From Chloroflexota bacterium (lineage in GTDB: Bacteria > Chloroflexota > Anaerolineae > UBA7937 > B3-Chlor), in assembly GCA_030613785.1 (NCBI GenBank), contig JAUWLF010000006.1:1-64000 (forward strand): 64,000 bases of DNA. The letters are read 5' to 3'. The notes under the pieces are model-generated. The model made no database searches and was not told the DNA's origin. It was given only the letters and a program-made list of their open reading frames with translations. Shown in pieces: positions 1 through 64,000 of this stretch. The translations under genes were made by a program, and so were the position numbers. Every line of letters begins with the position of its first letter. The first letter of the stretch is position 1.

Positions 1-117
1 GCCGTCCCAGGGGAGACGGAGGACGTCTACGAGACCTTATTTGCACCTACTGAGAGCCAGAAAGGAGAGGGCGCCATGGTAACATTATCATTTGAAAGAA
101 TGGCTTCCCTTCGGTAA
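1..117 (+). CDS. 3' end of an unidentified protein (partial)
   Basis: The first frame is open from the window edge and ends in TAA at 115-117, giving 38 residues. The first 24 residues are acidic and rich in E, T, G and P, as many natural C-termini are. The remainder (after the Met at about residue 26) looks less convincing. Nothing identifies the family, because the gene starts outside the window. It could also be chance open frame. Confidence 0.35.
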   Translation, partial: AVPGETEDVYETLFAPTESQKGEGAMVTLSFERMASLR

Positions 118-141
118 CATTCTTATTTGACTGGACACGGC

Positions 142-170
142 TTGACAACTCCTGCAAGAAGACCAATAAT
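142..170 (+). promoter_or_regulatory. Sigma-70-type promoter for the isoprenoid pair
   Basis: A perfect -35 hexamer TTGACA lies at 142-147 and a -10 AATAAT at 165-170, separated by 17 bases. The predicted start near 177 leaves a leader of about 60 bases before the IPP isomerase start codon. No other gene lies between. Confidence 0.6.
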
Positions 171-235
171 ACCCACGAAGATCCTCACCATGCTACAAAA
201 CACCGGATGAGGTCACGAGTTACGAAAGCACCCCC

Positions 236-1258
236 ATGCATCAGCAGCGGAAGCTCGATCATCTCCGTATCTGCCTGGACAAAGACCCCCAGTTCACCAA
301 ACTGACCGCGGGTCTTGAAAGGTACCATTTCGTCCATCAAGCGCTGCCGGAGATCGCTCTAGCCGAAGTCCAACTGTCTTGCCGACTTCTGGGCAAGGTC
401 CTGCGCGCTCCGTTGATCATATCTTCCATGACCGGGGGCACACAGGAAGCTGAAGCCATCAACTTGAATCTGGCTGAAGCTGCCCAGCAGTTGGGAGTCG
501 CGATGGGCGTAGGGTCGCTGAGAGCGGCGCTGGAGGATCCAAGCCTGGCACACACCTATCAGGTACGTAGAGTGGCTCCCGACATCCTTCTCCTGGCGAA
601 CCTCGGCGCCGTGCAGCTCAACTATGAATACGACCCAGAGGAGTGCTACAGAGCGGTGGAGATGATCGACGCAGACGGCTTGATTCTGCATCTGAATCCT
701 CTCCAGGAGTGCCTCCAGCGCGACGGCAACACGGACTTCTCGTCGTTGTTGGGCAGGATCGAAGAGGTGTGCGATCGGCTTCAGGTGCCGGTGGTGGTGA
801 AGGAGGTGGGTTGGGGGATCTCGGATAGAGTGGCTGAGATGCTGGCCGGCGCTGGCGTAGCGGCCATAGACGTGGCCGGTGCGGGGGGAACCTCATGGAG
901 TGAGGTGGAAGGGCATAGAGCTTCTGAGGAGAAATGGGGCCGAGTCGCGCAGGCCTTTGCCGAGTGGGGTATTCCCACCGCAGAGTCCATTCGCATGGTG
1001 CGCCAGGGAGCGCCAGGGATGACCATCATCGGCAGCGGAGGCATCCGCAGCGGCGTGGACGTGGCCAAGGTCATCGCCCTGGGCGCTGATGCGGCTGGAA
1101 TGGCGGCTCCGTTCCTCGAGCCCGCGACCGTTAGTTCCTCGGCCGTGAGAGCCAAACTGGAGGAACTTGTCGCGGAACTGCGGATCGCCATGTTCTGCGT
1201 CGGCATCACCGACGTGGAGCAGCTGAGGGACACCCCACTACTGCGAGAGACGGAATGA
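236..1258 (+). CDS. fni: Type 2 isopentenyl-diphosphate delta-isomerase
   Basis: The enzyme interconverts IPP and DMAPP using reduced FMN and Mg2+, in the cytoplasm. The 340-residue length is normal for the family, and the fold is a FMN-binding TIM barrel. Visible hallmarks are the N-terminal RKxDHL region, the SSMTGG loop near residue 64, the VVVKEVGWG strand near 190, the [10 protein letters not shown] segment near 215 that binds phosphate, and the [16 protein letters not shown] phosphate-binding end. The ATG at 236 has only a weak ribosome site but matches the family N-terminus. The last codons overlap the prenyltransferase start by an ATGA junction, so both are in one operon. DMAPP from this step also feeds UbiX-type prenyltransferases. 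Confidence 0.93.
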
Positions 1259-2295
1259 GCACAAAGCCTGCCATGGTGCTCCAGGGTTTAGAACCCTATC
1301 TGACTGCCATCGAGGAGCAGATGAAAGCGGCGATGGCGTTTCCCCGGGCCGAGGAGCTATCCCCCTACTATGGCATGATGTTCTATCATCTGGGGTGGAT
1401 GGATGAAACCCTCTCACCCCGGACGCAAAGGTCAGGCAAACGGGTGCGTCCTTTGTTGAGCCTGCTCTCCTGTGAAGCCTGCGGCGGCGATTGGCGCCAG
1501 GCTCTGCCCGCCGCTGCCGCCGTAGAGATCGTACACAACTTTTCCCTCATTCACGATGACATAGAGGATCACAGCCTCGAACGACGCCACCGCCCGACGC
1601 TTTGGAGCCTCTGGGGCCCGGCTCAGGCGATCAATGCCGGCGACGGGCTATTCATCATTGGCCATCTTGCCCTTCACCATCTTCTCACCCAAGGCGTCTC
1701 CACCGCTAAGGCAGTCCGCGCCTTGAGGGCTCTTGATGAGACCTGCCTCAAGCTCACTGAGGGTCAGTATCTCGATCTTAGTTTCGAAGAACAGGACACC
1801 GTCAGTGTCCAGATGTATCTGCAAATGATCGACGGGAAGACTGCGGCGCTGATCGGATGCGCCACGCACCTAGGGTCGCTGCTCGCCACGGACGACGCTG
1901 AGATCATCGGTAGATATCGCCAGTTCGGGCGCCAACTGGGATTGGCCTTTCAGATCACTGACGACATCCTGGGGATCTGGGGCCAGGAGGAGACCACAGG
2001 AAAGGGCGTTGGTGAGGATATCGTCAGCAAGAAGAAGTCCCTGCCTGTGGTCTACGCCTTGGAGACCGGCGACGTCGAGCTACGCGAGATCTACGCACAG
2101 GATGAGATACGGATTCCACAGGTTCAGGTGGTCATCGAAAGACTAGACAAGCTGGGAGCCCGTGAGTATGCGACCAAGATGGCCAGTCGACACTCGGAGC
2201 TCGCGCTGGATACTCTAGAGAGTACTGGGACAAAGAACCGAGCACAGGACAAGCTGAGGGAGCTGGCGCTCCTCCTTGTTGAAAGACAATACTGA
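1255..2295 (+). CDS. Short-chain polyprenyl (farnesyl/geranylgeranyl) diphosphate synthase
   Basis: This all-alpha trans-prenyltransferase condenses IPP with allylic diphosphates. The first aspartate-rich motif DDIED is at residues 101-105, with a GKRVRP substrate-binding loop at about 61-66. The second motif is DDILG at 236-240, where the last Asp of the usual DDxxD is Gly. This variant occurs in the family and leaves the first two metal-binding Asp intact. An aromatic residue (Phe96) five places before the first motif suggests a short product such as FPP or GGPP, but chain length cannot be fixed from sequence. At 346 residues it is ordinary in size. Its start overlaps the isomerase stop (ATGA), so the two are translationally coupled. 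Confidence 0.9.
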
Positions 2296-2424
2296 TTTGC
2301 CAAGATAGGCAAAACGAGGAGTGGTGCATTTTCGTGAGGCAAGGCCCAGCTCCTCGCACCGGCTTCCAATCGCTCACCGCTACCTGTCTCACCAAGCACC
2401 AGACAGATTTCGAGGAGCGTAGAG

Positions 2425-3639
2425 ATGACGATCTCTCGATTGGACCGCGCCCTTGAGCACTATGCCGCCAAGCTCACCGCGCTGGAAGAAGTTGCCGAGC
2501 AGCTATCACCTGAACAAGCCCTGGATGTCGTCATCGCTCGCCATGCGGTCCACACATCGCTGACCGACGAGACTCGGGATTCCACGAACAGTCTGATCAC
2601 CCTCGTCCAGTTGGATAGCCGCTTGAGGAAACAGGCTGACTCCATCGCCCAGGCGGTCGAACTGGCCGATTGGCGAGCTAGCTTGAATCCCCCCGAGGGA
2701 GCCTGGTGGTGGTTCTTTGAAACTCCCAGGCATCCGCATTGGTCGGACCGCCTTGACTGGCTGTGGAGTGTGCTGGCTGTTCTGTGCCTGACGGCTTCTC
2801 TCAGCTTGATGATAGACATTTCGTGGCGCTTCTTGAGCGAGGGCCCAGATGCGCTGGGGGCCTTTGCGGTCGTCGCTCAGGGCCTCTTGACTATGGTAGC
2901 GGCCGGGGGCGCACTGACCGGAGCTGGCCGGAAAGGGGTTGAGCGTATTCTCCAAGGTCTGAATATCCCCAGGCGTTCTTGGCAAGTGGTCAGAGTGGGT
3001 TTGGCGATGGTGCTCTTGCTGGGTCTCCTGGGGTTCCGACTTTCGTTGCCCCAGATCGCTGTGTCTTACAACAATCGCGGCCTCCAGAACTACCTTTCCG
3101 GCCGCTTAGATAGCGCTCAGTTCGACTACAGCCGTGCCCTAAAGCTGAACCCAGACTATGTGGAAGCTCACTACAACCTGGGACTACTGTATGAAGACCT
3201 GCAAGATTTCGACCGTGCCCGTGCCGAATACCAGATTGCCGTGCAGGGCGGCCTCGACGCAGCCTACAATAACCTGGCTCGGCTGCACATTCTGGGCGAG
3301 GACTATTCGGCTTCCGTTTCGTTGCTCTTGACAGGCCTGGAACTGGCCCAAGAGGACCAGGTGAAGTGCGACATGCTCAAGAACCTGGGGTGGGCGCGGC
3401 TGGGGCAAGCTCGGTACGGCGAGGCTGAGATCTACCTTCGGGCCGCCATCGAGCTAGCCACCGATGAGGCACCCGCTCACTGCTTGCTGGCGCAGGCACT
3501 AGATGGCCTGGGTGAGGCGGCGAGCGCGCTGCTTGAATGGGAGAACTGCCTGAGATTTGCCGATGCGCGCAATGCAGATGAGGATGCCTGGATTGGTCTA
3601 GCCCGCCAACGTATCGAAATGGAAGGAGAGGAGCGATGA
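2425..3639 (+). CDS. Membrane-anchored TPR protein, probable partner of the CHAT protein
   Basis: A 404-residue protein. Residues 1-80 are a helical cytoplasmic domain. A tryptophan-rich motif follows at 83-98 (WRxSLNPPE then three Trp). Three hydrophobic segments lie at about 111-130, 145-165 and 189-205. From 213 on there are tetratricopeptide repeats with the usual Y/A/G/L pattern (for example the NPDYVEAHYNLG helix pair). I recall this N-terminal WRxSLxPP-WWW region next to TPR or WD repeat proteins in Chloroflexota and cyanobacteria, but no function is established in my memory. The gene overlaps the next by four bases and heads a group with a FecR-like lipoprotein and a TPR-CHAT protein, so a scaffold role at the membrane is inferred. 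Confidence 0.75.
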   Translation: MTISRLDRALEHYAAKLTALEEVAEQLSPEQALDVVIARHAVHTSLTDETRDSTNSLITLVQLDSRLRKQADSIAQAVELADWRASLNPPEGAWWWFFETPRHPHWSDRLDWLWSVLAVLCLTASLSLMIDISWRFLSEGPDALGAFAVVAQGLLTMVAAGGALTGAGRKGVERILQGLNIPRRSWQVVRVGLAMVLLLGLLGFRLSLPQIAVSYNNRGLQNYLSGRLDSAQFDYSRALKLNPDYVEAHYNLGLLYEDLQDFDRARAEYQIAVQGGLDAAYNNLARLHILGEDYSASVSLLLTGLELAQEDQVKCDMLKNLGWARLGQARYGEAEIYLRAAIELATDEAPAHCLLAQALDGLGEAASALLEWENCLRFADARNADEDAWIGLARQRIEMEGEER

Positions 3640-4748
3640 AACGGAGAGTGGCTATTTCGATACTGCTAGCCCTGATCCTGGCAACCGCGGCTTGCGGGAG
3701 CGGCCCGGGTATTGAGCCAGCTGCGACCGTCCCCACTGACCCTGGGGTCAATCTACTGGTGGTGGCCGAGGGCGAAGTGGAGCTCAGGCGGGAGGCGTGG
3801 TCGGACTACCACCGCACGGCCTTCGGTGCGGTGCTCCATCGCGGCGATCTGCTGCGACCGGGGAGCGGCGCGAGCGCCGTGGTCCTCTGCGACGACGTGA
3901 GAACCTGGGTTGTGCCGTCTGGCGTCCCATCTGGCCTGACCAATGGCTGCCCGCCACCACCGGAACCAGTCCTGGTGCGCGGCGAAAGCCAGCTCGGCAG
4001 CACTCGCGGTGGGACTGATCCTGCTATTCCCTACATCATCAGCCCACGCAAGACCCGGTTGCTGGACGACCGCCCCCTGCTCTCTTGGAATGAAATCCCG
4101 GGCGCGTCCAGCTACGCCGTGCAGGTAAAAGACACAAACACAGGCCAGATCATTTGGGAGACGATGGTGGCGGGGTCTGGTCTCCCTTATCCGGGAGAGC
4201 CGCCCCTGGAATCTGGAGTTACCTATTTGCTGATTGTCGAGGCCGACAACGGTAGGTCGTCCCAGGATGAAGGCGTGCCTGGACTGGGGTTCAGCCTGCT
4301 GGATGAAGGTGATGCCCAGCGCGTGCGGGCCGCCGCTGCGCAGGTCGGCGGGCTACAACTGCGTGACGAGGCGAAAGCCCTTGCCCTGGCTCAAATCTAC
4401 ACCGCTCACGGCGTCATCGCCGAGGCGATGGGGACGCTGGAACCTCTGGCCCAGGCTGGAAGCCGAGCAGGCGCCGTTTATCGCACGTTGGGCGATCTCT
4501 ACCAGCACGTTGGACTGAGCCTTGACGCCGAGGCCCGGTACTTGACGGCAGTCGAACTCGCGGAAGCCGCCGAAGATGTGGAAGGGGAGGCGGCGGCACA
4601 GGCCGAACTGGGGGAGGTCTACGCCACGCTGGGGAACGTGGACCAGGCAGTACGCTGGTTGGAGGACGCGCGGACCGGGTATGAGGCCTTGGGCGATGCC
4701 CAGCGCGCGAGCGAGCTCGCAGAGCGCGTAGAGGCATTGCACCCTTAG
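3636..4748 (+). CDS. Lipoprotein with FecR-like and TPR domains
   Basis: The 370-residue product starts with a lipoprotein signal peptide, with the probable lipidated Cys at position 20 (preceded by Thr-Ala-Ala, an imperfect lipobox). Residues 35-95 resemble a FecR-type beta domain (GEVEL, then a hydrophobic strand and GDLLRPG). Residues 130-220 form a fibronectin-like segment of the type SPRKT, RPLLSW, AVQV, which often accompanies such lipoproteins. The remainder is helical and TPR-like. The ATGA overlap with the gene before it and an 18-base gap to the CHAT gene make one operon. It should sit on the outer face of the membrane, where it could bind the TPR part of the CHAT protein. No enzymatic motif is seen. 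Confidence 0.72.
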   Translation: MKRRVAISILLALILATAACGSGPGIEPAATVPTDPGVNLLVVAEGEVELRREAWSDYHRTAFGAVLHRGDLLRPGSGASAVVLCDDVRTWVVPSGVPSGLTNGCPPPPEPVLVRGESQLGSTRGGTDPAIPYIISPRKTRLLDDRPLLSWNEIPGASSYAVQVKDTNTGQIIWETMVAGSGLPYPGEPPLESGVTYLLIVEADNGRSSQDEGVPGLGFSLLDEGDAQRVRAAAAQVGGLQLRDEAKALALAQIYTAHGVIAEAMGTLEPLAQAGSRAGAVYRTLGDLYQHVGLSLDAEARYLTAVELAEAAEDVEGEAAAQAELGEVYATLGNVDQAVRWLEDARTGYEALGDAQRASELAERVEALHP

Positions 4749-4765
4749 ACGGGAATGAGGCGAGC

Positions 4766-7700
4766 ATGCAAAGGTCGTATCTGAATTGGATAGGCGCCTG
4801 TCTACTGATAGCGGCGGTGGGTCTGGCTACACTCCCTGCCGAAGTCGTCGCTGCGCCAGCGATCCAAGATGGCCTGCAGGAACAGGCTGATACCCTCTAT
4901 GAGGAAGGCGTTGCCCTTTGTTATCAAGGAGACTATCAGGGAGCACTTGACAAATTCAGAGTTGCCCTGGTCATATATCAGAACATTGGCGACCGGGCTG
5001 GCGAAGGAGTCGCGCTTAACGACATTGGGAGTGTCTACCACGAGCTGGGGCAATACGAGCAAGCGCTGGACTATCTCCAGGAGGCACTGGGTATCTTCCA
5101 GGAAATCGGCGAGCGGTACGAGGAGGCCAACACACTCGACAACATTGGCACGGTCCACTACATGCTCTGGCATTACGACCAGGCCCTGGAGTACTACGAG
5201 CAGGCGTTGGCCGTCTTTCGGGAGATCGGCGACCGGGTCGAGGAAGGGAATACACTGCACGATATCGGGGCGGTCTACGGGTCCATGGCGCAACACGAGC
5301 AGGCCGTGGACTATCTCCAGCAGGCGCTGCGCATCTTCCAGGAGATCGGCGACCAACCGGGTGAAGGGCGCACTCTCCACCGCATCGGGTCCATCCTGCA
5401 CGGCTTGGGCCCAGACGAGCAGGCGCTGCAGTACTACGAGCAGGCGTTGGCTATCTTTCGAGACATCGGCGACCGAGAGTGGCAAGTGACGACGCTCGAG
5501 GACATCGCTTGGGTTCACGAGTATGGCGCTCGGTACGAGCAGGCGGTGGACTACTATCGCCAGGCGCTCGCCATTGCGGAGGAGACGGGCGACCAGTGGA
5601 GCGAAGGGAAATTGCTGCGATGCGTCGGATCCGTCTACCGAGACTCTGGACGACACGAACAGGCTCTGGAGTACTACCACCAGGCGCTGGCTGCGTATCA
5701 GGAGATGGGCGACCCATTATGGGAAGGGACTGCCCTCCAGGACATAGCTGAGGTCTACGAAGATCTGGGGCAATTTCAGAACGCACTGGACTACTACCAG
5801 CAGGAGCTGGCCATCGCCCAGGAGACGGAGGAGCGATTCTGGGAAGGGAAGACCCTACTTTTGATCGGGCTCCTCTACTACCGCCAGGGGCAGCATCAGG
5901 AGGCGCTGGAATACTACGAGCAGTCGGTCTCCGTCTTTCGGGCAACTGGCGATCGACAGTGGGAAGCGACGACGGCCACAAGCATTGCGCTGGCCCACGT
6001 AGCTGCAGGGCAATACCAGCAGGCGCTCGACTACTATCAGCAGGCCCTGGCAATCTCAGAGGAGATCGGTGATCGGGAAGGGGAAGCGACGGCACTGAGT
6101 GATGTCGGGGGGGTCTACGGGCACCTGGGGCAGTACCAAAAGGCACTAGAATACTACTACCAGGCACTGGTAGTACAGCGAGAAATCATCAACAGGTGGG
6201 GAGAGGCAACCACGCTTGGCGCAATCGGCGGCGCCTACCGGGATCTTGCGCAGTACGAGCGGGCGCTGGATCACTACCAGCAGGCGCTTGCGATCTTTCA
6301 GCAGACTCGCGACCGCCTTTGGGAGGGACTAACTCTCAAGGACATCGGGGCCACCTACCGGGATGGAGGACGGTGCGAGGAGGCGCTGGACTACTACCGG
6401 CAGGCGCTCACTGTTTTTCAAGACACTGGCGAGCGGGCTTTGGAAGGAAGCACCATAAGGGACATAGGGGCCACCTACGCCGACGTAGGGCAGTACGAGA
6501 GCGCCTTGGACTACTATCAACAGGCGCTGGCTATCGCTCGGGAGATGGGTGACTGGACCTCGGAAATAGTCGCGCTCGGCGACATCGGTCAGGTTCACCG
6601 GTCCCTGGGCCAGTATCCAGAGGGCCTGGAGTACTACCAGGAGCAGCTGGCTGTGGCCCGGGAAGCGGGCGCTGTGTGGGCGGAAGGTATGCCTCTGAAC
6701 AGCATGGGGGTCCTTCACGCCAGTCTGGGACAATACCATCAAGCACTGGACTACTGCCAGCAGGCGCTGGCCATCTTCCAAGAGATCGGCGATCGGGTGG
6801 GGGAAGGCATAACGCTGAGCAACATCGGGGAGACGTACCAACGCCAGGGCGAAGCTACCCAGGCCATCATCTTCTATCAGCAGGCAATTGATGTCAGTGA
6901 ATCCATTCAGAGCGAGATTAGGATCGAAGAACTGCAGGCCGCCTTTGCAGCTGAACAGGTACCGGTCTACGAACGCCTGATCGACTTACTGTGGAAGGAG
7001 GGTCGCTTCGAGGAGGCGCTCGAGTACGGCGAACGGGCGCGGGCACGCGCTTTCCTCGATCAATTGGCCGGCGGACGCGTAGACTTCCGCGCCGGGACCG
7101 AATCCACTCTGGTGCGTCAACAGCAGCGACTTAGAGCTCTAATCGCTGCGGAGCGCGCCTACTTGGGCATCCTCGAAAACCGTCCCCGCGATGAATGGGA
7201 CACCGAGGCCATTGCAGCCACGCAAGCTGATCTCGCTACTCTTGAATCAGACTATACAGACTTGCTCACCCAACTCAAACTCCAGAGCCCCGAAGCCGCC
7301 TCGCTCATCAGCGTAGACGTGGCCTCGCTGGCTGACATCCAGGCTTTGCTCGGCGCCGACACGACGCTGCTGGAGTACTTCGTCACCGAAGAGCGCACGC
7401 TGGTCTTCGTCATCACCCAAGACAAGTTCGACACGGTGGCCTTGGACGTGAGTGGTGATGCCTTGACGGATACGATCACTGGCTTCCGCGACTTCGCCAG
7501 CCTGGAGGACCCCCACCCGGCCAGCCTTCAACAACTACACTCCTGGCTAGTCGCTCCCATCGAATCTCATCTTACGACCTCGATGGTGGGAATCGTCGCC
7601 CACGGCGTGCTCCACTATCTGCCCTTTGCCGCCCTGACCGACGGCGAACGTTATCTGAGTGACGACTACGTGCTCTTCACCCTCCCCAGCGCCAGCGTGC

Positions 7701-8458
7701 TGACCTTCATCCAAGAGAAACGCAAGCCCGGTGCTGACACCCTGCTGGCCCTCGGCAACCCGACCATTGCCGAACCGCTGCCCGTCTTGCACTTTGCCCA
7801 GCAGGAAGCGGAAGGCATCGCAGAGCTATACGGAACTCAGGCGCTCGTGGGCGCGGATGCTGCCGAAAGTGCCGTCTGGTCACGAGCCGGAAACGCTCGT
7901 ATTGTGCACTTGGCGGCCCATGGCGCCTACAACGCCTACAATCCCTTATTCAGCGCAATATATCTGGCGGGAGATGCCGAGAACGATGGCCGCCTGGAAG
8001 TTCACGAAATTTACGGGCTCGATTTGACAGCGGCCACGGATTTGGTGGTGCTCAGCGCCTGCCAGACCCAGATGGGCGAGGTAAGTGCGGGGGATGAAGT
8101 TGTCGGGCTGAGCCGGGCCTTCCTCTACGCCGGGACGCCGAGCGTGATTGCCAGCTTGTGGAACGTGGATGACGAAGCGACGGCATTACTGATGGAGCGG
8201 TTCTACGCCCATCTTCGGGCCGGGCTGAGCAAGGGGGAGGCGCTACGTCAGGCGCAGATTGACGTCCGGGACGAGTATCCCCACCCCTACTACTGGGCTG
8301 CCTTCGTGTTGACGGGGGATGCGGGAGACGTAACCGGGAACGTGGCTCCGGAGCCAACACCGGGTGGTGGCGGACTATGCTGGGGTGCTGCCTTGCCCGT
8401 GGGGTTAGTGCTGGTGGCTGGGATTCACCGCAGGCGCACCCTTCGCAAGACAAGATGA
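4766..8458 (+). CDS. Secreted/membrane-tethered TPR-CHAT putative peptidase
   Basis: A 1230-residue protein with, in order: a signal peptide (residues 1-31, ending near VVAAPA), 17 tandem 40-residue TPR units (about 40-720), a helical linker (720-880), and a C-terminal CHAT caspase-like domain (about 900-1190). The expected catalytic dyad is present: His1052 in the HLAAHG motif and Cys1099 in LSACQT, followed by the conserved GLSRAFLYAG and SLWNVDDEAT strands. The last 35 residues hold a glycine run, a Cys, a hydrophobic helix and a terminal cluster of Arg/Lys, like a C-terminal sorting tail. CHAT proteases are related to separase and caspases. An export signal places this one outside the cytoplasm. 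Substrate unknown. It is the third gene of the operon starting at 2425. Confidence 0.88.
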   Translation: MQRSYLNWIGACLLIAAVGLATLPAEVVAAPAIQDGLQEQADTLYEEGVALCYQGDYQGALDKFRVALVIYQNIGDRAGEGVALNDIGSVYHELGQYEQALDYLQEALGIFQEIGERYEEANTLDNIGTVHYMLWHYDQALEYYEQALAVFREIGDRVEEGNTLHDIGAVYGSMAQHEQAVDYLQQALRIFQEIGDQPGEGRTLHRIGSILHGLGPDEQALQYYEQALAIFRDIGDREWQVTTLEDIAWVHEYGARYEQAVDYYRQALAIAEETGDQWSEGKLLRCVGSVYRDSGRHEQALEYYHQALAAYQEMGDPLWEGTALQDIAEVYEDLGQFQNALDYYQQELAIAQETEERFWEGKTLLLIGLLYYRQGQHQEALEYYEQSVSVFRATGDRQWEATTATSIALAHVAAGQYQQALDYYQQALAISEEIGDREGEATALSDVGGVYGHLGQYQKALEYYYQALVVQREIINRWGEATTLGAIGGAYRDLAQYERALDHYQQALAIFQQTRDRLWEGLTLKDIGATYRDGGRCEEALDYYRQALTVFQDTGERALEGSTIRDIGATYADVGQYESALDYYQQALAIAREMGDWTSEIVALGDIGQVHRSLGQYPEGLEYYQEQLAVAREAGAVWAEGMPLNSMGVLHASLGQYHQALDYCQQALAIFQEIGDRVGEGITLSNIGETYQRQGEATQAIIFYQQAIDVSESIQSEIRIEELQAAFAAEQVPVYERLIDLLWKEGRFEEALEYGERARARAFLDQLAGGRVDFRAGTESTLVRQQQRLRALIAAERAYLGILENRPRDEWDTEAIAATQADLATLESDYTDLLTQLKLQSPEAASLISVDVASLADIQALLGADTTLLEYFVTEERTLVFVITQDKFDTVALDVSGDALTDTITGFRDFASLEDPHPASLQQLHSWLVAPIESHLTTSMVGIVAHGVLHYLPFAALTDGERYLSDDYVLFTLPSASVLTFIQEKRKPGADTLLALGNPTIAEPLPVLHFAQQEAEGIAELYGTQALVGADAAESAVWSRAGNARIVHLAAHGAYNAYNPLFSAIYLAGDAENDGRLEVHEIYGLDLTAATDLVVLSACQTQMGEVSAGDEVVGLSRAFLYAGTPSVIASLWNVDDEATALLMERFYAHLRAGLSKGEALRQAQIDVRDEYPHPYYWAAFVLTGDAGDVTGNVAPEPTPGGGGLCWGAALPVGLVLVAGIHRRRTLRKTR
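4886..6905 (+). repeat. 17 tandem 120-base coding repeats (TPR units)
   Basis: The DNA repeats with a 120-base period inside the CHAT gene. Each unit encodes 40 residues built around ALxYYxQALxIFxEIGDR, then an acidic linker, then IGxVYxxLGQ. I count 17 units from the protein sequence. Neighbouring units are similar enough at DNA level (recurrent blocks such as ggactacta followed by caggcgctgg) that copy number could change by recombination. Confidence 0.85.
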
Positions 8459-8477
8459 TGAAGAGTTCGGCGGCAGT

Positions 8478-8506
8478 TCGACATCGTTGGCAAGAACGGG
8501 CATAAT
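8478..8506 (+). promoter_or_regulatory. Promoter upstream of the secreted lectin-fold protein
   Basis: TCGACA at 8478-8483 (five of six matches to the -35 consensus) and CATAAT at 8501-8506 (five of six to the -10) are 17 bases apart. Transcription would start near 8513, giving a 40-base leader. This suggests the gene at 8555 can be expressed independently of the CHAT operon. Confidence 0.45.
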
Positions 8507-8554
8507 CAGCAGGTGTAGTGGCATACATCAGACAACAAGGAAGGACTAATCACA

Positions 8555-10012
8555 ATGAGCATCCGGAGATATTGTATAGGGGCTGTGGTCTTCTTGGCCC
8601 TTCTGTTGCTGACACAGTTGGTCACCTCACCGGCCCAGGCGCAAGAGAGCAATCCTGAAGGGTTAGTCTTCGACTGCCTAACGGATGCGGGCTACGACGT
8701 GATAGATGTCTATGGCGACGAGGATGCGGCCATGGTGTTGATGGAGATTGTGTCGGATGAATGGGATGAGGAGCTGCGGACCCAGATAGTCTGGGGCTGG
8801 TACTGTCTCTATCCTGCCTATGAGGACCCAGAGGTGTTGGTAACAGCCCTCGAATATGAAGCCCGGTATCTCCTGACCTTCTTCGTCGACAGGGGTGATT
8901 TCGGGGCCTGGCTGGACGGGGAGATGAGCGATAGCGAGTTCGTCTCAGCGTACACCTATGCGGTCTATGATGCTCAGATCGGAGACTGGATCAGCGAGAC
9001 TGACTTCATCCATATCTACTTCCCCGGGGCGGAGCCCGTCCTAGAGGAGGAGGGGTTGATTCCCAGAGTCGGCCAGCAGCCCGCGGAGCCAGCTTTCTCC
9101 GATGACTTCAGCCACGACGACAGCGGCTTAACGGCAGAAGAGGAAGATAACCGATACGACCTTGGTTATGTGAACGGGGAGTACCACATCAGTGTACTGG
9201 TGGAAAGCTTGGTCGTCTGGTCAGCCTACCCCGACATGGAGTTCGACGACTTCGCCGTTCAGGTCCAGGCTCGCCTGGTGGGAGGCTCCAGACAGGGGGA
9301 TTGCGGTCTGCTCATCCGCGTGGAACCGGATAACCACGAATTCTACCTCTTCGGCATCACCGCCGATGGCTACTACCAAATCTACAAGCGCTCAAGCGAC
9401 GGCTGGACCGAGCTTGTCGGCTGGAAGTGGTCGCGTGAGATCAACGGTGACGGGGAGTGGGACCTGCTGCGGGTCGAGGCTAGTGGCTCTACGATGTCCT
9501 TCCTGGTCAATGGTGAGCCCCTGGCTACAGTGGATGATGACTCCTTCAGCGCTGGTACGATAGCTCTCTACGCGCAGAATTACCAAGATTCGCACCTTCA
9601 TGTCGCCTTCGATAACCTGACCGTCTGGACCGAGGAGGCCCCTTCTGATGTGCGGACGGGGCCGGCCACCGGAGAGCGAGCCTTCGGCCCTATCACCTGG
9701 TACCGGTATCTGGGTGAGGACGGGGAGTGGCAAGACCCTGTCACCGAATATCCTGCTGGAGCCACGGTGCTCACCGCCGTCTGGGATTACGAGAATATGG
9801 AGGACGGGCTCAAGTGGGGCGACGCGTGGTTGTATGAGGGTGATGTTGTGCTTGATTCGAGAGATGAGTACGAGTGGGCAGGAGGGCAGACCGGAAGCGA
9901 GGCAAGCTGGATCTATTACGGGGGCGGCACCCCGCTGCCATCTGGCGAGTATGAGGTGAGGTTGTACATAGAGGGCGAACTCATGCAAAGCGCCAGCACC
10001 TGGGTCCGGTAG
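8555..10012 (+). CDS. Secreted protein with a concanavalin-like (LamG/DUF1080-type) domain
   Basis: The 485-residue product has a clear signal peptide, with cleavage predicted after Ala29 (SPAQA then QE). Residues 30-165 are acidic and of unknown fold. Residues about 185-365 carry the pattern of a jelly-roll carbohydrate-binding or glycoside-associated domain: FSDDF at the start, GxCGLLIRVEPDNHEFYLFGI, GEWDLLRVEASGSTMSFLVNG and a closing FDNLTVW. The C-terminal 110 residues look like a second beta domain. There are no recognisable catalytic residues. It follows the CHAT gene by 96 bases in the same direction but has its own promoter candidate. Envelope or extracellular binding function is inferred. 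Confidence 0.7.
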   Translation: MSIRRYCIGAVVFLALLLLTQLVTSPAQAQESNPEGLVFDCLTDAGYDVIDVYGDEDAAMVLMEIVSDEWDEELRTQIVWGWYCLYPAYEDPEVLVTALEYEARYLLTFFVDRGDFGAWLDGEMSDSEFVSAYTYAVYDAQIGDWISETDFIHIYFPGAEPVLEEEGLIPRVGQQPAEPAFSDDFSHDDSGLTAEEEDNRYDLGYVNGEYHISVLVESLVVWSAYPDMEFDDFAVQVQARLVGGSRQGDCGLLIRVEPDNHEFYLFGITADGYYQIYKRSSDGWTELVGWKWSREINGDGEWDLLRVEASGSTMSFLVNGEPLATVDDDSFSAGTIALYAQNYQDSHLHVAFDNLTVWTEEAPSDVRTGPATGERAFGPITWYRYLGEDGEWQDPVTEYPAGATVLTAVWDYENMEDGLKWGDAWLYEGDVVLDSRDEYEWAGGQTGSEASWIYYGGGTPLPSGEYEVRLYIEGELMQSASTWVR

Positions 10013-10025
10013 TTTACGAGAGACC

Positions 10026-10034
10026 TGGTATACT
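10026..10034 (+). promoter_or_regulatory. Extended -10 element before the DUF350 gene
   Basis: TGG directly followed by TATACT (10029-10034) forms an extended -10 element. No convincing -35 lies at the right distance. A ribosome site of the type GGAGG precedes the start codon at 10147. Confidence 0.35.
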
Positions 10035-10146
10035 GACGACTTGAGTCAATGGAGCATCGTCATTGTCAAGACGAAGGAGGTGAGGCTACGAGGAAGAAAT
10101 GGTTCAGGTAGTCGAGGTAGAATTCTAGAAAGGGAGGAGATTACAG

Positions 10147-10443
10147 ATGTTTGCTTTTCTATTGCCATTCCTGCAGGAGCCCCCACCGTTGCCCACAGCG
10201 GTGAGCACAACAGTTGATGTGAAGAGCTTCGTGTTGAACGCGCTCTTCGCCATCATCTGGGCCCTTGTGGCCGCCATCTGCTTCGCCATCATCATCCCCA
10301 TCGCGCTGAAGCTGTACAACCTGCTGACACCAGGGATTGATGAAATGGAGGAGTTGAAGAGCGGCAACGTGGCGGTGGCTATCGTCCTCTTCGGGTTCAT
10401 TCTGAGCATGACCCTGGTGGTGATCGCTATCTTCCTCAAGTGA
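10147..10443 (+). CDS. DUF350-family small membrane protein
   Basis: A 98-residue protein with two hydrophobic helices, about 33-57 and 74-96, separated by a short charged loop that contains the ELKSGNVAVA stretch typical of DUF350. The family's usual length is 60-130 residues, often as one or two copies of a two-helix unit. Function is unknown. Members are often found near envelope stress genes. A purine-rich ribosome site (gggaggag) lies eight bases upstream of the ATG. A strong hairpin terminator follows the stop codon. Confidence 0.72.
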   Translation: MFAFLLPFLQEPPPLPTAVSTTVDVKSFVLNALFAIIWALVAAICFAIIIPIALKLYNLLTPGIDEMEELKSGNVAVAIVLFGFILSMTLVVIAIFLK

Positions 10444-10479
10444 CGGGCTGTTCAGGCCCAGATGAGGAGCGCACTGCAA

Positions 10480-10510
10480 GCCACCCCGCTCAATCGGCGG
10501 GGTGGTCTGT
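10480..10510. terminator. Bidirectional intrinsic terminator
   Basis: A 9-base-pair GC-rich stem (10481-10489 with 10497-10505) closes a 7-base loop. It lies between the converging DUF350 gene and hemW and is followed on the plus strand by a T-rich run (tctgttctat). It can serve both directions. Confidence 0.7.
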
Positions 10511-10511
10511 T

Positions 10512-11651
10512 CTATCCTGGCAGGAATCTCTCGAAAACCTCATTTCCCAGCAGACGCCCGCGAGGCGTCAGTCCCACGCTCTTCGCGTTGACATCCAGAA
10601 GTCCTAGGTCAACCAATTCGCCTAGCTGCTCCCCGTACACGTCGACCAGCGGACGATGGAAGCGCTCCTCGAACTCGTTCCGGCACACCCCATTCAGGAG
10701 GCGCAATCCCATGATCATCGTCTCGCTCATCCCGGTTTCGGCATCGATCTCCTCGCTGCCGGCAACACAACTCTCTCCCCGGTCTATCAGGGCGACGTAT
10801 TCTTCAGGCCGGGTCACGTTGTGGTAGCGGCAGCCGGCGAAGTGGGAATGTGCTCCAGCCCCGAAGCCCAGATAGGGCGCATTTCGCCAGTAGGAGAGGT
10901 TGTGCTGACATTCGCGGTTGCTTCTTGCCCAGTTGGAGAGCTCGTAGTGGTCATAGCCGGCATCGGCCAGAGCGCCCTCTGCCCAGGTGTACATCTCCGC
11001 AGCTAGGTCGGGATCGGGACGGGCAAGCTCTCCACTTGAGATCATGCGCGCTAGCGGGGTGCCTTCCTCAACGGAGAGGCTGTAGAGCGATAGATGGTCT
11101 GGGTCGAGGGCCATGGCTGCGGAGATGTCAGCCTTCCATTCGTCGAGTGTCTGTGTGGGCAGGGAGTAGATCAGGTCTAGATTGATGTTCCGAAAGCCGG
11201 CCTTCCTCGCCAAGTAGTAGGTCTCCTCTGTCTCAGCGGCGGTATGCAACCGACCCAGCAATGCCAACTTCTGGTCAGCGAAGCTCTGCGCCCCGATGCT
11301 CAGGCGGTTGACACCCAGTGCTCTCAGGGCAGCAAGATAAGCGGCGTCCACGGTTCCCGGATTGGCTTCGACGCTGATCTCGGCATCGTCATCTACATCG
11401 AACTGCTCCTGACAGGACTCCAGCAACCTTGCCAGGAGTTCGACGTCCACCACAGTCGGGGTGCCGCCGCCCAGATAGACGGTGCTGACCTCTTGGCGGC
11501 CCAGCGTCTGGGCACACAAGGCCATCTCCCTCTGCAGAGCCGCCGTGTACGCCTCGTGCAAATGGTCCAGTCCGGCGTAGGAGTTGAAGGCGCAGTACCT
11601 GCACTTGGAGGCGCAAAAGGGAATGTGAATGTATACGCTTGCCTGGCTCAT
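10512..11651 (-). CDS. hemW: Radical SAM heme chaperone HemW
   Basis: The 379-residue protein begins with YIHIPFC and has the radical SAM cluster motif C13-x3-C17-x2-C20. The GGGTPT motif after it and ISVEANPG near residue 95 are those of the HemW/HemN group. Residues downstream (NRLSIGAQSF, HLSLYSL, YELSNWA, LSYWRN, GFGAGAHS) match HemW. The length is that of HemW rather than of the longer HemN. HemW binds heme and passes it to client proteins. It is not the oxygen-independent coproporphyrinogen oxidase, although often annotated as such. It lies downstream of yqeB with a 23-base gap, so both are probably co-transcribed. Confidence 0.9.
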   Translation of the reverse strand: MSQASVYIHIPFCASKCRYCAFNSYAGLDHLHEAYTAALQREMALCAQTLGRQEVSTVYLGGGTPTVVDVELLARLLESCQEQFDVDDDAEISVEANPGTVDAAYLAALRALGVNRLSIGAQSFADQKLALLGRLHTAAETEETYYLARKAGFRNINLDLIYSLPTQTLDEWKADISAAMALDPDHLSLYSLSVEEGTPLARMISSGELARPDPDLAAEMYTWAEGALADAGYDHYELSNWARSNRECQHNLSYWRNAPYLGFGAGAHSHFAGCRYHNVTRPEEYVALIDRGESCVAGSEEIDAETGMSETMIMGLRLLNGVCRNEFEERFHRPLVDVYGEQLGELVDLGLLDVNAKSVGLTPRGRLLGNEVFERFLPG

Positions 11652-11674
11652 GATGTGCCAGCTCCAGAGGGAGG

Positions 11675-12481
11675 CTACGCTGGTAGCCCGCGACGCAGGA
11701 ACAGAATCGCTTCCAAGACGCCGCCGCCGATGGCGAGGGCTTTGTCTGAAATCGTGAAGCAGTGTTCCCTCACGCCGCGAGGGTCGATGTCGCCGATTTT
11801 CATCCCCTGGCTCACCGTTAGCCCATCCGCGAGCAACCCCCTGATCACCCCGCTTATGCTGGCCACAACCGGCGACCGATCAACGTGGCCCACTGGCTCA
11901 CCCGCTTCCACCTCTTCGCCGATGCGCATTTTGGCTCGTAGGACGCCCTCAGAAGGTGCTCTAAGGACCCGTTCAGCGGTGTAGCCCATCACCGCTCCGG
12001 GGACGCCGGTGTCGGGTGCGGCGCTTCCTTCAAGGATCACCCTCCCCAGGAAGTGACCGCGCTTGGTTTCGATCACAGCGTGGACGTCAACTCCAGCCAC
12101 AAACCCCGGACCCAGTCCGATCACCGTGGGCGCGTCACTGATTTTGGTTCCCACGTTCCGCTTGGCCAGGATACCGTCCACCAGTACGTCCGGACGCCAC
12201 TCGCGGATGATTTCTCCTTCGGGATCAGCCATCACGGGCACTTCTCCTCTCCCTAGGGAGACCAGTGCCTGGTCCAGAGAAGCCACCCGGCGACCTACTA
12301 CACCTTCGAGCTCCACGACCCCCTCGTACATCGCCGCACCGAAGGAGACGGCCCGACGAATGACGGTCGGCTGTGGAAGCTCTGTCACCAGCACCCGCAT
12401 CCCTGAGCGATGCAGACGATAGACGACGCCGCTAGCTAGATCGCCTCCTCCCCTCACCAGCACGTTGATCTCTTCGGGCAA
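11675..12481 (-). CDS. yqeB: YqeB/EF2563-type molybdenum hydroxylase accessory protein
   Basis: A 268-residue protein starting from TTG at 12481, with a GGAGG ribosome site six bases before it. The N-terminal VLVRGGGDLASGVVYRLHRSG is a Rossmann-type nucleotide-binding segment characteristic of this family. The middle has DGILAKRN and IGLGPGF, and the C-terminus has a barrel-sandwich-like segment (APSEGVLRAKMRIGEEVEAG). The family is named for association with selenium-dependent molybdenum hydroxylases. No such hydroxylase or selenium gene lies nearby here, so the target is unknown. A molybdopterin enzyme of a different family is found at 23.9 kb. Confidence 0.8.
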   Translation of the reverse strand: MPEEINVLVRGGGDLASGVVYRLHRSGMRVLVTELPQPTVIRRAVSFGAAMYEGVVELEGVVGRRVASLDQALVSLGRGEVPVMADPEGEIIREWRPDVLVDGILAKRNVGTKISDAPTVIGLGPGFVAGVDVHAVIETKRGHFLGRVILEGSAAPDTGVPGAVMGYTAERVLRAPSEGVLRAKMRIGEEVEAGEPVGHVDRSPVVASISGVIRGLLADGLTVSQGMKIGDIDPRGVREHCFTISDKALAIGGGVLEAILFLRRGLPA

Positions 12482-12589
12482 TGTGGTCCTCCACAGGTTC
12501 TCTCAACGAGTTCCGGCTTTCACAACAGCATATTCTTGTAGGAGCGAGCCCACTGGTCTTCGAGCCACGGTGCTCGTCGAAGCAATCAC

Positions 12590-12595
12590 ATTATA
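12590..12595 (-). promoter_or_regulatory. Candidate -10 for yqeB-hemW
   Basis: Read on the minus strand this is a perfect TATAAT, about 105 bases upstream of the yqeB start. No good -35 hexamer sits at the expected distance, so only the -10 is supported. Confidence 0.35.
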
Positions 12596-12619
12596 GGTCA
12601 GCCAGGTCACCAGCGCCAT

Positions 12620-12648
12620 TGGACAACACCTCGGCAAGGGGCTATAAT
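12620..12648 (+). promoter_or_regulatory. Promoter for the NUDIX-LpdD-UbiX operon
   Basis: TGGACA at 12620-12625 and a perfect TATAAT at 12643-12648 are 17 bases apart. The start of transcription near 12655 lies about 27 bases before the NUDIX start codon. An open frame that extends further upstream (to 12481) runs through this promoter, so its N-terminal 67 codons are not translated from here. Confidence 0.65.
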
Positions 12649-12681
12649 CGGGCGACCCATTGTTCATCGCGGGAGGTTTGC

Positions 12682-13239
12682 ATGCCCGAACCCTGGCCCC
12701 TCATACGATCAACGCTCGACAAGTCCTGCTTCGCATTCTGCCTTCGCACCGATACAGTCCGTTGCCCCCAAAATGGTCAGGAATATGATTTCTATGTGCT
12801 GGAATCACGTGATTGGATCAACATCATCCCCTTAACGCCCGACGATCAAGTTGTCATGGTCAATCAATATCGTCATGGTACCCGTGAGATTTGCCTGGAG
12901 ATCCCTGGCGGCCTTCCTGAGCCAGGAGACACACCAGCAGATACCGCTCGGCGCGAACTGCTCGAAGAGACAGGCTACGAAGCGAAGGAGTTCATCTTCC
13001 TTGGTTCTGCATGTCCACAACCAGCGATTCTGAACAACCACTCCATCACCTACCTGGCCCGGGAAGTGCGCAAGACTCACGCACCCCAGTTAGACGAGAC
13101 CGAGGACATCGAGGTGGTCCTGGTGCCTCTGTCGGCTATTCCCGACATGATACGGGAAGGCGAGATCACGAATGCCATGGTCATACTGGCCTTCTACTGG
13201 TATTTCATGGGCAGCCAGAGTCCGGAACGGGCGCCCTAG
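12682..13239 (+). CDS. NUDIX hydrolase, ADP-ribose pyrophosphatase type
   Basis: A 185-residue protein. The start at 12682 is chosen because a GGGAGG ribosome site lies eight bases upstream and a good promoter lies just before it. The NUDIX box runs from the Gly-Gly of EIPGGLPEPG to RELLEETGY. The first acidic position of the box is Asp where Glu is usual, and the REx2EE helix is intact. The NQYRHG strand and EIPGG resemble ADP-ribose pyrophosphatases (NudF). The enzyme would cleave ADP-sugars or related nucleoside diphosphates. Its stop is immediately followed by the next start, so it is the first gene of a three-gene operon with an LpdD-like protein and UbiX. A specific role in prFMN metabolism cannot be claimed. 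Confidence 0.8.
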   Translation: MPEPWPLIRSTLDKSCFAFCLRTDTVRCPQNGQEYDFYVLESRDWINIIPLTPDDQVVMVNQYRHGTREICLEIPGGLPEPGDTPADTARRELLEETGYEAKEFIFLGSACPQPAILNNHSITYLAREVRKTHAPQLDETEDIEVVLVPLSAIPDMIREGEITNAMVILAFYWYFMGSQSPERAP

Positions 13240-13623
13240 ATGAAGGAATTCAGATTCTCAACTTCGGAAGGCGACTACACCATACACTCCTTTTCCATGC
13301 TCCTCGGAGACGATCTCCTAACCTGCATCTGGGGGGGCACGCAGCCGCATATTGGGGCCGTAGCGGTCGCCCTGCCGCGGCCGAGCATGGCTGATCCCAG
13401 CGTCACGAGTTCGACGTCGTCGGTGTTCACCTTTGTGGGACACAAGGAGGATGAAGTGGTCAAGATGGTCTCCGAGACACTGTCCGCCAGGTTGAACAGG
13501 AAGGTAGTCGCGGCGGCCGGGATTCACTGGGACCATCTCGACGAGGATGCTGTCACCCAGATCATGGAGAACTGCCGCGTCCTAGCAGAGAAGATAGGAG
13601 ATGTGGTGGAGAGGGAAGGATGA
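13240..13623 (+). CDS. LpdD-like/proteasome-assembly-chaperone-4-like protein
   Basis: This 127-residue protein has the features of the family that includes LpdD, a small subunit encoded beside gallate decarboxylase and UbiX homologues: IWGGTQPHIGAVAVALPR in the N-terminal half, VFTFVGHKEDEVVKMVSETLS in the middle, and a GIHWDHL near the C-terminus. LpdD-like proteins are thought to help deliver or mature the prenylated FMN cofactor. The gene starts directly after the NUDIX stop and overlaps ubiX by four bases, which fits that role. The assignment rests on residue pattern and context, without an alignment. Confidence 0.72.
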   Translation: MKEFRFSTSEGDYTIHSFSMLLGDDLLTCIWGGTQPHIGAVAVALPRPSMADPSVTSSTSSVFTFVGHKEDEVVKMVSETLSARLNRKVVAAAGIHWDHLDEDAVTQIMENCRVLAEKIGDVVEREG

Positions 13624-14189
13624 TGAGACTGATCGTCGGCATATCCGGGGCGTCAGCCGCCATCTACGGGATCAGGATCCTGGAAGCTTTGGGGCGCGCA
13701 GAAGTGGAGTGTCACCTCGTGATCAGTGGGCCGGCTCGAAAGATCATCCCGCTGGAGACCGACTATCAGGTTTCGGAGGTGGAAGCCCTAGCCGATCACG
13801 TTCATCCCATAGATGACGTCGGAGCAGCTATCGCCAGCGGTTCTTTCAAGACCGACGGCATGGTGATCATCCCTTGCTCGATCAAGACGCTCTCTGCTGT
13901 GGCCAACTCCTACAATGACAACCTTCTGGTTCGCGCGGCGGACGTGACGTTGAAAGAGAGAAGGCGACTGGTGCTGATGGTACGGGAAACGCCGCTGCAC
14001 AAGGGTCATCTCCGACTGATGCACACCGCTGCTGACATGGGAGCGGTGATCTATGTCCCCGTGCCGGCTTTCTACAGCATGCCCAAGACCATCGACGATC
14101 TCGTGAACCATAGCGTGGGGAAGATCCTCGATCTGTTCAACATCGAGCACAACTTGCTCAATCGCTGGCACGGGTTGGTAGAACCGTGA
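13620..14189 (+). CDS. ubiX: Flavin prenyltransferase UbiX
   Basis: UbiX joins dimethylallyl phosphate to FMN to give prenylated FMN, the cofactor of UbiD-type decarboxylases. The 189-residue sequence has the flavin-binding GISGASAAIYGIRIL start, the IIPCSIKTL segment with the Ser that contacts flavin phosphate, the LKERRRLVLMVRETPL stretch with the catalytic and phosphate-binding Arg/Lys/Glu, and the YVPVPAFYSMP helix near the C-terminus. Length is normal. The start is the ATG at 13620 (a second ATG follows at once), overlapping the LpdD-like gene. The UbiD-like enzyme that would use the cofactor is encoded 6.4 kb downstream on the same strand. Confidence 0.93.
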   Translation: MMRLIVGISGASAAIYGIRILEALGRAEVECHLVISGPARKIIPLETDYQVSEVEALADHVHPIDDVGAAIASGSFKTDGMVIIPCSIKTLSAVANSYNDNLLVRAADVTLKERRRLVLMVRETPLHKGHLRLMHTAADMGAVIYVPVPAFYSMPKTIDDLVNHSVGKILDLFNIEHNLLNRWHGLVEP

Positions 14190-14225
14190 TGCTGTGTGCT
14201 CAGGGGTGGGATTCGGTTCGATAGC

Positions 14226-14254
14226 TTGACAGGGAATCGAATCAAGGGTATAAT
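14226..14254 (+). promoter_or_regulatory. Consensus promoter of the ligase/UbiD cluster
   Basis: A perfect TTGACA (14226-14231) and a perfect TATAAT (14249-14254) are separated by 17 bases, the best promoter in the window. Transcription would start near 14261, leaving a leader of about 195 bases before the CoA ligase. Confidence 0.85.
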
Positions 14255-14260
14255 GTGTCT

Positions 14261-14456
14261 GAGTCGTACCGTTCGTTTGGGTCGCAGACAATCAGATAGG
14301 TACCTGACCTGTTCTGTGCGGAGTGAACCGGTGTTCTATCCCCCATCGGACGCCATCCTGAGAAGGGACTTCTAGCTGGCTAGCCACCGTCGTGTGGGCT
14401 AGCCAGTTCTTGTTTACGCGTCAAGAGAGAAAGACTACCGAAACAGGGGGTAAACT
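14261..14456 (+). promoter_or_regulatory. Structured 195-base leader with terminator-like hairpin
   Basis: The leader holds a small hairpin (arms 14361-14365 and 14369-14373) immediately followed by a 10-base-pair stem (14376-14385 with 14397-14406, loop 14386-14396) and then the T-rich stretch ttcttgttt. That layout is like an intrinsic terminator placed before the first gene, so transcription attenuation or a riboswitch-type control is possible. I do not recognise the upstream part as any named riboswitch or T-box. The ribosome site agggggt for the first gene lies outside the hairpin, at 14444-14450. Confidence 0.5.
14376..14415 (+). terminator. Leader hairpin resembling an attenuator
   Basis: Perfect 10-base-pair stem, 11-base loop, then a run with seven T in nine bases (ttcttgttt). 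It could instead end transcripts from the ubiX operon that read into this region, since ubiX stops only 187 bases upstream. Confidence 0.55.
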
Positions 14457-15800
14457 ATGGCACAAGTGAAAGGAGCGGACACATACTGGAATCCAGTGCT
14501 CGAAACCTTGCCCAGAGAGAAGCTCGTGGAACTGCAACTGAAGAAATTCAGGAAGATAGTTCGATGGGCCTATGACAACTCCAAGTTCCATCGTAGGCTG
14601 TATCAGGACGCTGGCCTGGAGCCGGGAGACATCCAGACTTGGGACGACGTAAGGAAGGTGCCCAAGGTGGAAAAGGCGATGATGCGCGAGATCCAGAGGA
14701 AAGATCCCTTCCCTTATGGCGATATGTTATGCGTGCCTCTGGAGAAAGTGACCGAATTCCACCAGACAAGTGGCACGACAGGTCAGCCGGTGTACCAACC
14801 CGATACGTGGCAAGACTGGGAGTGGTGGTCGGAGTCCTGGTCCTACATCATGTACGCCCAGGGCTTCAGAGATACGGATCGCATTTTCATTCCCTTCGGC
14901 TACAACATCTTCGTAGCCTACTGGGCCGGTCATTATGGCGGCGAGAAGATGGGCTGCGAGGTGGTGCCGGGCGGGGTGCTGGACACCGAGGCCCGTATCC
15001 TCAAGATGCAGGAACTGAATACCACCGCGCTGATGGCCACCCCCACATACGTGCTGGGCATGGCAGACAAGGCTCGGGCTATGGGCATAGATCCGGTCAA
15101 GGACCTCAGCGTCAGCAAGATCCTTTGTGCCGGGGAGCCTGGAGCCAGCATTCCTGCCACCAAGAAGAGGATGGAGGAGGCGTGGGGGGCCAAGGTATAC
15201 GACCACGTGGGAGCCACCGAGATCGGAGCGTGGGGGTATGAGTGCACAGCTCAGCCGGGCGGGCTGCACGTCAACGAGGCCCTATTCCTCGTGGAACTCG
15301 AAGACGTCGCGACCGGGGAGATCATAACCGAGCCGGGCAGGAGAGGTAAGCTCATCATGACCGCTCTGGATCGAGAGGCTCAGCCCTGCATCCGCTTCGA
15401 TTCCAAAGACGTGGCCGAGTGGGCTGAAGAACCATGTCCCTGCGGTCGCACTTTCCGCTGGATCAGAGGAGGTGTCGTGGGCCGAGCCGACGACATCACT
15501 AAGGTCAAGGGTGTCCTGCTTGCACCCTCGGCCATCGAGGAAGTAGTGAGGGGGTTCCCTGAATTGAGCGATGAGTTCGAGGTAGAGGTCACCAAGAAAG
15601 GCGACTTAGACGATATCACCTTGAAGATCGAACTGATGCCGGAAGAAGCCGGTAACCGGGAAGCTGTGGAAGCCAGGTTGGTAGATCAACTCAGATTGAA
15701 GACAAACCTGCGGTACAACATCGAGTTCCATGACTACGACACACTACCCAGATATACTCTCAAGGCCAAGCGATTCAAGGACCTGCGCCCCAAGCACTAG
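14457..15800 (+). CDS. PaaK-family aryl-CoA ligase (phenylacetate-CoA ligase-like)
   Basis: A 447-residue AMP-forming enzyme that would convert an aromatic or other carboxylic acid to its CoA thioester through an acyl-adenylate. The ATP-binding loop TSGTTGQP is at residues 104-111. The DHVGATEIGAWGYEC region provides the adenine-binding and metal-binding Glu. The C-terminal lid with KGVLLAPSAIEEVV and the final LPRYTLKAKR (a Lys-containing loop) are as in PaaK. A short Cys-x-Cys element (CPCGR) after the DVAEW motif is also common in the PaaK group. Length (about 430-450) fits. The substrate cannot be read from sequence. Its position ahead of PEP-synthase-like and UbiD genes suggests the acid made by that (de)carboxylation system. 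Confidence 0.85.
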   Translation: MAQVKGADTYWNPVLETLPREKLVELQLKKFRKIVRWAYDNSKFHRRLYQDAGLEPGDIQTWDDVRKVPKVEKAMMREIQRKDPFPYGDMLCVPLEKVTEFHQTSGTTGQPVYQPDTWQDWEWWSESWSYIMYAQGFRDTDRIFIPFGYNIFVAYWAGHYGGEKMGCEVVPGGVLDTEARILKMQELNTTALMATPTYVLGMADKARAMGIDPVKDLSVSKILCAGEPGASIPATKKRMEEAWGAKVYDHVGATEIGAWGYECTAQPGGLHVNEALFLVELEDVATGEIITEPGRRGKLIMTALDREAQPCIRFDSKDVAEWAEEPCPCGRTFRWIRGGVVGRADDITKVKGVLLAPSAIEEVVRGFPELSDEFEVEVTKKGDLDDITLKIELMPEEAGNREAVEARLVDQLRLKTNLRYNIEFHDYDTLPRYTLKAKRFKDLRPKH

Positions 15801-15814
15801 GAGGATAGGGACCT

Positions 15815-16003
15815 ATGAGCACTCAGGCGGACAAAGAGCTCTTCGAGGAACTGGATCGAAGGGTCCAGGCCATCAAGACGGCAGCTCAGGAGTTGCAGGA
15901 CCTCTCCGCTGGCATCCAGGCCGTGGACAGAAACGCAGACAGAATCCTGGCCAGCGTCAAGATGCTGGAGATAAACGTTACTGATGTGTTGGACATTCTA
16001 TGA
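15815..16003 (+). CDS. Small helical protein of unknown function
   Basis: The 62-residue product is predicted to be almost entirely alpha-helical, with heptad-like spacing of Leu, Ile and Val and no Cys. A clear ribosome site (aggagga) overlaps the end of the ligase gene, 15 bases before the ATG, and base composition is like that of the neighbours, so it is probably a real gene. It does not resemble the small subunits of phenylphosphate carboxylase as far as I can recall. A role as a coiled-coil subunit of one of the neighbouring enzymes is possible but unsupported. Confidence 0.6.
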   Translation: MSTQADKELFEELDRRVQAIKTAAQELQDLSAGIQAVDRNADRILASVKMLEINVTDVLDIL

Positions 16004-16038
16004 CGTTCATCTCGTGGTCAAGCTCCGTAAGGGTCGGA

Positions 16039-16053
16039 GGGTCACTGTGACCC
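16039..16053. promoter_or_regulatory. 15-base palindrome, operator-like
   Basis: Seven-base arms GGGTCAC and GTGACCC flank one central T, a perfect interrupted palindrome. It overlaps the position of a -35 element for the TACAAT at 16069-16074 (spacer 16). A repressor or activator of the membrane protein/PEP-synthase-like/UbiD genes could bind here. No regulator gene is visible nearby. Confidence 0.5.
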
Positions 16054-16074
16054 CGAGGGATGGGATGATACAAT
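16047..16074 (+). promoter_or_regulatory. Candidate internal promoter before the repeat membrane protein
   Basis: GTGACC (four of six matches) and TACAAT (five of six) with a 16-base spacer. The -35 lies inside the palindrome at 16039-16053. The start near 16081 would give a leader of about 107 bases. Confidence 0.4.
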
Positions 16075-16187
16075 CTGAAATGTAGTCAATCAGTTGGATC
16101 AAAGGAAAGGAGGCGATCTCCACGAGAGTATAGAACGCAGGGCCCCATCTGTCGATGTAGTTGGAGTATGGAGAAAGGAGTCAGCGG

Positions 16188-17294
16188 ATGGCAGAGAAGA
16201 AAGCTATGACACAGCCCCTAATCGGCTTGTTGACCATAATCGTGGTAGCGGCCTGTGCGTTCATCATTTCGCTAGGTCCGGGCCCGATCAATACGGTCTA
16301 CCTGATAGGGGCACCAACCTTGGTATGGCTAGTATATCTGGTAACGAACATGGTATGGTGGCGAGGCTGGCCGGGCGGCACGATGAAGCAACCGGCACAG
16401 GGCATCGTGAACTGGGTAGTCCAGTTGGTGATGATGCTCATCACGCTCATCATCTTGATGCCCATCATCACCGGCGGGTTCACATTTGGACCCGATCCAA
16501 CAGCTGGACCCATCGGGATGTTCCCTAGGGTGGCGATCTTCACCATCCTGGCGTTCTTCGTGATGCTGCACCTGACGTTCATCCTCGGCCTGAAGCCGTT
16601 CCACAAGCTAGAGTACCGCTTGGCCGGGGTATGCGCCTTCCTGACCTCCTGGGTCGTGGGGTATATCATGTATGTCCTGTTCTGCAATTGGGGCGCCATT
16701 CCACCCCTGGCAGATGCGCCTGGTAGCCCTCACGGGATGTTCTTTGCCCTGGACTTTGCGGCTGCGATACTGATGATGATCGTGTGGCAGATGATCGTGG
16801 CGATCCTGTGGCAGGGATGGCCCTTCAGCAAGCTCAAGAACGCTTGGGTCAATGGCATCGTAGCCAGCGTGGGGATCATAATCATGGGGTGGATCACGTG
16901 GGTGGTCCTGGCAGCGATACTGCCAGCCGTTGGGATTCCACCTGAATTGATTGTGCCCGTCGTGTTTGCTCTGGGCGCTGGCACGATATTCGGCACCTTT
17001 ACCTGGGGCATGGCCTTCGAGACCTGGCCGATCCAGGCGGCGAGCGCTGCAATCAAGCGTACCGTGCTGCCCATTCTGGCGGTGGCACAGGCCCTCGTCT
17101 GGTACTTCATCATGAAGGCCATCTTCGAGGCTGTTGTGCCGGCCGCCACCTGGCAAGCTGCGGGTGTCCCGCCCCAGTTATGGACAGCGATCTGCTCCTT
17201 GAACCTGTTCACGGCGGGCATCATCCTGTACTACGGTGTGTGGCACAGGTGGCCGTTCACGCCGCCGGCGCCCCCTCCCCCACCAGCAGACTAG
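16188..17294 (+). CDS. Polytopic membrane protein with repeated WPF motifs
   Basis: Start at the ATG at 16188, which has an AAGGAG ribosome site seven bases upstream. An ATG 27 bases earlier lacks one. The 368-residue protein has about ten hydrophobic helices. A motif of the form W/F-x-x-W-P-(F/I/G) recurs at residues 57-62, 207-212, 278-282 and 352-357, and a weaker version (LGLKPFHKL) lies near 134-141. The spacing is about 70-76 residues, so the protein appears built from five copies of a two-helix unit. The C-terminus is a run of Pro and Ala. No transporter signature that I know is present. Context between a CoA ligase and phenylphosphate-synthase-like genes suggests a substrate channel or transporter, which is inference only. 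Confidence 0.75.
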   Translation: MAEKKAMTQPLIGLLTIIVVAACAFIISLGPGPINTVYLIGAPTLVWLVYLVTNMVWWRGWPGGTMKQPAQGIVNWVVQLVMMLITLIILMPIITGGFTFGPDPTAGPIGMFPRVAIFTILAFFVMLHLTFILGLKPFHKLEYRLAGVCAFLTSWVVGYIMYVLFCNWGAIPPLADAPGSPHGMFFALDFAAAILMMIVWQMIVAILWQGWPFSKLKNAWVNGIVASVGIIIMGWITWVVLAAILPAVGIPPELIVPVVFALGAGTIFGTFTWGMAFETWPIQAASAAIKRTVLPILAVAQALVWYFIMKAIFEAVVPAATWQAAGVPPQLWTAICSLNLFTAGIILYYGVWHRWPFTPPAPPPPPAD

Positions 17295-17332
17295 GCCTGG
17301 GGAGAACTTGCAGGCTGTAGGAGCAAGTAGAT

Positions 17333-17370
17333 CCGCAAGTTGATCAACGGCAAAGTTGGTCAACTTGCGG
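17333..17370. repeat. Long inverted repeat (stem-loop) between membrane protein and kinase-like gene
   Basis: Arms 17333-17348 and 17355-17370 pair over 16 positions with one G-T wobble around a six-base loop. Outside it, gtaga (17327-17331) can pair with tctac (17376-17380) after a small bulge. No T run follows, so it is more likely an mRNA stabiliser, processing site or partial terminator than a full terminator. Confidence 0.65.
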
Positions 17371-17514
17371 AATAGTCTACGCTTGTAAGTTGAAGGAAGG
17401 AGGTGATGGAAGATAGCAAACCCTATGCTCGACAATGAGGGATCAACAGTATCTGGTTGGTCGGATAATGCGTGCCGATCAAGCTCAATGAACGCTATGT
17501 GAAAGGAGAGGAAA

Positions 17515-19341
17515 GTGGCAGAGAGAAGATTCCCAAGCCCCTTCGACGTGGAGGACATCCCTGGTACCGAGGGTTGGCGGGACATGTACCCCTACTACTA
17601 TCTCTTCAGCGAAGATCGTAAGGAGTATGAGGAGGGCCAATTCTGGTTCTGGGACGCCATGCACCATCCCGACCCGATGTATCCCTTCGATACCATCACG
17701 GCCGAGAGCTGGTGGGTGGCTCTCTCCCAGAACACCTCCCGCATATTCGCCATCCCTCCTGCACTGGGCATCGCCCACCGGATCGTAAACGGCTACACCT
17801 ACATCAGCGCTCACGCACCGGATCCGGACTTGATCCCAGAGAGGGTCAAGTACTTCGAGAAGAGAGTGGGCTTCTACTACGAGAAATGGGAAAGCCTCTA
17901 CGCTCAATGGGAAGAGAAGATGCGGGGGGTCATAGACGACCTCAAGGCGATGGAGATCCCCGATCTGCCGATGTACGAACCGGACCACGTGGTTTTCAAA
18001 GGGCTCGGCCTTAGCAGCGGCTACGAGCTCTTGGAAGTCTACGACAAGTTGATCCTCAACATGTACAAGGCCTGGCAGTACCACTTCGAGTTTCTGAACC
18101 TGTGCTATCTTGCCTATCTGACCTTCTTCGGCTTCTGCAAAGAAGCGTTTCCCGACATCGGCGACCAGACCATCGCCAAGATGGTGTCCGGCGCCGACGT
18201 GATCATGTTCCGACCCGAGGAGGAGATAGGCAAGCTGGCGCGACTGGCCGTGGACCTGGGCGTGGCGGACGTCTTCAAGAAGGGCCTCGACGCAGACAAG
18301 ATCCTGGCCGAACTGTCGAAGACCAGCCCCGGCAAGGATTGGCTAGAGGCCCTTGACAAAGCCAAGGATCCCTGGTTCTACGTATCCACCGGCACCGGGT
18401 TCTATCACACCCACATCGGCTGGATAGACGATCTCAACGTACCCTTCGAGCATGTGAGGACCTACATCGATAGGGTGGAGAGGGGGGAGTCCCTGGACAG
18501 GCCCCTGGATGAGATCAATGCCGAAAGGGAAAGGATAGTCGCTGAGTATAAGGAACTACTGCTGACGGAGGAGGACAGGCAGAAGTTTGGGGAACTCCAC
18601 AACATCGTACGCAGGACCTACCCCTATGCTGAGAACCACCTCTTCTACGTGGAGCACTGGCATCACACCATCTTCTGGAACAAGATAAGGGACCTGGGCC
18701 AGTTGCTCGTTGATCACAGCTTTCTGGAGGACAAGGAGGACATCTTCTACTTCCACCGCTTCGACATCCCGCAGATGCTGTACGACCTGGTCACCGCCTG
18801 GGCGGTGGGACCGGGGGTACCACCCCGTGGGCCCATGTACTGGCCCAAAGAGGTCAAGCGGCGGAAGGAGATCTTCCAGAAGTTCCGTGAGTGGGCCCCC
18901 AGCCCTGCGCTGGGACCCACACCTGAGACGGTCACCGAACCCTTCACTATCATGTTGTGGGGCGTCACCACCGATACCGTGAAGCAATGGCTGGCACCGG
19001 CGGAGAAGCCTCAGGACATAACCGAGCTGCGAGGCATGCCGGCGTCCCCAGGCAAGGTCGAGGGCCCGGCCAGGGTCATCCTCGAAATCGACGAGCTGAG
19101 GACCGTGCAGCCTGGCGAGATCCTGGTTTGCCCCATCACCTCGCCTAGCTGGGCTCCTGTCTTCACCAAGATCAAGGCCGCAGTGACCGACATCGGGGGC
19201 ATGACCTGCCATGCCGCCATCGTCTCCCGGGAATATGGCCTACCGGCCGTAGTGGGGACCGGTTACGCAACGAAGGCGATCAAGACCGGAGACATGCTGA
19301 AGGTCAACGCCGACGAAGGCATAGTGACCATCGAAAGGTAA
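17515..19341 (+). CDS. Phenylphosphate synthase subunit A-like (PEP-synthase-type phosphohistidine protein)
   Basis: The 608-residue protein starts at GTG 17515 after a strong AAAGGAGAGG site. Residues 1-500 are the substrate-side part of PEP-synthase-like phosphotransferases. Residues 510-608 are the swivelling phosphohistidine domain: MPASPGKVEGPARV, TSPSWAPVFTKIKAAVTDIGGMTCHAAIVSRE, PAVVG and the closing VNADEGIVTIER. His566 is the residue expected to carry phosphate. There is no ATP-grasp domain here. It lies in the next gene, the same split as in Thauera phenylphosphate synthase (about 70 and 40 kDa). The pair would use ATP to phosphorylate a phenol or similar compound. Alternatives are a split rifampicin-phosphotransferase-like enzyme or a phosphotransferase for another hydroxyl compound. 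Confidence 0.8.
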   Translation: MAERRFPSPFDVEDIPGTEGWRDMYPYYYLFSEDRKEYEEGQFWFWDAMHHPDPMYPFDTITAESWWVALSQNTSRIFAIPPALGIAHRIVNGYTYISAHAPDPDLIPERVKYFEKRVGFYYEKWESLYAQWEEKMRGVIDDLKAMEIPDLPMYEPDHVVFKGLGLSSGYELLEVYDKLILNMYKAWQYHFEFLNLCYLAYLTFFGFCKEAFPDIGDQTIAKMVSGADVIMFRPEEEIGKLARLAVDLGVADVFKKGLDADKILAELSKTSPGKDWLEALDKAKDPWFYVSTGTGFYHTHIGWIDDLNVPFEHVRTYIDRVERGESLDRPLDEINAERERIVAEYKELLLTEEDRQKFGELHNIVRRTYPYAENHLFYVEHWHHTIFWNKIRDLGQLLVDHSFLEDKEDIFYFHRFDIPQMLYDLVTAWAVGPGVPPRGPMYWPKEVKRRKEIFQKFREWAPSPALGPTPETVTEPFTIMLWGVTTDTVKQWLAPAEKPQDITELRGMPASPGKVEGPARVILEIDELRTVQPGEILVCPITSPSWAPVFTKIKAAVTDIGGMTCHAAIVSREYGLPAVVGTGYATKAIKTGDMLKVNADEGIVTIER

Positions 19342-19491
19342 GGTAGTCCGAGTATGTTCGGGGTCTGGTCTCGCGGGAAGGCTCAGGCCCCGAACTCACC
19401 TAGACGATAACTGGCTGACGACGAACCCTTGGAGCACCTAGCCTGAGGTGCCTCTCGGTTTCGGTCATACTCACCTGGGAGGTCAGAGGAC

Positions 19492-20577
19492 ATGAGTGAA
19501 GCGCGACCTTATGTACTTTGGTTCGACGAATGCGATGAGAACTCCTTGCCCCTCGTGGGGGGCAAGAATATGAGCCTCGGTCGAATGACCACCGCCGACA
19601 TACCTGTTCCGCCGGGTTTTGCCGTCACTACCCACGCTTACCAGGATTTCCTGACCGAGGGAGAGATCAAGCGAGAGATACTGGAAACCCTCGCCGAGGT
19701 TGACCCTGGGGACGTCAGCACGGTTCAGGAGGCGGGCAAGACGGTGCGCGAGCTGGTGCGGTCGACACCGGTCCCGGAGCAGGTGGAGCAGACCATCAAA
19801 GAAGCCTACGCAAGCCTGTGCGAGAAGTCCAACTTGGCTGGGATGCCTGTCGCCGTTCGCTCCAGTGCTACAGCCGAGGATCTTCCCGGGGCGAGCTTCG
19901 CTGGCCAGCAGGAGACGTACCTGTGGATCATGGGTCCCAACGAGGTGGTGGAGAGCACCAGGAACTGCTGGGCCAGCCTGTTCACCGATCGCGCCATCAC
20001 TTATCGCCTCAAAATGGGTTTTCCCCATGAGGAGGTGCTGATCAGCGTCGGCGTGCAGAAGATGGTCAACGCCAAGGCGGCGGGCGTGATATTCACTCTG
20101 AACCCCCTCACGGGGGATCGCTCCAAGATCGTCATTGATGCCAACTGGGGTCTGGGAGAGAGCGTGGTCAAAGGTGAGGTCACGCCGGACAACTACCTAG
20201 TGGACAAAGTCACCTTCAGTATCTCCAGAAGAACCATCTCGCCGAAGGGTGTGGAGTACGTGGTAGATCAAGCGACAGGCCAGGTTGTGAAGTCAGACGT
20301 TCCAGAGGAAAGGTGCGAAGAGCCTTGTGTGACTGATGAAGAGATCATGGAGTTGACTCGCCTGGCCAAGAGTATCGAGAAGTACTACGGCGGCCAGCCG
20401 CAGGACATAGAGTGGGCTGTGGATCGGGATCTGGCCTTTCCAGGGAACGTATTGATCCTGCAAAGCCGCCCGGAGACCGTGTGGAGCGAGAAGGAAGCGA
20501 AGCCCATCGTGGAACCTGGCAAGAGCGTGCTGGACACGATCCTGGACACCACGATGAAGGGCAAGAAGCTCAACTAG
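19492..20577 (+). CDS. Phenylphosphate synthase subunit B-like (PEP-synthase ATP-binding domain)
   Basis: A 361-residue stand-alone ATP-grasp domain of the pyruvate phosphate dikinase/PEP synthase N-terminal type. The LVGGKNMSLGRM start (Lys25 binds ATP), VPPGFAVTTHAY, the VRSSATAEDLPGASFAGQQET block (Arg122 and following), LFTDRAITYR, GVIFTLNPLTGDRS, NWGLGESVVKGEVTPD and the C-terminal PQDIEWAVDRD...ILQSRPET are all present. The protein ends where the phosphohistidine linker would begin in PEP synthase. It would transfer a phosphate from ATP to His566 of the neighbouring subunit. The ATG at 19492 has a GGAGGT site eight bases upstream. A third, CBS-domain subunit known from Thauera is not seen in the window. 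Confidence 0.85.
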   Translation: MSEARPYVLWFDECDENSLPLVGGKNMSLGRMTTADIPVPPGFAVTTHAYQDFLTEGEIKREILETLAEVDPGDVSTVQEAGKTVRELVRSTPVPEQVEQTIKEAYASLCEKSNLAGMPVAVRSSATAEDLPGASFAGQQETYLWIMGPNEVVESTRNCWASLFTDRAITYRLKMGFPHEEVLISVGVQKMVNAKAAGVIFTLNPLTGDRSKIVIDANWGLGESVVKGEVTPDNYLVDKVTFSISRRTISPKGVEYVVDQATGQVVKSDVPEERCEEPCVTDEEIMELTRLAKSIEKYYGGQPQDIEWAVDRDLAFPGNVLILQSRPETVWSEKEAKPIVEPGKSVLDTILDTTMKGKKLN

Positions 20578-20613
20578 CGCGCTAGCCACAGATCAGAAAG
20601 GAGAAACGCGAGT

Positions 20614-22041
20614 ATGGCAGACAGGGACCTCAGGGACTTCCTCACCAAACTGGAAGACGCAGGGCAACTGAAGAGGATAACGGCGGAGGTGGACTGGAAC
20701 CTGGAACTGTCCCACGTGGCCAAGATCAACGAAGAGCGAAAAGGACCAGCTCTGCTCTTCGAGAACGTCAAGGGATATGATACGCCGGTCTTCATCAGCG
20801 CCCTCTCCAGCACCGAGCGCCTGGCACTAGCCCTCGACATGCCCACCAACTGGGGCATCAGCCAGTTGGCCAGGGAGTGGGTCAATCGCACCAGGGAGCA
20901 ACTCCCGCCCAAATGGGTGGATACAGGTCCCTGCAAGGAGAACATCGACACCGGCGACGATGTGGATCTATACAAGTTCCCCGTCCCCTGGTTCTACGGG
21001 CAGGACGGCGGACGGTACATCGGCACCTTTGTCAGCGTCATCACCAAAGACCCCGACAGCGACTGGATCAACGCCGGAACCTATCGCATGCAGCTTCTGG
21101 ACAAGAAGACGACCGGCATCATGATCATCAAAGGCAAGGATGCAGACCTGCACCGCCAGAGGTACGCAGAACTGAAGGAGCCGATGCCCATCGCGGCTGT
21201 GATCGGATACGACCCGGTGCTGTTCCTGTGCTCCAGCACCCTTTTCTCGCCGGGACAGAACGAATACAACTACGTTGGCGCCTTGCGCAATCTACCCATG
21301 GAGGTGGTCAAAGGTGAGTACGTAGACCTCCCCGTGCCGGCACACGCCGAGATTATCCTGGAGGGGGACCTGTGGCCGGAGAAGCTCAGAGATGAGGGGC
21401 CCTTCGGGGAGTACACAGGCTACTACTCTGGCAAGGGCGTCGTCCCGAGGCACTACATAGACGTCAAGGCCGTCACCTATCGCCACAACCCCATCCTTCA
21501 CTCCACCACTGTGGGCCGCCCCATAACCGATACCCACATGATTCAGTCCATGAACCGCACGGCGACCCTGTGGGGCCAGTTGGAGACGATGGGCATACGC
21601 GGCATCCAGTCGGTGTATATCCCTCCCGCTTCGTGTGGACGCTTCATGGTCATTGTTTCGGTGAAGCAGATGTACCCTGGCCACTCGTCCCACGTGGGCA
21701 ACGCTGTCATCTCCACGAGCACCGGGGCCTACGGCGTCAAGGTGGTCATCGTGGTGGACGACGACATCCCCGCCGATGACATGGATCGTGTCTTCTGGGC
21801 TTTGAGCACGAGGTATCAGCCACGGCGCGACAGCGAGATCATCAAGCGGGGCCGTTCCACACCACTGGATCCCTCACTGCCCATAGAGGCGAGGGAGATC
21901 ACTTCCCGCATCATCATGGACGCCACCATTCCGTACGAGTGGAAGGAGAAGCCGGAGGTTATCGAACTCTCCACTGATGTGGTGGAGACCATGAAGAAAC
22001 GGTGGAAGGAGTACGGTTTCGAGGGCGAGTTGATCTACTAG
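20614..22041 (+). CDS. UbiD-family prFMN-dependent (de)carboxylase
   Basis: A 475-residue enzyme of the UbiD family, which uses prenylated FMN for reversible decarboxylation of aromatic or unsaturated acids. The catalytic triad pattern is intact: Arg158 in GTYRMQ, Glu261 and Glu266 in DEGPFGEYTGYY. The N-terminal LRDFLTKLEDAGQLKRI and GPALLFENVKGY, and the metal/prFMN site segments NAGTYRM and LPVPAHAEI, are as expected. It follows the kinase-like pair with a 36-base gap and a clear ribosome site (aaaggaga). Together these genes match phenylphosphate synthase plus carboxylase, but UbiD substrates vary widely, and decarboxylation of a natural acid cannot be excluded. Confidence 0.92.
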   Translation: MADRDLRDFLTKLEDAGQLKRITAEVDWNLELSHVAKINEERKGPALLFENVKGYDTPVFISALSSTERLALALDMPTNWGISQLAREWVNRTREQLPPKWVDTGPCKENIDTGDDVDLYKFPVPWFYGQDGGRYIGTFVSVITKDPDSDWINAGTYRMQLLDKKTTGIMIIKGKDADLHRQRYAELKEPMPIAAVIGYDPVLFLCSSTLFSPGQNEYNYVGALRNLPMEVVKGEYVDLPVPAHAEIILEGDLWPEKLRDEGPFGEYTGYYSGKGVVPRHYIDVKAVTYRHNPILHSTTVGRPITDTHMIQSMNRTATLWGQLETMGIRGIQSVYIPPASCGRFMVIVSVKQMYPGHSSHVGNAVISTSTGAYGVKVVIVVDDDIPADDMDRVFWALSTRYQPRRDSEIIKRGRSTPLDPSLPIEAREITSRIIMDATIPYEWKEKPEVIELSTDVVETMKKRWKEYGFEGELIY

Positions 22042-22107
22042 CACAGGCTTGCGGCGAAGTACGTTCCCTGCCGTGAATCCTACGTAGCTTTCGCAAGGAG
22101 GAGCCAG

Positions 22108-23364
22108 GTGGCTAATATCGTAATCGTTTCCACACTGGATACAAAGGCGGAGGAGACCAGTTTCCTCAAAGAGCTGATCGAGCAGAGGGGCCACAACGCC
22201 ATTCTCGTGGACGCCGGCATGGGTGGAGAGCCCGCCATTCCGGCAGACATCAGCGCCGAGGAGGTGGCCAAAGCCGGCGGAGGCGACATCAAGGAGATGC
22301 GAGCCTCACGGGAGACGGGCAAACTGACCCCGATCATGATCAAAGGGGCCATCGAGAAGATCAAGGAGTTGGACGCTGAGGGCAAGGTGGACGGCATCCT
22401 CTCCTTTGGAGGAGCCAGCAACACCACCTTGGGCACGAGCGTAATGAAGGCCTTCCCCTTTGGCGTACCCAAGTTCATGCTTTCCAGCACGGCCGCCATG
22501 CCAGCCTACGCCGCCAGGTACATCGGCACCTCCGACATCGCGATGATGCATTCGGTGTTGGACATTGCGGGTTTGAACGACCTGGTCAAGGACGCCCTGC
22601 GGCGGGCGGCAGGGGCCATCGTGGGCATGGTGGAATCGGGTCCGCCGATCACGGCCGAGGCCCTGAAGGGGAGAGACAAGCCTCTCATCGCCATCACCGA
22701 GTTCAAGTTCGCCGAAGGTGCTGGACACATCGCCATGGAACTCCTAAAGGAGAAGGGATATGAGCCCATCGCCATCCACGCCCAGGGCATAGGAGACAGG
22801 GCCATGGAGGAACTGATTGCCCAGGGCATCTTCGACGGCGTGCTGGACCTGGTTCCGGCGGGCGTGAGCGAGGAGTGGATCGGCGGCAACCGCGCGGCGG
22901 GGCCGACACGGTTGGAGGCCGCCGGTGGCAGGGGAATCCCCCAGGTGTTGGTGCCCTGCGGGTTCGAGATGATCAGCGCCGGGCCGCTCTCCAGAAAGGA
23001 CCAGGGGGACCCTCTCTGGGCCTCAAGGAACCTGGCTCAGCGGAAGATGTTCTTCCCTGACGAGTTTCGGCTGCAAGTCAGGACCAATGCGGAGGAGCTC
23101 AAGGAGACCGCCAGGATCGTAGCGGAGAAGCTGAACAAATCGAAGGGGCCGGTCAAGTTCTTTATACCGACACAGGGGTGGTCGGTCCTCAGCATCGAAG
23201 GCGCCGATCTGTACGACCCGGAGACGGACCAGGTCTTCGCGCCAGAGCTGAGGAAGTACCTGAAGCCAGAGATCGAGGTGGTGGAACTGGACACCCATCT
23301 CAACACACCCGAGTTTGCCAGGGCCGCCGTGGATGCTCTGGACCAGATGATGAAAGCCCGATGA
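22108..23364 (+). CDS. Tm-1-like ATP-binding protein (UPF0261), copy 1
   Basis: The 418-residue product starts at GTG 22108 with an AAGGAGGA site. The STLDTKAEET start, VDAGMGG, the SFGGASNTTLGTSVM central segment, the GTSDIAMMHSVLDIAGLN block, and the C-terminal half beginning GRDKPLIAITEFKF are those of UPF0261, relatives of the N-terminal part of plant Tm-1. The family is predicted to bind ATP through its first half and has a second Rossmann-like half. The reaction is unknown. It is one of three copies in 8.5 kb (others at 28156 and 29415), which differ enough to suggest distinct roles. A 585-base gap without a gene follows. Confidence 0.85.
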   Translation: MANIVIVSTLDTKAEETSFLKELIEQRGHNAILVDAGMGGEPAIPADISAEEVAKAGGGDIKEMRASRETGKLTPIMIKGAIEKIKELDAEGKVDGILSFGGASNTTLGTSVMKAFPFGVPKFMLSSTAAMPAYAARYIGTSDIAMMHSVLDIAGLNDLVKDALRRAAGAIVGMVESGPPITAEALKGRDKPLIAITEFKFAEGAGHIAMELLKEKGYEPIAIHAQGIGDRAMEELIAQGIFDGVLDLVPAGVSEEWIGGNRAAGPTRLEAAGGRGIPQVLVPCGFEMISAGPLSRKDQGDPLWASRNLAQRKMFFPDEFRLQVRTNAEELKETARIVAEKLNKSKGPVKFFIPTQGWSVLSIEGADLYDPETDQVFAPELRKYLKPEIEVVELDTHLNTPEFARAAVDALDQMMKAR

Positions 23365-23949
23365 TGTGAGGATCCACAAAGCTCAGCAGTGGCGGGTTCT
23401 TGGAACGTAAGACCCAGGTTCTCATCGCAGCCAGTGTCAAACTGCTGGGCCGCCCAAGTCCGAGCACGTGCGAGTTTCACCTGACCCGGACGTCGCCGAC
23501 CGATCAGGCTCACTGAAAGACACGCAACGTCCCACAGTGGACTAATCGGCATCGGCCTTCTCGGTGACTACACACCGACGGTGAGACTAACTCATGACTG
23601 TCATGGTGGCTCTCTGGTGCCCGCTGGGCACCCCCACCTGTGGATATGTCTCAATGAGGACTTGATGAACGCTGTCACCTTCCAGTTCCACCTGTCTATC
23701 ATGGCCGACCCACCAACGTTACCCTAACGCAGTGCCAGCTCCCTCCAAACCGGCATCTTAGGCGAGCTATCGATGATGTGCAATACATTTCACATGAGGG
23801 ATTGGGTTATGTCTAGTTTCTTGGCACTTGCCATAAGTCAGACACGTAGTGTCTTGGGTGTGGGCGTGTTATGTAAACTCCTGGCAATGTGAATCTTGCT
23901 AGCCAACTGAGCCTGGATCTTCGTTAGACAAGCGCCAAGGAGGCAAACC
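23365..23949. other. 585-base gap without a recognisable gene
   Basis: Frames here are short and lack ribosome sites. It contains two inverted repeats that could be operators: AGACAC-gta-GTGTCT at 23840-23854, and ATGTG-10 bases-CACAT at 23776-23795. The second has two extra bases relative to a CRP site. No clear -35/-10 pair was found. The region probably holds the promoter and control sites of the molybdopterin enzyme gene. Confidence 0.5.
23840..23854. promoter_or_regulatory. Operator-like palindrome upstream of the molybdopterin gene
   Basis: Perfect six-base arms (AGACAC / GTGTCT) with a three-base centre, about 95 bases before the start codon. It differs in sequence from the palindrome at 16039, so a different regulator would be expected. 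Confidence 0.35.
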
Positions 23950-26166
23950 ATGCTCGAAGCAACCGAAGTGAAGAAAGCGATGTGCTTCTTCTGTAAGCCT
24001 CGCTGCATCGTCAACGTGCACGTGAGGGATGGACACCTGGTGAAGCTCGACCCGCCTGCGATGAAGATGTGTACGCGCTGGAAAACGGCGGGAGAATGGT
24101 TCTACCACCCTGATCGGCTCAAGTTCCCCATGAAAAGGGCCGGAGAGAAGGGCGAGGGCAAGTGGGAGCAGATCTCCTGGGACCAGGCCCTGGACGAGAT
24201 CGCGGCCAAGCTCCAGCAGATCAAAGACAACAACGGTGCTGAGGCCGTGGGCGTGACTGGGGGCACCAGCCGCACGTACGAGGAGCTGAATTCCAGGTTT
24301 CTGAACCTCTTTGGGAGCCCCAATCAGACCAACCAGGGGTACATCTGTCATGGCAACTCGGCAGTGGTGGCCACCATGACCTATGGCTGGTGGCCCTACT
24401 GGATGTCCACTGAAAAACTGGACAAGACGAAATGTGTGATGCTGATAGGCCGTGAGCCGAAACCGAGCCATCAAACTGTGTGGCAAGGCATCGTGAAGGC
24501 CAAGCAAAGAGGCGCCAAATTGATCGTCGTCGATCCCAGACGCGAATCCGCGGCGTCCGCAGCCAACATCTGGCTCCAGTTGAGGCCCGGCACCGACGCC
24601 GCCCTACTGCTGTCCATGATGCAGGTCATCATCGAAGAGGAGCTGTATGACAAGGAGTTTGTCCAGAACTGGTGCCATGGCTTCGACGAGCTAGCAGAAC
24701 GGGTCAGGGAGTACCCGCCGGAGAAGGCAGAAGAGATCACCTGGGTTCCTAGCGACCAGATCAGGGCGGCGGCCAGGATGTTCGCCACGAACCTGCCCTC
24801 CTGCGCCATCGAGGGCATGGGTGTGGCGCACCAGCCCAACACGCTACAGGCCCTGCACGCCAAGCATCTCCTCTCGGCCATTGTGGGCAATGTTGACGTG
24901 GAAGGTGGTGAGGAACTCCTCGGCCCGGCTCCCTTCATCACCGAGCACGAGATAGAGATGCCGGAGGCCCTCCCGGTGGAGCAAAGGCCCAAGATGCTAG
25001 GCGCGGACAGGTACAAGCTCTATACCTGGCCTGGGTATGAGATGATTCAGACGAATGTGGAGCGCGTCTGGGGGAAGCGGTGCGACATGTACGGCTATAC
25101 CTGCCTGGCCAGCTCTCCCGCTCTGTATCGAGCCATAGCCTACGGAACGCCCTACCCTGTCAAGGGGCTGATCACCCTATCCAGCAACCCCATGATCACC
25201 GTAGGGAACGTGAAGCTGGTCTACGAGGCCTTGAAGAAGTTGGATCTGTACGTCGTCGTGGACTACTTTCCCACCCCCAGCGCAGCGCTGGCGGACTACG
25301 TGCTTCCGGCTGCCTCGTGGCTGGAGAGGGACTTCCTCTTCAACTACCACAATACGACGCCAGTGATGAAGGCGGGCGAGGCAGCACTGCCCGCCGTGAT
25401 GCCTGGCGAATACGACCGTCGGACCGATTTCGACTTCTGGCGTGGCCTGGGAATCAGGCTGGGACAGGAGGAGCACTGGGCCTGGGAGACGGCAGAGGAA
25501 TACTACGACTACAGGCTCGAGCCTCTGGGGTTCACCTTCAGAGACCTGGTGGAGATGGGCGGCTGGGCGCCTGAAGAGTACAAATCCAGGAAGTACCTGG
25601 AGACGGGCTTCGGTACGCCCACGGGCAAAGTTGAGCTGTACTCCACAGTCCTGGAGGAACTGGGCTATGATCCTCTCCCCCGGTACATAGAGCCGCCCGA
25701 AAGCCCCATCAGCACACCGGAGATCGCCGAGGAGTACCCTTTGATCCTCATCACTGGCGGGAGGTTCCTGCCCTTCTTCCACTCGGAGCTGCGTCAAATA
25801 GACACATTACGCAAGCGACATCCCTACCCTATCACCCAGATACACCCTGATACCGCCAAGAATCTGGGCATCGAAGAAGGCGACTGGGTGTGGATTGAAT
25901 CCCCCAGAGGGCGGGTGATGCAGAAGTGCAAGTACTTCGAGGGCATTGACCCCCGGGTCGTTCACGCACAGCATGGCTGGTGGTATCCGGAGTTGCCTGG
26001 TGAAGAGCCCTGGCTGCACGGCGCATGGATCTCCAACATCAACGTACTGACCTACGATGACTTGGATCTGTGCGACGCGGCCCTGGGCTGCTGGCCTCTG
26101 AAGACGTTGCAGTGCAAGGTCTACAAGGTCAAGACGTACGGCCCATCCAGTCCGCCGGTGCTCTGA
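23950..26166 (+). CDS. Molybdopterin (Mo/W) oxidoreductase of the DMSO reductase family
   Basis: The 738-residue catalytic subunit has a [4Fe-4S] motif C12-x2-C15-x3-C19-x21-C41, then GVTGGTSRTYEELNSRF, and GYICHGNSA in which Cys133 is the likely metal ligand. Later segments that bind the two pterins include VVDPRRESAASAA, the WLQLRPGTDAALL block, LITLSSNPM and the C-terminal domain with TGGRFLPFFHSELRQ and INVLTYDDLDLCDAALG. No twin-arginine signal is present, so it should be cytoplasmic. No iron-sulfur or membrane partner is encoded nearby. It recalls stand-alone members such as acetylene hydratase, but the residue after the second cluster Cys is Lys and not the Asp needed for hydration. 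Substrate unknown. Confidence 0.88.
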   Translation: MLEATEVKKAMCFFCKPRCIVNVHVRDGHLVKLDPPAMKMCTRWKTAGEWFYHPDRLKFPMKRAGEKGEGKWEQISWDQALDEIAAKLQQIKDNNGAEAVGVTGGTSRTYEELNSRFLNLFGSPNQTNQGYICHGNSAVVATMTYGWWPYWMSTEKLDKTKCVMLIGREPKPSHQTVWQGIVKAKQRGAKLIVVDPRRESAASAANIWLQLRPGTDAALLLSMMQVIIEEELYDKEFVQNWCHGFDELAERVREYPPEKAEEITWVPSDQIRAAARMFATNLPSCAIEGMGVAHQPNTLQALHAKHLLSAIVGNVDVEGGEELLGPAPFITEHEIEMPEALPVEQRPKMLGADRYKLYTWPGYEMIQTNVERVWGKRCDMYGYTCLASSPALYRAIAYGTPYPVKGLITLSSNPMITVGNVKLVYEALKKLDLYVVVDYFPTPSAALADYVLPAASWLERDFLFNYHNTTPVMKAGEAALPAVMPGEYDRRTDFDFWRGLGIRLGQEEHWAWETAEEYYDYRLEPLGFTFRDLVEMGGWAPEEYKSRKYLETGFGTPTGKVELYSTVLEELGYDPLPRYIEPPESPISTPEIAEEYPLILITGGRFLPFFHSELRQIDTLRKRHPYPITQIHPDTAKNLGIEEGDWVWIESPRGRVMQKCKYFEGIDPRVVHAQHGWWYPELPGEEPWLHGAWISNINVLTYDDLDLCDAALGCWPLKTLQCKVYKVKTYGPSSPPVL

Positions 26167-26196
26167 CGTAGCGTTCACCGAGGCCATGCAACGCGC

Positions 26197-26229
26197 AAGC
26201 CCTCCCGGTGTCGGAATGCGGGAGGGCTT
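26197..26229 (+). terminator. Hairpin terminator after the molybdopterin gene
   Basis: An 11-base-pair perfect stem (26197-26207 with 26219-26229) surrounds an 11-base loop. It is followed by gattcttgctt, a weak T tract. An open frame that starts at 26186 runs through the hairpin, which argues that the translated gene begins further on, at 26303. A TATATTAT stretch at 26251-26258 may be the -10 of a new promoter. Confidence 0.65.
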
Positions 26230-26302
26230 GATTCTTGCTTGTGGATGCGATATATTATGGCGGTGCTTAGGATTACCGGGTCAACCTGGAGGACATCGCA
26301 CT

Positions 26303-28156
26303 GTGGAGACAGTGTCCTGGCGAGAACGGTGCGCAGACAAAGTCAAGCCCGCCAGACAGGCTCTGAGAGTTATCAAGCGCGGAGACAGCGTTTTCATCGG
26401 TTCCGGCGCTGCTGAGCCTCAGCTCCTGGTCAGGGAGCTGGCCAGGATGTCCATGGAGTTCGCCGACACCGAGATCGTGCACCTGTGGACGCTGGGGGTC
26501 GTTCCCTACACTCAGCCCAAATTCAAATACCAGTTTCGACACAACGCCTTCTTCGTCGGCGACAATGTGAAAGACGCCGTGGCCGAGGGCCGAGCCGACT
26601 ATACGCCCATCTTCCTCTCAGAGATACCCCACTTGTTCATGTCGGGGCGCATGCACATAGATGTGGCCCTCGTTCAAGTGACCCCGCCTAACATACACGG
26701 CTTTTGCAGCTATGGTGTCTCCGTGGACATCGTCAAGCCCGCCGCTGAGAGCGCGGACTACGTCGTTGCCGAGGTGAACCCCCAGATGCCGTGGACCCTG
26801 GGCGACAGCTTCATCCACGTCAACAGCATAGACGCTCTGGTGGAGAATGACACGTCCATCCTCGAACTCCGCTACCCCGAAGCCGACGAGATAGCCCGCA
26901 GGATAGGACAGAACATCGCCAGGCTGATTGATGACGGCGCCACCCTGCAAATGGGGATCGGGACCATCCCCGATTCCATGCTCGCCGCTCTGGGCGACAA
27001 GAGGGACCTGGGGATTCATACCGAGATGCTCTCCGACGGTGTGATAGACCTGGTGGAGGCAGGCGTGATCACCAATGCTAGAAAGACCCTCCATCGAGGG
27101 AAGATCATCGCCAGCTTCGTCATGGGCACCAAACGGCTGTATGACTGGGTGGATCACAACCCCTTCATCGAGTTCCATCCCTCCCACTACGTCAACGATC
27201 CCCTGGTCGTCAGTCAGAATGACAAGATGGTGGCCATCAACTCGGCGCTGGAGATCGATCTCACGGGACAGGTGTGCTCCGACTCCATAGGATACCTCTT
27301 CTACAGCGGCATAGGTGGTCAGGTGGACATGATTCGCGGGGCTGCCAGGTCTAAGGGCGGAAAGCCGATCATCGCCCTGCCTTCCACCGCAAAGGAAGGG
27401 ACCACGTCGAGGATCGTGTCCCACCTCTCCGAGGGTGCGGGCGTGGTGACCACCAGGGGCGACGTCCACTATGTGGTTACTGAGTATGGGATCGCGTATC
27501 TGCACGGCAAGAACATCAGAGAGCGGGCCCTCGCTTTGATCAATATCGCCCATCCCGACTTCAGGAAGCAGCTTCTAGAGGAGGCGAAAGTTCGCAGGTA
27601 TGCCTTCATAGATCAGTTGCCACCCCTGGGAGTGTATCCCGCCGAGTTGGAGAAGAGGGTGACCCTGCTTGACGGTACGAAGGTGCTGCTGAGACCCATC
27701 AAGCCCACGGACGAGCGATTGGAACAGGAGTTGTTCTACTCTCTATCGGACCAGAGCATCTATCTCCGCTTTTTCAGTTCCTTGGGCGCCATGCCCCACG
27801 AAAGGGTTCAGTATTACACGACCATTGATTATGACGAGCAGATGGCCATCGTGGCCGTCGTGGAGAAGAACGGCGATGACGAGATGGTTGCTGTGGCGAG
27901 ATACATACGGGAAAAGGACTCGGATCTGGCCGAACTCGCTCTTCTCGTCCGCGACGATTGGCAAGGGAAGGGACTGGGAACGATCCTTCACGAGTACCTG
28001 GCGCAGATAGCGCAGAGTCGCAAGGTTGGAGGGTTCAAAGCCGAGATTCTGGAGCAGAACAGGCGGGCTTTGCACGTCTTCACCAAGATGGCTGGAAAGG
28101 TGAAAGTTGACTTTGAGGAAGGTGTGTACGTGGTTACCGACAGGTTCGAGAAGTGA
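26303..28156 (+). CDS. Acetyl-CoA hydrolase/CoA-transferase fused to a GNAT acetyltransferase
   Basis: Start chosen at GTG 26303, because GGAGGA lies nine bases upstream and the preceding in-frame codons cross a terminator hairpin. The product has 617 residues. Residues 1 to about 430 are a family-1 CoA-transferase of the 4-hydroxybutyrate/acetate type (GSGAAEPQLLVREL, QMGIGTIPDSMLAAL, the HTEMLSDGVIDLVE segment with the likely catalytic Glu, and SKGGKPIIALPST). Residues about 450-617 are a GNAT domain of the Pat type (LRPIKPTDE, YLRFFSSLG, VRDDWQGKGLGT as acetyl-CoA loop). This fusion is known, and the GNAT half may acetylate lysine in CoA-metabolising enzymes. The stop overlaps the next start, coupling it to UPF0261 copy 2. 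Confidence 0.87.
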   Translation: METVSWRERCADKVKPARQALRVIKRGDSVFIGSGAAEPQLLVRELARMSMEFADTEIVHLWTLGVVPYTQPKFKYQFRHNAFFVGDNVKDAVAEGRADYTPIFLSEIPHLFMSGRMHIDVALVQVTPPNIHGFCSYGVSVDIVKPAAESADYVVAEVNPQMPWTLGDSFIHVNSIDALVENDTSILELRYPEADEIARRIGQNIARLIDDGATLQMGIGTIPDSMLAALGDKRDLGIHTEMLSDGVIDLVEAGVITNARKTLHRGKIIASFVMGTKRLYDWVDHNPFIEFHPSHYVNDPLVVSQNDKMVAINSALEIDLTGQVCSDSIGYLFYSGIGGQVDMIRGAARSKGGKPIIALPSTAKEGTTSRIVSHLSEGAGVVTTRGDVHYVVTEYGIAYLHGKNIRERALALINIAHPDFRKQLLEEAKVRRYAFIDQLPPLGVYPAELEKRVTLLDGTKVLLRPIKPTDERLEQELFYSLSDQSIYLRFFSSLGAMPHERVQYYTTIDYDEQMAIVAVVEKNGDDEMVAVARYIREKDSDLAELALLVRDDWQGKGLGTILHEYLAQIAQSRKVGGFKAEILEQNRRALHVFTKMAGKVKVDFEEGVYVVTDRFEK

Positions 28157-29403
28157 TGACCAAGACGGTCGTGATCCTCGCCACCTTGGATACCAAGAGT
28201 CAGGAGGTCCGGTACCTCAAGGAGCGGATCGAAGAGGGCGGTGCTGAGACCTTTGTTGTGGATGCTGGCGTACTCGGCCAGCCTTGCTTCACGCCGGACA
28301 TCGCCAGCGAAGAAACAGCTCGACTGGGGGGCTCCAGCCTCGAGGAACTGCGGGCCTCCAGGGACGAAGGCGAAGCCATGGGCGTGATGAGCAGAGGGGC
28401 AGCTGGAGCCGTCCAGGAACTATGCCGACAGGGTAAGTTGGACGGGATAATCAGCCTGGGAGGATCCATGGGCACCTCTCTGGGAACTCAGGTCATGCGC
28501 ACCTTGCCCTTCGGCGTGCCCAAACTCATGATCTCCACCATGGCCTCTCGCGACATTAGCCCCTGGATTGGTCACAAAGACATCGTCGTTTTCCCGTCGG
28601 TGACCGATCTATGCGGCCTCAACCGGATGACCAAGCGGACACTGGGCGGTGCAGCGGCAGCCATAGTGGGCATGGTCAACTCGCATGTCGACGATTTGGT
28701 GATGCACGAGCCAGTCATCGGCGTGGGCGCACTGGGAGCGACTGAAGGCTGCGTCAAAGGTGCACGGCCCATGCTAGAAAGCATGGGGTACGAAGTCATC
28801 GTGTTTCATACCGTGGGTTCTGGAGGTAGAGCGCTGGAAGAGCTGATACTGCAGGGTGTAACCAAGGCAGTCTTAGAAACGTCGGTCCAGGAACTGTTCG
28901 GTCACATTTTCAACACTCCCTATGACGCTGGCCCGGACAGGTTTGAGAATGCAGGCCAAGCAGGAATTCCTCAGGTCGTGCTTCCCGGCAACGCCGATTT
29001 CATCGCCTGGGGCCCGCCAGAGACGCTTCCGCAGCAGCACAAGGGGAGGCATATCCACATGCACAACCCCAGCATTTGCCTGGTAAGAACCAACGCTACA
29101 GAGATGCGACTCCTCGGCGAGACGCTGGCCGCGAAGCTCAACAAGGGACATGGTCCGGCAGCGGTGGTGATTCCCACTGGGGGCTTCTCCGAGTACAGCA
29201 GAGAAGGTATGTTCTTTCACGACCCAGAGACAGATCGGGCTTTCGGTGAAGCCCTCCGCGAGGTTCTCAAGCCAGATGTAGAGGTGATCGAGGTCGCCTC
29301 CAACATCAATGATCCACCCTGCTCCCAAGCTGTGGTGCAGGCCCTGGGGCGCCTGGGAGTGGAACCACGTGATCCTTTGAACCCGGGTGTGCAGCCTAAG
29401 TGA
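28156..29403 (+). CDS. Tm-1-like ATP-binding protein (UPF0261), copy 2
   Basis: The ATG at 28156 overlaps the stop of the CoA-transferase gene (TGATG). A GTG one codon earlier is also possible. The 415-residue product begins TKTVVILATLDTKSQEV and has VDAGVLGQP, the GGSMGTSLGTQVMRTLPFG loop, GHKDIVVFPSVTDLCGLN and the second-half start HEPVIGVGALGATEG. It is closest in pattern to copy 3 but has lost the IAMMHSV motif seen in copies 1 and 3, replaced by IVVFPSV. Unknown reaction. Coupling to a CoA-transferase suggests action on the same small molecule, which is inference. Confidence 0.83.
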   Translation: MTKTVVILATLDTKSQEVRYLKERIEEGGAETFVVDAGVLGQPCFTPDIASEETARLGGSSLEELRASRDEGEAMGVMSRGAAGAVQELCRQGKLDGIISLGGSMGTSLGTQVMRTLPFGVPKLMISTMASRDISPWIGHKDIVVFPSVTDLCGLNRMTKRTLGGAAAAIVGMVNSHVDDLVMHEPVIGVGALGATEGCVKGARPMLESMGYEVIVFHTVGSGGRALEELILQGVTKAVLETSVQELFGHIFNTPYDAGPDRFENAGQAGIPQVVLPGNADFIAWGPPETLPQQHKGRHIHMHNPSICLVRTNATEMRLLGETLAAKLNKGHGPAAVVIPTGGFSEYSREGMFFHDPETDRAFGEALREVLKPDVEVIEVASNINDPPCSQAVVQALGRLGVEPRDPLNPGVQPK

Positions 29404-29414
29404 CGGACAGACAC

Positions 29415-30650
29415 ATGCCCAAGACGATAATGGTCATCGGAACGCTAGACACGAAGGGCGAGGAGGTGGAATACCTCAGGACCCGGATAGAAAGTAGGGG
29501 CCACCAAACCATAGTGGTGGATGTTGGCGTTCTGGACGAGCCTTTGACGCGAGCGGACATCACGCGAGAGGAGATCGCCGAAGCGGGTGGGGCCACGATT
29601 GACGAGCTGATCGCCTGGCGGGACCGGAGGAGAGCCGTGCAGGTGATGCTACGAGGGGCTAGTGAGATAGCCCGCGACCTATGTGAAAGGGGCAGACTGG
29701 CAGGAGCCGTGGCCCTGGGCGGCGGCACCGGTACGCACATCGGCACTGGCGTCCTGAGGACGCTGCCCCTGGGTGCTCCCAAGCTCATGATCTCCACGGT
29801 TGCCTCAAGGGACATGAGTGAGGAAATCGGCACCAAAGACATCACCATGATGCACTCAGTAGTCGACATGGTCGGTCTCAACACGGTCAGTGAGATGATC
29901 TTGGACAACGCCGCCGGAGCGATAGTCGGCATGGTGAAAGGTGACGTCACTCTCGAGACCAGCAGGCCGTTGATCGGCGTGACGTCCTTTGGCTTCTGCA
30001 CCGCGGGGGCTATGCACGTGCGCTCTTTCCTGGAAAAGCACGGATACGAGATGGTCGCCTTCCACGCCAATGGCATCGGAGGCATGGCCATGGAAGACTT
30101 GGTGGAACAGGGCCTGCTGTCTGGGGTCCTTGACTTTGCCACGCACGAGTTCGCCGATCATCTGTATGAAGGCTACTGTGGAAACATCGGCCCAGGCAGA
30201 CTCGAAGCCGCGGGCAAGGTGGGAATACCGCAGGTGGTTGTCCCCGGGGGTCTGGACTGCATAGTCCTGGAATTCGACTCCCCCGAGACTATTCCCCCGA
30301 AGTTCAAGGGCCGCAAGATCTTCTGGTATGACTTCCGCTCAGGGGTCAGGACCAGTGCTGAGGAGTTGACGATCCTGGCCGGGACCATCGCGGGGAAGCT
30401 CAACAAAGCCCGAGGGCCAGTGAGAGTCGTCATCCCTACCAAGGGTTGGTCTGAGGCCGACGGCGAGGACGGACCTCTCTATGAGCCCGAAACGAATCGG
30501 GTGTTTGTGACCGAACTGCAAGGACTACTGAGGCCTGGCATCCCCGTGCAGCTCGTGGATGCTCACATCAACGAGCCAGCCTTCGCCGAGGCGGCAGTGT
30601 CAGCCTTGCACGAACTCATGCTACTGGAGAAGCCACCAGCGAGACCATGA
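29415..30650 (+). CDS. Tm-1-like ATP-binding protein (UPF0261), copy 3
   Basis: ATG 29415 matches the family start (PKTIMVIGTLDTKGEEVEYL). A GTG at 29400, overlapping the previous stop, would add five residues and is possible. The product has 411 residues. GGGTGTHIGTGVLRTLPLGAPKLMIST, GTKDITMMHSVVDMVGLN and RPLIGVTSFGFCTAGA correspond to the family blocks. It is the last gene of the cluster: 34 bases downstream a Lon-type protease of unrelated function begins. Three copies of this family in one locus is unusual and is treated as a separate observation. Confidence 0.83.
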   Translation: MPKTIMVIGTLDTKGEEVEYLRTRIESRGHQTIVVDVGVLDEPLTRADITREEIAEAGGATIDELIAWRDRRRAVQVMLRGASEIARDLCERGRLAGAVALGGGTGTHIGTGVLRTLPLGAPKLMISTVASRDMSEEIGTKDITMMHSVVDMVGLNTVSEMILDNAAGAIVGMVKGDVTLETSRPLIGVTSFGFCTAGAMHVRSFLEKHGYEMVAFHANGIGGMAMEDLVEQGLLSGVLDFATHEFADHLYEGYCGNIGPGRLEAAGKVGIPQVVVPGGLDCIVLEFDSPETIPPKFKGRKIFWYDFRSGVRTSAEELTILAGTIAGKLNKARGPVRVVIPTKGWSEADGEDGPLYEPETNRVFVTELQGLLRPGIPVQLVDAHINEPAFAEAAVSALHELMLLEKPPARP

Positions 30651-30684
30651 GCGTATCCATGGTGTGAAAGGAGACACTCAAGCG

Positions 30685-33123
30685 ATGGAGATTAGAGAAC
30701 TCCGACCAGAGGAGCTTAGACGAGTCTGTGATCCGCAGCAGTTCTCTTTCAAATCGACGGAGGAACTCACAGAGTTGTCTGAGATCATCGGTCAGGAACG
30801 GGCCACCAGGGCCATAGACTTCGGCATCGAGATGCCCTGCCAGGGCTACAACATCTACGCTCTTGGCCCCAGTGGCTCTGGGAGAGCCACCGCCATTAAG
30901 GAGTTCTTGCAGAGGAAAGCGTCCTCCGGCAAGGTGCCCGACAGTTGGGCATACGTCAACAACTTCGATGATCCTTATCAGCCGCGTGCGGTGCGCTTGC
31001 CTTCAGATGAAGGTTGCACCATCCGCGACGAAATGGACGAGTTACTGGAAGTGCTGAGGGAGGAATTGTTCCGAGCATTCGAAAGTGAGCAGTATCAGCA
31101 GCACTACAACAGGATCGGAAGGAAGCTCGACGAGGCACGAACTGCGAAGTTCCAGGGTCTGGAGGCGCAGATGATAGAGCGTGGTTTCGCCTTGTTGAGA
31201 ACCCCCATGGGCTTGGTGATCGCTCCGGTCATCGACGGAGAGGTGCTGAGCAGAGAGCAGTACGAGAAGCTGGCTCCTGAGAAGAAATCGGACCTGGAGA
31301 AGTACCGACCAGATCTACAGGCGGAACTGGAGAAGACGCTGCGAGAAGTGCGCGAACTGGAGAGGGAGGCCAAGGAAGAACTGCGGCACGTTGACCAGGA
31401 GACCGCCGACTACACCATCGGACACCATTTCGAGGCTCTCAGGTCCAAGTATCCAGATCTGGAGGGATTGCTCCAGTTCCTGGACGCGGTCCGAGAGGAC
31501 ATCCTGGCCAAAGTGGAGCAGTTCAAGAAACCCCCCGCTTCCAAGGGCAAGGCGCCTTCGGATGAGGACCCCTTTGCGTTCATGGCTCGCTTCCGGAGAT
31601 CGCCCTTCGAGAAGTACCGGATTAATGTCATCGTTGACAATTGCGATGTACAAGGTGCTCCAGTGGTTGAGGATGGCAACCCCACGTATCACAACCTGTT
31701 GGGTCGCATCGAGCACCGGGCCGAGTTTGGAACTCTCGTGACGGACTACGGCGCGATCAAGGCTGGCTCAGTCCACCGAGCCAACGGCGGGTATCTGATC
31801 ATTGAAGCCCTGGATCTGCTGAGAAGCCCCCTCGCGTGGGAAGGGCTGAAACGAGCCTTGAGAAACAGCGAGATCAAGATCGAGGAGATGGCCCAACAAC
31901 TGGGCCTGATAGCAACTGCCAGTCTCGCCCCAGAGCCCATTCCCCTGGAGGTGAAAGTGGTGCTGATCGGCGATCCCCAGACCTACTATCTACTCTACAG
32001 CCTGGACGAGGACTTCCAGGAGCTCTTCAAGGTCAAGGCCGACTTTGCCGTGGATATGGACTGGACTTCGGATAATCTCGAGAAGGTGGCACTGTTCGTC
32101 CACGACCGTTGCCAGGATGAGAACTTGAGGCACTTCGATCTGGAGGCCGTGGCCAAGATTGTGGAGTATGCCTCCCGCCTGGTGGAGGATCAGGAGAAAC
32201 TGACGACCCGTTTTGGCCACCTCAACGACACCGTCCATGAGGCGAACTACTGGGCCAGCCGTAACGGCCACGACCTAGTGACGGCGGCTGATGTGCAGCG
32301 GGCCATCGAGGAGAAGGTGTATCGCGCGAACCAGATTGAAGTAAGGATTCGTGAGCAGATAGAGAAGGGCTTGATCATGGTGGACACCGAGGGCGAGGTC
32401 GTGGGCCAGGTGAACGGTCTCTCGATCATCAATCTGGGCGACTACTACTTCGGGAGACCATCTCGGATAACTGCGCAGACCTTCATGGGAAGCAAAGGCG
32501 TGGTCAACATTGAACGCGAGGCCAAGATGAGCGGCAGCATCCACGACAAAGGCGTGATGATCCTGTCAGGCTATCTGGGTGGCAAGTACGCGCAGGACAA
32601 GCCGATGAACCTGTCGGCCAGCATCTGCTTCGAGCAGTCCTACGGGCCCGTTGACGGCGACAGCGCATCCTCCACCGAGCTTTACGCCCTCTTGTCCAGG
32701 TTGTCGGGACTTCCGATCAAGCAGGGCATTGCCGTTACCGGCTCTGTCAATCAGCGGGGGGAGGTCCAGCCCGTTGGTGGAGTGACCAAGAAGATTGAGG
32801 GTTTCTTTGATGTGTGCCGCATCAAGGGGCTAGCCGGAGGGCAAGGTGTCATCGTCCCGGAACGGAATGTGAAGAACCTGATGCTCCGAGATGACGTAGT
32901 CGAGGCGGTGAGAGAGGGCAGGTTCCACGTTTATCCGGTGAGCACAATCGATGAGGGCATAGCGATCCTCACTGGCCGGGATGCTGGAGAGCGCCAGGAG
33001 GATGGCACCTACCCTGAAGGCACCGTTGACTACTTGGTGGACAAGCAGCTTGCACAGCTAGCCATCAAATTGAAGGACTTCGGTAAGAAGGACGAGGAGG
33101 AAGCGAAAGAGGAGGATTCCTAG
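30685..33123 (+). CDS. Lon-family ATP-dependent protease (AAA_32/LonB-like type)
   Basis: Start at ATG 30685, with GAAAGGAG upstream. In-frame codons before it overlap the end of the preceding gene. The 812-residue protein has an N-terminal ATPase region with the loop GPSGSGRAT, in which Arg67 replaces the usual Walker Lys. A coiled-coil insert follows (about residues 190-280, rich in E, K and R). The second ATPase half contains NGGYLIIEALDLLRSP and a sensor region, and the C-terminal Lon proteolytic domain has Ser660 (GDSASS) and Lys703 (GGVTKK). These two are 43 residues apart, as in E. coli Lon. The protein lacks the Lon N-terminal substrate domain. I recall Arg at the Walker position in this subfamily. 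Its stop overlaps that of the opposing lipoprotein gene. Confidence 0.88.
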   Translation: MEIRELRPEELRRVCDPQQFSFKSTEELTELSEIIGQERATRAIDFGIEMPCQGYNIYALGPSGSGRATAIKEFLQRKASSGKVPDSWAYVNNFDDPYQPRAVRLPSDEGCTIRDEMDELLEVLREELFRAFESEQYQQHYNRIGRKLDEARTAKFQGLEAQMIERGFALLRTPMGLVIAPVIDGEVLSREQYEKLAPEKKSDLEKYRPDLQAELEKTLREVRELEREAKEELRHVDQETADYTIGHHFEALRSKYPDLEGLLQFLDAVREDILAKVEQFKKPPASKGKAPSDEDPFAFMARFRRSPFEKYRINVIVDNCDVQGAPVVEDGNPTYHNLLGRIEHRAEFGTLVTDYGAIKAGSVHRANGGYLIIEALDLLRSPLAWEGLKRALRNSEIKIEEMAQQLGLIATASLAPEPIPLEVKVVLIGDPQTYYLLYSLDEDFQELFKVKADFAVDMDWTSDNLEKVALFVHDRCQDENLRHFDLEAVAKIVEYASRLVEDQEKLTTRFGHLNDTVHEANYWASRNGHDLVTAADVQRAIEEKVYRANQIEVRIREQIEKGLIMVDTEGEVVGQVNGLSIINLGDYYFGRPSRITAQTFMGSKGVVNIEREAKMSGSIHDKGVMILSGYLGGKYAQDKPMNLSASICFEQSYGPVDGDSASSTELYALLSRLSGLPIKQGIAVTGSVNQRGEVQPVGGVTKKIEGFFDVCRIKGLAGGQGVIVPERNVKNLMLRDDVVEAVREGRFHVYPVSTIDEGIAILTGRDAGERQEDGTYPEGTVDYLVDKQLAQLAIKLKDFGKKDEEEAKEEDS

Positions 33124-33857
33124 TCGTTGGTGACGACCAATCCCTCGACCTGAACTTTGCAGTTGGAGACTTGGCCCGCTACGGCTCCCAGGCTGACCAG
33201 GAAGTCGGATGAGTCACCGGCCAAGATCGTGCGCTCTTCCGGCGCCCCACTACCCACCGCCACCACTGTCCCCTCCTCATCATAGCAGGTGATGTGCAGC
33301 GAGACCGATTCCGCATCCGAGTCCCCAGCATTGCGGGCCGACCCCAGCACTTCGTAGGGCACCCATTCCCCCACTCTGCCGGTGTCGTCGACAACGTGTA
33401 GACCGGGATGCAAGAGCGACTGCACATGGTCGGCCCTTTCTGCCTCAATCTCCACATCGTAGGTGTGGAACTCCGGGGCCGTCAAGAAAAAGACGATCAT
33501 GATTGGGGCTGTGTCACCCGGCCCCAGAAGATCTAGCCTCGCGTATGCCCGCTGAGAGCCTACCATGTGTCCCTCAGCATCCCTCAGAATGACTTGCGCC
33601 CTCACGTCCTCCACCGCGGAGTCATTCAGGTTTCTCACCTCGAACAGGAACCGCAGACTGCCGACGGCGTCCTGGTAGGAATTCACTCCCCAGATGTCGA
33701 ATCTCAGACGAGGGGCCAACTTGGGTGACGGCGGGGGAGCGATCGTCGGTGTTGCCTGAGGGCGAGGGATCTCCGGCGGGCTACCTGCTGTGTCGCCACA
33801 CCCGGTGATTAGGGTTGCCACACAGAGAAGAACAACTACGGCGTTCCTTCTAGCCAT
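33120..33857 (-). CDS. Predicted lipoprotein of unknown function
   Basis: The 245-residue product has a lipoprotein signal peptide with lipobox ITGC (Cys20), a Pro/Thr-rich linker to about residue 48, then beta-rich segments (RFLFEVRNLNDSAVEDVRAQV, ESVSLHITCYDEEGTVVAVG) that resemble the FxLyD or DUF3426-type extracellular domains with NxxxxxVxxV strands. It starts seven bases after the trmD stop, so it is in an operon with trmD. Its stop codon shares bases with the stop of the Lon gene on the other strand. Function unknown. Confidence 0.7.
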   Translation of the reverse strand: MARRNAVVVLLCVATLITGCGDTAGSPPEIPRPQATPTIAPPPSPKLAPRLRFDIWGVNSYQDAVGSLRFLFEVRNLNDSAVEDVRAQVILRDAEGHMVGSQRAYARLDLLGPGDTAPIMIVFFLTAPEFHTYDVEIEAERADHVQSLLHPGLHVVDDTGRVGEWVPYEVLGSARNAGDSDAESVSLHITCYDEEGTVVAVGSGAPEERTILAGDSSDFLVSLGAVAGQVSNCKVQVEGLVVTND

Positions 33858-33864
33858 TTGTCTA

Positions 33865-34605
33865 TCAGTCGCTGGCCCGCTCTAGAGACTCCAGAAACGC
33901 TAGGTCTTGCTCTGTCAAGTCCGCTTGTTCAAGCAACTCCGGCCGACGCTCGTGGGTTCGCCGCAGCGCCTCCCGACGTCGCCACAGCGATATCTCTCTG
34001 TGATTTCCGGAGAGAAGCACGTCGGGCACAGCGTGGTCTCGGAAGGTGGGTGGTCGCGTGTACTGGGGATGTTCCAGCAGGCTTTGTGAATGGGAATCTC
34101 TGGCGGTTGCGGTTGGATCACCCAGTACTCCGGGTATGAGGCGGGTGACAGCATCCAGAATGACCATCGCCGGGATCTCTCCGCCGGTCAGTACGTAGTC
34201 GCCGATGGAGATTTCATCACTGGCTAGGAACTGCCGAACGCGCTCGTCAACCCCTTCGTAGCGCCCACAAATGAGCAGAAGACGTGGATAGGTCGACAGC
34301 TCCACGGCCACCTTCTGGGTGAAGAGGCGTCCTTGGGGGCTCAGCAGGATGACAGGCACCGACGATGCAGCGTTCTCTCCCAGGATCGCGTCGACGGCCT
34401 GGAAGATGGGGTCGGGCTTCATGACCATCCCACCTCCGCCGCCGTACGGTGTGTCATCAGTGATGCGGTGTTTGCCGGTAGCATAGTCCCGGATGTTGTG
34501 GATGGCAACGGAGATCAGGTTCTTCTCCACAGCCCGTTTGAGGATGCTCTGCCCGAGGGGGCTGCTGAACGAGTCTGGGAACAGAGTGAGGATGTCGAAC
34601 TGCAT
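33865..34605 (-). CDS. trmD: tRNA (guanine-N1)-methyltransferase TrmD
   Basis: TrmD methylates G37 of tRNAs that read CNN codons, using S-adenosylmethionine, and prevents frameshifting. The 246-residue form starts at ATG 34605 ([12 protein letters not shown]), with a GGAGG site nine bases upstream and a promoter just before it. The knot motifs are present: [40 protein letters not shown], and [21 protein letters not shown]. The C-terminal helix region with EHPQYTRP and SGNH is also as expected. The usual partners rpsP, rimM and rplS are not adjacent. It seems to form its own unit with the lipoprotein gene. Confidence 0.95.
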
Positions 34606-34628
34606 GGGCCCGGCCTCCGCTGGCCACA

Positions 34629-34657
34629 ATTCTACTACACCGACAAGGCGACTTCAA
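34629..34657 (-). promoter_or_regulatory. Promoter of trmD
   Basis: On the minus strand TTGAAG (34657-34652) and TAGAAT (34634-34629) are 17 bases apart. Transcription near 34622 gives a leader of about 17 bases to the TrmD ATG. Confidence 0.6.
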
Positions 34658-34858
34658 GGCTCTTCGATCGTGTGCGGTCGCGAGAACCAGAGCGGCCTCA
34701 GACGCAACAGGCTAGCAGATGGTTGGTGTGGGGCCGAAGAGCTTGCTTGAGGAAGGCTTCCCAGCCATGGACGAAGAGCGGCACGGTAGCGGCGGCCGTG
34801 GGAGCAACACGCCAAGCTGTTGTCGACACCGAAGTCCACGCCTGAAGTGTCGCCATCC

Positions 34859-34887
34859 TTGCTCACCCACTGCACATGTGCTACAAT
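34859..34887 (+). promoter_or_regulatory. Promoter of the zinc-ribbon gene (extended -10)
   Basis: TTGCTC at 34859-34864 and TACAAT at 34882-34887 with 17-base spacing. TGC directly before the -10 makes it an extended -10 promoter. The start codon GTG at 34908 lies about 15 bases after the predicted start. Confidence 0.6.
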
Positions 34888-34907
34888 TCACGCCTGGGAG
34901 AGCGAAG

Positions 34908-35279
34908 GTGTCTGCTGAAAAGAAATGCCCCGAGTGCGGGTACAGCAATGAGCCAGAGGCTACATTTTGCGGCAATTGTGGCAACCCGCTGCAAACGCCG
35001 GGTCCATCCGCCCCGCCGCCTCCTTCCAGTCTCCCAGAGGAGATCACGCCAAAGAAAGAGAGCGTCGCTCCCCAACGAGTAGAGGCAGAAGCCGGGAACG
35101 ACGCCGTGTCATCGCCTGAAGAGTGTCCCAAGTGTCATTATCCCACTGGGAGCGAGGACGTGTTCTGTAGACAGTGCGGTGCCGCACTCGTCCAGAGACA
35201 GCTGTACTGCCCCCGCTGCAGAGATCCCGTGGATGCGGACGAGAGGTTCTGCAGCCGCTGCGGGTTGGCCTTGAGATGA
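34908..35279 (+). CDS. Triple zinc-ribbon protein
   Basis: The GTG at 34908 is taken as start because the promoter lies immediately upstream and the first zinc ribbon begins at residue 7. The 123-residue protein has three double-Cys pairs of the CPxCxx...FCxxCG kind (near residues 7-24, 80-97 and 106-123) joined by a Pro/Ser/Glu linker. It is a DZR-type zinc ribbon with no enzymatic domain. Such proteins commonly accompany SHOCT or TM-containing proteins in Chloroflexota. The two following genes on the same strand share a cytoplasmic module that could be its partner, which is inferred from position only. Confidence 0.72.
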   Translation: MSAEKKCPECGYSNEPEATFCGNCGNPLQTPGPSAPPPPSSLPEEITPKKESVAPQRVEAEAGNDAVSSPEECPKCHYPTGSEDVFCRQCGAALVQRQLYCPRCRDPVDADERFCSRCGLALR

Positions 35280-35310
35280 GTCGATTTCCTGTGACAAGCG
35301 GTGGAATCCG

Positions 35311-36273
35311 GTGAAAACCGACGAAATTGAGAAGGTGTTCCACGAACTGAAGGACGCTCTTGAATCTGGAGCCATCACCGAGCGGCAGTTCCAGGCTGAG
35401 ACAAAGGACCTACTGTATCAGGATGACGAGGGTCGGTATTGGAGCATCGGTGCCAGGACAGAGCAGTGGTACCGGTACGATGACGGCGACTGGGTGGAGG
35501 CCTCGCCTCCGCTTACCCTGGATCCTGTGGGTAGAGAAACCAGGACCTCGGACATGGAATCGGACCAACTTCCTCAAGACAGAAAGTGGGCACCCGGCAG
35601 CCGTGGGGTTGTGGGATTGGTGAGCGTCCTCTTCCTGGTCTGTCTGGTGGCCGTTGGCCTCGTGTCTTTCCAGCTTGGCAGGATGTCGGTCATGACAGCG
35701 ACTGCGGAGGACAGCGCCTCTCCCACCATCGTGGCCACTCAGATCCGCACCGCCCAAGCCACCATTTCTCCTGAGGCTACCGCGCCCGCTGCTGTGCCTA
35801 CCCAGATGGAGAGCTCACCGTCGCCTCTGCCAACAAGCACGCGAGAGAAGAGCACACCTGCTCCCACTACTCCGCCGAGCGTTACGCCTCAGCCCACGGT
35901 CACTTCTGCACCCACACCGCAGATGGAGTACGGTCCGCCCATTCTGGTGGGGCCTGAAAATCGCGCCCAATTTGGGCCTGGGTATGAGGCTGTCTTGACC
36001 TGGGAGCCGTTTGGTGAGCTGCGGGAGGGTGAGTACTACCACGTGGAGGTCTGCTGGAATGGCTGCGATGGCCCTGACGATTTCCACGGCCACTACCTTC
36101 GGGATACCAGCTATGTGTTCCCGTCGTGGATCTACCGCGGCCGGCCCATTGACGACGAGTACTACTGGCACGTCATGGTGAGGGCTCAGAGAGGGGAGGC
36201 GCCCGACGGTCCGACGGACCCCGCTGTCAGCCCATCCAGCGAAACTCTGGTTTTCATCCTATTGACCGAGTAG
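35311..36273 (+). CDS. Single-pass membrane protein with short N-terminal SHOCT-like/WW-like module
   Basis: The 320-residue protein starts at GTG 35311. Residues 1-70 contain an EIEKVFHELKDALESGAIT helix pair followed by GRYWSIGARTEQWYRYDDGDWVEA, a module repeated at the start of the next gene. A transmembrane helix follows (about 95-118). The outer part is a long linker of Thr, Pro, Ser and Ala (about 130-205) and a C-terminal beta domain beginning GPPILVGPENRAQF (about 210-320) that resembles a fibronectin-type fold with EYYHVEVCWNGC. Function unknown, probably an extracytoplasmic binding domain on a stalk. Confidence 0.7.
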   Translation: MKTDEIEKVFHELKDALESGAITERQFQAETKDLLYQDDEGRYWSIGARTEQWYRYDDGDWVEASPPLTLDPVGRETRTSDMESDQLPQDRKWAPGSRGVVGLVSVLFLVCLVAVGLVSFQLGRMSVMTATAEDSASPTIVATQIRTAQATISPEATAPAAVPTQMESSPSPLPTSTREKSTPAPTTPPSVTPQPTVTSAPTPQMEYGPPILVGPENRAQFGPGYEAVLTWEPFGELREGEYYHVEVCWNGCDGPDDFHGHYLRDTSYVFPSWIYRGRPIDDEYYWHVMVRAQRGEAPDGPTDPAVSPSSETLVFILLTE

Positions 36274-36303
36274 CTGCGTGACGCGTCCCAGAGGAGGCAT
36301 GCT

Positions 36304-38553
36304 ATGGAGTTCGGTGAGGTCGAGAGACGGTTCCAGGAGCTAAAGACTAGACTGGATGCTGGCGCGATAGATGAAGGTGCGTTTGAGGCGGAGCTGCGGC
36401 AACTCCAGGTGCTTGATGGACAAGGCCGATACTGGATGATTGGAGCGCAGACAGGTTCGTGGTATTACTACGACGGCACTCAGTGGGTCCAAGCACAGCC
36501 ACCTGAAGAGGAGGGGCTGCCTTCCGCCGAGGCACCGCCAGTCAAACCTCCGCTTGCGCCTCCTGATGTCAAACCCCGCGAGCCAGGTGCCGAGCGCGCA
36601 AAGGAGCGCACGAGGTCGGGGCTTGTCATCCCCGTGATCATTGGACTGGTTGCCCTGTGCTGTCTGTTTGGCGCCGCTTCAGTCGTGGTCTCAGAGTTCG
36701 TTGTGCCCAGCAGACCTCTGAGCTCCCTGGTTGCTGGCCTTGTCGGAGGACGCCCATCGACACCCAGGCCAGCTACAACCCTTCAGCCTTCGCGGACGGC
36801 AGGTCTTTCGGCCGAGGATTACATTCGCGCTGGCGATGACCTCTTCGGCAGAGGCCGGTACGAAGACGCCATCGCTCAGTACCAGGTGGCGCTCAGCATG
36901 GAACCCCAGAACCCAGAGATCTATGCCCGGCTGGGACAGGCTTACCTGCAACTGGGCAACTGCGACCGGGCGATTCCCGAGTTCCAGCAAGCCTTGGCTC
37001 TAGACCCAGATCTCGAGAGCGCTCAAGCCGGTTTGATGGAGTGTGGGGGCACGTTGCCGCCGGAGGTATCCTTTTCCTCCCACAGCAGAGCCGACCTTAG
37101 CTTCTCGCTGCTCTATCCCAGCACTTGGTTCGTGCGCGAAGAGGAGTTGCAGACTATCTTCGCTGAGCGAGAGGAAGACATAGACTACCTGGGAGGGAAC
37201 ATCTTCTTCATCAGTTCTCTGCCCTTGGACCCCGAAGAGGAAGGAATGGACGCTATGGGGGCCTTGGTCAAGGCCCGCCAACTGATCAACCTCCCCATGG
37301 GCTCCCAGCTAGGGGGAGTGGAAATGGTGACCCTGGCTGGATGGGAATGGGCCGCAGTGAAGGGGGAGATTGTGGGGTTGCAGTCTCCCACCACAATCTA
37401 CATCGCCGCCACTGTGAGGGATTCCCATTGGTACGGCATCTGGGCCATCGGCACCACGGATACCTGGGAGCAGACGTCGTGGCCCATTTTCAGAATGATG
37501 GCCAATAGCGTGCAAGTGGGTCAGGTGATGGCCGAGGTCTCACCAACGGCAGAGGGATCTCCGTCGGTCGAAACCCCGGAGATGACCCCTGAGGCCTCGC
37601 CGAAGGCGACAGCGACAATTGGAGCACCAACGGCAACCGCACCGCCAGGCGCCACCGCAACCGCTACCACTCCTGCTCCCACCTCCACACCACAGCCTAC
37701 GGGCCTCAGTGGCAAGATCGCCTACCCGCGATACGTCGGCGGGCAGACTCACTATGAGGTCCACATCGCTGACGTCAGCGGCAATGACATCAACGTGATC
37801 TACGCCGCCAGCGAACCTGCGTTGGACTTGCCCGGCAACCGCATCGCCTACCGATCCTGGGACACGAGTCTCAGGGGCATGGTGATCTCCAACGTGGGAG
37901 GAGGTGGCCGGGAACGACCTCGCGGGGGAGCTGACCCAAACGAGGACAGCCTGCCTCGGTGGTCGCCTGACGGCTCGTCGCTGGTCTACGCCACCAAGAG
38001 GTTCGGGCCGCACCGCGTATCCCACGTACTGACGCACGCGCTTGCGCAACACTCCGACCAGGACTTGGGAGATGCGGACAATCCCGAGTGGTCCTCCGAT
38101 GGCCAACGGATTGTGGCCAGAACCATCGGGCTGCTGGTGATGGATCGTGGGGGGAGCAACCGCCGGCAATTGATCGGCAACCCCACCGCCTCCTCACCAG
38201 ACTGGTCGCCAAGCGGCAACAAGATAGCCTTCATGCGTCAGACCGGCGTTAACTGGGATATCTGGGTGGTCAATAGTGATGGGAGTGGCGAGACTAGGCT
38301 CACGACGGACGGCTCCATTGATGGCTTGCCCGCCTGGTCACCTAGCGGGACCCACATAGCGTTCCTCTCCAACCGGGGCGGATCCTGGGCTATCTGGGTA
38401 ATGGGGGCCGACGGCACCAATCAGCGCAAGCTGTTCGACACGGGTTCCGCCACCTATGCCACCGGCGAGGGCTTTGACGGCGAATGGGCCGGCCGCGATG
38501 AGAACTGGCAACGAAGAGACTGGTACGACGAGCAAATCTCCTGGTCGCGATGA
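36304..38553 (+). CDS. Membrane protein with TPR, PsbP/DUF1795-like and TolB-like propeller domains
   Basis: The 749-residue product opens with the same module as the previous gene (EVERRFQELKTRLDAGAID, then GRYWMIGAQTGSWYYYDG). A transmembrane helix lies at about 103-126. Outside, TPR units occupy about 168-245, a DUF1795/PsbP-like domain (SFSLLYPSTWFVREEE, WAAVKGEIVGL) about 255-405, a Thr/Pro/Ala linker about 415-465, and a beta-propeller of TolB/WD40-like type about 470-740, with repeated DxPRWSPDGSSLVY, NPEWSSDGQRI, SPDWSPSGNKIAF and LPAWSPSGTHIAF blades. It could act as a surface sensor. No kinase or catalytic domain is present. A terminator follows. Confidence 0.78.
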   Translation: MEFGEVERRFQELKTRLDAGAIDEGAFEAELRQLQVLDGQGRYWMIGAQTGSWYYYDGTQWVQAQPPEEEGLPSAEAPPVKPPLAPPDVKPREPGAERAKERTRSGLVIPVIIGLVALCCLFGAASVVVSEFVVPSRPLSSLVAGLVGGRPSTPRPATTLQPSRTAGLSAEDYIRAGDDLFGRGRYEDAIAQYQVALSMEPQNPEIYARLGQAYLQLGNCDRAIPEFQQALALDPDLESAQAGLMECGGTLPPEVSFSSHSRADLSFSLLYPSTWFVREEELQTIFAEREEDIDYLGGNIFFISSLPLDPEEEGMDAMGALVKARQLINLPMGSQLGGVEMVTLAGWEWAAVKGEIVGLQSPTTIYIAATVRDSHWYGIWAIGTTDTWEQTSWPIFRMMANSVQVGQVMAEVSPTAEGSPSVETPEMTPEASPKATATIGAPTATAPPGATATATTPAPTSTPQPTGLSGKIAYPRYVGGQTHYEVHIADVSGNDINVIYAASEPALDLPGNRIAYRSWDTSLRGMVISNVGGGGRERPRGGADPNEDSLPRWSPDGSSLVYATKRFGPHRVSHVLTHALAQHSDQDLGDADNPEWSSDGQRIVARTIGLLVMDRGGSNRRQLIGNPTASSPDWSPSGNKIAFMRQTGVNWDIWVVNSDGSGETRLTTDGSIDGLPAWSPSGTHIAFLSNRGGSWAIWVMGADGTNQRKLFDTGSATYATGEGFDGEWAGRDENWQRRDWYDEQISWSR

Positions 38554-38579
38554 GAAATGGTTCTAGGACCATTCGTATG

Positions 38580-38612
38580 AGGCGCCCTCTGCTGCGAAGG
38601 GGGCGTCTTTGT
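38580..38612 (+). terminator. Intrinsic terminator after the propeller protein gene
   Basis: An 11-base-pair stem (38580-38590 with 38598-38608, including two G-T pairs) with a seven-base loop and a following T run (tctttgtcc). It lies 27 bases past the stop, in the 220-base gap before the end of the opposing gene. Confidence 0.65.
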
Positions 38613-38773
38613 CCATGACAAGGGGCTGACTCTCGCGAGGCCAGCTCTCAGCGTCAGAGTCGCTTTGCTCTCCGGTGGCCGTGAGTGGCTCCGAAGAGGT
38701 TCATCCTTCCATCTCCATCGCGGATCAGGTCGTAGTCCAGGACTGCCTTGTTGAGTCCTCGACAGGCGAAGAC

Positions 38774-41611
38774 CTAGCTTCTCAATCGATCCCATGTCAG
38801 CCCGCCGGCAACGAACAGCACGAAGATCACACTCACCAAGGAACCCAACTTGAATGTGAGAGGATCGTAGATGAACTCCACAACATGCTCGCCTTCGGGG
38901 AGATGAACAGCACGAAAGTAGAGGTCGGCGCGTAGTATGTCCGCCGGCTGGCCGTTCACGAGTACGCGCCACCCGGGATAGTAAGTGTCAGTCACGACAA
39001 GATAACCGGGGCTTGCGAGGGCGGCCTCGATGGTCACTCGTTCGGGTTCGTACCGCACAATGCGCACTCTGTCTCCACCGTTCGCACCGTCACTTGACAG
39101 AGCCGAGCCTTCTGAGATGAGTATGACCTCTTCGTCCGGTGCGAAAGACCTCTCTTGCATGGCCGCGATCATCCCCTCATCGTCGGGGACAGCTCGAGCT
39201 TGATGCACCACGAAGGCCCGTGGCAGAACGTCCAGATTCTCGTAGATCTTGACGTCTCCGCTGTGAACCAGCCGATACCGGCCCTCGGTCGAGACTATCA
39301 ATGCTCGGTGGGTCCTCGTTCGCTGGTCGAGAAGCGTCAGACCTCGCAGCCGAAGTTGCCCTTCATCGGCCAGATACCTGACTGTGATACGACGGGGATA
39401 GATGGCCTTCTCCCACTCAAGGAGAGTATGGTAGTCGTTTCCCTCCGGATTCCCACGCCAGTGGCCCACAATGCGCACTGCCTGATGCCGAGCGCCAGCG
39501 GCCCTGTACTCCCCCTCTGCGGTGTCCTCCCCCGCTAGCAGCACGAAGGAACGGGTTTCTCCATCACCGCCAGTGATCGTGACGTTAGCCACACGACTTC
39601 CTTGCTCCAGATCTTCCGCGTCCACCAGATACGACACCACTCCCAGTGCAGTGGCGGGAAAATGAGGAATGTCATCCAAGACCATTGAAAGTGGCTCCTC
39701 ACCACCCAGTGCTGCCCGATGGCCTAGGTCATAGTAGACGCCGTCAACCCACGCATCGTACACCTTGTCGGTCAGGACATACTTCACGTTGAACAAGTTC
39801 AGCATTCGACCGCTGGGGATTTCCGTTATCCGCCCCTGCAAACGTCCGTCGGGAGAGATGTCCTCCTCTGGCAACAGCAGCCGTTGCCACTCCACGTATC
39901 GGGCCAGAGGCAGCACTCCGCCATCGTATCCATCTACGCTCTGTAGACGGTACAGCAAAGGGAGATTCGGAGTGATCGTCTCCTTTCGCTTGGTCGCGAC
40001 GACGTAGTCGTACACCGCTTCCTCCGACAACTGGCCGCCATAGATCTCCTGGATCTCGTGCAGGTCTCCGGGGTCGAAGGAACCATCGGAGTAACTCAGG
40101 AACCGATGAACACCCTTATGGGTCAGCAGATGTGCTACCGAGGTGCGCATTGAGGAAAATGCCCCGGGCGCCGTGGCCTCATTGTAGGCCAGGTAGCGAC
40201 TGGCGACCAACAACTCCGCAACCACCAGTGAAGCCAACACAACCAGATAGACCGCTCCCCGCTGAGCACGGAGACCGATCCAGAGAACTGCGCCCCCTAG
40301 GACCGCCAGCGCCAGCCAAGCTCCCAGGACCGTAGGCGACGGTGGATCCATCACCACGAAAAGGATCACCAGCATGACAAGGACTAAGCTGCCAAGGGCT
40401 AGTCGCTTTCGGGACACAGACGGGCCGGTCGTGAGTGATGCCAACTCCTCAACTCCCAGTCCTGCCAGAACGGCCGTCCCCAGAACATACAGATAGAGCC
40501 AGCGGGCGGGGGCGCGGAAGAGGTTGAAGCCGGGCACCAGGCGGTAGAGAAGAAAGTAGATGGGGTTGTAGATCCCGAGCGCCAGGAAAAGGCCAAGTGC
40601 CGCAAGCGCGATGAAGAAAGCTGCGTGTCCCCTTCTTCCGCGGAGCGAAACGCCCAGCAGGGCTAGGAGCAGAGGTATGATGCCCACGTAAGCGACATAC
40701 TCGCTGAAAGGCGTATCAGCGAAGCTAGGCAATAGAGAACGCGCCAAGATGGAAGGACGCAGAGAGAACGAGACCGCCTGACGATAGGGCAGACCGGCGC
40801 TGCGTATGGACAAGCTCGAGAGCTCGTACGTGGGCAAGAGCTGAAAGGCGGCCAGTCCGGCTCCCACCACCACAACGAGCACGAAGAGCCCCAAGCTGCG
40901 CCCCACCGCCGTGGCGGTATCTCGAGATCGCCAGCGCGAGTCTGCAGCACGCGATCTCTGCGCCAGTGGGAGGTAGACGGCAAAGCAAGCCAGCGCGGTA
41001 AGATTGATGTAGGAGGATTGAGCGTGTCCGCCGAGGAATTGAAGCCCTATCACCAGACCAGTCGCCAAAGGGTAGAGAAGCCTTCGACGCGTGAAGCTGA
41101 GGTGGAACAGGCACAGCGTCAAGGGCAACCAGACCAAGACACTCAACTGATTGACGTGTTCAGCCTGGGCTCCCAGGAACCCTCCCAGACCCAGGACTGT
41201 CCCAGCGACAAAAGCCCCCCAGGGCCCCAGTCCCAGTACCCGGCGGCCCAAGAGATAGGTGAACGCCGCTCCCATGAAGATGTGGAGGACGATCGAATAG
41301 CTGACCATCTTCGGTACCGAGAGCCAGTACATGGGAAGGCTGAGGGGATAGAGCGTGGCGGACTGGATGTTGGCCAGGAAGGGCACACCCATGAACAGGC
41401 AGGGGTTCCACAGGGGCAAGGTGCCGTGGCGTATCGCCTCGGCTGCGTAAGCCTTGTACGGATAGAAGTAGGTGAATACGTCCAATCCTGAGAGAATCAG
41501 ATTGGTGAGCGCGATTTTCCAGAAGAAGGCGACGGTCAGAAGAAACAGGAAGCAGATCGCTATCCCGTCCTGAACCCGACGGAGTTCCTTCGTGACCCTT
41601 CGCATTTTCAT
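38774..41611 (-). CDS. YfhO-family polytopic membrane protein
   Basis: Start at ATG 41611, overlapping the preceding stop (ATGA). A longer frame upstream lies within the previous gene. The 945-residue protein has some twelve transmembrane segments in the first half, with the YfhO hallmark DVFTYFYPYKAYAAEAIRHG near residue 45, WNPCLFMGVPFLANIQSATLYPL, and long C-terminal extracytoplasmic domains with LFNVKYVLTDK, ILTDTYYPGWRVLVNGQ-like and HLPEGEHVVEFIYDP segments. YfhO proteins are GT-C-like and are needed for glycosylation of lipoteichoic acid in Firmicutes. Here the role may be glycan transfer in the envelope. It is the third gene of a coupled trio. Confidence 0.83.
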   Translation of the reverse strand: MKMRRVTKELRRVQDGIAICFLFLLTVAFFWKIALTNLILSGLDVFTYFYPYKAYAAEAIRHGTLPLWNPCLFMGVPFLANIQSATLYPLSLPMYWLSVPKMVSYSIVLHIFMGAAFTYLLGRRVLGLGPWGAFVAGTVLGLGGFLGAQAEHVNQLSVLVWLPLTLCLFHLSFTRRRLLYPLATGLVIGLQFLGGHAQSSYINLTALACFAVYLPLAQRSRAADSRWRSRDTATAVGRSLGLFVLVVVVGAGLAAFQLLPTYELSSLSIRSAGLPYRQAVSFSLRPSILARSLLPSFADTPFSEYVAYVGIIPLLLALLGVSLRGRRGHAAFFIALAALGLFLALGIYNPIYFLLYRLVPGFNLFRAPARWLYLYVLGTAVLAGLGVEELASLTTGPSVSRKRLALGSLVLVMLVILFVVMDPPSPTVLGAWLALAVLGGAVLWIGLRAQRGAVYLVVLASLVVAELLVASRYLAYNEATAPGAFSSMRTSVAHLLTHKGVHRFLSYSDGSFDPGDLHEIQEIYGGQLSEEAVYDYVVATKRKETITPNLPLLYRLQSVDGYDGGVLPLARYVEWQRLLLPEEDISPDGRLQGRITEIPSGRMLNLFNVKYVLTDKVYDAWVDGVYYDLGHRAALGGEEPLSMVLDDIPHFPATALGVVSYLVDAEDLEQGSRVANVTITGGDGETRSFVLLAGEDTAEGEYRAAGARHQAVRIVGHWRGNPEGNDYHTLLEWEKAIYPRRITVRYLADEGQLRLRGLTLLDQRTRTHRALIVSTEGRYRLVHSGDVKIYENLDVLPRAFVVHQARAVPDDEGMIAAMQERSFAPDEEVILISEGSALSSDGANGGDRVRIVRYEPERVTIEAALASPGYLVVTDTYYPGWRVLVNGQPADILRADLYFRAVHLPEGEHVVEFIYDPLTFKLGSLVSVIFVLFVAGGLTWDRLRS

Positions 41612-43482
41612 TCTTCGAGAGGCTGAATCCTGTAGATCGTGAAGGAGACGGTCCCATTGGGTCGGTAGGTGCGGTACAGTTCGTGCATTTCCCATCCAGC
41701 ATCTGTCAAGTAGCTCGCCAGGTCGTCAGGGTTGGTCCAACTAGGAAAGACGACGTACTTCTCCAAGGTGGCTAGCTGCCGAGAGGTATCGAGGACGAAC
41801 TCAAAGGACGGATAGTAGTAGAAGTCCAAGGGAACGTCGAATAAATAGAACATGTAGTGCCACAGCAACCACCTATGAAACACCACGGAGCCAGCCGGGG
41901 CATTCCCCTTGAGATAGTCAGCTACGTCGTCTATTCCCTGAAACGAGCCGTGGTCTCCTCCTACAGGGAAGCCGTATCTCAGAGCGACTTGAGTCGGGTG
42001 CAGTACTGTCACCGCCAGGAACATGCCCAGCACTGCGAAGTAACCGACCTGACCTATCCCGACCTTGTGCCCCTTGAGGAGTGCGTCTTGAGGCAAAAGC
42101 AGGACTCGAGCCAGGAGGATCACCACTATGGGAGCCAGGCCCAATAAATAGCGATCCCAGATGCCGAAGCTCAGGAGAGCGTGAACAGAGACGAAGTAGA
42201 CAGAAAAAGCCGCCAAGACCCAGTCAAAGAGCCAGCCCTCTCGTGTCTTCCGTCGCCACAACCCATGAGCGAGGAGACAAATGCCCCCCGCGATCAAGGT
42301 GATGTTCAGCACTCTCGAACCAGTTAGATACTGCAGGTGTCTCATCCAGCCTTGAGCTCGAGGCAGGACGCGGTCCAGAGCCACCACGTGTAGGCCGCCG
42401 TATCGCGCCGCGCTGGCACTCAAGAAGTTGACGCAATTGATCCGAATCACCACATCCCAACAGACCACAGCCAAGATCACGGCTGCGAAGCCTAGCCCCA
42501 GAAGAAGGGGTGACCATCCTGCCTTTCGTCGAGAGTCCCTTGCCCTCAACGGCACGACAGTGAGGAACAATAGCAACGGCGCAAAGATGACCGCCGTCGG
42601 CTTCGTCATCACCGCCAAACCGAAGACTGTTCCCCCGGCCAGGTAGCGCCACTTGAGGGCGAGCAAGCAGGAGGCCAATGCCAGAGTCACCATCAGGGGA
42701 TCGGTGAAGGCGGTAGGAGCAAACTGGATATCGAAAGGGGAGAAGGTGAGCAGGATCGCACTCAGCGTAGCGACACGCCGATCATACAACTCATCTGCAA
42801 TCCCGTACACAATGACGATACCTGTCAAACTGGCCAGCACGTTCGGTAGGCGAGCGGCAGTCTCCGACTGCCCGAAAACCTTGAAGAAGAACGCCAGGGT
42901 GTAGAGGAAAACGGGGGGCTTGTCCACTACCAGCCCGCTCCTCAGAAAGACATCCCTTCCGGAGGCGATGACCAGACCCCAATGGCTATAGAGGGCTTCA
43001 TCGCCGTGGAAACGGTTGGCGGCGATGAGACTGACTCTCAAGATTGCCGCCACTGCCACGATCAGCCCTAGCACCACATAGGGGCGCGAGAGTATCTCAG
43101 CTAGCATGGAGCGGCGATAGTACAGCAGGATGGCGAGCTTCAACGAGGCTGCACTTGCCAGAGATGCAACAAACAGAATCGTTCCGATGTGCAATACATT
43201 GGCGCTGGTCGGAATGAAGTAGACCAGCAGCAGCAAGAAGGGCGCGTAGGAGATCAAATCGAGACATAGGGCCTCATGCAGGCCTATGTCCGCGAATCCA
43301 CTCAGGAGTCCCGAATAGAGGCGCCAGAAAGCAGGCAGTAGGACCACGACCAGTATGGGGACGATGAATAATGACAGCCGATGGCCTGGGCTGTCGTAGC
43401 CATGGCTTCGCATGAGCTCGAACAGGAAAACGGCCAGCGAGGAGGCGGGCAGCAGGATGAGAGGGTAGAAACGCCTGGTCAC
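41608..43482 (-). CDS. PMT/ArnT-type glycosyltransferase (GT-C fold)
   Basis: A 624-residue integral membrane protein with twelve or more helices. After four N-terminal helices the typical GT39/PMT_2 region begins: an acidic FHGDEALYSHWG loop (the catalytic Asp/Glu of the first outer loop), VDKPPVFLYTLAFFFKVFG, ARLPNVLASLTGIVIVYGI, SPFDIQFAPTAFTDPLM. The start is GTG 43482, sharing bases with the upstream stop (GTGA), and its own stop overlaps the YfhO start. It should transfer a sugar from a polyprenyl phosphate donor outside the membrane. Acceptor unknown. Confidence 0.82.
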   Translation of the reverse strand: MTRRFYPLILLPASSLAVFLFELMRSHGYDSPGHRLSLFIVPILVVVLLPAFWRLYSGLLSGFADIGLHEALCLDLISYAPFLLLLVYFIPTSANVLHIGTILFVASLASAASLKLAILLYYRRSMLAEILSRPYVVLGLIVAVAAILRVSLIAANRFHGDEALYSHWGLVIASGRDVFLRSGLVVDKPPVFLYTLAFFFKVFGQSETAARLPNVLASLTGIVIVYGIADELYDRRVATLSAILLTFSPFDIQFAPTAFTDPLMVTLALASCLLALKWRYLAGGTVFGLAVMTKPTAVIFAPLLLFLTVVPLRARDSRRKAGWSPLLLGLGFAAVILAVVCWDVVIRINCVNFLSASAARYGGLHVVALDRVLPRAQGWMRHLQYLTGSRVLNITLIAGGICLLAHGLWRRKTREGWLFDWVLAAFSVYFVSVHALLSFGIWDRYLLGLAPIVVILLARVLLLPQDALLKGHKVGIGQVGYFAVLGMFLAVTVLHPTQVALRYGFPVGGDHGSFQGIDDVADYLKGNAPAGSVVFHRWLLWHYMFYLFDVPLDFYYYPSFEFVLDTSRQLATLEKYVVFPSWTNPDDLASYLTDAGWEMHELYRTYRPNGTVSFTIYRIQPLEE

Positions 43483-45845
43483 TGAGACACCTCGGAGCGC
43501 GGCCTCACTTGATAGAGGACTCCGGAAACGCGGTCTGGGTTGCCGAAGATAGGGACTGCAAGACGGACCAAGCCGACAACGTCGTGGTGTGCTTCGGCGT
43601 GCTGCAAGCTAGGTTCCAACATCTCCCCGTCATCGAGGATGTACACCGCTGTTCCGTCACCGAACATCTCATTGAGGAACACTTCCAGTTCCTTTTCTGA
43701 CCAGAAGGCAGGACGAAAAGACTGCCTCCCCGCATACAGATCAATCGGCCCACCGTTGAGTGAAGAGCCGATCACGCTCCCTTCCTGGGTAAGTTGCGCC
43801 AACAGGTCAAAGGCCCTCCTCTCCTCGGCGGACACATACCCAAAGCTGGCTCTGTACTCACCGCGAGGCCGAGGCAGAATCGGCCAGGTGCGGAACGCGG
43901 GCAACAATACGAGAACGAGAACGATCACTATACCCTGCGCATAGCGCCCGTAAGAGACGTTCTTCGTCTCCAACGGAAGCTGTCTCCACAGGGCTACCAC
44001 TCCGTAAGCGGCCCACGCCAGCAGCAAGGGAAAGAGCGACAGCAGGTCTCGAAGCCGAAGCGCTGCGTATGGCAAGTGAACCAAGAGAATGGCGACCACG
44101 GCAGTCACGAGAACGAGGAACTCGCCTGTCCTCTCTCTGAACATCCGATACGCCCCGTAGACGATCAGCGGGAGCAGGAAGCCAAACTCATTGCCTGATA
44201 GAAGGCGCTCCCAGATGAGCCTGGCGGTGGATGGTATGTGACGTACGCTGAATAGGTCCAACTCCGTCGATTCCGGGGTTAGGAAGTGGCCGAAGACGAA
44301 CTGATGATAGAGGAGGTCAGGAATCGCCACTAGAAACGCGCAGAGGCCAAAAAGGCCCACAAAGGTGCAGCGTTGCTTCGCCGACAGTCTGTCCCGGCTC
44401 AGCACCAAGACCGCGATGGGGACACAGAGCACCAGCACGAGCTGGGTATGGCGTATGAAATAGGCCCAGCCCAAGCACAGGCCACCCAGAATGGCATAGA
44501 GCCGATGCTTTCGCCTCATGCCTCTCAGAATACAGAACAAGGTCAGTGTAGTAAACAACTGGGCTGACGCATCGGCCATGGGCACCAACAGGCGGTCAAC
44601 TTGTTCGTAGGAGGTAGCCAGGGCAAACGCGCCAAAGGCAGCGCCCAGCAATCGCTGACCCCACGGTCGGTCGTGAAGGATCTCTGCTACCAATGCTACG
44701 AGCGCGCCGAGGGACAAGAGGCCCATCATTGGGTTGGTTAAATACAGACCTCCTTCCCCTAGCAGCACATATCCCATCGACAAGAGGACAGGCCAGCCCG
44801 GGGGCCAATCCGAGGCGCTGCTCCCGTCCCCCCGCAGTGGTGGCACCCTCACTTGATACCCGTAGTGAACGACGGGCCACCAGGATATGTCAAGATTGCT
44901 GATGCGAGGGAAAAGAGGGAAACGGTGCATGGGATGACCTTGCTGAGCAATGTCCACCGCCATCTGCGCGTAGGCATAGGGATCATTTGCCGTGACCCCA
45001 TGGGTGCGATGGCCGAAGTACTCTGCGGCCGACCATACGAGGGAAACCGTCAGGAGAGCGGCCGCAGCGTACAAGGGGAATTGCTGTGCCCGGTTCGCCC
45101 TAATCGACAACAGGTATCCCTGGCAAAGGAGGACGTAGATCGCGGAGGCCAGAAAGATGGCCTCGATGTTGAGCAGAGATGAGACCAGTTCCGGATAGGC
45201 GAACCCATCATACAGAGGCAGGGGCTGGGTGAGGAGTTTGGCGCATAGACGGCGGGCCGCTGCCGCCGCGTAAGCGAACCAGAGCGGCGTCATCGTCTCG
45301 ATATGCACCAACCACTTCCTTACCCACAAGGAATGGAGCAACTGCGGGCTGAGTAGCAGTAGGAATAAGGCAGCTATCCAAGCATAGGAGCGTCCAAGGT
45401 GGTCGGCGATCAGTATGAGCCCCACCGCGTTGATGATGAGCAGGCCGACTGCCACGTGTGCTGGGACGACAGGCTTGTCTTGCCCCCAGGCAAAGGCCAG
45501 CAGGCCCAGTTGCCGCTTCAAGAATCCCGATCGGTGTGCTGTAGCCAGAAGATAGGCCGCCCACCCGCATAGGCTGACTGACGCGACCGCATAGAAGAGC
45601 ACTCTCATCGAGAGGAACGGGATGCTCAGTAGACGGGCGGACATCAGGCCCAGGAGAAGAAGCGAGAAGGAGATCAGGCAGAGCAGGGCCCTTTGCATCG
45701 GCAGAGATTGGTGGCGAGAAGAGGACCAGAAGAGGCTTGCTCCCATCCCTACGGCTAGCAAGGCCATGAGAGCGAGTTGAAGGTGAAGATCATGGGGAGG
45801 CAAGGGGCCCGGCCGGGGATCGAATAGATAGCCCAGATTCAGCAA
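43479..45845 (-). CDS. Large polytopic membrane protein, probable GT-C glycosyltransferase
   Basis: The 788-residue protein starts with TTG at 45845, preceded by GAGGAG eight bases away, and a good promoter lies upstream. About fourteen hydrophobic helices are apparent. The outer segment after helix 7 (GVTANDPYAYAQMAVDIAQQGHPMHRFPL) has the Asp-containing loop of GT-C enzymes, and DWPPGWPVLLSMGYVLLGEGGLYLTNP resembles the helix-loop region of GT39 members. The C-terminal 150 residues are extracytoplasmic. First gene of the trio with the PMT/ArnT-like and YfhO proteins, with four-base overlaps throughout, so all three probably act in one glycan pathway. Confidence 0.72.
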   Translation of the reverse strand: MLNLGYLFDPRPGPLPPHDLHLQLALMALLAVGMGASLFWSSSRHQSLPMQRALLCLISFSLLLLGLMSARLLSIPFLSMRVLFYAVASVSLCGWAAYLLATAHRSGFLKRQLGLLAFAWGQDKPVVPAHVAVGLLIINAVGLILIADHLGRSYAWIAALFLLLLSPQLLHSLWVRKWLVHIETMTPLWFAYAAAAARRLCAKLLTQPLPLYDGFAYPELVSSLLNIEAIFLASAIYVLLCQGYLLSIRANRAQQFPLYAAAALLTVSLVWSAAEYFGHRTHGVTANDPYAYAQMAVDIAQQGHPMHRFPLFPRISNLDISWWPVVHYGYQVRVPPLRGDGSSASDWPPGWPVLLSMGYVLLGEGGLYLTNPMMGLLSLGALVALVAEILHDRPWGQRLLGAAFGAFALATSYEQVDRLLVPMADASAQLFTTLTLFCILRGMRRKHRLYAILGGLCLGWAYFIRHTQLVLVLCVPIAVLVLSRDRLSAKQRCTFVGLFGLCAFLVAIPDLLYHQFVFGHFLTPESTELDLFSVRHIPSTARLIWERLLSGNEFGFLLPLIVYGAYRMFRERTGEFLVLVTAVVAILLVHLPYAALRLRDLLSLFPLLLAWAAYGVVALWRQLPLETKNVSYGRYAQGIVIVLVLVLLPAFRTWPILPRPRGEYRASFGYVSAEERRAFDLLAQLTQEGSVIGSSLNGGPIDLYAGRQSFRPAFWSEKELEVFLNEMFGDGTAVYILDDGEMLEPSLQHAEAHHDVVGLVRLAVPIFGNPDRVSGVLYQVRPRSEVSQ

Positions 45846-45868
45846 CTTCGTGCTCCTCAGTCACTGGG

Positions 45869-45897
45869 ATTATAGTCCAGCCCATGCCGTCCGGCAA
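45869..45897 (-). promoter_or_regulatory. Promoter of the glycosyltransferase trio
   Basis: Minus strand: TTGCCG (45897-45892) and a perfect TATAAT (45874-45869), 17 bases apart. The predicted start is about 16 bases upstream of the TTG start codon. Confidence 0.65.
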
Positions 45898-45916
45898 ACT
45901 CACCACTGGCAACGTA

Positions 45917-45944
45917 GAGGGCACTGAGACGTCTCAGTGCCCTC
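45917..45944. terminator. 28-base perfect palindrome after nadE
   Basis: Two complementary 14-base arms meet without a spacer (45917-45930 and 45931-45944), forming a stable hairpin with a small apical loop. It sits about 85 bases past the nadE stop on the minus strand. No strong T run follows on either strand, so it may be a terminator, an mRNA-end stabiliser or a protein-binding site. Confidence 0.5.
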
Positions 45945-46027
45945 TGGCTTCCTCTGGGCGATAGAGCCAGCCTCCAAAACGCGTGCCGCTCAGTGCTGCA
46001 TCTGCTGGCTCAGAATGAACTCGGAAC

Positions 46028-46780
46028 TCACGGCTCATAGATCGGCATCGGCGCTCTCTTGTGCTGGCTCTGCTCGATCAGTTCTCTCACTCTGCTGAGG
46101 CTTTCATCGTCGGGCTCGCCCTTCTCACCAGATTCCACCATTTGAAGCGCACGGTCCAACTCCTCGTAAGTGATTCCCAACTCCCCCTCGTCCGTCTGCC
46201 CGCTCCACAGCCCTGCGCTGGGCGCCTTGGCTCTGATCTCTTCGGGCACACCCAGTTCTTGCGCCAACTCTCTCACCTCGGTCTTGAGCAGCCGCCCCAG
46301 CGGCAGTATGTCGACCCCTCCATCTCCATGCTTGGTGAAATAGCCGGTCATCAATTCGCTCTTGTTCCCTGACCCCACGACCAAATAGTCAAGACGGTTC
46401 GAATAGTAGTAGAGTGTCATCATCCGCAGCCGCGCTTTCAAGTTGGCCACAGGCAACTCGCCGCCAGCGGGAAGAGTGCTCAGCATTAGGTCAAAGACGG
46501 GGCCGAGGTCAATTCTCTCCGCGCTTATGTCAAACCGGTGGGCAACCACGTCAGCATGCTGCTGGTCCAGGGGATGACTATGACACGGTAGGATGAGACC
46601 GAGAAGCTTATCCCCGAGAGCTCGCTTGCATAGGAGAGCAGTCACTGACGAGTCGAGACCCCCGCTCATCCCAACGACGGCGCCTTTGGCGGCCGCACTA
46701 CTCACCTGAAGCCCAATCCAGCGGGTTATGTCTTCAACGAGGCTCCTACGCGTTTGGTTACTCTCCTTTTCCAGCCTCAT
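46028..46780 (-). CDS. nadE: Ammonia-dependent NAD+ synthetase
   Basis: NadE makes NAD+ from nicotinic acid adenine dinucleotide, ATP and ammonia. The 250-residue length is that of the short, ammonia-only form, and there is no glutaminase domain. The PP-loop motif SGGLDSS is at residues 39-45. LKARLRMMTLYYYSN, VVGSGNKSELMTGYFTKHGDGG and the LGVPEEIRAKAPSAGLWSGQTDEGELG segment are diagnostic. Its start lies 23 bases inside the ANTAR regulator gene, so the three minus-strand genes from 48832 on form one operon. The association of NAD synthesis with this two-component pair is not one I know. Confidence 0.94.
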   Translation of the reverse strand: MRLEKESNQTRRSLVEDITRWIGLQVSSAAAKGAVVGMSGGLDSSVTALLCKRALGDKLLGLILPCHSHPLDQQHADVVAHRFDISAERIDLGPVFDLMLSTLPAGGELPVANLKARLRMMTLYYYSNRLDYLVVGSGNKSELMTGYFTKHGDGGVDILPLGRLLKTEVRELAQELGVPEEIRAKAPSAGLWSGQTDEGELGITYEELDRALQMVESGEKGEPDDESLSRVRELIEQSQHKRAPMPIYEP

Positions 46781-47345
46781 GAGCCAGGACGATGGCCTCA
46801 GCGACTTCCTTCATCGGTTTGCGCTGATCCATGCTCGTCTTCTGAATTCGACGGAAGGCATCGGCCTCGCTCAGACCTTGGGTATCCATCAGTATGCCCT
46901 TTGCTCGGTCAACCAGTTTCCTGGTCTCCAGAGCCTCCTTGAGGTCCTCCACCTCCTGCTCGAGAGTTCGGAATTCCTTCCATCTTCGCAAGGCAACTTC
47001 GATGGCAGGCGCCAGGTCTGCCTCGTGAAATGGCTTGACGATGTAGGCCATGACCCCAGCATCCTTAGCCCTGTCCACCAGATCTTGCTGACTGTAAGCA
47101 GTGAGGAGGAGTACAGGGGCGATCCGTTCCTCGGTCAGGATCTTGCCCGCATCTATGCCATCCATGCCTGGCATCTTGATGTCCATGATCACGATGTCTG
47201 GCCGCAACTCGCGAGACAGGTGCACGGCGCTCTCGCCGTCACCGGCCTCTCCGACGACCAGATAGCCCAGGCTGTCCAACATCTCCCTGAGGTCCATACG
47301 CACGATGGACTCATCATCGGCCACGATTACTCTAGGTCGCTCCAC
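46758..47345 (-). CDS. ANTAR-domain response regulator (PdtaR/AmiR-NasR type)
   Basis: A 195-residue regulator starting at GTG 47345. The receiver domain has the acidic pair Asp10-Asp11, the phospho-acceptor Asp55 (IVIMDIKMPG) and Lys104 (YIVKPF). The C-terminal ANTAR domain (about residues 130-190) includes LEDLKEALETRKLVDRAKGILMD and AFRRIQKTSMDQRKP. ANTAR proteins bind paired RNA hairpins and prevent transcription termination. The kinase is encoded immediately upstream with a 19-base overlap. Target RNAs would contain two small hairpins with six-base loops. I found none that match clearly in this window. Confidence 0.92.
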   Translation of the reverse strand: MERPRVIVADDESIVRMDLREMLDSLGYLVVGEAGDGESAVHLSRELRPDIVIMDIKMPGMDGIDAGKILTEERIAPVLLLTAYSQQDLVDRAKDAGVMAYIVKPFHEADLAPAIEVALRRWKEFRTLEQEVEDLKEALETRKLVDRAKGILMDTQGLSEADAFRRIQKTSMDQRKPMKEVAEAIVLAHEAGKGE

Positions 47346-48832
47346 TTTCGTTCACCCCCTAAAGGTATTTTGGGGAAGGTCACGATGGCCTGCACTCCTT
47401 CGCCATCTCTCAATTCGAAGCCTCCCCTGAGATCGTCCTCTACTAAGGTCTGCACTATTGTCAGTCCGAGATGAATGTCCTGCTCAAGGTCAAACCCCTC
47501 AGGCAGTCCTCGGCCCGTGTTGCTGATCTTCATGGTGACCGTATCAGCACCGTCCTGTAGCTCAACCGAAATCTCACCTCCCTCCGAGGGAGAAAACCCG
47601 TGTTCCAACGCGTTCTGCAGCAGCTCGTTGATAATCAGCGCACAGGCGGTCGCTTGCTGAGTCGGCAAGTACACGTTTGGACCAGCCAGTCTGAAACGGA
47701 TCCCTTCTTCCCCGCTCATGACCCCTTGCCGCAACTGGTCCAGGATTCTTCGGCTGACATCTTTCAAGTTGATCACCCGCGATTCATGCTCAGACAGAAA
47801 CTCGTGCACCGCGGCCACGCTCAGTATCCTGCTGACACTGTCCGCCAGCTCATGTCGTACCTCGTCGGAATCGGTCCTCCGCGCCTGTAGACGAAGAAGT
47901 GAGGCGATGGTCTGTAGGTTATTCTTGACCCTGTGGTGGATCTCTTGTATCATGGCGGCCCTTATCCTGGCCTCCTTCTCCTCGCGTCGTGACGCCGTTG
48001 CGTCATGAATCAGAATCAGCACACCGGTGATCGTCCGGTCAGGCGTCTTTGGCAGACGCAACAGCCGCCTTGACAGAGGCACCGAGTCCGTTGGGGCGAA
48101 GATGGGGATGGCCTTCCTGATCCATATCCTGTTGCCCTCTTGGGCTTCCATCTCCAGACAACGCTTCTCCTGTAGCACCTTCTGCACGAGTGCGCCGTCT
48201 GAGGTGTCGAGACTGGAGAGGTCCTTCTTCTCCAGAGTGTCCATGTACCTCAGCCTGCGATACAGGTTGGTGGCTATGTCGCTAGCGTAGCGGATGCGAC
48301 GCCTGTGATCAACCAACAAGACACCATCCTCCTCCGCAAAAGGAGAAAGCGTACTCAAGCCTTCCAATTCGCCTTGTAGAACCATCGCCTGCAATCGCTC
48401 GAGCGCTTTGCGGAACCTGATGGGCCTATGGCGATCTCGTTCCTTCTCTATCATCGTCTTCTCGACAGACAAGGCGGCAATCACTTTTCCATCTACGCCA
48501 TATATGGGCTCTGCGTCCTGAACGATGGGCGCGCCCTCGGAGATGATGCCCTGTGTTCCACGAGTGGAACTGCCAGTCTCCAGCGTATCGAACATTGCTG
48601 GCTTTTCGGGCGGGACGATCACTTTGCCGCATAGCGGCTCATCATAGATGGGCGGTACGGAATGGGGCCTTGCCTGCGCTATCGCCACCGCTCGGTCTTC
48701 GGCCAGAGAGCAGTAGATGAGCATGTCGGCACCGCTGAGGTCAGCCAAGAGAGCCAGATTAGGCTCTATCCTCTCCAGTATGTCGATGTCGTCCTCAGTC
48801 AAGTCCGGACACTTGTGAACCACATCGTCCAT
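47327..48832 (-). CDS. PdtaS-type sensor histidine kinase
   Basis: The 501-residue kinase lacks transmembrane segments and should be soluble. Residues 1-150 match the GAF-like histidine kinase N-terminal domain of the PdtaS/EutW group ([49 protein letters not shown]). A PAS domain follows (about 165-280), then a HisKA_2 dimerisation helix with [12 protein letters not shown], where His300 is the likely phosphorylated residue, and an HATPase_c domain ([13 protein letters not shown] as N box, [12 protein letters not shown] as G1 box, [11 protein letters not shown] as G2 box). It pairs with the ANTAR regulator downstream. The signal is unknown. Confidence 0.93.
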
Positions 48833-48967
48833 GATCTACTTCCACCGCTGTATGCTTCTGAAACACCGAGAATGGCCGACAGCATAGCGGGCTGCCGACC
48901 ATTCGCTGATGACATAGCGCCCATCCTGGAGCAGAGGGGTGACTTCCCCGCTACGCAACTTGTCGTC

Positions 48968-49044
<77 letters not shown>

Positions 49045-49067
49045 TTGGGTCATCTTTGACTATTCAT

Positions 49068-49096
49068 ATTATAGCGCATCCATGCCTCTTTGACAA
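49068..49096 (-). promoter_or_regulatory. Promoter of tRNA-Pro
   Basis: Minus strand: TTGTCA (49096-49091), 17-base spacer, TATAAT (49073-49068). Transcription would start near 49061, 17 bases before the mature 5' end. The sensor kinase operon lies downstream on the same strand and could receive read-through. Confidence 0.75.
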
Positions 49097-49253
49097 GCGG
49101 TCCTCCATGGGGTGTGGAGGGAAGATCCCCAGAGCTGGGTGCAGGTTGTAGATGCCTCCCCAGCACAAGACTATTGGCCTTCTTCGACATGCTTTCCGTG
49201 GTGATTCCAGCCAACAGGGTTTGACACGTGTCCTCTGAGGCCAAGCGCCTTGT

Positions 49254-49991
49254 CTAGCCGCACGACGTGCCGTCCGGCTGGGCCGACGCCACCGTTCGCT
49301 CTCCGCGTTTCACGACGGGCGGCAGATCGGCCAAGGCGATTCCTCGCATCTTCATGCCAAAGACCGTGGCGAAGTTGCGACTCGCTCGCTCTCGCACCCT
49401 GGCCATGCTCACCACAGAACCCGACACCGCGGCCATGGAGGTGACCTCCTTGCCCACAAGACCGCACGGAACAACGAGCTCAAAATGAGACGGGTCAGGA
49501 GCCACGTTGAGAGCGAAGCCGTGGTAGGTGATCCAATCCTCGATGCGGACCCCAAGAGCAGCGATCTTCCTGTGTTCGTCGAGCCAGACGCCGATGTTCC
49601 CAGGCAAGCGCTTGCTAGGGATGCCGAAATCGCTTAGAGTGCGTATCAGCACTTCCTCCAGGGAATGCATATACCAACCTACGTCCTGCCGGTGTTGTCG
49701 TAAGTCCAGAATGGGATAGCCTACCAGTTGGCCGGGACCGTGATAGGTAACGTCTCCTCCGCGCTCCACACGACGCACCTCGACGCCATGATCGGCCAGC
49801 CATTGTTCAGTAACTAGGATGTTCTTCTCGTCCCCGCGCCGCCCGAGAGTAATCACCGGCGGATGTTCGACCAGGATCAGTGTATCCTCGACGAGACCAT
49901 CCCTTCTGGCTCGGACCAGCTGATGTTGCAGATCGAGGATTCTGTCGTAGGGTTCCAGGCCCACGTCTAGTATGTTCAGTGTGTTCCTCAT
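49254..49991 (-). CDS. lipB: Octanoyltransferase LipB
   Basis: LipB moves octanoyl groups from acyl carrier protein to lipoyl domains, the first step of de novo lipoylation. ATG 49991 gives 245 residues and fits the family N-terminus (LNILDVGLEPYDRILDLQ). In-frame ATG and GTG codons 21 and 45 bases upstream are less likely. Visible motifs: HPPVITLGRRGDEKNIL, the RGGDVTYHGPGQLVGYPI substrate site, RKIAALGVRIEDWITYHGFALNV with the catalytic Lys, and VVPCGLVGKEVTSM with the acyl-carrying Cys. LipA is not in the window. Confidence 0.94.
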   Translation of the reverse strand: MRNTLNILDVGLEPYDRILDLQHQLVRARRDGLVEDTLILVEHPPVITLGRRGDEKNILVTEQWLADHGVEVRRVERGGDVTYHGPGQLVGYPILDLRQHRQDVGWYMHSLEEVLIRTLSDFGIPSKRLPGNIGVWLDEHRKIAALGVRIEDWITYHGFALNVAPDPSHFELVVPCGLVGKEVTSMAAVSGSVVSMARVRERASRNFATVFGMKMRGIALADLPPVVKRGERTVASAQPDGTSCG

Positions 49992-50323
49992 ATCGCCGTC
50001 AGGGCCTCTCATGTTTCTGTATGATACGCGACGCACCCCATGGCGGCACTTCGGCTGCCGAACTAGACTCCCCAGGCGGCACTCTCAAGACTCAGAGACC
50101 AGTATCACGGGGCCATGGGTTCGTGCCTTGTTGGATGAGTCGCCCGATCGGCGAATCCGGGATCACCGGGAGCATTGCTTCCCTCAAAGTGCTCTCGACC
50201 GGCGCCCAGAAGCGGCCCGGCCGCCTCGAGCACCGGAAGGCGCGGTGCAGGGATTCTCACTGGGACCCCGGCCTTTGCATCCTCTTCTCGAACCAGCCAG
50301 CACCACGCAGGCGGTCAGTTCAC
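49992..50323. other. Gap between the glycosyltransferase and lipB
   Basis: No convincing gene. On the minus strand a TATCAT (50027-50022) could be a -10 for lipB but lacks a good -35. Plus-strand frames across this gap extend into the opposing glycosyltransferase gene and have no ribosome site. Confidence 0.45.
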
Positions 50324-51004
50324 TCAATCTGTGAAGCGGAATCGTATCAACGCCCACAGGGTGGGCAGGCCATCCAAAGGAGTAAGCTTCTTGTCAGTGC
50401 GTGGGGAATACCATATGGGCACTTGGTGTATGTGGTAGTTCCTCTTCAGTATTTTCGCTGTGATCTCGGCCTCGATGTCGAAGCCCTCAGATCTGAGTTG
50501 TGTATTATCCAGCACATCCTTGGCCATGAGTTTGTAGCAGGTCTCCATGTCCCTCAGATTGGAGCCGTAGAGTAGATTGGTGAGCATGGTCAGGAGAAGA
50601 TTGCCCCAACGGAGGTACCATTTCTGTCCGGCGAGCGACCGCACGCCGTACACCACTTTAGCCTCACCTTCCCGCAAAGCTCCCACTAGCTTGTGGAAGT
50701 CGTGAGGATCGTACTCCAGATCAGCATCTTGGATGATCACCGCATCCCCCGAGGCCGCAGCAAGGGCTGTCCTGATTGCCGCGCCCTTTCCCCGATTGTG
50801 GTGATGCCTGATCACGAGAAGCCCGTCTTCATGCAGGCTGGAGAGTATCTCGGGGGTTCTGTCCGTGGAGCAATCATCTACGACGATGATCTCTTTCTCC
50901 AGGTCAACCGCGGCGACGCGTTTCAAGACCTCTTCTACGGTTGCCTCTTCGTTGTAGACGGGAACCAGAACTGATAGTTTCAATTGACCCTTCTCGCTAG
51001 TCAC
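50324..51004 (-). CDS. Family-2 glycosyltransferase (polyprenyl-phosphate sugar transferase-like)
   Basis: A 226-residue GT2 enzyme without membrane segments. LSVLVPVYNEEATVEEVLKRV, IIVVDDCSTDRTPEIL, HHNRGKGAAIRTAL and VIIQDADLEYDPHDF (the DxD metal site) are those of DPM1-like transferases, which make polyprenyl-phosphate mannose or glucose from nucleotide sugars. The size matches. Such donors feed GT-C enzymes like those at 38.8-45.8 kb, but the genes are 4.5 kb apart and not in one operon. A promoter with perfect -10 lies upstream. Confidence 0.88.
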   Translation of the reverse strand: MTSEKGQLKLSVLVPVYNEEATVEEVLKRVAAVDLEKEIIVVDDCSTDRTPEILSSLHEDGLLVIRHHHNRGKGAAIRTALAAASGDAVIIQDADLEYDPHDFHKLVGALREGEAKVVYGVRSLAGQKWYLRWGNLLLTMLTNLLYGSNLRDMETCYKLMAKDVLDNTQLRSEGFDIEAEITAKILKRNYHIHQVPIWYSPRTDKKLTPLDGLPTLWALIRFRFTD

Positions 51005-51033
51005 GTCGGCGGTCTACCCGCTGTTCAAGGCGT

Positions 51034-51062
51034 ATTATAGTCCAACTCTATCCTCTGGACAA
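51034..51062 (-). promoter_or_regulatory. Promoter of the family-2 glycosyltransferase
   Basis: Minus strand TTGTCC (51062-51057) and TATAAT (51039-51034), spacer 17. The predicted start near 51027 is about 23 bases before the start codon. Confidence 0.65.
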
Positions 51063-51115
51063 AGCATGACGGAGGTGGCATGCCGCTGCCAGTGGCCCAG
51101 GATCGCTTCGCTGAG

Positions 51116-51121
51116 TATAAT
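51116..51121 (+). promoter_or_regulatory. -10 element upstream of the M20 gene
   Basis: A perfect TATAAT on the plus strand. The hexamer at the -35 distance is poor, so only the -10 is supported. It faces away from the glycosyltransferase promoter, making a divergent region. Confidence 0.4.
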
Positions 51122-51210
51122 AGGGTTGATCTGCATTGCGGCCCCGCAGGCCACCGCCGTGGCTAATGGTGCAAGGAAACGCCACTGGGACCATTCTGGA
51201 GGGTCACAAG

Positions 51211-52380
51211 ATGTTGAAACGCGCTCATGCGATCGCAGACGAGTTGGTCAGACTGCGCCGGGCTATCCATCGGCGCCCAGAGCTAGGCTTTGAGGAGTTC
51301 AAAACGGCCCAGTTGGTGGCCCAAACTCTGGAATCTCTGGGTCTCGAAGTTGACACCGGCGTGGGGAAGACGGGGGTCATCGGCTACCTTGGTCAAGACG
51401 GACCGACGGTGGCTATCCGTGCGGACATGGACGCTCTACCCATCCAGGAGCAGAACGACGTGTCGTACGCTTCCCAGATTCCAGGCGTGATGCACGCTTG
51501 TGGTCACGATGGCCACACTGCCATGGCCTTGGGTGCGGCCATGCTCCTGAGGGAGATGGAGTCGCCTGGACAAGTGCGGTTCCTGTTTCAGCCCTCCGAG
51601 GAACGATGCGATGAAGAGGGGAAGAGCGGAGCCGCACGCCTGGTCGAGGACGGAGCCATGCGTGGTGTGGACGCGATTGTGGCGCTCCATGTGGAGCCGA
51701 GATTGGAAACAGGACAGATCAAGGTGGCGGCCGGTCCCATCTGCGCGGCCGCCGATGCTTTCCACGCCGTCATCCTTGGAAAAGGATGTCACGGCGCTTT
51801 CCCTCACCTGGGGGTGGACCCCATCTTCATTGGCGCGCAAGTGATATGCGCCATCCAGGGCATTGTGGCCCGCCAACTGGACCCTACGCAGCCCGCCGTT
51901 GTAACCATCGGCTCGATCCACGGGGGGACCGCTGGCAACGTGATTCCCTCCGAAGTGGTGCTGAAGGGCACGATCCGGAGTCTGGATGAAGATGTTCGTC
52001 GCGAGGCCCGGCATGAATTGAAGAGAGCCTTGGGCATATCGAGGGCGATGGGCGGCGATTTCCGGCTCGAGATCGGCGAAGGATATCCGGTGCTTGTGAA
52101 CGATGAACAGGTAGCGCAACTCATCCGCGAGGTGGGTAGCGACCTTCTGGGAGCCGATTCCGTGCACATCGAAGAACCCGAAATGGGGGCTGAGGACTTC
52201 AGTCTGCTGGCCAGCGAGGCACCAGGGGCCATGTTCTCCTTAGGAGTGAAGCACAAGGGAAGAACCGATGTCCGCCCTCTGCATAGCCCCGATTTCGACA
52301 TTGATGAGGGATCTCTACCCATAGGGGCAGCGATCCTGGCCGAGACAGCGCGACGGTATCTGTTGGAGAAGAACGGATGA
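51211..52380 (+). CDS. M20-family amidohydrolase (N-acyl-amino-acid/hippurate hydrolase type)
   Basis: Start at ATG 51211, with GGAGGG seven bases upstream. The in-frame ATG at 51136 lacks a site. The 389-residue zinc peptidase contains LRRAIHRRPELGFEE, the first metal site AIRADMDALPIQE, HACGHDGHTAMALGAAML, FLFQPSEE, a dimerisation domain (GKGCHGAFPHLGVDPI) and the C-terminal EEPEMGAEDFSLL with a metal-binding Glu. These fit the M20D group that removes acyl groups from amino acids. The exact substrate is unknown. The last codons overlap the next gene (ATGA). Confidence 0.9.
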   Translation: MLKRAHAIADELVRLRRAIHRRPELGFEEFKTAQLVAQTLESLGLEVDTGVGKTGVIGYLGQDGPTVAIRADMDALPIQEQNDVSYASQIPGVMHACGHDGHTAMALGAAMLLREMESPGQVRFLFQPSEERCDEEGKSGAARLVEDGAMRGVDAIVALHVEPRLETGQIKVAAGPICAAADAFHAVILGKGCHGAFPHLGVDPIFIGAQVICAIQGIVARQLDPTQPAVVTIGSIHGGTAGNVIPSEVVLKGTIRSLDEDVRREARHELKRALGISRAMGGDFRLEIGEGYPVLVNDEQVAQLIREVGSDLLGADSVHIEEPEMGAEDFSLLASEAPGAMFSLGVKHKGRTDVRPLHSPDFDIDEGSLPIGAAILAETARRYLLEKNG

Positions 52381-53270
52381 GAGCGACCACGACTTGTATA
52401 CCCTGCTACCTGAAACAGGCCCTGTCAGCCGCACGAGAAGTCACCGACAATCCGGAGACACAGCGCCGCGTACTGAATGAGGTGGCCCAGTTGTTGCCCG
52501 ACCTACCCCTGGAGAACAGTCCGGCTGAGAATTCTACCTATGTCCTGTGGCGAGCACACGAACTCCTGGACTGTAACGACCCCTTCGCGGCCAAGAAACG
52601 TCACTACAACGAACTGGCTCTGAGCATGTATGCTGATCTCAAGGCGGTGGTTCAAGGATCTGAGAATCCCCTCCAGACCGCAGTGAAGGTCGCTGCCGCA
52701 GGAAACATCATCGATCTTGGAATCCTGGACAAAGACGATGTCGATCTGGGTGCGGTTCTGGAGGAAGTTCTAGCCCAAGGCCTTGCCATCGATGAGATCG
52801 GGCTTCTTGAGAGTGAACTTGAGAAGACGAAACGAGTCCTGTACCTTGCTGACAATGCCGGAGAGACCGTTTTCGACAAATTGTTGATCGAGGAGTTGGT
52901 GACACGAGGGGTAGATGTGGTGCTGGCCGTCAAGGGTGCACCCATCCTAAATGATGCCACGATGAAAGATGCCCTGGTGGTCGCCATGGATGAGGTCGCT
53001 CGAATCGTGAGTAACGGGTCGCCGATGATAGGCACGGACTTGAAGACCTGTTCGGCGGAGTTCTTGCGAGAGTTCGAAGATGCGGACCTCGTCGTCAGCA
53101 AGGGCCAGGCGAACTTCGAAACGCTCAACGAGACCTCAGCCCCGATCTTCTTCATACTGAAGGCCAAGTGCCCAGAGGTAGCTAGAGAGCTTGGGGGAGC
53201 CATGGGCGATGTTGTGGGCATGTTCAACAGAGGGGGAAACCACGCACGAACTGGGAGTGACAGGCGCTAA
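52377..53270 (+). CDS. DUF89/ARMT1-like metal-dependent phosphatase
   Basis: A 297-residue protein of the DUF89 family, recently linked to metabolite damage control (dephosphorylating unwanted sugar phosphates). The N-terminal CIPCYLKQAL with its Cys pair belongs to the prokaryotic subgroup. NPLQTAVKVAAAGNIIDLG and LYLADNAGETVFDKLLIEEL (with the metal-binding Asp-Asn) and DLVVSKGQANFETLNE near the C-terminus are the conserved blocks. It is coupled by a four-base overlap to the M20 gene. The metabolic connection between the two is not obvious. Confidence 0.87.
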   Translation: MRATTTCIPCYLKQALSAAREVTDNPETQRRVLNEVAQLLPDLPLENSPAENSTYVLWRAHELLDCNDPFAAKKRHYNELALSMYADLKAVVQGSENPLQTAVKVAAAGNIIDLGILDKDDVDLGAVLEEVLAQGLAIDEIGLLESELEKTKRVLYLADNAGETVFDKLLIEELVTRGVDVVLAVKGAPILNDATMKDALVVAMDEVARIVSNGSPMIGTDLKTCSAEFLREFEDADLVVSKGQANFETLNETSAPIFFILKAKCPEVARELGGAMGDVVGMFNRGGNHARTGSDRR

Positions 53271-53285
53271 GACGCACAGGGTGTG

Positions 53286-55586
53286 TCAAGCCGCAGCGGT
53301 TAGTCTCGTCGGCCAGACTACTACCGCTACAAGGGCCAAGAGATAGGCCAGTTGCCCAGCGAGCAAAGCCACAGTGAATCCGAAGCGTATGGACAACATG
53401 GCCGCCAGCACCGCACCCAGGACCGAGAGGGTGCCGTTAATGCCCCAGGCCCAGGGTACCACCCTGGGCTCTCTACGATGGAGCGCCCTTATCCCCAGTG
53501 GAAACGGCATGCCCATTAGCAAGCCCAGAGGGCAGAGCAGAACAACCGTCAACCCTATCCTGTGGGCTACGTCGAGTCCGGTGAACGTCTGCAAGAACCA
53601 AGAATTGCCGAAGTTGTAGAGACCCAGCAGCAACACGATGCTGAGGAGAATCCCCTTGTGACAAGTGCCTCTCTTCAGCAAACCCAACCAGCCACTCAGG
53701 TAACTCCCCAGTCCGCCAAAAAAGAGGAGAGAGAAGAGAATAACTGAGATGGCGTAGGCAGGATGACCCAGAAACAGAACGAATCTTTGGATCAATATGA
53801 TCTCCACCAGTAGGAAGCCCACCCCCAGGCAGGCGAAATACAGGAAGGCCCCAGAATAGTCTGCCACGAGTTCGCGGAATGATCTCCCTCTCAGGGCCGC
53901 CAAGGGCGCCAGGATCAAGAGAACGGCCAGTAGAGATACAATGGTGAACAGGAATATCAGTGTGTCGTTCTGCTCGCAAAAGAAGAAGAAAGGCCGATCA
54001 TCGGTAGACGACGACACGCTGCAAGTCAGTCCATGAGTGCGCTGGAAATCCTCCCTGTCGGTGGACTCAATGAAATCCTTGAAGATCTGTTCCCGTTGTC
54101 TAGCCGGCGTGTACAGCAAGGCAAACCAATAAGTGTCACCAGCCTCCTCCAGGGCCTGCAACTCGTTGGGGGTGAAGGGGGTCCTCTTGACAAGCAAGCT
54201 GCCCAGATACTCGCGCCTGGCCACCACAATGTGTTCCTCTGGATTGGCGATCTGCAACTCAATCAGCGCATCCAGGGCCAAGGACGTCATCCTTAACATC
54301 TCCTCCGGACTGTCAACATACCACCTGGTCATGGCAAGAACGCCATCGTCGGTTAGATGCTGTAGGTAGTCCACAAACGCTTCTTTGGTATAGAGATAGT
54401 TCTCCGTCAGGGCATAAGCTCCCGCCTGACTGGCCGCCCAGGTATCTACCAGCGTCGCCTGGATGATGTCGTACCTTCTGTCCGAGTTGCGGATGAAACT
54501 CCTGCCCTCATCCACCACTGCCGCAACATCGGGCCTGCTATATGGCTGACCAGAGAAATCGGCAAACCGGTGATCGACGATATCCATCATCAGAGGGTTT
54601 ATCTCCACCGCGGTGACGGATTCGCTTCCAAAAAGCAGGGCCATCAAGACCTCTGAACCCCCGCCCGAGCCGATAATCAAGATGTCCTTCTTGTCACTGA
54701 GGTGATAAGGCAGCGAAGCCAGCTCCAACCTGAGAGGTTCCAGCTTCGCGAAGTCCCCGTCAAACCCAACCATGGCCGTGAAAGCGTATCCATCTATGAG
54801 GATGGATTTCCTTTCCAGGTCCTCCGACAGGGGATTCGAGGCATAAACTGCCACCCTGGAGAAGGAGTTCCACTTCTCGTAGATGGGCTCCTCCTCAGCG
54901 GTTCCTTTGACCTGCCTGATCCCTATCAACCCTTGGTTGGCATTGAAGGCAGTGAAGAGTCCCAGAATCAGCCCCACCACAAGCGCAGCGTAGACACATC
55001 TTCTTTCCCCCGTCACCCAGGCAAACACCAAGGCCGCGCCGGACCCCAGGATGGAAACAACTAGCACTCCCTGTACACCACCGAACAGGTTCATGACGGG
55101 GACGATTAGGATACAACCCAAACTGGCTCCCACGAGGTCAGCGAAGTATATCCTGCTCGCCGCGTCGCCGAAGTGGGTCAGTATCAGGGAGATGGCGAGA
55201 CCGCTGAAGAAGAACGGGAGCGCCATCGCGCATACGATGATAACAAACCCCAGCCCCTGCGCGGTAGTCAGTGAACGCACAGAGAGTTCCAACTCTGGAG
55301 GGACCTTCAACACCATCACCAAGCCTAGCGGAAGGGAGAGGGAGAAAAGAAGACAAGACAGGAAGGCCTGCTGAGCAGCCCTATCCTTGGGAAACCGGTG
55401 AGCCAGCAGATAGATGTATGTCCCGGCCACGCTCATCCCGAGGAGGGCTAGGGAAACTGCCAGGAAACCAAAGTGATACATCATGACCACAGACGCAATG
55501 CGGGTCAAGACGAGTTCGTACGTCAACGCAGAGAGACTGATGAGAAAGACTCCCCCCATCAGTCCTGCCTTCCTCCACCCTTTCAC
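53286..55586 (-). CDS. Membrane protein with internal spermidine-synthase-like domain
   Basis: The 766-residue product starts from GTG 55586. Residues 1-215 contain about seven transmembrane helices, residues 220-510 a spermidine-synthase/methyltransferase-type Rossmann domain (DILIIGSGGGSEVL, VTAVEINPLMMDIV, YDIIQATLVDTW), and residues 530-766 further helices. This layout is known in bacteria as a polyamine-aminopropyltransferase-like membrane protein of undefined activity. The AdoMet-type Gly loop and the acidic residue after strand 2 (Glu in VEINP) are present. Transcribed divergently from the helicase gene. Confidence 0.83.
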   Translation of the reverse strand: MKGWRKAGLMGGVFLISLSALTYELVLTRIASVVMMYHFGFLAVSLALLGMSVAGTYIYLLAHRFPKDRAAQQAFLSCLLFSLSLPLGLVMVLKVPPELELSVRSLTTAQGLGFVIIVCAMALPFFFSGLAISLILTHFGDAASRIYFADLVGASLGCILIVPVMNLFGGVQGVLVVSILGSGAALVFAWVTGERRCVYAALVVGLILGLFTAFNANQGLIGIRQVKGTAEEEPIYEKWNSFSRVAVYASNPLSEDLERKSILIDGYAFTAMVGFDGDFAKLEPLRLELASLPYHLSDKKDILIIGSGGGSEVLMALLFGSESVTAVEINPLMMDIVDHRFADFSGQPYSRPDVAAVVDEGRSFIRNSDRRYDIIQATLVDTWAASQAGAYALTENYLYTKEAFVDYLQHLTDDGVLAMTRWYVDSPEEMLRMTSLALDALIELQIANPEEHIVVARREYLGSLLVKRTPFTPNELQALEEAGDTYWFALLYTPARQREQIFKDFIESTDREDFQRTHGLTCSVSSSTDDRPFFFFCEQNDTLIFLFTIVSLLAVLLILAPLAALRGRSFRELVADYSGAFLYFACLGVGFLLVEIILIQRFVLFLGHPAYAISVILFSLLFFGGLGSYLSGWLGLLKRGTCHKGILLSIVLLLGLYNFGNSWFLQTFTGLDVAHRIGLTVVLLCPLGLLMGMPFPLGIRALHRREPRVVPWAWGINGTLSVLGAVLAAMLSIRFGFTVALLAGQLAYLLALVAVVVWPTRLTAAA

Positions 55587-55627
55587 CGTAGCGTTGGCGC
55601 CTCCCGAGGTAATGCCATCGGCTGCGG

Positions 55628-55656
55628 ATTATAGCATCCGCCTGACGGGCAAGCAA
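55628..55656 (-). promoter_or_regulatory. Promoter of the spermidine-synthase-like gene
   Basis: Minus strand TTGCTT (55656-55651) and TATAAT (55633-55628), spacer 17. Start near 55621, about 35 bases upstream of the GTG start codon. Confidence 0.6.
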
Positions 55657-55690
55657 GCAGGGCTACATTCTGCTCGCGCCAATCGACGCG

Positions 55691-55719
55691 TTGACAAGAC
55701 AGAGAAGACGAGCTACATT
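55691..55719 (+). promoter_or_regulatory. Promoter of the DUF1998 helicase
   Basis: A perfect TTGACA (55691-55696) and TACATT (55714-55719), spacer 17. The predicted start near 55726 lies just before a GGAGGG ribosome site (55727-55732) and GTG at 55738, so the leader is very short. Confidence 0.65.
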
Positions 55720-55737
55720 CCAGTCTGGAGGGCCAGA

Positions 55738-58026
55738 GTGGTGGAAACCGAGCGATTCATAGGTCACCTCAAGACGTTGCCCTCTTACCAAGACCAGATC
55801 ACTCACGTGGAACGGATCTCAGCCCGTCAGGCCAAGTATGGACGTCTGGCGAAGCCATTGCCAGAAACACTGGCCGGGGCTTTGAAGACCTCCGGCATCA
55901 GTCAGCTCTACACCCATCAGGTTGACGCAATCGATGCCATCCGCGAAGGCCATAACGTCGTCGTAACTACTTCTACCGCCAGCGGGAAGACGCTCTGCTA
56001 CAACCTGCCCGTTCTGGAGGCTATTCTCAACGACTGGCGAACCCGCGCTCTGTATTTGTATCCGACCAAGGCCCTGGCCCAGGATCAACTACGGGGTCTA
56101 CACGTCCTCACACGCCAGATTCCGAAAGACCTCAGGTTCGGCACCTACGACGGAGACACTCCTCGATCAGCCAGGGCTCGCCTACGCAAGTCGGCGTCCA
56201 TCATTCTCACCAATCCCGACATGCTCCATCTGGGTATCCTACCCAATCACCGCTTGTGGTCCAGATTCCTGTCCACTCTCCGCTTCGTAGTCATTGACGA
56301 GGCTCACATGTATCGAGGAGTCTTTGGTTCTCAGGTGGCCTGCATCTTGCGCCGTCTGCGGCGGCTGTGCGAACGGTACGGTTCGCAACCCATACTGATC
56401 TGCTCGTCGGCGACCATCGCGAATCCGGCCGAGCACATCCGGAACCTGACAGGCCTGCCGACTCTGGTTGTGGACGAGGACGGCTCACCTCAAGGAACCA
56501 AGGACTTCGTCCTCTGGAACCCGCCCTTCACCGATGAGGAGCGAAGCGCTCGACATAGCGCCAACGTCGAGGCTGCGCAGCTATTCTCCGAACTGGTCCG
56601 CCAAGCCATCCAGACCGTCGCCTTTGCCAAGGCGCGCAAGGTTGCTGAGTTGATCTTGCGCTATAGTCGGGATCTGCTGCGAGAGGAGAACCCTGAGTTA
56701 ATCCCGCTCGTGAAGTCGTACCGCGGGGGATACCTGCCCAAGGAACGGCGACAGATAGAGCAGGAGTTGTTTGACGGACGGTTGCTGGGGGTCACTGCCA
56801 CCAACGCTCTGGAACTGGGTGTGGACATCGGTAGTCTCGACGCCACGGTACTCGTGGGCTATCCTGGCACCGTTGCCAGTACCTGGCAGCAGGCCGGCCG
56901 GTCGGGCCGTGGGATCAGTCACTCGCTATCTTTCCTGATCGGTCTCGACAATCCGCTGGACCAGTACTTCATGCGCTACCCAGAGGATCTCTTCCGTCGG
57001 AGCCACGAAAACGCCTTGCTGGATCCCAGCAACATCTATCTCTTGCAGAAGCATCTGCCCTGCGCTGCCTACGAGATGCCCCTGACGAATCGTGACGAGG
57101 AGCTTTTCGACCCAAGCTTTGGAGAAGCTTTGGTCAAGCTGCAACGAAACGGAAAACTGCAATACCGCAATACCCGCTGGTACTACTCCCTCAGCGGCTA
57201 CCCTGCCGAGGAAGTGAGCATCCGTTCCATATCTGGGGACAGCTTCTTTCTGCTGGATGAATCGAAAGGCTGCGGCGTGCTGGAAGAAATCGAGGCGAGC
57301 ATGGCTTTCTACCGTATCCATCCTGGAGCGATATACTTGCATCAGGGTGCGTCCTACCTGGTTACTCGCCTGGACCTGCACACTCGGACGGCTTATGCCA
57401 GGCCAGTTGACGCCGATTACTACACTCAGCCCAGAGAGATCAACGATTTGAGCATCGTCCGCTCACGACGCAGCCAGGCATACCCGAACACGCACGCCTA
57501 CTACGGCGATGTCAGGGTCACAGAGCAAGTGATCAGCTACAGGCGGAAACAGCAATTCACAGATACCGTGCTTAGCGAGGAACAACTGGACTTGCCCGCT
57601 CAGTCGTTCGTCACCACCGCTCTGTGGTTTGATGTGCCGCAACAGATCAGAGAAATGGTCCGTGGTCGTGTGTCTCTTGACTTTCGCGGTGGCCTTCACG
57701 CTGTGGAACACGCCACCATCGGCATCCTCCCTCTTCTTGCCATGTGCGACCGACAGGACATTGGCGGCCTCTCCACGCCGCACCACGCCGACACGGGTAA
57801 ACCGCAGATCTTCATCTACGATGGCTTTCCTGGAGGTGTGGGGATAGCGGAAAAGGCTTTTGAACTACTTCTGGAGCTATGGGAAGCCACGAGGCGGGCA
57901 ATCGCGGAGTGTCCTTGTGCAGCAGGTTGCCCCTCCTGCACCCACAGCCCCAAGTGTGGCAACAACAACCAGCCCCTGGACAAAGAGGCTGCATTGCTCA
58001 TCCTCCACGGGTTGCTGGCTAGATAA
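55738..58026 (+). CDS. DEAD/DEAH-box helicase with DUF1998 C-terminal domain
   Basis: GTG 55738 is chosen because promoter and ribosome site lie immediately upstream. Longer frames run through the promoter into the divergent gene. The 762-residue superfamily-2 helicase has YTHQVDAI (Q-like motif), TTSTASGKTLCYNLPV (motif I), YPTKALAQDQL, VVIDEAHMYRGVFG (motif II), CSSATIANP (III), GVTATNALELGVDIG (V) and TWQQAGRSGR (VI). The C-terminus carries DUF1998 with four Cys in CPCAAGCPSCTHSPKCGN, probably a metal site. Such helicases (YprA/Hrq1/MrfA type) act in DNA repair of crosslinks. No MrfB exonuclease gene is adjacent. Confidence 0.9.
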   Translation: MVETERFIGHLKTLPSYQDQITHVERISARQAKYGRLAKPLPETLAGALKTSGISQLYTHQVDAIDAIREGHNVVVTTSTASGKTLCYNLPVLEAILNDWRTRALYLYPTKALAQDQLRGLHVLTRQIPKDLRFGTYDGDTPRSARARLRKSASIILTNPDMLHLGILPNHRLWSRFLSTLRFVVIDEAHMYRGVFGSQVACILRRLRRLCERYGSQPILICSSATIANPAEHIRNLTGLPTLVVDEDGSPQGTKDFVLWNPPFTDEERSARHSANVEAAQLFSELVRQAIQTVAFAKARKVAELILRYSRDLLREENPELIPLVKSYRGGYLPKERRQIEQELFDGRLLGVTATNALELGVDIGSLDATVLVGYPGTVASTWQQAGRSGRGISHSLSFLIGLDNPLDQYFMRYPEDLFRRSHENALLDPSNIYLLQKHLPCAAYEMPLTNRDEELFDPSFGEALVKLQRNGKLQYRNTRWYYSLSGYPAEEVSIRSISGDSFFLLDESKGCGVLEEIEASMAFYRIHPGAIYLHQGASYLVTRLDLHTRTAYARPVDADYYTQPREINDLSIVRSRRSQAYPNTHAYYGDVRVTEQVISYRRKQQFTDTVLSEEQLDLPAQSFVTTALWFDVPQQIREMVRGRVSLDFRGGLHAVEHATIGILPLLAMCDRQDIGGLSTPHHADTGKPQIFIYDGFPGGVGIAEKAFELLLELWEATRRAIAECPCAAGCPSCTHSPKCGNNNQPLDKEAALLILHGLLAR

Positions 58027-58724
58027 CCACAGGGACCCAAGACCGCAACGCAGCGCAGTCTGGACGCCAGGTGCTCTGCCGAAGTGTCCGACAGGCCATG
58101 GAAGTCGGCTCTTTTCGGGTGAGGCTGCAAACCCTGCTCCATGATAGAAGACTGAGGTCACGCAGCGACTACCTGACCTTGGCGCGGCGATTCTTCCATC
58201 AGCGACCTTAGGGCAAGAGCACGAAGCGCCACAGGAGGGATCTGCTGGTTGAAGGAATCAGACTCTGGGTGGGCTCGCTGCGGAGCCCAGGCGGAGTGCG
58301 AATCGCGCCGCAAGACAGGAATGTGGACCTTTCTCGAGAGATCATCTGGCAATCAGCCGACTGGCCTGGCACGTGGCAACTGCGGGGCGACGCCAAGGGA
58401 GCTTCGCTTGTGCCCGGCTTGCCGTGCGGCTACGCCGATGTCGCTGTTCGCGGCACGGCTCAGCCCATTGTTGGGCCGGGCGAGAAGGCTATCCCGTGCT
58501 TGTAGGCCCACGATCTTGGTGACATGTCTTGAGAATCCAGGCCAGTGTCTTGCCACATGCTTGTGTCCCTAAGCCCGACAACCGGGATCCAAAGGCAGTA
58601 GCGAGTGAAGTCCCAGAATCGGAGGCTCTTCAGGGGCTTGTGAGGGAGCTTTCGGTGGTCGTAGCCGCGGCGGCCTCGCTTGGTCTGCGCACCTCGGTCC
58701 GGCCGCTTGCCTTGGTCTTGACCA
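58027..58724. other. 698-base gap without a convincing gene
   Basis: Several short frames exist on both strands but none has a ribosome site, a recognisable product or codon use like the neighbours. The longest plus-strand frame (58269-58505, 78 codons) has no family resemblance I can see. A 31-codon frame (58630-58725, minus) overlaps the murJ stop. It could be the remains of a decayed gene. Confidence 0.4.
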
Positions 58725-58725
58725 T
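58630..58725 (-). CDS. Possible 31-residue ORF coupled to murJ (doubtful)
   Basis: The murJ stop TAA and an ATG share one base (TAATG), and the frame continues 31 codons. The predicted peptide is basic, then rich in Ala, Thr and Ser, with no family resemblance. Translational coupling makes expression possible, but the composition looks random. Confidence 0.15.
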   Translation of the reverse strand: MVKTKASGRTEVRRPSEAAAATTTESSLTSP

Positions 58726-60257
58726 TATCTCTTCACGATGTCCCTCAACAGCACCAACTCCTCCGACCGCAGGAGAAGCGATGTCACGACGAACAGAACT
58801 CCACCAAAGAGCATCGCACCGCCCGCTTGGATGATCATGGGGCTGTCCAGGGCCAGAGCTTGGAACCAAAGAACTGCTGAACCCATCACCAGCGTGGCGA
58901 GGCTCGTCTTGGTCACTGAGAGTATGAGTCCTTTGCCCTCGATACCCCCCAACCGGGTTCGCAAGATCACCAGCAGCAACACTGTCTCGATGATGGCAGC
59001 GATTGAGTTCGCCAGCGCAAGCCCTCCGTGGAGCATGGGCCCAATGAGTAGTAGGCTCAAGCTTATGTTAAGTATCATGGCACCGACGCCCACCAAGACG
59101 GGCGTGCGCGTGTCGTGGAGGGAGTAGAAGGCCCTAGCGACGATCTCCAGAGCGGAATGGGCAAAGAGACCAAGAGCGAAGAACTGGAGCGCCCATGCGA
59201 CTGCTTGCGTGGACGCAGAATCGAATTGCCCTCTCTGGAGGAGCAATTGTATGAGAGGCTTCCCAAGCACGATCAGGCCCAGGCTCGCGGGAATCGTAAG
59301 GTATAGTATGAGGCGGAGGGCCGAGGATAGCACGCGCCGGAGCTCTTCGAGCTGCCCTGTGGCCGCCAACTCAGAGAAGGTGGGGAAGGCTGCGGTCGCT
59401 ATGGCGGTGGCGAATATCCCCTGTGGCAAGAGCATCAGCATCCAGGCGTAGTTGAGGGCTGCCAGGCTTCCCGCGGCCAGTGTCGATGCCAGCAAAGTGC
59501 TAACCAGGAAGTTGAGTTGTACTGCCGCCAAGCCGAACACACGCGGTAGCATCAGGCGGGCGATCTCCCGCACACCTGGATGACTTATGTCAAGCGTCGC
59601 CTGGTATGTAATCCCCTTGCGCACAAGTTGCGGCAATTGGATCAGGAGGTGGAGAAATGAGCCAGCTACAACACCTACCACTAGGCCGTAGATGCCTATG
59701 ACAGGAGCCAGCAGTGCGGCCCCGGCGATGATGCATAGGTTGTAGATCGCTGGGGCCAGCGCAGGTAGCAGGAAGTGCTGAAATGAGTTCAGGATGCCCA
59801 TGACGATGCCGCTGATTCCGAAGACTATGGGACAGACAAGCATCAAGCGCATGAGGCGCACAGTGAGAACCTGTTCCTCGGGAGTAAAGCCTGGTGCTAC
59901 CACGTAGCTGACCAACTGGGGAGCGAGTAGTGTAGCTACAATGGCACACACCGTGAGTACCACGACTGCTATGTTCCCCACGGCGCTCGCTACGTGCCAG
60001 GCTTCTTTCCGATCACCGTGGGCCAGGTAGCTGGTGAAAGTCGGGATGAAGGCCGATCCCAGCGCACCCCCAGCAATGAGCTGGAAAATGAGGTCCGGGA
60101 TGCGGAAGGCAGCCAGATAGGCGTCCAATTCCCTGCTGGTGCCGAATTGATTGCCGATGATCATCTCCCGGCCCAGGCCCAGGACGCGACTCGCCACGAA
60201 GGCCAGCATGACAACGGTCGCAGCCCGCGCCATCTGCACCCTGCGGGCATCATCCAT
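58725..60257 (-). CDS. murJ: Lipid II flippase MurJ
   Basis: The 510-residue protein of the MOP superfamily has fourteen predicted helices and moves lipid II across the membrane for peptidoglycan synthesis. Characteristic segments: VASRVLGLGREMIIGNQFG near the start, FRIPDLIFQLIAGGALGSAFIPTF, the YLAHGDRKEAWHVAS cytoplasmic loop, GIVMGILNSFQHFLLPALAPAIYN, LPQGIFATAIATAAFPTFSE and ARAFYSLHDTRTPV. Length is normal. Its presence implies peptidoglycan or a related lipid carrier. Some Chloroflexota lack a typical wall, so this is informative about the host. The start is ATG 60257. Confidence 0.94.
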   Translation of the reverse strand: MDDARRVQMARAATVVMLAFVASRVLGLGREMIIGNQFGTSRELDAYLAAFRIPDLIFQLIAGGALGSAFIPTFTSYLAHGDRKEAWHVASAVGNIAVVVLTVCAIVATLLAPQLVSYVVAPGFTPEEQVLTVRLMRLMLVCPIVFGISGIVMGILNSFQHFLLPALAPAIYNLCIIAGAALLAPVIGIYGLVVGVVAGSFLHLLIQLPQLVRKGITYQATLDISHPGVREIARLMLPRVFGLAAVQLNFLVSTLLASTLAAGSLAALNYAWMLMLLPQGIFATAIATAAFPTFSELAATGQLEELRRVLSSALRLILYLTIPASLGLIVLGKPLIQLLLQRGQFDSASTQAVAWALQFFALGLFAHSALEIVARAFYSLHDTRTPVLVGVGAMILNISLSLLLIGPMLHGGLALANSIAAIIETVLLLVILRTRLGGIEGKGLILSVTKTSLATLVMGSAVLWFQALALDSPMIIQAGGAMLFGGVLFVVTSLLLRSEELVLLRDIVKR

Positions 60258-60326
60258 TGCTGCCAGTGCCTTGGCCGAAATGATGATACGGCGCCAAACG
60301 GATCATGATACCCGAATGGTCCATCA

Positions 60327-60355
60327 TTGAATGTCGCTCAGATCAGTGATACAAT
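60327..60355 (+). promoter_or_regulatory. Promoter of the CpaF-like gene
   Basis: TTGAAT (60327-60332) and TACAAT (60350-60355) are 17 bases apart. The -35 coincides with a TTG codon that would otherwise be the first start of the downstream frame. This supports a start further on, at GTG 60372. Confidence 0.55.
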
Positions 60356-60371
60356 TCGGCTGGAGACGACG

Positions 60372-61205
60372 GTGGACAGCTGGCCCCAAGATGAGTGTGT
60401 ACCCAAGATGCCGCTCAACCCAGATGACCTGGTTCAACACGGCGTCATCACACCCAAAGCCATGGAGTTCCTTGAGGGCTGCCTGGTCGCTAGACTGAAT
60501 GTGGCCATATCGGGTCCCCCGGACAGCGGCAAGAGGACGCTACTGTGGGCTCTCCTTTCGCTACTCACCGAAGATGAGGAAGTACTGGTGGTCCAGAACC
60601 CTGACGATCCATGTCTCGAAGGGAGACGAATCACCACCCTGAGGGCCAATCTGTCTCTGGACCGAGACGGGCCAGGCATCTCGCGCCGCTATCTCCTATC
60701 CTTGGCACCCAAGATGCATCCCCGCGGGCTGGTTGTTGACCGCGTGCAGGGCCTCGAAGCTGTCCCACTGCTCCGGCTACTCTTTGCAATGGATGGCATC
60801 GTGTTCTCCATCGCCGCTGATTCTCCTGAGGACGCCGTGTGCAACCTCGAAGAGATGGTCCTGCTCACTGAGACCCGGTTGGATTCGAGCATAGTACGCA
60901 GAGTTCTTTCCCAGTCGCTCGATCTGATCATTCAGGTGGACAGGGCAAGAGACGGGGGCACCAAGATCGTGAGCCTCACCGAGGTGGTTGGAGTCGAGAG
61001 CGACAGTCTCATGCTGCGAAACATCTTCTTCCTACGGACAGTGGACGAGGGAGGGACTGAAGCGGTCAACCTGCTGGTCCCCACTGGCATCCAACCCCAA
61101 TTCATGGATAGGCTGGAGATGCGCGGCGTCTGTCTGCCCGCCGAGACGTTCACCCACACCGACGAAAAAAGGAGCCGCCCCGCACCCCGGAGTCTCTTCC
61201 GTTGA
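60372..61205 (+). CDS. Degenerate CpaF/type II secretion ATPase-like protein
   Basis: Start taken at GTG 60372 (GGAG six bases upstream, promoter just before). ATG 60408 is an alternative. The 277-residue protein aligns by eye with the core of CpaF/TadA ATPases: LVQHGVITPKAMEFLEGCLVARLNVAISG, then GPPDSGKRTLL as P-loop with Lys kept. The Walker B region reads GLVVDRVQG where active members have IIVGEVRG, so the catalytic Glu is Arg. The His box (usually TLHANSP) reads SIAADSP. The N-terminal hexamer-forming domain is absent, and no pilus genes are adjacent. It is probably a non-hydrolysing relative with a regulatory role. Confidence 0.68.
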   Translation: MDSWPQDECVPKMPLNPDDLVQHGVITPKAMEFLEGCLVARLNVAISGPPDSGKRTLLWALLSLLTEDEEVLVVQNPDDPCLEGRRITTLRANLSLDRDGPGISRRYLLSLAPKMHPRGLVVDRVQGLEAVPLLRLLFAMDGIVFSIAADSPEDAVCNLEEMVLLTETRLDSSIVRRVLSQSLDLIIQVDRARDGGTKIVSLTEVVGVESDSLMLRNIFFLRTVDEGGTEAVNLLVPTGIQPQFMDRLEMRGVCLPAETFTHTDEKRSRPAPRSLFR

Positions 61206-61217
61206 TAGCGGCTCCTT
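61165..61217 (-). terminator. Minus-strand terminator inside the end of the opposing gene
   Basis: A 10-base-pair stem (61208-61217 with 61169-61178 in plus coordinates) closes a 29-base loop. On the minus strand it ends in a run of six T (complement of 61165-61170). It ends the transcript of the two unknown genes at 61235-63368, although most of it lies in the last codons of the CpaF-like gene. Confidence 0.65.
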
Positions 61218-61234
61218 GCGTGGAACCTCATCGG

Positions 61235-61663
61235 CTATTCTAGGATGGGCTTTATCCCGTAGTGCGTGCGCATCTGTTTCCCTAGCAGAAGCCGTAGCAC
61301 AGCTCGCGGGTCATTCTTGCCAATCCGCTCATGCATCTCCGTCGCTGACAAAGGAGCGTTGCCGTTGGCTATGAAAACGCGAAAGATGCACGCTGAGAGC
61401 GGAGTGCTCGGCGTGATATAGTCGTCACGCTGGCTGCAGCACTCACGTAGGGAGTATCTCAACCCATCCACAACCGTGATCTCGCCTGTGTCGGAGTCCA
61501 CCCAATCAATGTCAGCCGTGTCTGCATGAGTCCCGTACTTGGCTTTGCACTCGGGACAGAGATGTTCCCACACAAGCACTCGTACATCCCTGCCCGAGTC
61601 TGTCCACCAGTCGTAATCTATGTGGAACTTGGTGTTGACATCTGCACGCAGCAACTTTGCCAT
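61235..61663 (-). CDS. Unknown protein with Cys pairs and C-terminal helical domain
   Basis: The ATG at 61663 is used because GGAGG lies five bases upstream. A GTG six bases earlier overlaps that site. The 142-residue protein has a CPEC pair near residue 35 and a CC pair near 75, perhaps binding metal. Its C-terminal 50 residues (SATEMHERIGKNDPRAVLRLLLG) resemble a winged-helix or helix-turn-helix segment. The gene follows the next listed one by 13 bases in the same operon. I do not recognise the family. Confidence 0.6.
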   Translation of the reverse strand: MAKLLRADVNTKFHIDYDWWTDSGRDVRVLVWEHLCPECKAKYGTHADTADIDWVDSDTGEITVVDGLRYSLRECCSQRDDYITPSTPLSACIFRVFIANGNAPLSATEMHERIGKNDPRAVLRLLLGKQMRTHYGIKPILE

Positions 61664-61676
61664 CAGCACCTCCTGC

Positions 61677-63368
61677 CTAGACGGCCAAGCTCCCTGCGTC
61701 TAGAATGGCTTCATCCATGGTCAGCCTAACCTTGTTCAATTCCACATGGCCCCGGCTGGGATCATATGCGTGGAGACCATCCTCCTCACGATAGAAACAC
61801 GGGTACGCTCCTTGGTCGAAGATGGCTCTCAGAACGGTGTTCGTGAAGGGCCGCTCGATATTGGCAGCCACGAGCAGATCCGCCATGCTGGCCCGATACA
61901 CTATCCCAAGACCTCTCAAGACCTTCTCCCCTACCCGCTCAAAGGCGGCAGCCAGCAGCGAAGACGTCATCGGGCGCTCCTTCTCATCGAGGAGCTTCAA
62001 CGTCTCCAGAGCACTGAAGCGAGATCTCCGAAGGCTCATGTTCTCGTTTATCTCGCACCTGACCGCAACCCTGCGAAACACTGGTTGGCCGTTCTCCTCG
62101 TAGTCCAGCATCTCCAGTTTGGCAGGTGGCCCGGGAGCGTAGTCGATCTGATACAAACCCTCGGAGTCGGCGGAAGGTGTCGCTTCCCCCACTATTGTGG
62201 CGCCAGGCGCGAGTTCCTGAGCCTCGAAGAACTCCCTCAGCTCTGCGCCGCCCCACCAACCCAGTTCGCGTTCACGGGGGTAGTACAGGACGACTGGAAA
62301 GGCTTGATCAGATCCTGCGAATTGGAGACGCAAGCGGACACATAGCTGGCCCTCAAGCAAAGGCCCCACCAGCAATTCCTTTGCCCCTTTGTCGTACGGA
62401 AGATGACCCCAGTACCAATCATAGAATGTCAGAACATGAGACCATCGCTTGACTGGCTGTGTGCCCTCGGCGCGAGGCGTGGCCTCTGCCACGATCTCCA
62501 CTACGTCGTCAAGCACGTGGTCCTGGGAGATGTCTTTGGGTGCTCTGCCAAAGCGTAGTGCTTTCGTCTGTGCCACTTGCGGCAAACACCATTCCATTCT
62601 GCTTTCCGTCCCTGCGAACTTGAACCTCTCTTGCTCGTCCGTGCCCAGCGCGTAGTTCAAGGAGAAGATCTGAACGGCTCGCCCGCTTTGCTCCGGCATC
62701 TCCAGGATCCGTAGTATTTCATCCACAGTGGAGAACCCGGCCGCCAAGTCCAGAACGGCTTCCGCCAAGTTGAGGTGCCCTCCCTCGATTGGCAGCAAGA
62801 AACCTCGTAGGAACCACTCCTCGCCGAAGCTGACGAACTCAGGGCTCTCTCTCATCTTGTCCAGAAGCACTGGCGTCACGTACTGCCCGTACCTCTCGTA
62901 CAGTGTCTCGCTCAGTCTGCTCATGTCGTCCAGTGTCAGGTCTGGAGCCTCATCCACGTCGATGAAGTTCAGTGCATGTGGGTGCGACAGATTCGCGGCG
63001 AATTCCCTGATTTCCCTGTCGCCCTCCATCCTCACCTTGATCACGTCGAACCGAGCGTAGTCAGGATGACGACCTGAACGCACCCCGATCACACTCCCCG
63101 CCGCGTCATCCAAGGCCGGGAACACCAGGCGATCGCCGTCGACGTACGCCTCTCGAGGTTGGTAGGTCACGCCCTTGGCTTTCCTGTCTTCCCACACCGC
63201 CTTCTCCTCTTCAACGCGCTTTTGGATCAGCCTGTGGGCCAGACCTTGAACAGTGAGGGGGGACTCTTCCTCTATGAGCAACTCGGAAAGGTACTCCAAG
63301 TCTCCGTCCATGAGTTCGAAATTCTGCCAATACCTCAGCGTCAAAGTATCGAGCCGCATATCCCTCAT
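61677..63368 (-). CDS. Large unknown protein, possible DNA-binding N- and C-termini
   Basis: A 563-residue soluble protein starting at ATG 63368. The N-terminal 70 residues (ELLIEEESPLTVQGLAHRLIQKRVEEE) look like a winged helix. Then comes a beta-rich stretch (YQPREAYVDGDRLVFPALDDAAGSVIGVRSG). The middle contains repeated helix pairs, and the end (MTSSLLAAAFERVGEKV, ADLLVAANIERPFTN, ARGHVELNKV-like) again resembles helix-turn-helix units. No catalytic motif is apparent. It and the 142-residue gene downstream are probably a functional pair. A tandem promoter lies just upstream. Confidence 0.65.
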   Translation of the reverse strand: MRDMRLDTLTLRYWQNFELMDGDLEYLSELLIEEESPLTVQGLAHRLIQKRVEEEKAVWEDRKAKGVTYQPREAYVDGDRLVFPALDDAAGSVIGVRSGRHPDYARFDVIKVRMEGDREIREFAANLSHPHALNFIDVDEAPDLTLDDMSRLSETLYERYGQYVTPVLLDKMRESPEFVSFGEEWFLRGFLLPIEGGHLNLAEAVLDLAAGFSTVDEILRILEMPEQSGRAVQIFSLNYALGTDEQERFKFAGTESRMEWCLPQVAQTKALRFGRAPKDISQDHVLDDVVEIVAEATPRAEGTQPVKRWSHVLTFYDWYWGHLPYDKGAKELLVGPLLEGQLCVRLRLQFAGSDQAFPVVLYYPRERELGWWGGAELREFFEAQELAPGATIVGEATPSADSEGLYQIDYAPGPPAKLEMLDYEENGQPVFRRVAVRCEINENMSLRRSRFSALETLKLLDEKERPMTSSLLAAAFERVGEKVLRGLGIVYRASMADLLVAANIERPFTNTVLRAIFDQGAYPCFYREEDGLHAYDPSRGHVELNKVRLTMDEAILDAGSLAV

Positions 63369-63403
63369 GACTGTGTAACGCCTCCAAGAACCCAACCGTC
63401 TAC

Positions 63404-63438
63404 ATTATACATTATATCATCGTTTCACTCGAATGCAA
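63404..63438 (-). promoter_or_regulatory. Tandem -10 promoter of the unknown pair
   Basis: Minus strand: two TATAAT hexamers at 63416-63411 and 63409-63404. TTGCAT (63438-63433) is 16 bases from the first, and TTCGAG is 17 bases from the second. Two overlapping start points are likely. Confidence 0.6.
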
Positions 63439-63441
63439 AGT

Positions 63442-63470
63442 TGGACAAATCCTTCGAAACGGTGTATGAT
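63442..63470 (+). promoter_or_regulatory. Promoter of rpsT
   Basis: TGGACA (63442-63447) and TATGAT (63465-63470), 17-base spacer. Overlaps the back-to-back promoter region of the unknown minus-strand pair. Confidence 0.55.
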
Positions 63471-63506
63471 TAGCTGGTCAACACAAACCTGAGAGGAGTA
63501 AAGCGA

Positions 63507-63785
63507 TTGCCAGTCACCGCGTCAGCCAAGAAGAGGTTGAGACAGGGGGAGAAAAGGCGACTCCGCAACCGAATGTATCGGTCCCGAGCTCGAACCTACG
63601 TCAAGAGGACAAACAACCTAATCAGCCAAGGACTGTGGGACGAAGCGCAGCACGCTGCCCAATCGGCGGCGAGTGCGTTGGATAAGGCGGCCCAGAAAGG
63701 CGTGATTCGCAAGAAGAACGCGAGCCGAAGGAAGTCACGTTTGTTCAGAAGGCTGCATCAAGCCGAGCCCGAGTCCGGTGGATGA
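63507..63785 (+). CDS. rpsT: 30S ribosomal protein S20
   Basis: The 92-residue basic protein has the S20 pattern: SAKKRLRQGEKRRLRNRMYRSRARTYVK at the N-terminus (16S rRNA binding helix), AAQSAASALDKAAQKGVIRKKNASRRKSRL in the second half. The start is TTG at 63507, with GAGAGGAG nine bases upstream. This is a rare codon for a ribosomal protein, but S20 is known to use weak starts in E. coli, where it is autoregulated. The C-terminus has a short acidic extension. The gene stands alone with its own promoter. Confidence 0.95.
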   Translation: MPVTASAKKRLRQGEKRRLRNRMYRSRARTYVKRTNNLISQGLWDEAQHAAQSAASALDKAAQKGVIRKKNASRRKSRLFRRLHQAEPESGG

Positions 63786-64000
63786 AAGAACCCAACGGGT
63801 GGGACCTGTAGGCCTGCAAATGGACATGGCCGTTCGGCAGGCATTCGTTTGTGTTCTCCCTACACTGTCCTCGTTCATCTCTAGCCCCATCGTGCGTTGT
63901 GCTTGGGGAATTGCAGAAGCATCCCAAGTGCAGTCATACTCTAGGGTTGCAGTCGGAGGGATGGGCGCCACTCGTGCTGCCACGACAAGAGCCCACGACC
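63786..64000. other. Terminal 215 bases, no gene seen
   Basis: After the rpsT stop there is only a weak four-base stem (accc-aac-gggt). No frame here has a ribosome site or recognisable product. Confidence 0.4.

Follow-up and report, generated by a model that had tools for sequence, protein, structure and literature searches.

Three adjacent genes of a Chloroflexota bacterium, located in the window (the whole 64,000-nucleotide stretch of DNA analysed here), constitute a real, conserved module. Computation established the genes and their domains, a conserved His-Cys dyad, a conserved neighbourhood and gene fusions. The trio encodes a receptor-like membrane protein (ORF1), a lipoprotein (ORF2) and an exported TPR-CHAT protein, and looks like an outside-facing protease signalling or conflict module that has so far gone undescribed. 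We consider it somewhat more probable than otherwise, at roughly 55%, that this is a caspase-like protease module located outside the cytoplasm and equipped with a transmembrane relay of its own, the CHAT protein being coupled via ORF2 to ORF1. Openly licensed papers in PMC, searched for CHAT with FecR, DUF928, TPS or hemagglutinin, contained no description of the trio.

The ORF listing of the window bore out the placement of the three genes in an earlier note on this DNA (Table 1). They are tightly packed, with an overlap of 4 nt between ORF1 and ORF2 and a gap of 17 nt between ORF2 and the CHAT gene. The interval in that note, however, extended to position 10012 and spanned a fourth gene (8555-10012) that is not conserved with the trio. 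This gene encodes a signal peptide and a PF06439-like domain, and was rejected as a fourth partner after it failed to recur beside the trio at other loci. The trio is flanked in the window by isoprenoid, DUF350 and radical SAM HemN-like genes. PADLOC detected no complete anti-phage system at the locus, returning only generic TPR and weak matches.

Table 1. Positions of the three genes and of features of the CHAT protein in the window.
Feature	Position	Strand	Basis
ORF1, receptor-like membrane protein, 404 aa	2425..3639	+	TPR matches
ORF2, lipoprotein, 370 aa	3636..4748	+	sequence, alignments, AlphaFold2
TPR-CHAT caspase-like predicted protease, exported, 1230 aa	4766..8458	+	PF12770 E=6.6e-70
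Sec signal peptide of CHAT protein, residues 1 to about 30	4766..4855	+	sequence
TPR array, residues 54-693, sixteen 40-aa units	4925..6844	+	repeat HMM
CHAT domain, residues 919-1185	7520..8320	+	Pfam
Catalytic His1052 codon (predicted)	7919..7921	+	H in 40/40 aligned CHATs
Catalytic Cys1099 codon (predicted)	8060..8062	+	C in 40/40 aligned CHATs
C-terminal tail: Gly/Pro linker, Cys, TM helix, Arg cluster (GGGGLCWGAALPVGLVLVAGIHRRR)	8345..8455	+	alignment

The CHAT domain (PF12770) of the third gene product scored 236 bits against a curated Pfam cut-off of 24, and 240.7 bits in the profile search of genomes. The His1052/Cys1099 dyad had been numbered correctly in the earlier note and proved invariant in the aligned homologues, the count at each position including only those CHATs with a letter at that column. 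The N-terminus of the protein, MQRSYLNWIGACLLIAAVGLATLPAEVVAA, is that of a typical signal peptide and, contrary to the loss in homologues that had been envisaged as a refutation, the signal peptide is retained among them, as is the dyad. The claim of 17 TPRs was also correct, as the repeat profile recognised a weaker 17th unit at residues 745-760 in addition to the sixteen regular ones. The units share a mean pairwise identity of 46%, and their number ranges from 6 to 20 across CHAT homologues. The orthologues at loci L033, L062 and L065 share the architecture of the window protein.

The earlier note had overlooked that the CHAT protein carries a Cys-TM-Arg anchor at its C-terminus. In an alignment of four orthologues, G, C, A, L and P residues of this tail are invariant. 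A search of four genomes yielded no second protein with the tail at E<0.1, and a general C-terminal sorting tag was thus ruled out, the tail being found in these genomes on CHAT proteins alone.

ORF1 was confirmed as a tryptophan-motif TPR membrane protein. Its N-terminal helical domain ends in an AWWW motif, the WWW of which (residues 94-96) is invariant in the homologue alignment, and is followed by three hydrophobic segments or TM helices (about 108-130, 143-163 and 187-205) and by C-terminal TPRs predicted to lie outside. The mean number of K+R residues is 4.0 in the TM2-TM3 loop versus 1.2 in the TM1-TM2 loop, a positive-inside distribution which suggests that the N-terminal domain is cytoplasmic and the TPRs external. 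The AlphaFold2 model (pLDDT 80.5) retrieved generic TPR folds only in a structure search. Homologues occur at loci L033, L034, L058, L061, L062, L100 and L102, among others. In many cyanobacteria the cytoplasmic half of ORF1 is an intact Ser/Thr kinase; 13 non-WWW ORF1s carry intact HRD..N and DFG kinase motifs and a Zn ribbon, and these kinase-type proteins match the window ORF1 chiefly in the last TM helix and the TPRs. The presence of an intact cytoplasmic kinase in cyanobacterial ORF1 favours transmembrane signalling.

ORF2 carries a lipobox (ATAAC, Cys20), a beta domain with two conserved cysteines (residues 38-110), an Ig/FN3-like domain with the motif SPR.T.LL..RP..W (about 132-222) and a TPR domain (about 224-368). 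The lipobox and TPRs upheld part of its earlier description as a FecR-like/TPR lipoprotein; as to the FecR part, profile comparison pointed only to a possible likeness with the N-terminal half of FecR-type sequences, upstream strands included (probability 82, 48 columns). Pfam FecR (PF04773) was absent among the matches listed at E<1 for 18 homologues (best 25 of 39 families), and hhalign gave 0.4% against the core region of Pfam FecR. Membership of the FecR family was thus ruled out for the Pfam core, leaving at most a half-domain likeness. A remote profile-profile match tentatively linked the Ig and helical parts of ORF2 to DUF928 (PF06051; probability 92, 147 columns), where ORF1, used as a control, gave 0.1. 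All members fell below the DUF928 Pfam cut-off (L102, 12.2 versus 26 bits; best E 0.025 among members). The AlphaFold2 model of ORF2 (pLDDT 81.5) found its best Foldseek match in the Ig-TPR structure of MtxA (4z29, E=6.6e-5, TMt 0.68).

Loci were collected by ORF2 similarity, independently of CHAT, with a contig profile scan based on a five-row alignment. At 20/20 cyanobacterial loci tested, a CHAT gene lay within 2.8 kb of ORF2, as compared with 0.6 expected (log10P about -32), and since this adjacency beyond expectation was seen at loci found without recourse to CHAT, the trio is a real module. Six further Chloroflexota loci carry it, as do 16 of 146 cyanobacterial genomes, where named plasmids are among its locations. 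On the Nostoc cf. commune plasmid pANSO36D the matches were 2e-103 for ORF1, the scores of which are inflated by TPR similarity, 2e-75 for ORF2 and 1e-165 for CHAT. The partners of the three-gene set are thus conserved over two phyla, counter to the second ground for refutation named in the earlier note, a CHAT domain lacking both activity and conserved partners. Such genomes are rich in TPR proteins and CHATs, and unrelated TPR proteins could by coincidence adjoin one among many CHAT genes; however, the co-occurrence already refutes this reading, and with ORF1 similarity that is full-length and WWW-conserved across both phyla, and with single-frame ORF1-ORF2 fusions at three Chloroflexota loci (L035, L059 and L063), its probability is negligible. 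At L035, L036, L059 and L060, ORF1 and ORF2 are paired or fused but no CHAT gene adjoins them, so that the receptor half may serve other clients. In a tree of concatenated ORF1 and ORF2 the cyanobacterial WWW-type loci cluster together (local support 0.92), and a recent inter-phylum transfer is therefore not claimed.

Of the complete CHAT ORFs at ORF2 loci, 32/38 have a signal-peptide-like start by a crude rule. Export of CHAT is supported, but it is not rare and is common in cyanobacteria generally: 10 of the 15 complete background CHATs from cyanobacteria and Chloroflexota also have a signal-peptide-like N-terminus, and the idea that an exported CHAT is exceptional was discarded. The novelty lies instead in the conserved set of receptor, lipoprotein and protease, and not in secretion alone. 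In many cyanobacteria, CHAT adjoins or is fused to a two-partner-secretion (TPS) domain, and in the TPS-CHAT fusions of L139 and L135 it is the TPS passenger, which places CHAT outside. We infer with good confidence the placement of all three proteins, the TPR surfaces of which would face outward, as suggested by the positive-inside topology of ORF1 together with both kinds of fusion, ORF1-ORF2 and TPS-CHAT. On several cyanobacterial plasmids, CHAT genes adjoin TpsA/TpsB genes, and it could be envisaged that CHAT is a maturation protease for surface or TPS exoproteins, with ORF1 and ORF2 as chaperone-like scaffolds, an assembly role that would suit TPR proteins. However, inspection by eye revealed no TPS gene beside the Chloroflexota loci examined, CHAT is itself the passenger in L135 and L139, and a scaffold is not expected to carry the active kinase domains of ORF1; this role is distinctly improbable.

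In the relay that we favour, the CHAT protein would be exported by Sec and tethered by its C-terminal anchor on the outer side of the cytoplasmic membrane, sharing this compartment with the ORF2 lipoprotein. ORF1 would span the membrane three times, its N-terminal domain inside and its TPRs outside beside ORF2, and the three proteins would form a complex. A surface cue, sensed by TPR surfaces in the CHAT protein, in ORF1-ORF2 or in both, would unlock the His-Cys protease to cleave a surface substrate or a partner. ORF1 would then relay the event inward through a kinase in many cyanobacteria, or through the WWW helical domain in this genome, and the outcome could be adaptation, cell death or competition. 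Envelope surveillance, as suggested earlier, is a working hypothesis, and self-processing a conceivable alternative. Within the class the trio has a rare and patchy occurrence (ORF2 at E<1e-11 in about 10/396 genomes) and thus does not represent a core pathway of envelope stress.

In other defence systems, CHAT domains have established roles as effectors. The exported CHAT could accordingly be an effector against neighbouring cells, or against phage at the surface, in conflict or kin recognition, its variable TPRs serving recognition and ORF1/ORF2 controlling or protecting. Its patchy distribution, its occurrence on plasmids, the varying number of TPR units and the STAND (GerE-NB-ARC/NACHT) ATPases and TPS exoproteins among its cyanobacterial neighbours are consistent with this. 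Nevertheless, no complete PADLOC system was matched, toxin-immunity logic is not visible, no STAND gene adjoins the trio in the window and the Chloroflexota CHAT protein appears anchored to its own membrane, so that we regard this explanation as rather unlikely. Only tentatively do we extend the favoured relay to a caspase-like protease cascade on the outside of the cell. In it, an exported TPR-CHAT, anchored to the membrane or surface and gated by its dedicated Ig-TPR partner, would signal via a receptor with three TM helices, of the WWW or the Ser/Thr-kinase type, and the system would serve Chloroflexota and Cyanobacteria in signalling between cells or between self and non-self. If the relay is true, the conserved set makes outside-in caspase-type signalling in bacteria testable, since named copies of the trio are available in Trichormus variabilis ATCC 29413 (CHAT AVA_RS26040, ORF2 AVA_RS26045, ORF1 AVA_RS26050) and in Leptolyngbya boryana IU 594 (MCP04_RS30230-30245). 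The set would also provide a functional context for two orphan families, that of ORF2 and DUF928, its possible remote relative.

To our knowledge, the CHAT proteases studied so far (Csx29, HetF, defence effectors) are regarded as intracellular or inner-membrane-associated. The DUF928 proteins of cyanobacteria are, like ORF2, exported, and are remotely matched by its Ig/TPR part; in Oscillatoria PCC 10802, an intact CHAT lies no more than 300 bp from 5/12 DUF928 copies. ORF2 nevertheless falls under the Pfam cut-off, and DUF928 proteins do not belong to the trio. The tail of the CHAT protein is tripartite, as in MYXO-CTERM/myxosortase systems (PMC11980579), with a Cys motif, TM helix and Arg cluster, but it has no NCBIfam match and is not shared by other proteins (four genomes, E<0.1). 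MtxA of Magnetospirillum, for which periplasmic signalling has been proposed, is encoded beside a CHASE2/adenylate cyclase-type receptor gene (PMC4439547). The ORF2 model resembles its Ig-like and TPR fold, and both are exported and encoded near a membrane receptor gene; however, identity is low (18%) and no CHAT protease is reported for MtxA. HetF of the filamentous Anabaena likewise combines CHAT, TPRs and one predicted TM segment and is membrane-associated, but its CHAT part occupies the N-terminus (aa 1-555), its demonstrated partner is FtsI of the divisome, and ORF1/ORF2-type partner genes are not described in the portion of the source drawn on here (PMC8406250). Csx29 of type III-E CRISPR (Craspase) has a comparable layout, its TPR array preceding a caspase-like CHAT domain that carries a His-Cys dyad, and is locally similar to the window protein (E=4e-10, residues 943-1151), which at 39 bits against a cut-off of 300 is not a member of NCBIfam Csx29. 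In contrast to Csx29, which is cytoplasmic and partnered by Cas7-11, the CHAT protein of the window carries a signal peptide and a C-terminal anchor, and has membrane and lipoprotein partners.

The three genes follow one another closely in the window: ORF1, encoding a receptor-like three-TM protein with an N-terminal WWW domain and TPRs, overlaps the lipoprotein gene ORF2 by 4 nt, and the end of ORF2 lies 17 nt from the start of the CHAT gene, all three positions being those given in the earlier note. The product of the CHAT gene, a TPR-CHAT caspase-like protease with a His1052/Cys1099 dyad, begins with a signal peptide and contains about 17 TPR units of 40 residues each, in agreement with the 17 claimed for it, a CHAT domain at residues 919-1185 (E=6.6e-70) and a C-terminal Cys-TM-Arg tail. 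The genome of the window contains only one further CHAT gene, on another contig, with a coiled-coil-like product devoid of a signal peptide. Directly past the CHAT gene, positions 8555-10012 encode a signal-peptide protein with a weak match to 3-keto-disaccharide hydrolase (PF06439), and no conservation of this gene alongside the trio was found.

Separate searches with ORF1 and ORF2, followed by inspection of neighbourhoods, were used to locate Chloroflexota loci. The same trio was found in L033, L034, L061, L062, L065 and L058, and a divergent form in L067; it is rare, and about 10 of the 396 genomes from the class have an ORF2 match at E<1e-11. The CHAT gene of L034 (L034:3264-7117), from a MAG, is split into two overlapping frames with its signal-peptide start retained, and represents either a pseudogene or a sequencing error. 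In L065, the WWW domain is replaced by a GPVHTGSGDINI segment in the protein at the ORF1 position (L065:7983-9041) as well as in a small neighbour (L065:14120-14485), and the two may have an adaptor region in common.

Coordinates of the trio, CHAT C-terminal tails and TPS-CHAT proteins (L, homologous loci in other genomes; TPS, two-partner secretion)
Feature	Location	Strand	Description
ORF1	window 2425-3639	+	
ORF2	window 3636-4748	+	
CHAT gene	window 4766-8458	+	
C-terminal tail	window 8345-8455		G-x-C-x-x-A-x-LP-TM-RRR, Chloroflexota CHAT protein
C-terminal tail	L033:5937-6044		as above
C-terminal tail	L062:583-675		as above
C-terminal tail	L065:14003-14101		as above
TPS-CHAT protein	L135:10328-17770		2480 aa; N-terminal TPS secretion domain (PF05860), C-terminal CHAT domain
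TPS-CHAT protein	L139:4073-8953		1626 aa; N-terminal TPS secretion domain (PF05860), C-terminal CHAT domain

The catalytic His and Cys were present in 40/40 aligned CHATs spanning the site. The CHAT protein had been proposed to be extracytoplasmic, with loss of the signal peptide in homologues named as the finding that would speak against it; by a crude rule, 32 of 38 CHAT ORFs that are complete and come from loci with ORF2 had a signal-peptide start, several of the failures being split genes or borderline starts. While this part of the proposal was borne out, export could not be upheld as a distinctive feature, since background CHATs of the same genomes are often exported as well (10/15 complete ORFs) and secretion by itself is thus unremarkable. 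The CHAT proteins of L135 and L139 start with a TPS secretion domain, which on sequence grounds makes their export to the cell surface probable. The tail of the Chloroflexota CHAT proteins is similar in layout to MYXO-CTERM, and a tail of this type was not found in other proteins of these Chloroflexota genomes.

ORF1 proteins have the membrane/TPR half in common but fall into two main kinds or more. In 21 loci, drawn from both phyla, this half is combined with the WWW helical domain, and in 13 cyanobacterial loci with a Zn ribbon and a Ser/Thr kinase whose HRD and DFG motifs are intact. In three Chloroflexota loci (L035, L059 and L063) ORF1 and ORF2 form a single open frame of 721-804 codons, implying one compartment for the ORF1 C-terminus and ORF2; given that ORF2 in its unfused form is a lipoprotein, an outside location is expected for the TPRs of ORF1. 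The charge distribution in ORF1 agrees with this orientation, mean K+R being 4.0 in the TM2-TM3 loop versus 1.2 in the TM1-TM2 loop. Taken together, the three proteins are consistent with a protease that faces outward and is coupled to a transmembrane receptor. The CHAT protein and ORF2 would be situated outside the membrane, and ORF1 would cross it, coupling the outside protease to the inside, where its kinase or WWW domain would lie; signalling, started by a putative surface cue and involving a putative substrate of the protease, would run inward.

The neighbourhood check suggested in the earlier note showed the three-gene set to recur not only in Chloroflexota but also in Cyanobacteria, where ORF2 was present in 16/146 genomes. 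At the 20 loci with known CHAT density, a CHAT gene was found within 2.8 kb of ORF2 in every case, against 0.6 expected as computed for 4 kb on each side. In L072, from Oscillatoria sp. PCC 10802, the ORF2 homologue is preceded by an ORF1-like gene and followed by a convergent CHAT gene. The gene order of Nostoc cf. commune SO-36 pANSO36D is that of the window, with ORF1 and ORF2 similar over their full length and the TPR and CHAT halves in separate frames. The main rival to a protease-receptor system is a role in conflict or kin recognition, which is favoured by the carriage of the set on plasmids (records from Nostoc, Trichormus, Leptolyngbya, Fischerella, Pseudanabaena and Nodularia), by the variable number of TPRs and by neighbouring STAND genes. 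Cyanobacterial loci are frequently extended by a gene for a STAND ATPase on the upstream side and by TPS genes on the downstream side.

ORF2 is probably a remote relative of DUF928, whose genes often adjoin CHAT genes and which may act as a partner for exported CHATs in general. Of the 12 DUF928 genes in Oscillatoria sp. PCC 10802, five (L114, L117, L122, L123 and L124) lie within 300 bp of an intact CHAT gene and two more adjoin CHAT fragments. A 1438-aa protein (L064:2352-6668) combines an ORF2-type domain with a Ser/Thr kinase, TCAD9 and WD40 repeats, and provides a further link of this domain to transmembrane kinases.

A description of the three-part set was not found in the open literature searched. 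TPR-CHAT proteases are already known, and exported caspase homologues were noted earlier by Asplund-Samuelsson 2012 (PMC3501461), who discussed their N-terminal TM segments or signal peptides and possible surface roles. In its AlphaFold2 model (pLDDT 81.5), ORF2 itself consists of a beta domain followed by an Ig/FN3-like domain and TPRs, and the closest solved fold to this model is that of MtxA, an exported Ig-TPR protein whose gene adjoins one of the CHASE2/adenylate cyclase type and for which periplasmic signalling has been proposed (PMC4439547).
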